24,182 nucleotides of DNA from Fragilaria crotonensis (lineage: Eukaryota > Bacillariophyta > Fragilariophyceae > Fragilariales > Fragilariaceae): the NCBI GenBank assembly GCA_022925895.1, contig JAKSYS010000803.1, forward strand, positions 1 to 24,182, written 5' to 3'. Under the pieces are notes generated by a model, which did not search any database, was not told the origin of the DNA, and saw only the letters and a program-made list of their open reading frames with translations. Numbering within the stretch: position 1 is the first letter of the stretch; every line of letters begins with the position of its first letter. The position numbers and the translations under genes are program-made. Positions 1 to 24,182 of this stretch are shown here, one piece after another.

Positions 1-48
1 CTGCAATGCACAACTCTGTCGGATTGTTCTCATGTCTCCTTTGGCTAG

Positions 49-300
49 AGTCCATTTATTCCTCCCCAATTCTGGACCATCACTGGTGGATATGCAAAGT
101 TTTGCTTCTTCATGTGGCAGTTTGGACGAAACACTTCGAAGGAAATCAAATCAATTGACAGCCCTGAAAGTGAGCAAGAGAAGGCGCCAGACACCACATC
201 CTCATCAATTATGTCCTTTGCAAGGTACATGGCCAAAGGCGGGAAGAAGCAAATTGTCGGTGTACTGCGTTCAGTAGACTCGTTGATGGATGATGAATGA
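49..300 (+). CDS. Possible C-terminal end of an unidentified membrane protein (partial)
   Basis: An open frame runs from just after a TAG at 46-48 to a TGA at 298-300. It reads as a hydrophobic stretch (with FCFFMWQFGRN) followed by a polar, acidic tail rich in Ser, Glu and Lys (ESEQEKAPDTTSSS), ending LRSVDSLMDDE. That pattern fits the last transmembrane segment and cytosolic tail of a membrane protein. The frame next to it, before base 100, also reads sensibly (CRIVLMSPLARVHLFLPNSG), so a one-base frameshift or an intron near 80-100 may split the gene. I recognise no family. The opposite strand is open over 45-548 but has no recognisable features. The gene would enter from the left edge of the window. 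Confidence 0.3.
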   Translation, partial: SPFIPPQFWTITGGYAKFCFFMWQFGRNTSKEIKSIDSPESEQEKAPDTTSSSIMSFARYMAKGGKKQIVGVLRSVDSLMDDE

Positions 301-876
301 TGACTCTCTTTTGAATCCGCGAGATCCTTTTCCACTATGTAGGGAAGAACGCCAATCCATTGCCTTGATGCAAGCCTTTTGTCCACAACAGTCCACTCCG
401 GACTCGCAAGTAGGCACGGCCTTGGCGCAAGGTTTTCTGGATACCTTCCGCACCCGAAGCCTCCTGTTTTGACGAGGGGAGGAGTAGCACGATGTGGTTT
501 CCTACCGAACTCGGGTATGGAGACATTTGTACCGCAATCGCATGTCATTCGTATGGTTGTCTATCAAAATGCACAAGAGTAATCGGTGAAACTCAACAAG
601 AGGCACGATACATTTACACACTTCGGGACCAAGTCTTGCACGACCACCAAGAGGATTATGTTCTTATCTTAAGGAGTTCATCAAGACAAGCACTCATGCA
701 CACCTCAAGAACTATATCTCCAACTAGAGACAACCCATACGGTCCAGCATTCAGTTCCACCCCTTAAAATGTTATTCATATTACATGTATAAACTAGACG
801 ATAATCCAACCAAGGGCAGATGTAGCGTATTTCAAAGTGTTCTTTGGGATACACTGGCGGCATCTCGATATGTAGT
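301..876. other. Intergenic, no gene seen
   Basis: This interval lies between the possible + strand gene end and the end of the minus-strand WbsX-like gene. Short open frames occur on both strands, but none shows a domain, a low-complexity tail or a protein-like composition that I trust. No repeat or RNA gene was seen. Confidence 0.4.
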
Positions 877-2281
877 CTACCGCAAGCTGCTGGTGTCATT
901 TAAAGTTGGCATCTCGTTCAGGTTAGAGGTGCTCAACCGACAATCCCGCATCGCCTCAAGATATTCATAACCGTATATGTCGCTTGGCTCCAATGCCGCC
1001 TGCTCACTCCACTCATTCCAGGCAAAAAACAGAACCGCTTTTTCTGACTTGGTCTGATTGTACCAGGCACGAACACGGGAAATGCAGCGCTCTCGGAACT
1101 CCTTCGGCGTTGGTTGATGGGCTGGTAACGTCCGGTTTTTGGTCAATGCTTGTGGCAACCCTTCAGGGTCGCCCTTCGACACGCGTGGCGTGTTGTCAAA
1201 GTTCAAGCTCATACCAAGCTGATAGTCATCTACGTGATCCCACTTATGGTAGCCGTAAAAATCCCCATTGTGAGTATTGGGCGGGAATTCTGCATATGCA
1301 TCCGCAAACTCAATCTTCGAGACCTGGTTACGCCAGAGCTGGATGGAAGCAATAATATAAAGCTTTGGCGCACCCTTTTCAATGAGCGTGTCTTGAAGCG
1401 TGGATGTACTCCGTGGGTACATCCGTCGCAACGTAGACGTAAAGGATCGGGCGACCATTGATTGTGATGTACCGTGGATGTGACAAATGGCAGCAACACA
1501 TTTGCAAGCAATTCCGCTTCATCGTAAACGCTTTCTTGCCAGCGAACTCTTCATTCACCCAATAAAGGGCGAAGTCCGTGTCGGGTTCCCCATCCAAAAG
1601 CATTTGCTTATTGACATCCGAGAGAAACCACTCATTTTCGGGGAAGTAAAAGTAATAAATGAAACCATCCAACAAGTATTTCTTGGCCAGGGCAGCCTGG
1701 GTGCGGCGCTGCTCTAGGCATCGTGGATCATAGTAGATGTTATTGAGTGGTCGGGACATGAAAACCGAATTCCGATTCATAGTGAAATTGGGGTTTTGAA
1801 AGTACCTCCAGTCATCCAAGTTGTCGTTCACAGGGGATGGGTACCACTGCGGAAAATATAAAGCCAGAAACTTGACGTCGACTTTGTCCAGTACCGGGTT
1901 GGGTGGCGGATCGGGATGGTCGATGTACCAGGGCCAAGTTTTATTCTGTGGAGGGTTCGTGCCATTCAAGCAGATGTCCCTGTGCGTGCCAAGGTCCATC
2001 TCAAACATGTTCAATGTCCAGGTGACATTGCTCTCATCTCGCAGACGAGAGAGTTGCCATTTTTCTACATCCGTCACTAGCTTTTGATGGTCAATAGAGA
2101 AAGAGACAAAGTTGAAGAGAACCACAGCTATGGCAAACATGAACACCCCCCCACAGCGAGGAATGGCACCGCCGTTCCGCTCAACATAGGAAAGAAGGGC
2201 TTCGAACGGTGTCCCAAACAACCAAAAGCAGACCACCGATACAGCCAACAAACATACGAATTCCAAGATGTGCAGCACCAT
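877..2281 (-). pseudogene. WbsX-like glycosyltransferase with N-terminal membrane segments, frameshifted
   Basis: The start is an ATG at 2281. The N-terminus has two hydrophobic stretches (about residues 1-25 and 45-62), suggesting a Golgi or ER membrane anchor. From about residue 130 it matches the WbsX-type glycosyltransferase family: KFLALYFPQWYPSPVND near the domain start, then ALAKKYLLDGFIYYFYF, NGRPILYVYV, and the family's C-terminal signature WNEWSEQAALEP followed by YGYEYLEA. Such proteins are thought to transfer sugars in surface polysaccharide or glycoprotein synthesis. The reading frame is broken. A stretch between about 1480 and 1535 reads properly only one frame over (EAELLANVLLPFVT), meaning two compensating indels, and a further shift lies near 1395-1440 between the NGRPILYV and KLYIIAS parts. 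The gene ends at a stop at 877-879. The family call is firm; whether the breaks are mutations or sequencing errors is open. Confidence 0.82.
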
Positions 2282-3355
2282 TTGTAACTTTTACCATTAG
2301 CCGAGAGTATGTCCGGATTGAGGTATAAAAAAAATGTATGGCTGGATTCATGACGAAGATTCGCGAGGTATGTACAGCTCTACTCATCTGTTCCAAAATT
2401 TATGCACGGACAAAACAATTCACGCCGTAGGATAAAAGTGTGCAGCTGTAACTTGTACGTGAATGGTCGTACAATTTCTACGAAATGTTGGGCTTGCGAC
2501 CGATATTTAGACAATAAGGCGCAAAACATTTCATATACTATGGGTGTGCATATGATCATGAATGAGATTACGTTTCTGTTGAGAAATATATAGAGCATCG
2601 CTCTCTGTGGGGTGCATTCCGGCTTTTTGGTATCTTCATCAATATTTACTCATATATTCAAATATTTTAAATGCCGAATGATTTCATGAATATACGCTTA
2701 TATACGATGTATCCTTGCACAAGTTGTTCTGAACGAAGAATAGATGCATACCGTTCGTAAGGGTGCATTGGACTTCATTTTTATATTCATGTTTGTATGT
2801 GAAACTGTATTAACATAGAAGTTCTTATTTTGCTTTTGGCAGTTTGTGCATTCACACATGAAACGTGTTTGCAGAAGCTGACACGACCTCGAGCAACGCT
2901 TCCCGAAACATTAACCCTTCGCGTACCTACAGGCGGGATTCGTGGCTCTCCCGCCTCAGCGGCTGCTTGACTCTACAGTCCTCAGGAATCTAGCTAAGTG
3001 GCTAGTAGTAGTAGGTAGATTTTGATGGGGGTTGTGACTATGGAATTGTATGTTTGAAACTGGTATTATACCAGTGGTATAATACAGCTGTATTGTACCA
3101 CCCAGTTTTGGAATTGTATTTTAAAATGTATTTTATAATAATTGTTAGGGTTAAGGTTTTACAATGGTATGGTGTTTTCTGAGCTTCAAACAGCAAACAC
3201 TTTCGACACAACATATAAAAGACCTACTTTTCCGTGTGCAATTGCACTATGGTCTTGCATAGATTTCTTGTTTCCCGGCATAATTGATCAAACCATGCAA
3301 ACCTGGCAAAATGCGAGCACGTTGGATTTGCTGCCTGTTTGTGTGCTCTGATCAA
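2282..3355. other. AT-rich intergenic region
   Basis: This is the region upstream of the minus-strand WbsX-like gene. It is AT-rich (for example 2640-2720), has no convincing open frame on either strand, and contains one nested palindrome (listed separately at 3057-3104). The WbsX-like promoter should lie at its left end, but I cannot mark a specific element. Confidence 0.5.
3057..3104. repeat. Nested imperfect palindromes
   Basis: CTGGTATTATACCAG (3060-3074) is almost self-complementary. Next to it, TGGTATAATAC and GTATTGTACCA flank AGCT (3075-3100) as an 11-bp inverted repeat with one mismatch. An outer pair, AAACTGG and CCAGTTT, encloses both. The cluster could fold as a cruciform or be the remnant of a tiny hairpin element. 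GGAATTGTAT occurs on both sides as a direct repeat. Confidence 0.6.
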
Positions 3356-4069
3356 AGACACTGCATACCAAGCAGAGTCTGCGGTCAGACTTGGAGATGC
3401 AGAAGATGATCCTATAAATATTTCTTTCAGTTGCATTGGTGTTGTTCGTGATGCCCTAGGATTTTTTAGTGAGCTTACTCATTGGTTGAAACACAAGTCA
3501 ATGCACAAGCCCAAAATATACAGGGTGCGGGGTCCCCTTTGTAATGCAAAATCTGAGGGCTGCATTGGAGATGCAGAACAGATCTTCTGTCAAGGATTGT
3601 AAAGGGTGTATCAGAAATGTTTTAGACAACCTAGGATTGTTTGTAGTGAGCTTACTCATTGGTTGAAACACAAGTCAATGCATAAGCCCCTAATATAGTA
3701 CAGGGTGTGGGGTCCCCTTTGTAATGCAAAATCTGAGGGCTGCATTAGAGATGCAGAACAGATCTCCTGTCAAGGATTGTAAAGGGTGTATCAGAAATGT
3801 TGTAGACACCCTAGGATTGTTTGTAGTGAGCTTACTCATTGGTTGAAAGACAAGTCAATGCACAAGCCTCAAATGTACAGGGTGCAGGGTCCCCATTGTA
3901 ATGCAAAATCTGAGGGCTGTATTGGAGTTGCAGAACAAATCTTCTGTCAATGATTGTTAACGGTGTATCAGAAATGTTTTTGACACCCTAGGATTGTTTG
4001 TAGTGAGCTTACTCATTGGTTGAAAGAAAAGTCAACGCACAAGTCCCAGATATACAGGGTGCGGGGACC
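3356..4069. repeat. Tandem repeat, about four units of 177-180 bp
   Basis: GTGAGCTTACTCATTGGTTG recurs at 3469, 3646, 3826 and 4003, giving steps of 177, 180 and 177 bp. Each unit also holds CAGGGTGCGGGGTCCCC, AATCTGAGGGCTG and CCTAGGATTGTTT. The first unit is diverged and the others are close to identical. The last unit is cut inside its GGGG(T/A)CCCCT motif by head E1. No coding potential was seen: the small open frames do not persist from unit to unit. Confidence 0.9.
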
Positions 4070-4891
4070 CCTAAGGAAAAGGGGCTCTAAGTAGATAAAA
4101 TATCATCAAGTATTTATATTTTTATTTGATACGGTGGGTGGATTTTTACTTAAGGATTTTACGGTTGGTGTGGATTTTGGAGGTCCGGTGGTACCTTATT
4201 ATTTAACAACTTTAACACTTGGTGTTACCGAGCTTTCTACGACTTCCTTGGTATGTTAACATAGGAGGTACACAGCATGCATACAAGTATCATCGTGTGT
4301 TATTTTCTGGTAATAACTTCTTGCGTAGCCACTTTTCCACCAAAAAAGTGGAGTATGACATCCAGTAAATCTAACTACGTACAGTGACATACTTCCGTAA
4401 CGTAGTTTACTGTAGTTTTTAAACGAAATACAGTTAATTCATCATACTGTTGTCTGCATTTGTCACATACAAGTACCTACTAGTACAAGTACCTACTAGT
4501 ACAAGTACCTACTAGTACAAGTACCTACTAGTACAAGTACCTACTAGTACAAGTACCTACTAGTACAAGTACCTACTAGTACAAGTACCTACTAGTACAA
4601 GTACCTACTAGTACAAGTACCTACTAGTACAAGTACCTACTAGTACAAGTACCTACTAGTACAAGTACCTACTAGTACAAGTACCTACTAGTACAAGTAC
4701 CTACTAGTACAAGTACCTACTAGTACAAGTACCTACTAGTACAAGTACCTACTAGTACAAGTACCTACTAGTACAAGTACCTACTAGTACAAGTACCTAC
4801 TAGTACAAGTACCTACTAGTACAAGTACCTACTAGTACAAGTACCTACTAGTACAAGTACCTACTAGTACAAGTACCTACTAGTACAAGTA
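4070..4891 (+). mobile_element. Element copy E1 (head, iterated sites, short tail ending in a minisatellite)
   Basis: The head starts CCTAAGG (4070-4076), followed by AAAAGGGG, AGATAAAATAT and a hairpin with ATCAAGTA (4105-4112) pairing with TATTTGAT (4123-4130). Iterated sites of the type ACGGTGGGTG follow at 4131, 4161 and about 4183. From about 4200 to 4468 I see no gene. Then comes the 16-bp minisatellite that reaches head E2. The left junction replaces the continuation seen in the other 177-bp repeat units, with CCCCT shared by both. Orientation is defined by the head; no gene for mobility lies in this copy. Confidence 0.7.
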
Positions 4892-4894
4892 CCT
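4469..4894. repeat. Minisatellite, 16-bp unit, about 26.6 copies
   Basis: The unit ACAAGTACCTACTAGT is repeated perfectly from 4469 to 4894. It contains the palindromes TACTAGTA and GTAC. The last, partial unit ends in ACCT and runs straight into head E2, sharing CCTA with CCTAAGG. Near-perfect identity means recent expansion, and the true copy number may differ from the assembly. Confidence 0.97.
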
Positions 4895-6209
4895 AAGGGG
4901 GCGGGGTTCAAATTAGATAAAATGTCCTCAAGTATAGATGCTTTTACTTGATACGGCCGGAGGGGAAATTTGTACGTCCGGAGGGGAATTTTATACGTCC
5001 GGAGGGTTTTTACTTAGGAACGACTACGTCCGGAGGAAAACGCTATCCGTACAATTTGCTCGTACAAAAATATGGCGCAATTTAGGTGCATCAACTCATC
5101 GAATGATAGTCTTTACGTATGTTAAACCAGGTATGGTCAAAATGTTTTTGCCGCCCAATTTTTGAACTATGCACTCGGCACTCCTGGTACAAGCGCCATT
5201 ATCACATCATGATGACCACCCTTGAGATACAAGAGGTGACTACCAACAACATGTCTCCTTTGCAAGCATCTGATCAACTTGATCACCCCTGCATCACTTC
5301 AAGGTATATTTTCCATTTCTCCCTTGGACTTGGGTGTCGACTCTGCCCAAAAAGTGTCTATCAGATCAATGAGAGATGCATCCGTGAGCATGTCAAAAAA
5401 CATGGTTTTGACAGCAGGGCCGCGTCTATCCGTTCCCTTTTTGATACTTTTGTAACAAAACTGGAAGTCATAAAGGCTGCTGGAACAATTGAGCCGTTCG
5501 AATTGACAACAGTACTTATAAGGGATTTTCATGCATCTGCGGTGAAGTTTTTCCAAGAAAGGACAACGCACGCCGTCACTGCACAAGGTTGGGTTGTGAT
5601 CCGTCTTGTCTCCAGAAGGTTGAGCTCATCAAATTGTGTTGTGGTCAATTTGTTTCAGAGGTGCAAATTGACAAGTTCTTCAACACTGTACCTCGAATCA
5701 CGCAGCAATTTGATTACTGCAAGGCAAGAGCGGCTTTGCTTCCTTTCCTTCCACCCAGGAAAAGCACGACCATACGTACACACATGTACACCCCATCATT
5801 GATGGTTGTGTTTGTCCACAAGACTTTGTAAGAAGGATAAAAAATGACTTCATTTCTATCCATTCTCCACCGAGCCAAATGCATGAGACAGTTCTGATCA
5901 AAATTCATAACCAAGCTGAAAATTGGCTTTTGAATTTTGCGCAGAAGAATATTTTGATGGTGCCAGGGAATCTCCGCGCTGGACTACAAAATTTTGATGC
6001 TGGTGAAGTCAATGGTATGTCACAAGGGAAGACTTATACGATGCAGCATGATCCATCCAGCTTACTACCTGAATTGAAGAAGCTTTTATCCTATTCCTAT
6101 CGCAAGGGCCTTTTTGCATCAAGGGGTTTTGATGAAAGCGATGAATTTGCAGTCGCATATTTTTTGAAAGATTTTTTGCTTGAAGTTCCACCATCAGTTG
6201 CCACGCATC
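4892..6209 (+). mobile_element. Element copy E2 (head, iterated sites, truncated helicase)
   Basis: The head is CCTAAGGGGGCGGGG (from 4892), then AGATAAAATGTCC, with a perfect 7-bp hairpin of TCAAGTA (4928-4934) and TACTTGA (4945-4951). Four iterated sites follow at 4953, 4974, 4995 and 5026, with consensus ACGTCCGGAGG and spacings of 21, 21 and 31 bp. ACTTAGG, an inverted copy of the start of the head, lies at 5012-5018. A shared block ACGTATGTTAAACCAGG is at 5115-5131, and the helicase open frame follows. The copy is cut at 6209 by head E3. Confidence 0.8.
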
Positions 6210-6213
6210 CCTA
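5209..6213 (+). pseudogene. RecQ-like element helicase, N-terminal fragment (copy 1), truncated and frameshifted
   Basis: This is a diverged paralogue of the helicase at 13722-17799. The likely start is the ATG at 5209; an ATG at 5119 lies inside a block conserved between element heads and is less likely. It holds a first C2H2-like finger (LGCRLC ... EHVKKHG) and a second C-x-C ... H ... C finger (GFSCICGEVF ... RRHC). It then follows copy 2 through ELIKLCCG, FDYCKARAALLPFLP, MVPGNLRAGLQNF and LLPELKKLLSYSYRKG. Two shifts, near 5510-5540 and 5790-5825, move it between frames. It stops at 6213 because head E3 replaces the rest, so the helicase motifs are missing. It cannot encode an active helicase. 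Confidence 0.82.
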
Positions 6214-6490
6214 AGGAAAAGGGGTTCGAACTGGATAAAAAATCCTCAAGTATAGATGCTTTTACTTGATACGTCCGGAGTGGTGAATTTACGTCCGGAG
6301 GGGGATTTTTGACGTCCGGAGGGATTTTTTACTTAGGAATTATCACGTCCGGAGGAGAATCACTCCCCATGCGGAGACAACATCACGTATGTAAAACATG
6401 GTATTGTTAGAATGTTTTCGTAGACCAAATTTGGAGCTGTGCACTCCAAACTCCCGATGTCAGTGCTGCTTTCATGTCCACTGTTTGCCT

Positions 6491-7560
6491 CATTTTGTTT
6501 GAAGATCTGTTGTGCAAGTGCCTACCACTGTTCTCAACATCCATGGTTTCAGATATTCGAATGCAGTGGTGGTGCACATGCCAATCACGATAAAAAATCA
6601 ATTGTCGATTGATGATCTGTAAATTGTTGTTTGGATCCTCAAGAGGTACATTTTGTTCAAAGATCTGTCGTGTAAGTTTCATCTCCACTGTTCTCATCGT
6701 GCATCCTTTCAGATACTACCTTGGACAATTATTCGTTAAGATGGAGTATGAACCACACATGTGGTGTACATGCCGAACACGTTTAAAAAATGAATGTCAT
6801 TGTGCGAATTGTTGTTCCAAAACTCAAGAGGTACCATTCGTATTGTTGTTTCAAAACTCAAGAGGTACCTTATGCTTGAAGATCTGTTGAGCAGCTTTGT
6901 AAGTGAAGATGAAGTAATGTTTTGCGGAGTTGGATCATTTGTGAATCACGATTGGACACTCAAATTTCATTCTCTATTTCATTGTTTGCATTCGTAACAG
7001 GTGCGGTTGTTTGGAGGTCCAACATTATTCGAGGTAAACCAATCTCAAAGTCTGTCCTTTCAGATTGAAAATTGGACTCTTATTCGTGACGAAACAGTAT
7101 GAAACGAGGACTGAGTTCATGTGTGATTCACGATTGAACACCAAAACTTAATTCTCTATCTTATTGTTTGCATTCTAAAGAGGTTTGTTTCCGTCAGAGG
7201 TCTTGTGTCCAACATTCTTCAATGTCTACTCTTCTCAAGGTCTGTTGTTTCAGATTTAAAATCAGGCTCTAATTCGTCAAGATACAGTATGCAACAAGGA
7301 GTTGGTACATGTGCGAATCACCATTAATGACTTGGTATTCATTCTCAATTCAGTTGTTTGCATCCTCAACAGGTTTGTTTCCGTCGGAGATCTTTTCCTG
7401 AACATTCATCGAGGTCAATTCTTCTCAAAGTGTGTTGTGACAGATTTCAAATTGGACAATTACAAGGCAAGATACGGTATGAAATGCATATTTGGTTCTT
7501 CTGCAAATCGAAAACTTGTAATTCCTTCTTCAAAATGTTACAATAGTTTGCTCATCATCA
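6491..7560. repeat. Degenerate tandem repeats of the 190-bp family
   Basis: Units open with (AG)GTxxxTTT, carry a TTTCAGAT about 65 bp later, and continue with ATTGGACTxTTATTCGT. Anchors fall at 6491, 6649, 6999, 7181 and 7371. The last step is exactly 190 bp and the others are shorter or interrupted. The same unit occurs in E6 (8600-8940) and as a clean array in E7 (10769-11640). Confidence 0.65.
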
Positions 7561-7922
7561 TTGTTGGTTGCTTATCGTTGTTGTTGTCACATCAGGAGTG
7601 TTTGTTACTTTGATGGTTTCGTCTCGTCATTGCTTACTTTGCTCACAAAGCATCATTGTCGATGATTTGTTCAAAAATCCATTACAAGTCATACTTGGTC
7701 ATTCAGTCATATTCAAGTATTCAAAAATAGTTTCCTTCGCTCCCATGCAAACCATTGTTTGCTATATAATTCTTACTTAGAAATATTTGCTAAAAGAATA
7801 AAATACTTAGAAAAATCAAGGCTAACTGAAATAGTTTCCTTTGCTTCCATTGAAACCATTTCACGTAAAGTATGAAATGTGATTGGGGTTACTTAGGTGA
7901 AAATTGCACAATTAAATAGTTT
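7561..7922. other. AT-rich tail of E3, no gene seen
   Basis: This is low-GC sequence with partial internal repetition: ATAGTTTCCTT occurs near 7730 and 7830, each followed by C or G and a short run leading to AAACCATT. No open frame of note, no RNA gene, and no inverted terminal repeat matching the head was found. Confidence 0.4.
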
Positions 7923-8091
7923 CCTAAGGGGGCGGGCCTAAAAATAGATAAAATATCCACAGATATAGATACTTTTACTTGATACGACGGGTGTCATTTT
8001 TAACTTAGGATTTGTACGGTGGATGTCACTTTTTGTACGTCGTGTGTCACTTTTATTTAGAGACGTGTACGTCGGGTGCTACGCCGCGTTC
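7923..8091 (+). mobile_element. Element copy E4 (head and iterated sites only)
   Basis: The head is CCTAAGGGGGCGGGCC at 7923, then AGATAAAATATCC. The hairpin here is weak because the left arm has changed to CAGATA. Four sites of the type ACGGTGGGTGTC lie at 7984, 8016, 8037 and 8069 (spacings 32, 21, 32), and ACTTAGG is at about 8013. It is very close to the head of E7 and is cut at 8091 by head E5, at the point where E7 continues TCCCGTAG. Confidence 0.75.
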
Positions 8092-8334
8092 CCTAAGGAG
8101 AAGGGGCTGTTTCTAGATAAAAAGTCTTCAAGTATGAATGCTTTTACTTGATACCACTGGTGGTGTTTTTAAAACAAAACGAAACCTAATTATCGGGTTG
8201 TCACCGTCCTGAGACCGTACGGACTCAAGTGTGTACCCCATCCCGGCGAACCCGGAGATCCGCGAGGAATTTACTTGCTAGCTATGAAAGTGACCGTTGA
8301 CCGAAATATGACGTTATCAGCGTTTGACGTTCGC
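8092..8334 (+). mobile_element. Element copy E5 (head, short unrelated tail)
   Basis: The head is CCTAAGGAGAAGGGGC at 8092, with AGATAAAAAGTC and a perfect hairpin TCAAGTA (8128-8134) and TACTTGA (8145-8151). After TTGATAC comes CACTGGTGGTG, but a clear series of iterated sites is absent. The rest (about 8170-8334) has no gene. It is cut by head E6. Confidence 0.65.
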
Positions 8335-8599
8335 CCTAAGGGGGCGGCCGAAAATATAGATAAAAAGCTTCAGGTATGCATGTTTTTACTTGATACGTTG
8401 CGAGGGCGTCGTTGTACGTTCGAGGTACGTCCGGAGAGATTTCTTTGTACTGAACATCCCCGTAGATTTATGTACCATGTTGAGGATTGTCAAAGTGCTT
8501 TGAAGTATGTACAACCTGGTATGCTCACTTATACTTTGCTGCCCATTTTTCTTCTTGTGCACTCGTCGGCACTACTCTAACTACCATGAAGACCACTTG

Positions 8600-8945
8600 A
8601 TGATTGAGTTTTCATCCTCATCAGGTTTATTTCGTTCAAAGACCTCTTATACAACTTTCGCTTTGAAGTCGCAACGACTATTACTTCAGATTCAAAATTG
8701 GTCTATTTTTTAGCAAGATAGTATGAAATGTGAAGCTGGAGGAATACCAGTCACAACTGAAAACTCGAATTTCGTCGTTCTTATGGCTGTGTTCAGCCTC
8801 AGTGGGTACGTTTCGTTCGAAGACCCGATGTACAACTTTCTTCGCCTTGTCCCATTCTCAACGTTCGTCGTTTCAGATTAAGAATTGGTCTATTTTTAGT
8901 GAAGTTACGGTGTGAAATGCGAAGTTGGTGGCCATGCCATTCGTG
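8600..8945. repeat. Two degenerate units of the 190-bp repeat family
   Basis: Units begin near 8623 (AGGTTTATTTCGTTCAAAG) and 8804 (GGTACGTTTCGTTCG). Each has (C)TTCAGATT about 65 bp later, then AATTGGTCTATTTTTAG and an AAACTCGAAT-like stretch. The step is about 182 bp. Compare the array at 10769-11640. Confidence 0.65.
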
Positions 8946-9417
8946 ATTGAAAACTCAAATTCGTGGTCCATGCACGGAACTTTTGTCACAACGTCACCTT
9001 AACCCGTGACAAACGTGACAACCCTAGCTCCACAAGGTGACGTTCCACAATGTTACTCCGCTTATCTGTCTGTTACCCTATCACGTTTCACGACTAGATT
9101 CGCCAATTGCCTCGCTGACGCCGACTAACGCGTCATTGCGAACACCGGAGTCGCTTAACGTCCACCGCGAGTTTTAAGTATCGCTATCACGACACGTCAC
9201 AAAGACGTTATCGTTTTAAGCGATACACCCGCCTTTCCTCGCCATTGTCCGCAATCCTATTTTGCATTTTTTGTTCTGACAATCTCACAACTCAGCCTGA
9301 CGAAGCATCCAGCGAAAGTCTTAAACATAAAAGACTTGTTAGTTGTCACTTCTCTAAATATCGTTTGATCGGACACAGTGTATTTCTTCCACTTTTACCC
9401 TAACCTACATTCTCACC
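8946..9417. other. Leader region of the gene at 9418
   Basis: The base composition changes here: GTCAC and GTGAC motifs are frequent at 8985-9060. A pyrimidine-rich stretch precedes the ATG at 9418 (CTTCCACTTTTACCC, 9388-9402), as in algal promoters and leaders. No gene was seen within it. Confidence 0.4.
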
Positions 9418-10393
9418 ATGTCTAATCCTGCGACCAGCGCAACAAACAAAAGAGTCCGCCTCTCCAACCCAGCACTCGCTGCTGGAAAAAAGAATCAAGA
9501 TCCGATCACTACCCCAGCAAACGCTGCAAAATCGTCGATCACTCAAGCACTTGCGTCGCACGATTCTAAAGAAAAATCATTCTTCACCCCGTTATGTATC
9601 GAACTTCTTGAATTACAACTTAAGTTGCTACAAAAGAAATCTACGCTACATCGACTTGAAGATCCCTCATTCATTCCAAGAAGCATCAGATTATCTACTC
9701 TACTCGTTTTGTCCAACGACGCGACCGATCATCCTGAAGCCCTCGCTCTTCGTGAATCTATGAAGACTGTGGTCACTACTTATCAAGATAGTGCTCGCGT
9801 GGTCCTCATCCACAAAGCAGCGGAACTTGAAGTGAAAGTACTACATGATACTGTCGTTCAAAGATTCGTCTCTCTTTTAACACATATCTGTTCCACTTCT
9901 CTGCTTGCCAAGTCTGCCGATCAAGCGACTACAAAGTTCACTTTCTACTTTGTATGTTGAACGAACGGAGGAATGCAAGCGGAACTCTGTACACGCGACG
10001 AATTCTCAAAAGTTCGATCTCGTTTCCTACCAAGACCCCAGGGTTCTTGATAGAGGCTGGATTACTAACCCAGCATCGCTCGCGGACTGCACTTCTTATT
10101 GAGGAAACAAACCCACCGGGTGAAATCCTTAAGATCCAACGCTTCGTCCACACACCGATGGAACAATATTTTGTCTCTGTTGCTTACCAATCTTCTAAAC
10201 AGAAGTTGGGTGCATATTTTACGAACAAACTGTTACGAAAGCTACTGAAACGGCATCCATGCAAATTGATTCGAATATTGAATTGCGCTCGGAGACGTTA
10301 CAATCGCTCATCGATACTGCCCTTCTCAAACAATCCAAAGAATTCGAGAGAAAGCATAAAAGCCTGGAGAATACTGTCAAACAGATATCCGCC
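9418..10393 (+). pseudogene. Uncharacterised coiled-coil protein, frameshifted and cut at its 3' end
   Basis: The ATG at 9418 opens a 180-codon frame with a Ser/Ala/Thr/Asn-rich start (MSNPATSATNKRVRLSNP), then a helical, Leu/Lys-rich segment (LELQLKLLQKKSTLHRLEDP), then FIPRSIRLSTLLVL and a long amphipathic part (ALRESMKTVVTTYQDSARVV). The frame stops at 9960 (CAG-less TGA). Coding-like sequence resumes in other frames, ending with a clear coiled coil (ALLKQSKEFERKHKSLENT) at about 10320-10380. It is cut at 10391 by head E7. I recall similar predicted proteins, with this FIPRS motif and a C-terminal coiled coil, as widespread repeats in diatom genomes, perhaps a gag- or ORF1-like protein of a retroelement. 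That memory is not verified here and no function is assigned. Confidence 0.6.
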
Positions 10394-10768
10394 TAAGGAG
10401 AAGGCCCTAAGGAGAAGGCCCTAAGGGGGCGGGCCTAAAAATAGATAAAATATCCTCAGATATAGATAATTTTACTTGATACGGTGGGTGTCATTTTTAA
10501 CTGTGCATTTGTACGGTGGGTGTCAATTTTTGTACGTTGTGTGTCACTTTTTATTTAGAGACGTGTACGTCGGGTGCTACGCCGTGATCCCGTAGATCCT
10601 GTACCATCTCAATTGGCACGCCTTGTTTCTTGCCTTAAAAGCACCATGCCTCACACGTATGTTAAACCTGGTATGGACCAAGTCTTTCTGCTGACAAATT
10701 TTTGAGTAATGAACACCATACTCCTGGTCCGAGTGCTGTTATAATTTCAATGTTTGCATCCTCAACCG

Positions 10769-11640
10769 GTACGTTTCGTTCAATGGCCTACTATCAAACT
10801 TTGTTTGAGATTGATTTGTCTCAACGTCCGATGTTTCAGATTTGAGATTGGACTGTTTTTCGTAAAGATAGATAAGGAAATGCAGAGGTGGTCAACATGC
10901 CAATCACGATTCAAAACTCGAAATTCGTTCGCCCATCTGCTGATTGCATCCTTAAGCAGTACGTTTCGTTCGATGGCGTACTATCAAACTTTGTTTGAGG
11001 TTAATTTGTCTCAACGTCCGTTGTTTCAGATTTGAGATTGAACTATTTTTCGTGAAGATAGATAACGAAATGCAGAGGAGGTCAACATGCCAATCACGAT
11101 TCAAAACTCGAAGTTCGTTCGCCCTTCTGCTGATTGCATCTTTAACAGGTACGTTTCGTTCAATGGCCTACTATCAAACTTTGTTCGAGGGTAACTTGTC
11201 TCAACGTCTGTCATTTCAGATTTGAGATTGAACTATTTTTCGTGAAGATAGATAACGAAATGCAGAGGAGGCCAACATGGCAATCACGATTCAAAACTCG
11301 AAGGTCGTTCGCCCTTCTGCTGATTTCATCCTTAAGCGGTACGTTTCGTTCGATGGCCTACTATCAAACTTTTTTCGATGTTAATTTGTCTCAACGTCCG
11401 TTGTTTCAGATTCGAGATTGGACTGTTTTTCGTGAAGATAGAGAATGAAATGCAGAGATGGTCAACATGGCAATCACGATTCAAAACTCGAAATTCGTTC
11501 GCCATTCAGCTGTTTGCATCGTTAACCGGTACGTTTCGTTCACTGATCTTCTATCAAACTTTCTTCGAGGATGATTTGTCTCAACGTCCGTCATTTCAGA
11601 TTTTCAATTGGACTATTTTTGGTGACGATACAGTATGCGG
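10769..11640. repeat. Tandem array of a 190-bp unit, about 4.6 copies
   Basis: ACGTTTCGTT recurs at 10771, 10961, 11151, 11341 and 11531, every step exactly 190 bp. In each unit GGTACGTTTCG or AGTACGTTTCG is followed about 70 bp later by TTTCAGATT, so the first 71 bp look like an intron (GT ... CAG) and the other 119 bp like an exon. The exon-like part has no frame open through all units. The short proteins predicted here are by-products of the repeat. Related degenerate units lie in E3 and E6. Confidence 0.93.
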
Positions 11641-11649
11641 CGTCGGTGC

Positions 11650-12019
11650 ACATAACAACAATGATTGGAAACTCCAAAATTGTTCTGCAAATCAATTTTT
11701 ATGAACTCAGCAGGACCGTCTCGTTCCATTGTCTTCACTTCAACTCTGTTTGTCTTTTTAGAGTCTAAATGACGGTTGTTTTAGATTTTATATTGGACTC
11801 TTTTCACAAAAAAACGTGAAATCTATTTTACGTGTGGTCACTGTGTCTCTTGAATAGACGTTACATAACAACAATGATTGGAAACTCCAAAATTGTTCTG
11901 CAAATCAATTTTTATGAACTCAGCAGGACCGTCTCGTTCCATTGTCTTCACTTCAACTCTGTTTGTCTTTTTAGAGTCTAAATGACGGTTGTTTTAGATT
12001 TTATATTGGACTCTTTTCA
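11650..12019. repeat. Perfect 157-bp direct duplication with 56-bp spacer
   Basis: The segments 11650-11806 and 11863-12019 read identically, base for base. The first begins ACATAACAACAATGATTGG and ends TATATTGGACTCTTTTCA. The unit is a remnant of the 190-bp family (it contains TTTTAGATTTTATATTGGACT). Identity over 157 bp implies a very recent duplication or an assembly effect. Confidence 0.95.
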
Positions 12020-12221
12020 GTGAAGATACATCATGAAATGTCATGTTGGTGCTCGTGCTCCGGATTGTGTTATGAAACCACTATGTTAGGATGAGATGAT
12101 AAAATTCCATGATGAGTACTGTACATGTAGTATTTTATGGTTTGTGTACAACAATAGTGTAAAGGGAATAATCGACTGTACATACTGAAGGAATATTACT
12201 GTAAGACGTGATGCTTACGGG

Positions 12222-12380
12222 TCAAAAACTCGTCATGTGTTCCCTGTGACGAGTTTTTGATTATTGCAATTGATCGAAATCTCGTCATGTGTTCCATATG
12301 GCAAGTTATTGATTATGGAAATCGATCGAAAACTCGTCATGTGCTTGATATGGTGAGTTATCGATTACGGCGATTGAGCA
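12222..12380. repeat. Three 52-bp tandem repeats with a strong hairpin in the first
   Basis: CTCGTCATGTG recurs at 12229, 12281 and 12333, each step 52 bp. In the first unit, TCAAAAACTCGTCA (12222-12235) and TGACGAGTTTTTGA (12247-12260) form a perfect 14-bp inverted repeat around an 11-base loop. The later units keep this only partly (CATGTG...TATGG). The array directly precedes the Copia fragment. Confidence 0.88.
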
Positions 12381-12385
12381 TGCAC

Positions 12386-13477
12386 AGTTCCGAGGACCGC
12401 ATCGGCCTGATTCGATTCCCAAGCCGCGCGTCCGCTCATCCTTCGGAGGATATCTGCATCAGTTTGCAGCCTACCCGTCTTCGCGGCGGCCTGACTTTCA
12501 CTGATGCCCTCCTCATTCCGACGTCGGATGCCCAAGTTGCCCCTTTGCCCTGCGGACCTCATCGTTTCGTTGTCGATCCTTTTACCACTGTCGTCGCGCC
12601 GCCTCCTGCCTACTACCCATCGTCGTGCGCCACCACGCTCGATGCGATGGTTTTTCCGGAGTTCCTTGATGCCTCCACATCAGTCGTTGAGCAGAGCTTC
12701 GCTGTTAACGCTCTCGGACGCTCCGCACTCCGCATGTTGTGGCACCAACGCCTTGGTCATCTGAATTTCCGTCGACTCTCCGAACTCCACAAGCACACTC
12801 GGGGTATGCCCGTACTCAGCCTCCCAGACACTGTCGACGAATGCGCGGTTTGCATGTCGTCCAAACTGCGAAAAACTTCGCGTGGCCACGCCAACACCAT
12901 GACTGCGACCGAGTGTCTTCAAGGTCTTGGAATCGATTTCGCTTTCATGGTACAAAAGAGCTCCGACTCCAAGCGTTTCGACAACTTGGTCGGTCACAAC
13001 GGCGAGACCTGTTACGTTCTGATCACCGACCATTTCAGTGGCCGATTGATTGGTCGCGCATTCGCCACCAAAGCCCCGCCTGTGGATTGGCTGAATCAGT
13101 GGCTCGCCAACAATGCACCTGCATGTAACGGAAAGTATGTTCGGATGGATGGTGGTGGAGAACTTGGGGGCGCTGTCGCGAAATCCTTGATACTTTCGCC
13201 AACTTTGGTTATCAAACCCAGCTTACTGGCCCCGACTCCTCCCACCAGAATGGGCCCGGCGAACGTCCCCATCAAACCATCGGTGATGCCCTGCGCGCCA
13301 TGTTGACCGGCGCCAGTCTCCGTCCCGCTTTTTGGCCGTACGCGTTCTATCATTTTGTCCGCCTGTACAATTTTATCCCACATGGCGCCCGGATGTCCAG
13401 TCCCCATGAGTTGTGCGGCGGCGAACTCCCCGATTTGTCCAAATTACGCACCTTCGGTTGCCGTGTCCACGTGCGTC
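12386..13477 (+). pseudogene. Ty1/Copia retrotransposon fragment: gag-pre-integrase and integrase core
   Basis: The frame contains the pre-integrase zinc motif (MLWHQRLGHLNFRRLSEL, then CAVCMSSKL, the HHCC pattern). It continues into an integrase core with acidic residues in LGIDFAF and VRMDGGGELGG. A one-base shift in the G run near 13165-13170 moves the rest to another frame, which reads GPDSSHQNGPGERPHQTIGD, including the catalytic Glu region, then FWPYAFYHFVRLYN and ends FGCRVHVRP. Gag, protease, reverse transcriptase, RNase H and LTRs are all missing. The GC content is clearly higher than around it. The right end is cut by head E8 exactly at CCTAAGG. Integrase normally joins Copia cDNA to the genome; this piece cannot act. 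Confidence 0.9.
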
Positions 13478-16400
13478 CCTAAGGGGGGCGGGGTTCAAAC
13501 TAGATAAATTTTCCTCAAATATGTATATTTTTACTTGATACATCAGGAGCCATTTTACTTAGGCAAATTTGCATCGGGAGCCATTTTTCTGCATCAAGAG
13601 CCACTGATTACTTAAGGAAAGTTGCATTGGGAGCTACAGATTGCTTCTGTAGACTCTCCTATCCATGAATTTAAACTCGATCATACCATTCATCCCTTGG
13701 CAATCACAATAAAATCATACCATGCTGCCGATTGCAACATCCAGGAAGCGATGCGCATCGGATGGGATACATTTGCCAGCATTGATTGAAGCAAATGGCT
13801 TTGCTTTCAAGAATCCTTCACCTGTTGTCCACCCCATCATGACTATCCAAGAAGTTTTCACATTCTCTCCGTTTGGTCTAGGTTGTCGACAATGTATTCG
13901 GTCTGCTTCAATTCAGTCAGACGAGAGATCCATTCAAATTCACCTGAAAAAACATGGTATGGACAGTAGGCTTTCGACAGTCCGTTCTCTCCTTGAAGAA
14001 TATAAAATGGAACTACTTCATGCAAAGGCTTTGGGAAGTATCGATCCGTATCGGAGCGACAGCAAAACCTATGCTGGATTTTCTTGTGTGTGTGGTCAAT
14101 CCTTTGTAAAGATTGGAAATGCAAATCGACACTGCAAGACTGTGGGTTGTGATTCTTCAAAACTACAGAAAGTTGATCTCATCAAGCTTTGCTGCGGCAG
14201 GTATGTGACTCATGCTAAAGTCACTTCATTTTTCAACGAATCACCACACAATTCAAAACAGCAATTTGATTATTGTGAGGCAAGAGCTGTGCTTTTTCCT
14301 ATTCTTCCAAAAAGGGAGAAACAGGATCATACGTACACACATATGTTTACACCCCTTATTCATGGATGCGGTGGTGGCAAACAATTCGTCCAGAAGATAA
14401 AATCCGACTTTTCTTCGATCCATTCATCACCGTGCTCATCAACTGAGTTCTTGTTGGTTCAAATCCACAAGCATGCTGAGGATTGGCTCCTTAAGTTCGT
14501 GCAAAAAATATATTGATGGTTCCTGGCAATCTCCGAGCTGGACTTCAAACATTTGAAGGTGGTGAAATAGAAGAGATATCACATCGTTGTACCTACACAA
14601 TGCAACACGATCCACGGAGTTTGCTTCCAGAGTTGAAAAAGCTTTTATCCTTTTCTTACAGACGAGGTCTCTTTGCATCGAGAGGCTTTGACACAAGCAA
14701 TGCCTTTGCAGTGCCCTACTTTTGAAGGACTTGTTGCTTGAAGTCCCTCAATCGGTGGCATCTCTTCCCTTCGTTGCAGAGTTCTGTTTAATGTTTGCTT
14801 TCCGAGTCTCAACCAATGGTTCAGAAATCAACATGATCTCTTGTGACACAGTGTCCTCTGTCTTCTCAAAGATCTCATCAGTTCTGAAGGCAGCCGTTTG
14901 CTCCGTTATCTGTTCATTTTCCAACCAGTCATTTACAATTTTTGGTCCTGCACTTGTCAAATCAGTACGTGAATCACCAGTGATTCACATTTTGTCACCG
15001 ATGGTTCGTCAAATTCGTGAAATGCATCGTCGCATGCCTAAAAGGAGAAAGACAACACTTGATACGGTTGGCAACATTATGGTTGATCAATATTCTTTCT
15101 TATTTGATGAATGGTCTCGAATCGTACCTCGGACAGTGTTCTTGATGCGGGATGCAATTACTGAATTGGCAGACGGGCTATGGTGGGAACCCATTGTTGA
15201 CCTTGCAACAAATATCAAGGTAAGGGTTGACAAGGACACAGGGGACCTTGCTCTTGTCGATATTCACTCAGTTTGGAAGCAAGGTTTGTGCTTGCCTCTT
15301 GAGCATCTGGATTATTTAACTGCACAACTCGAGATGTCTTTTCATGGATTTGGTGGTGGCTCGGCACGAATGACCGAATTGGTTGAACCATCAATGTTTC
15401 ACTGCGTTTACAGCAATGATACTATCTACTATTCCCTTACATCATTGAAAGGTTTCACCAATGCTTCACGACGAAAGTGTAAACAAGTTGAACGCAAGCT
15501 TCCACCAATTATCTCCCGATATTTTTTGTTGTTTCGATCCCTGATCCAAAACAATGGAAGCTTTTTCTCAGATGAAGACTCTCAATCATTAATCTTTCCA
15601 AGGCGAGTCAATCGATCAGATTTTGGACCATCTCATGTGATTCGGGATCTCTTCAACTTGTCGTCATTACCAGACATGACACAGGTTCGTCAGTTCTGGG
15701 CTTGCGTCTCAAATTTTGTTACTGGTGGTGAGCAACACAAGTACTTGTGCTCAAGCACCATCGGAGCATCAAAAATGGGTCATTCAACATTTACTCATGC
15801 ATCTACCTATTCCAGTGAACGAGTCGGTTCAGAAGAGGCCCACTTCAATGCCTATCACTTTGCTTTAGGAGATACATCATATGGATTCTCGAGATGTCAG
15901 AATATTTTATCCTTGGCTAATCTGCGGTCGGCAATGCAACTCCGATATCCAACTTCCTCAACACCAGAGGGTCACAACTACCTTTCCTTGCAACAAAAAG
16001 AGTTGGTTGAGTTTGGGTATGGTATGACCTTCACCAAGCCACAGCATTGCGTTGCTCTACTAGCTCCTGGTGAGGGGAAGTCAGAATGCTACATAATCCC
16101 AACCATTGCTCGCGTCCTCGCAAACCAAAGTACGAAGACCATCATCCATGTTTCTCCGTATCGCTTCCTGGCCGAATATCAGTTCGCCACATGTTCAGCA
16201 GCCTTTAAGAAGCTTGGACTCGATTCCAACATGCGTGTTTTCACCGGGCAAGACATCACTTCTGATGGTGTGTTGCCGGAAGGACTCTACACGAAAGAAC
16301 GTCTTCCGAGTTTACTGTTTTTAAACCTTGATGCCTTAAACAACTTGTTCCATTACTTCGGGGAAGTTTTCAAGTCGTGGTTGGATGTCGTCGACAAAAT

Positions 16401-17799
16401 TGTAATAGACGAAGCGCACACCATCCTTTCCGAGACATGTTTCCGAGACAAGTACAAGGTATATTCCAAACTTCCAAGTTTGGGTATTCCCATTGTCATG
16501 TTGAGTGGATCAATGCCTACGTTTGCAGTTTCTAAATTCACAAAGCAACTAGGATTGTCCAACGCTGATGACATGAGTGATGTCAAAGTTATTCTTGGGA
16601 ATCATGTTGTCGGAAAGTTTCCAAGCGGATTTAAGATAAAGGTAGCGGTTTCGTCTCTGTACGTAAACCTCGCTGCCCGATTCGTCCAGAAAAAGATGGA
16701 CTCAGGTGGAGGACTATCAGGTCCACTTTGTGCTGCTCATATTATTGTTGCCGAGAAGAAGGATGGCATGACTTTATTCGAGCAGCTTTCCACCACCCGG
16801 TATAAATGCAAGTTTGTTTCCTCTGATTCTACTCACCAAGAAGTCAAAGAATCTGCCACTGCATGGAGCAATGGAAAGTTAGACATCCTCATATCGACAA
16901 CCATGGGCTTGGTCGGCAATGAAAATCCATACTGCAGATATTTGGTTTGCGTAGGATATCTGTATGATTCCATGCAGATTGTGCAAGCGTTCGGTCGATT
17001 GCGAAACTACATGAGAACCTCTTTTGGTCAAGTGTTATTCGCGGTTCCCGACAAATTGTCCAATAACCGAACTAAGGATGATGAACATCGCTACACTCGG
17101 CTTTTGAATGAGAACTTTATTTCTTCAAAAGACCATTGCAACTTCAAAGCGGTTATGACATCGAGTGGAGTTCATGATTGGTTATCTGACACCTCCCAAG
17201 GACAGAGGGGTTGTGCGATCAAGATTTTGTCGGCTTCGTTTGGGAGAGAAACGTTAGACAATTGTGGAGCCTGCCACTTTTGTCGCAACATTCCGTTGAT
17301 GAGTCTCCAAAGCGAGGCAACCAACCGCATTCATCAAGTCCGAAAGGATGAATGTGCCTCGCGACGCGTCTTACTCCAATTGTCATCGGCCTGTCTTGTG
17401 TGTGGGAAACCCACGTGTCGAGGAATACCTCTCTTGAGAGGACCAGGTAGCAAGTCCTTGCCAGAGAACCAACAAGTTTGTTTCCAATGGAAAATGTGTT
17501 ACGCATGTGGTGTGAGTACACATGATCGCAAGCTTTGTCCCTTTAAAAAAGATTATTTGAACAACCGAGCATGCTGCGAGTGTTGGGTTTTTAAAGGCGC
17601 TGCCGGTTCCACGAAGCACGAAAGCAACAGCTGCCCAGTTAAGGGCAGACTGCGACGATTACTGTCGCATACCTTCCTCAAAGCAAAAGTGACAGGTACC
17701 TTCCAGGCTTACGTTGAACAAATTTACACTTCAGAAGCATCATTTTCCAAGTTTTTGGCCTCACAGGAGACAGCATTTATGACACCTGCGTCCCGGTAG
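13478..17799 (+). mobile_element. Element copy E8 (most complete; right end not located)
   Basis: The head is CCTAAGGGGGGCGGGG at 13478, then AGATAAATTTTCC, with hairpin TCAAATA (13515-13521) and TACTTGA (13532-13538), one mismatch. Four sites of the form CATCGGGAGCCA lie at 13541, 13572, 13592 and 13625 (spacings 31, 20, 33). ACTTAGG and ACTTAAGG copies lie between them. The helicase starts 244 bp after the head. The end given is only the end of the helicase; the element may extend through the divergent gene pair and beyond the window. No terminal repeat that would mark the right end was found. Confidence 0.65.
13722..17799 (+). CDS. RecQ-like DEAH helicase with N-terminal zinc fingers and C-terminal zinc knuckle (two frameshifts)
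   Basis: The ATG is at 13722. The N-terminal part has a C2H2 finger (C55, C58, H74, H78) and a second finger (C122, C124, H137, C143), recalling the zinc-finger region of fungal OrsD-type proteins. The largest clean frame (1025 codons, in frame from 14722) holds the helicase core: Walker A APGEGKS (residues 448-454 of that frame), DEAH (563-566), SGSMP motif III (595-599) and motif VI QAFGRLRN (755-762). A four-cysteine site C831, C848, C851, C854 follows, with the x16-x2-x2 spacing of bacterial RecQ. Further on is a CCHC knuckle (C926, C929, H934, C939). Single-base deletions in an A run (14503-14508) and a T run (about 14719-14723) split the gene into three frames; copy 1 shows the uninterrupted reading. 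It probably unwinds DNA as part of an element or subtelomere function. Confidence 0.85.
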
Positions 17800-17894
17800 A
17801 CAGGCGATGTTGTTCAGTCTCTGCCTGTTTATGGCTGCCATTGAGGCCAAATATATTCACCAAAAAATAAGTTGAACTAATGATTGGTTGACAA
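17800..17894. other. Short gap between convergent genes
   Basis: The helicase (+) ends at 17799 and the oxygenase-like gene (-) ends at 17895, so the two converge with 95 bp between. The gap should hold both 3' ends. No strong hairpin or element boundary was seen. Confidence 0.5.
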
Positions 17895-19352
17895 CTACTT
17901 TTGCACACTGTTGTTATTACCTCCCACCACTGCAGTCTTTAGGTACAACGACAAGCAAAACACATCCTTGTTTTCATAATTGGATGTTCGCGACGAAAGA
18001 CAGTGTTGATACAATGGGTTGAAAAGAAGCATGTCCCCTGGCCTGAGCGCGACAGCTATCCCTTCCTCAGCAAAGGTGAAGTAATTGCACACTTCAGCTT
18101 CCATGCTGTACCGATCGATATCCTGTCGTAGTCCCCACGCGGAAGCAATTGTTGTCAAGGAATAAAAAAAATCCTCGTCCAAATGTGTGTTCAAGTAATA
18201 GTTCTTGCCACAAGCAAGACTTCCCCATATTTGCTGCGATGACACTCCTTTCAGATTTGGCCACTGTGCCATCATCTTCGCAAATTGCAATCCTCGTAGT
18301 TCATTTGCCGGCACGTATCCTTTGGCAACATCCTGACATGTACTAATCAGCTTGCAAATTTTTTTCTTGTCAACGTTGCTCAACTTTTTGGCCACGATTC
18401 GGAAATACCTTTTCTACCTCTATTTGGCTTTAACCCCACAGTGATGTACTTTCCATCATCCTCCGCCACAGTCACTCGTCTTCCCTCTCACTTCAGCTTT
18501 CGTTTGCGAACCATCCAATGCGTATAGTGATCGAAGTGTTTCATGCACATGCGTCAATTTTTCGATTGCATATTCCCGTGGAATCAATGTGAACACAGTG
18601 TCCCCACCTTCTGATTCCATTCTTGCACCAAGCACTGTATCAACAACCTTGAGATTTTCAATTGCTGATAGCACATGTGCGTTCCGGTGCTGTTTCAGAT
18701 TCTTCATTACCTTATCTCTCGTTCCGCTGAAGAAAATTGGCGTTCCGCTTTTCAAAAGTAATGGGCAAATGCAGTGCACTGGCGATGCCTTAACAAGGGT
18801 CAGTTTTCCTATCTTGTTTTGCTTTTTATAATCGCGTCTTGCCGCCTTCTTGTTTTTTTGTTTTCAATTTTTAAAGATTCATTGTATGCCTCGCGCACTT
18901 TTTTGCTCGATGGTGCTTTGCTTGATTTGTATAGGTGTTGATATCCTCTCTTTCCCATGATTTCATTTTTTGAAGCACTGGTTTTTATTTTGACGACTGT
19001 ACTACGTTTTTTGATGGTTTCCAATTTGATGTTGGATCTTCTGCTACGGCGACATTCCTCTTGGCTAGCAGGGTCCTTTTTCAGAACAGTACTACTAATC
19101 ACGTTCATTTCCTTGTTGGAACACGTGCTATCAACCGTACTATGAATCATGATGGGTTCCGAGTTGAGGTTGGAGCTTCTGCTACCGCGACTAATGTCAC
19201 AGCTAGCGGTGTCCTGGTTAACAACTGTACTGCACACCCATTTCATTTCCATGTTGTAACTCGTGATATCAACCGTACTTTGACTCAGGATAGTTTCCTT
19301 GTCAATCTCGGCGCTTCTGCTACCGCGAGGAATGCCACAGCTAGCGGTGTCC
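17895..19352 (-). pseudogene. 2OG-Fe(II) oxygenase-like protein (TET/JBP-like fold suspected), frameshifted
   Basis: Read from right to left. The N-terminal region consists of three 46-residue repeats (listed separately), then basic sequence (SSKKVREAYNESLKIEN), a middle part (GTPIFFSGTRDKVMKNLKQH; NLKVVDTVLGARMES; KYITVGLKPNRGRKGIS) and a C-terminal oxygenase-like domain. In that domain, THLDED supplies the His-x-Asp iron ligands, RPGDMLLFNPLYQHCLSSR the distal His and a candidate 2-oxoglutarate-binding Arg, and FCLSLYLKTAVVG the closing strand. Such enzymes hydroxylate DNA bases, RNA or proteins. Frame changes occur at a run of seven T on the + strand (18853-18859), near 18480-18490, and at the five T of 18375-18379. 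The frame opening at 18395 starts with GTG, so it is not the true start. A stop lies just before 19352, so the start codon may be in an upstream exon. The oxygenase call is good; the TET/JBP link is tentative. Confidence 0.68.
18939..19352 (-). repeat. Three 138-bp repeats encoding 46-residue repeats
   Basis: CTTCTGCTAC on the + strand recurs at 19038, 19176 and 19314, each step exactly 138 bp. On the minus strand they encode 46-residue units with DTASC or DPAS, then (P/S/R)RGSRS-like and STV motifs. As 138 is a multiple of three, repeat number can change without breaking the frame. The units become more diverged toward the oxygenase domain. Confidence 0.85.
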
Positions 19353-19746
19353 TGTCACAAATGTACTAAGCATCAACTTACTTTCCTTGTTGTCTTTTTA
19401 TTCGCCAACACCACTTGCAAAACTCAGCATGGTCATTTCATGTCGATGCAAATGTGAGGTTAGGAGTGAGTTTCTGCGCTCCACACAGTGTATTGATACT
19501 AGATTTTTCGTACGTACACGCCTACGCGCATATCTACGTATACCCCGCTGACAATGCTTGTTAGATTTGGATGTTGACGTCGACTTCTCATCCAAAACTC
19601 GCCACAGTTGTAAACGTCACCAATGGCAGCACCACTACATTCGTGTACAATCTACAGTCAATCTCTTACTTTCGATGTCATTAAAATCTTGCAGATCTCT
19701 CCTTCTCCCTTTTTGTTCTTTCTTTTCCCCTTGTCATTCGTAACTG
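19353..19746. promoter_or_regulatory. Divergent intergenic region, probable shared promoter
   Basis: This interval separates the start side of the minus-strand oxygenase-like gene from the ATG at 19747 of the GNAT fusion gene. Pyrimidine-rich runs (CTCTCCTTCTCCC around 19695-19707 and TTCTTTCTTTTCCCC at 19717-19731) lie just before the ATG, as often found at algal transcription starts. No TATA box or other defined site can be assigned. Confidence 0.4.
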
Positions 19747-22700
19747 ATGTCAAAATCAGTCAAGTTTATTCATCCCCTACAGGGAGAGGATGACACAGTG
19801 TTTTGCAAATTTGAGGACGTCCTCCCATATCATCCACTCATACACCCGAGTTTTGATTTGCCAGATTTTCTTCGTCATTATTGGGTTGTGTACGATACTG
19901 GATCATCACCTGATGTATCCCTTCCTGTGCACTCCTTGTATCACTTCATATTTGAAAATGTGCACGATCGTGAAGCGTTGTTGCCTGCATTAACGAAGGG
20001 AGAAACAATTGCCATTCTGAACCCTGACAAATCGAACGCAATCAGTGCAATCACCTTTGCAGCCGCTGGTGATTCTTGCGTTATATTGTACGTCGCAACT
20101 GAGGTGTACATTCAGAATACAGGAATGGCCACCTTGTTGTTTTCCTCGTATCAGTCATCATGCGGTCCAGACTAAAGAAAAATGAAGTTTGGATGTATCT
20201 GAAAGTGAATCCAACAGAGAATAAACCAACGGCGAGGTACTACAAAAAAAGCTTGGATTTAAGGATATGACGAAGAAGAAATTTCTGACGAATTGGTCGA
20301 AGCATTCAAAGATGAGGCGGTAGGCAGTCCGCTCAGTAATTACTTTGATTCGACGGAAAAGGAATTGAAATGGCTTTACAAAAAATGCATCGCAAAAGAG
20401 TCCAAATACAACTGGAATCCTTATTTGAAGGAGGTAAAAGCACGATTTTTCACGGACCCAAATTGGATGGGTTCCCCTTCGACATATTCATATTTGCCTG
20501 GTACGTTGGGCCTGGAAAGTCTCAACCATTGTGCACCTGACTTTGAATCAACTTCAGCTTCGAAACTGAAGCATCACGTGTTCTCAACCTCGTCGGGCAA
20601 TGATGTACCCTCTCCTGCCTGCGACGTCGTCCACATGTCTTGGGTAACGCGATGTTTCACCAAGAAAAATGAGGGTTGCACCTCCGATTTTCTGCAGATT
20701 GCCATTTCTTGGCTGAAGCGTGATCCGCACGCGGTCATTTGGAACAAGTACATGACCCTCATTCCTATTGCCGTTATGGATGCAGTCAGGCTCATGGTTT
20801 ACCTGTTTCAGCAATACCGCCAAATGACGTTATTGCACCGCGAAATGATGTTGTCGACTAATGGTCAACCGGATGGAAGTTTGAACCACATTTTTCATCC
20901 ATATATAGACCACAAGAAGTTTATGGAGGCCTCTTCATGTGTCATGAAGTTTATTTTGGGAAACACTGATCTATTTGAGAAGCCGTACATCGCCATGCTA
21001 ACATGCGATGAAGTTGACTTCATTTGGGGTTGTTTCATTTCCTTCAATGCTGGAAAGATAGCAGTTGGTAATAAAAAGCACGACACAAACGATGGCACAG
21101 AAAGTGATTGTGGGTACATACAATTCGAACCACTTCCTGTGCCCGACAACGAATTTGAACGCACCGATTCCCTCCGACAACTTCAGTACTCCTTTTTCCT
21201 CAAGTTGGCCTATCATGTATGCCATTCAACTCCGAAAAACTCTAGTACAGTTCCTTTGAACTGTACATGGATTGATGAGTCCGTTGCTCCGTGGTTTCAG
21301 ACAATGAGACACTTTGAGAGACTGTTTCGAAATGAAAAAGTCAACTTTGGATATGTTCTTGATCACGATATGGACAGGAACGATATCGCGAAGGGTCGGT
21401 TCCGCACTTTCGATCTGCCACAAGGTCATCCAGCCTTATCTATGCCGTACTCAACAACAGCCGATACTGCCATGGCTTCATTCACATTTCTGCTCGAGTA
21501 TTGCACATTGATGAAACCAAATCATAACGATCCCAAAACAAATTTGCAAGAGATGCGCTTTGACAACGTACGCCATACCGAAGAAGGTTGGAATTCCTAT
21601 TTCTTTCATATGCAGGTCAACTTGTATCAACTTGTCGACAGAATTGCAAGTTATCAACTGGGCAGTGATGTGGTCGAATTCGAGGAATACAAAGTATGCA
21701 AATTGGGGGACGGACGTCTATTAAAAAATCCTCAATTGGAACTTTACGAGATGGCAGGTGACAAAATCATTCCTGACCTTTCTTTTCTGAATAATTGGGT
21801 ACCGTCTCTTCCGAAACAAAAAGGGAAAGATAAGAAACGTTGGGGACCTGGCGAGAAAGAAGCTGCTAAGCGCTTGCGCAAACCAACATTTGAGGATACG
21901 TCAGAAGAGGATGGCTTGACTCCAAGAAGCAGCAAAAAAACAAAGCGTCGCACTGTTTCGACAAAAGCGGCGTATTGAAACCATCCAGCCAAGTGTGCCA
22001 GAAGGTCTAGTTACTCCTCCAGATGATAATGTCAACACAGCAGAAAGTGCTGAAGAAAATTGCTGGGAAGACGAGACTTCCATTACAAGCGTCGCCAGAG
22101 TACCTGTGATCACTTTGGATGCGTCCGTTCCAAATGTGGCAAGAAGACCAGGACTGACAGCGGCCGAGGGTTCAGCTCATACAGATCTGGGTATGAGCTA
22201 CCCCACCATTCCGCTCGATGGTGTTTCCAGTATTGTCTCCATTTTCAAAGAAAGATACGATGAAGTGAAGTCAGAATTGGAAAAAGAAATCCTATTATGG
22301 GAAGTTTTCAAGTTCTCACATCTACAAAATCCATCTACGGTCGTGTCTGAAGTACTCACTCACATAAGAAAGTGCTTTGAGGAACCGGAACCTAATGAGG
22401 AAGATGGTGGCTGCGCCAACGAAGACCCGATTTTGTGGTACGCGTATGTAAAAAAGCAATCACTCGAACTTCCCAAAGTCATATTTGAAACGCACTGCTG
22501 AACTCAAAGTTCTTTACGAGGAGCACATCAAAGCAGGTACTACAAGTGAAACTGCTTATTTCAAGATGTACTGGATACTCAAGCGGGAACGCTTCAAATT
22601 TGTCCATCAACCTTCCGGCGAAGGTGGACCTTGGTCCGAAATGTATCGGTCCTGCAATACAGGTGCTTAAGAGGCGATTCAATAATTTGAGACGAGTTGA

Positions 22701-23524
22701 AACCAACACAACAAAAGTTGACAGTAAGAGAAAATTAACACAAAACCCGTCGAACATATCGACGAACAGGCAGTGTTGGTGGCCCAGGACCCCCTGCACC
22801 AACTTGGATTTTGGGAATGGAAATCCTTATTACAAGGGTAGTTTAGCAAACAAGGAATTTCGAAGAGAGAATGAAGGAATATTCTCCCAATACGAAAGCC
22901 TACCCCATTAAGTGAGGAAAGAACAAATGCGTTGAGGAAGTTCATGGAAAAATTGGATGGCGATGGTTACCAATTCATGGATTTCAAAGATGGAGTCTGG
23001 ATTGCCCTGGAAGGGGAGAACAAAAATGAGAAAAATTCGACAAGCCTTCGCTGCTCATGCAAGGGCGAATAGAGAAACTGTCGTTAAAGATGACTATCCC
23101 CAAAGTTGCAAACACCACTTCCAAGAAAAAGCCTCCAAGAAAAAGAAAGCTTTAGACGTAACCTCGTCGAACTCACCACCTAATGTGTGAAATCGCCAAA
23201 TCCAGAAGAGTCCCTGGGGTGTGAAAACTCATGCCTCACGTTCCAGCGGAAAACCAGGTTCTTCCACAGTTGGAGAGAGGACCCCAATTTATTCTGCCTG
23301 AAAACAAAATTTTACCTGAAACAAACAACGAAGATGGAGGGACTAATTCGCAAACGGAAGACCGATCGGGTATGGAAGACCTGACTTCTCAACGAGAACT
23401 AGTGTCTTTAAGCAACGTCCTGGCCAACCTTTCCAAAAATACACAAGACACATATGTTTTCCACGAAAACGACGATGTTTCGTGGAAACAAGGAGGGCGT
23501 TGTGGACCTCACACAGCCACGTGA
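19747..23524 (+). pseudogene. GNAT acetyltransferase domain fused to a large unknown protein, with many frameshifts
   Basis: The ATG is at 19747. The first 240 codons or so form an acetyltransferase (GNAT) domain at their end: ISAITFAAAGDSCVILYVAT followed by GMATL, then YLKVNPTEN and ARYYKK with LGFKDM, the typical GNAT beta4, acetyl-CoA loop and C-terminal signature. A long unknown region follows (561 codons clean from 20293, a TTG that is not a real start), containing LTCDEVDFIWGCFISFNAGK and VNFGYVLDHDMDRNDIAKG. Next come a Lys/Arg-rich linker (KQKGKDKKRWGPGEKEAAKR), an acidic region, a helical part (YDEVKSELEKEILLWEVFKF), KFMEKLDGDGYQFMDFKDG, and a low-complexity tail. Coding moves between frames near 20140, 20246-20252, 20270, 21935-21942, 22480-22500, 22650, 22800-22900, 23030-23050 and 23190-23240. 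Several of these are A runs. The substrate is unknown; a chromatin or DNA-related target is only a guess. Confidence 0.6.
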
Positions 23525-23590
23525 TGAAAACGAACCATACGATGCACACGAATCATGATACATTATGCACGCGTAGGAACGTAATTCCTG

Positions 23591-23632
23591 ACATAATTGT
23601 TAAGAACGATTAACATTTCTTAACAATTATGT
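23591..23632. repeat. Perfect 16-bp inverted repeat
   Basis: ACATAATTGTTAAGAA (23591-23606) and TTCTTAACAATTATGT (23617-23632) are exact reverse complements around a 10-base loop. It sits between two convergent gene ends (23524 and 23722), so it may form a 3'-end hairpin. It could also be a remnant of a small hairpin element. Confidence 0.92.
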
Positions 23633-23721
23633 AGCCCTAACCGTGTTTTTTCAACTCAAAGTAGTCGACAATTTTTTCTGATACCTCACGGACAAAACAG
23701 AACCATCATTCCGATCATGCT

Positions 23722-24182
23722 TTATTTTATGCCAATCATGAATCCATACTTGTCTACAACACGATAGTGGTCTTCTTCACTGTTAAGTCGATCCATGAAG
23801 TCAACCCAAACAAATTTCCTCATGCAAGCGACCATTGTGGGAGAAGATTTTACCGTATCTGCTTGAATAGCACATTCCTGTAATTTTTCCTGTTTTGTCC
23901 ATGATCGGAAGTATTCTTTAACGTCGTCGTCATGAACTTTGTGGCTTTCACACGCGGAAGAGTGTACATATAAGTACGCAACTTTTCCGCAGCAACTTTC
24001 GCCAATTTTGATTCGACAACCACAGCAACAGTGACTCCATCGCTATCCTCGATGGATATCGATGGACCATCGTTGTCAGTATTTGTTAAATCAATAATGA
24101 ACGGGGAACCGTCCGACCGTTTGCATTCCTCCTTTACTTGAGACAAAGGAGAATCAACTGCCATCATAAGAACACTGTCACC
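23722..24182 (-). CDS. Unidentified protein with a SUMO-interaction-like motif (partial, one frameshift)
   Basis: The frame is open to the right edge; the first Met in view is at 24167, but the gene may begin outside. It reads SPFIIDLTNTDNDGP, where IIDLT followed by acidic residues resembles a SUMO-interacting motif, then ESKLAKVAAEKLRTYMYTLP. Near 23925-23950 the coding frame shifts. It continues as DDDVKEYFRSWTKQEKLQEC, FVWVDFMDRLNSEEDHYRVV and ends YGFMIGIK with a stop at 23722-23724. The continued frame is more protein-like than the unshifted one, which ends at 23850. No family recognised. It converges with the GNAT fusion gene. Confidence 0.55.

Follow-up and report, generated by a model that had tools for sequence, protein, structure and literature searches.

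The short sites repeated after the heads of a multi-copy element of the diatom Fragilaria crotonensis are probably iterons read by the zinc fingers of the element's own helicase protein, the array marking the head of a subtelomeric element whose joining would replace a chromosome end. The window—the whole stretch of 24,182 nucleotides analysed here—contains eight such heads (E1–E8; Table 1), the end of a head being marked by TTGATAC, after which the sites start.

Concerning the array geometry, gaps in the window were called with no period imposed and left free between 14 and 40 bp. The gaps of E2, E3, E4, E7 and E8 came out exactly as given by the first-pass annotation; for E1 its value of 30 was recovered but its 'about 22' was not, the array being measured as 30-20-34 with a weak fourth site. 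The gaps of E6, 21-11, were found again by eye, the automatic chain having skipped the middle site, and E5 retains a single site. The larger sample covered 87 full heads of 22 site families in the fetched sequence, the families being set by our own clustering. All three gaps measured 20–22 or 30–34 bp in 78 of these heads, with other gaps in eight and the four-site chain missing in one; the spacing is therefore tight and not broadly distributed, the outcome that had been named beforehand as contrary to phasing. The short direct repeats with helix-related spacing that characterise an iteron-type array are thus present in 78 heads and not in the other nine. In the 22 family representatives, 11-mers recurring with at least 9 of 11 matches gave 105 family-lag hits, whereas 200 dinucleotide shuffles averaged 12.8 and never exceeded 27; the lags of the hits peak at 20–21, 31–33, 52–54, 74 and 84–86. 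The gaps cluster near 21 and 32 bp, i.e. about two and three helix turns, as the proposed multiples of about 10.5 bp would have it, but that period is not uniquely resolved: the phase concentration in 16 families was 0.83 at 10.5 bp and 0.87–0.89 at 11–12 bp (uniform null: mean 0.17, maximum 0.48 of 10,000), so that 10.5 bp was not retained as the sole period, 11–12 bp fitting equally well. It should be noted that the gaps are not independent, because the families share ancestry, and that F15, F18 and F19 have kept the sites and not the geometry.

Nearly all sites share the frame TRC-NNNN-GGWG, inside which the letters vary, the families differing mainly at positions 4–7, 10 and 12–14. The motif had been described as changing between copies; it does vary by family, albeit within this frame, so that the motifs are not unrelated, and the single motif quoted for E4 did not hold, its copies being more variable than that. 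The arrays lie within about 60–160 bp of a precise end. A hairpin, TCAAGTA/TACTTGA, was seen by eye in the leader of several heads, not in others.

Table 1 Features of the window (positions on the whole stretch)
Feature	Position	Strand	Remarks
Head E1	4070..4129	+	outer end CCTAAGG... to TTGATAC; nhmmer head profile
E1 iteron array, 4 sites, gaps 30-20-34, family F01	4130..4227	+	gap calling
Head E2	4892..4951	+	joined at CC to 16-bp tandem array; nhmmer head profile
E2 iteron array, 4 sites, gaps 21-21-31, family F06, TACGTCCGGAGGG	4952..5038	+	gap calling
E2 helicase-gene relic, N-terminal part with fingers	5119..6209	+	cut off by E3 head
Head E3	6210..6269	+	joined at CC inside E2 helicase gene; nhmmer head profile
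E3 iteron array, gaps 20-21-33, family F02	6270..6357	+	gap calling
Head E4	7923..7982	+	169 bp to next head; nhmmer head profile
E4 iteron array, gaps 32-21-32, family F14	7983..8081	+	gap calling
Head E5 with one site (8152-8165), array truncated	8092..8165	+	nhmmer head profile
Head E6 with three closer sites (8394, 8415, 8426)	8335..8439	+	head profile; middle site by eye
Two stacked 14-bp head stubs, CCTAAGGAGAAGGC x2	10392..10419	+	directly upstream of head E7
Head E7	10420..10479	+	nhmmer head profile
E7 iteron array, gaps 32-21-33, family F14	10480..10579	+	gap calling
Head E8	13478..13538	+	nhmmer head profile
E8 iteron array, gaps 31-20-33, family F04, TRCATCRGGAGCCA	13539..13636	+	gap calling
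orf1, helicase protein N-terminal part, 264 aa, two zinc-finger-like motifs	13722..14516	+	
Finger 1, C-x2-C-x15-H-x3-H	13884..13955	+	helix 6 covaries with iteron base 4
Finger 2, C-x-C-x12-H-x5-C	14085..14150	+	helix 3/helix 2 covary with iteron bases 10/12
orf2, helicase part, 1025 aa	14722..17799	+	DEAD aa 440-599, Helicase_C aa 674-760
Convergent second gene, three ORF pieces	17895..19252	-	

The site motif covaries with the finger residues of the linked helicase. When 345 finger-column/site-position pairs were ranked by z-score over about 15 families of common descent, the top three were all classic C2H2 contact positions, namely finger-2 helix 3 with base 10 (N-A, S-T), finger-1 helix 6 with base 4 (R-C, D/E-G, I/N-A) and finger-2 helix 2 with base 12. 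Base 4 agrees with helix 6 in all 15 families with a readable finger 1, and base 10 with helix 3 in all 13 with a readable finger 2, to which F19 was added later. On a tree of the non-finger part of the protein (12 families), base and residue switch jointly, in 5/5/5 and 3/3/3 steps. The finger-2 rule was set down before F08 was read and all rules before finger 2 of F19 was read; both families fitted. As for the chemistry, the stretch RKDNALR of these fingers equals, at positions -1, 2, 3 and 6, the RSDNLVR that a design tool quoted in the available excerpt of PMC5260015 gives for GAG, whereas for GTG the tool, as quoted there, puts E at helix 3, versus S here. The specificity residues of an element-encoded protein thus vary together with the sites, again as in an iteron-type array. 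The proposed co-evolution with a DNA-binding protein is supported in this way, and that the fingers bind the sites is, judged from covariation, a well-supported prediction. Since the sites vary in sequence together with the zinc fingers, each kind of element may recognise its own end. As expected, motif type follows the linked protein, though it tracks the finger residues rather than the subfamily of the helicase. F04 and F09, for example, share 98% identity over the non-finger part that was compared, yet their finger-1 stretches are different, as are their left half-sites.

The same pattern might arise by hitch-hiking, the neighbouring head and fingers being inherited together with no contact between them. 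In most readable copies finger 1 lies about 290–430 bp and finger 2 about 500–650 bp from the head start, the families share descent, and a few non-contact pairs also score high (in finger 2, column 24 with base 13, z 4.5 and p 0.0002, and column 9 with base 12, z 4.4; in finger 1, column 12 with base 8, z 3.6). We nevertheless regard this explanation as very improbable: the three highest of the 345 z-scores fall on contact positions with sensible chemistry, sister pairs differ at contact positions although the compared rest is 85–98% identical (besides F04/F09, the pair F06/F07, 85% identical in the non-finger part, differs at both base 4/helix 6 and base 10/helix 3), and families only about 60% identical elsewhere have the finger-1 helix and half-site (F05/F21) or the stretch RSIQI and half-site (F04/F12) in common.

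Concerning the protein itself, finger 2 has the spacing C-x-C-x12 or x13-H-x5-C in 13 families, in agreement with C2H2/C2HC spacing and helix position, its Pfam matches all being below the cut-off (best PF22992, E=1e-4, 22.5 of 26.3 bits). The x15 of finger 1 exceeds the usual x12, and its one profile match was a trace of zf-BED (E 1.7); in F09 a Ser stands at the second Cys of the others, with a Cys three residues later. Pfam recognised DEAD and Helicase_C in the window's orf2 and nothing in orf1, so the HUH Rep and Pif1-type helicase of a Helitron were not found there. Pfam scans and a PDB profile search gave no match to a recombinase, transposase or HUH domain, and an OrsD-type domain, also considered, was rejected because four stitched copies of orf1 and one copy of orf2 had no Pfam match to it at E values up to 5. 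A conserved R...GHS...Y at about aa 318–365 of orf2, spanned by five of six aligned copies, is by eye suggestive of a tyrosine recombinase; neither Pfam nor PDB gave a match to a tyrosine recombinase/Crypton domain in orf2. The 16 window ORFs scanned, of 47 with at least 80 aa, had no match to a reverse transcriptase, nor was an initiator or primase matched in the window ORFs scanned; no relatives of orf2 were found in viral contigs. A Cys-rich C-terminal region was also noticed by eye in orf2. The first piece of the convergent gene recurs beside at least 15 helicase ends, and its product is possibly an oxygenase, a candidate function suggested by a motif seen by eye. Upstream of head E8 lies a copia-type ORF carrying a gag-pre-integrase domain.

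Many copies of the element are broken. In the window E3, E6 and E7, which the next head follows after 1.7, 2.1 and 3.1 kb, consist of head and sites with no helicase fragment, and no helicase was assigned to seven of the ten F02 heads. These copies bear on the explanation that the sites serve as an autoregulatory operator or promoter, through which the protein controls transcription of its own gene, mobility being unrelated. The sites do lie upstream of the ORF, with the finger-1 stretch at the short distance given above, and covariation would look identical; still, we consider this unlikely, given the sites' position so near to a precise end and the copies that have lost the gene and kept the sites, which suggest a role in cis in propagation. 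It is less probable still that an extrachromosomal form replicates from the phased sites, in the manner of iteron plasmids: an array with a cognate helicase is the plasmid pattern, but the ORFs scanned lack an initiator or primase match and the helicase is of the DEAD type.

At the junctions, CC stands between head and flank in 24 of the 27 cases with a head-less homologue, against a background of 4.8%. The heads share one orientation on all 20 multi-head contigs, and tails face the telomere at all four telomere-capped contig ends found (C23, C490, C592 and C754, each with a terminal telomere array on the left and, among the heads listed, with minus-strand heads only). On C23 the last element continues from its head into the telomere, and on C411 the helicase gene is cut off and followed by an outward (TTAGGGG)3. 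The tail-facing contig end is the nearer one for only 56 of the 87 heads and on only 17 of 27 contigs, which speaks against the subtelomeric reading, and a broader statement placing every head close to a contig end was abandoned on the contig count.

Such junctions could also stem from conventional insertion, for example as circles, with two precise ends, after which erosion of the chromosome ends removed the tails. Site-directed integration would agree with the precise heads at CC, chromosome ends do erode, as C411 illustrates, most flank searches spanned a few kb, too short to exclude resumed flanks, and later end loss could equally yield missing remainders. Against it, six compared tails have no shared precise 3' end, the remainder of the cut F04 element has no match on the telomere-capped C754, and the stacked 14-bp head stubs lack tails; we hold conventional insertion to be a possible, albeit doubtful, explanation.

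In the preferred reading, that of iterons at a joining head, the repeats would be recognition sites on roughly one helix face for the two N-terminal zinc fingers of an SF2-type helicase protein. Finger 2 would read GAG or GTG (bases 9–11) and the next base through the classic C2H2 code, and finger 1 would set the left half of the site, mainly base 4. The array would mark the inner end, or head, of a subtelomeric mobile element, and the bound helicase assembly may open or hold the head during joining. The head's terminal CC would be linked to a CC on a different chromosome arm, so that the arm beyond the junction would give way to the element and a telomere—a route that a few cases point to—while later erosion or new joining would truncate tails and stack heads in one direction. 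More tentatively, with the balance somewhat against it, this may be a new kind of eukaryotic mobile element, in which a zinc-finger helicase reads head iterons, directs CC-CC joining and replaces distal DNA, and whose families swap a specificity cassette of iterons and finger 1, so that each protein would act on its own ends only.

The elements offer a natural data set on the co-evolution of zinc fingers and DNA sites, one that spans many families and shows joint switches of base and residue, with F04/F09 as a ready-made swap. Helicase-coding subtelomeric elements also gain a concrete, testable anatomy, consisting of a mobile end that is defined, a dinucleotide as target and a candidate for the binding protein. 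Should end replacement prove correct, it would represent a DNA-based renewal of chromosome ends independent of reverse transcription.

Among known systems, the yeast Y' elements (PMC13177704) are subtelomeric repeated elements like the diatom one, and the subtelomeric RecQ-like or telomere-linked helicases of fungi (PMC7473861, PMC8381367) resemble it, by their description in the excerpts available, in that their genes lie at chromosome ends in multiple copies, some of them truncated. A defined mobile end, iterons and a CC junction, present in the diatom element, are not mentioned for the fungal helicases in those excerpts. No published description of the diatom element was found among the titles and abstract openings of the matches listed. 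The Y' elements encode a helicase and amplify by recombination; we know of no precise, CC-joined head in them. Telomeric retrotransposons, such as HeT-A, attach by reverse transcription from their 3' end. MoTeR (PMC8381367) and FoTeR (PMC12857005) are two others of this kind. Like the diatom element, all three form partly truncated arrays at chromosome ends; unlike them, it is joined via its 5' head, and a reverse transcriptase was not found in the 16 ORFs scanned. Helitrons have a helicase and Cryptons lack terminal inverted repeats, likenesses that the diatom element shares with each, respectively, but it has no HUH/Pif1 or recombinase Pfam match, and its termini and target differ. Plasmid iterons pair with Rep initiators and geminivirus iterons with Rep, the site sequence in geminiviruses covarying with a region of Rep. 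The diatom element likewise carries short repeated sites near its control end, which its own protein would read; it differs in its location at eukaryotic chromosome ends, in its candidate reader—a zinc-finger pair on an SF2-type helicase—and in a covariation that follows the C2H2 code.

The genome scanned comprises 62 Mb in 881 contigs, with the window on contig C783, and the pattern of the head (one end of the element, from CCTAAGG through TTGATAC) was matched 131 times at up to three mismatches, against 3 matches for the reversed pattern. A diatom source is indicated by 19 matches to the silicon-transporter family of Pfam, 18 exceeding the cut-off; of 14 control genomes a single one had a match, and this fell below the cut-off. 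The main scan covered 37 stretches, one of them the window, with a total of 260,325 bases; six small loci were added for single points and one further locus for a blind test, so that about two-thirds of the heads in the genome were read. On the main-scan sequence the head profile gave 97 matches, 87 of them full heads, and clustering by site region yielded 22 families (F00–F21).

A search for chains of sites with the gaps left free (14-40 bp) recovered the spacings described for the window in the first-pass annotation. The four-site chain is present in 86 of the 87 full heads, the exception being C521-35924 (family F15), and was not found in the additional locus L060; all three gaps measure 20-22 or 30-34 bp in 78 of the 87. 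When each family is represented by its commonest chain, 16 of 21 fit at every gap (48/48 gaps), the five non-fitting ones—F00, F17, F18, F19 and F20—being truncated or irregular. The main layout, about 31-21-33, covers 12 families and the second, about 20-21-33, families F02, F06, F08 and F13; many long gaps contain a T-rich box like TTTAYTTAGG, and word repeats in the site regions are far above those in shuffled sequence. The gaps are regular, but their period is fixed only loosely, 10.5 bp and 11-12 bp fitting equally well. The motif switching holds in that the letters differ by family, the frame TRC-NNNN-GGWG being nonetheless common to families.

A fragment of one gene lies within 5 kb past 46 of the 87 full heads in the sequence in hand; for the remaining heads the gene is absent, or the locus ends or is cut early. 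The gene's two finger motifs are in orf1, and orf2, the long part after them, carries the DEAD and Helicase_C domains. There are 120 genome matches to orf1 and at least 64 to the helicase part, many of them broken, the latter number being a lower bound because 45 of 135 candidates were scored. In the window, no helicase fragment was found between heads E3, E6 or E7 and the next head; these three, sharing a conserved 95-bp stretch with E2, are probably gene-less derivatives. The analysis identified neither a nuclease nor a recombinase or polymerase for the element. At least 15 helicase ends have, by eye, the first piece of a convergent second gene no more than about 700 bp away; among the matches listed, the helicase ends on C490 and C754 do not have this piece beside them, and elsewhere it is found without the helicase. 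Its HxD...H pattern resembles, by eye, that of 2OG-Fe(II) oxygenases; there was no meaningful match in Pfam and only a weak one in PDB (oxidoreductase 8acv, E 1.9).

Features of the window accompanying the heads
Feature	Position	Strand	Remark
WbsX glycosyltransferase gene, divided between two ORFs that overlap	877-2281	-	Pfam PF14307; sole clear non-mobile-gene match among 16 window ORFs scanned with Pfam
Perfect 16-bp tandem array, ~27 copies	4468-4895		adjoins head E2 upstream; heads on C431 and C84 also follow related repeats
Conserved 95-bp stretch (E2, E3, E6, E7)	5115, 6385, 8503, 10655
~190-bp repeats	6600-7500, 8600-8960, 10750-12030		in bodies of helicase-less E3, E6, E7
14-bp stubs (CCTAAGGAGAAGGC, two copies)	10392-10419		before full head; also in locus L059 and on C754 near 12757
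Copia-type ORF with gag-pre-integrase domain	12257-13477		terminated by head E8
Convergent second gene	17895-19252	-

The expectation that the site motif would covary with the finger residues was borne out: when 345 column pairs were ranked by mutual information, with permutations, the three top z-scores fell on contact positions. Finger 1 was readable in 15 and finger 2 in 13 of the 22 families (no finger in F00, F11, F13, F15, F17, F18 and F20), and the site letters used are majority letters, from which individual sites depart. The first pair is base 10 of the frame with helix position 3 of finger 2 (z 9.8, p 0.003), A occurring with Asn in ten families and T with Ser in three. The second is base 4 with helix 6 of finger 1, the residue preceding the first His (z 5.9), with C accompanying Arg in five families, G Asp or Glu in six and A Ile or Asn in four; counted by hand, an equally clean pattern arises in 4 of 630,630 label arrangements (~6e-6, or 0.002 when corrected for 345 tests). 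The third is base 12 with helix 2 of finger 2 (z 5.8): G with Asp (7/7), C (three) or T (one) with Gly, and T with Ala (two). Lower-ranked contact pairs include base 5 with finger-1 helix 5 (z 4.5), and non-contact pairs also score, among them base 13 with finger-2 column 24 (z 4.5, p 0.0002) and base 12 with finger-2 column 9 (z 4.4). In C2H2 fingers, an Asp at helix position 2 prefers G or T as the base that follows the triplet, and Ser at helix 3 suits T. A design tool quoted in PMC5260015 gives RSDNLVR for GAG, the key residues being identical in RKDNALR, seen here on GAG then G, whereas for GTG it gives Glu at helix 3, occupied here by Ser. Should finger 1 read the opposite strand, as we infer, the expected pairs would be R-G and D/E-C.

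Simple descent is contradicted by four pairs of families. F04 and F09, 98% identical elsewhere, differ in the finger-1 stretch and left half-site while having an identical finger 2 and the same right half-site; F06 and F07 (85% elsewhere) differ at both base 4/helix 6 and base 10/helix 3. Conversely, F05 and F21 (61% elsewhere) have the finger-1 helix and half-site in common, as F04 and F12 (59%) have RSIQI and the left half. It should be noted that finger 1 of F09 carries Ser in place of the second Cys, and its zinc ligands may therefore differ. A tree of the non-finger part was built for the 12 families with sufficient sequence; on it, 5 steps are needed for base 4, for the helix-6 class and for these two jointly, and 3 steps for base 10, for helix 3 and for those two jointly. 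In two chimeric heads (C413-9172 and C490-12938), with the leader like one family and the sites like another, finger 1 matches the sites. The finger-2 rule had been noted before family F08 was examined, and the full set of rules before the F19 finger 2 was; both cases agreed. Finger 2 is the only blind part of the F19 test, because the finger 1 and iterons of F19 were already known. At the level of sequence, there is strong evidence for reading of the sites by the fingers.

Concerning the outer end of the head, 27 of 78 distinct head junctions were testable by a head-less homologue (at least 80% over 100 bp, aligned to within 1 base of the junction, matches starting like a head being excluded), and in 24 of these CC stands exactly at the CCTAAGG start, against a background of 4.8%; the other three have AC, CT and TA. 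C389+21395 and C878-21382, both among the 27, are different heads at the same site, and the base preceding the junction is C in 44 of all 78. Two heads, C121+80411 and C592-22631, lack the outer 21 bp and 10 bp, respectively, and are joined within the leader at junctions other than CC. The 14-bp stubs would fit repeated joining of new heads at the CCCT within an older one. The F08-type head of C23 (L065, near 1486) and the F05 heads of C121 (83993) and C122 (30232) have one upstream flank and the same join base, as though an element had been exchanged for another at its head.

In 41 cases we searched for the continuation of the flank past the junction; 22 had no match and 19 had one. By eye, the matches consist of the homologue or the junction, of tandem repeats, of short stretches, or of a related gene that belongs to the next element; this is weak evidence because the downstream DNA often extended only 0.3-7 kb. 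Better evidence comes from the telomere-capped C754, where an F04 element breaks off at 12,075: in a DNA search with the start of its remainder, the sole match on this contig, with 40 of the 52 candidates scored, was to a different element, at 69%. Taken together, CC joining and the missing distal flanks suggest replacement of the chromosome end upon joining, with ordinary insertion and later erosion as a possible alternative.

Heads have one orientation per contig on all 20 contigs with at least two full heads. Terminal telomere arrays occur at the left ends of at least four contigs (C23, C490, C592 and C754), one of the array searches having used a single repeat variant; among the matches listed, all heads on these contigs are on the minus strand, and the tails therefore face the telomere, while C427, with internal arrays, shows no head. 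Judged by contig position alone, the tendency of tails to face the end is weaker (17/27 contigs). The terminal element of C23 runs from head through helicase end into TTAGGG(G) repeats, and on C411 the helicase gene is cut within finger 1 and followed directly by (TTAGGGG)3 pointing away from the head, as expected of a healed chromosome end. On C551 (L044, near 30020-30039), a shorter telomere-like run follows a truncated F14 element, its orientation being opposite to that on C411 and to the expectation for a healed right-hand end.

The purpose that such binding would serve is less certain. We prefer end recognition, in which the element's own end would be bound for joining or for copying from it, to gene control, because copies without the gene retain the sites close to a precise end. 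No description of such an element was found among the titles and abstract openings listed by searches of an open-access library. Plasmids and geminiviruses have iteron arrays whose reader co-evolves with them, so that the novel case would be the proposed end-replacing element rather than the iterons as such; as for the reader here, zinc fingers on an SF2-type helicase in this role at eukaryotic chromosome ends appear to be new.
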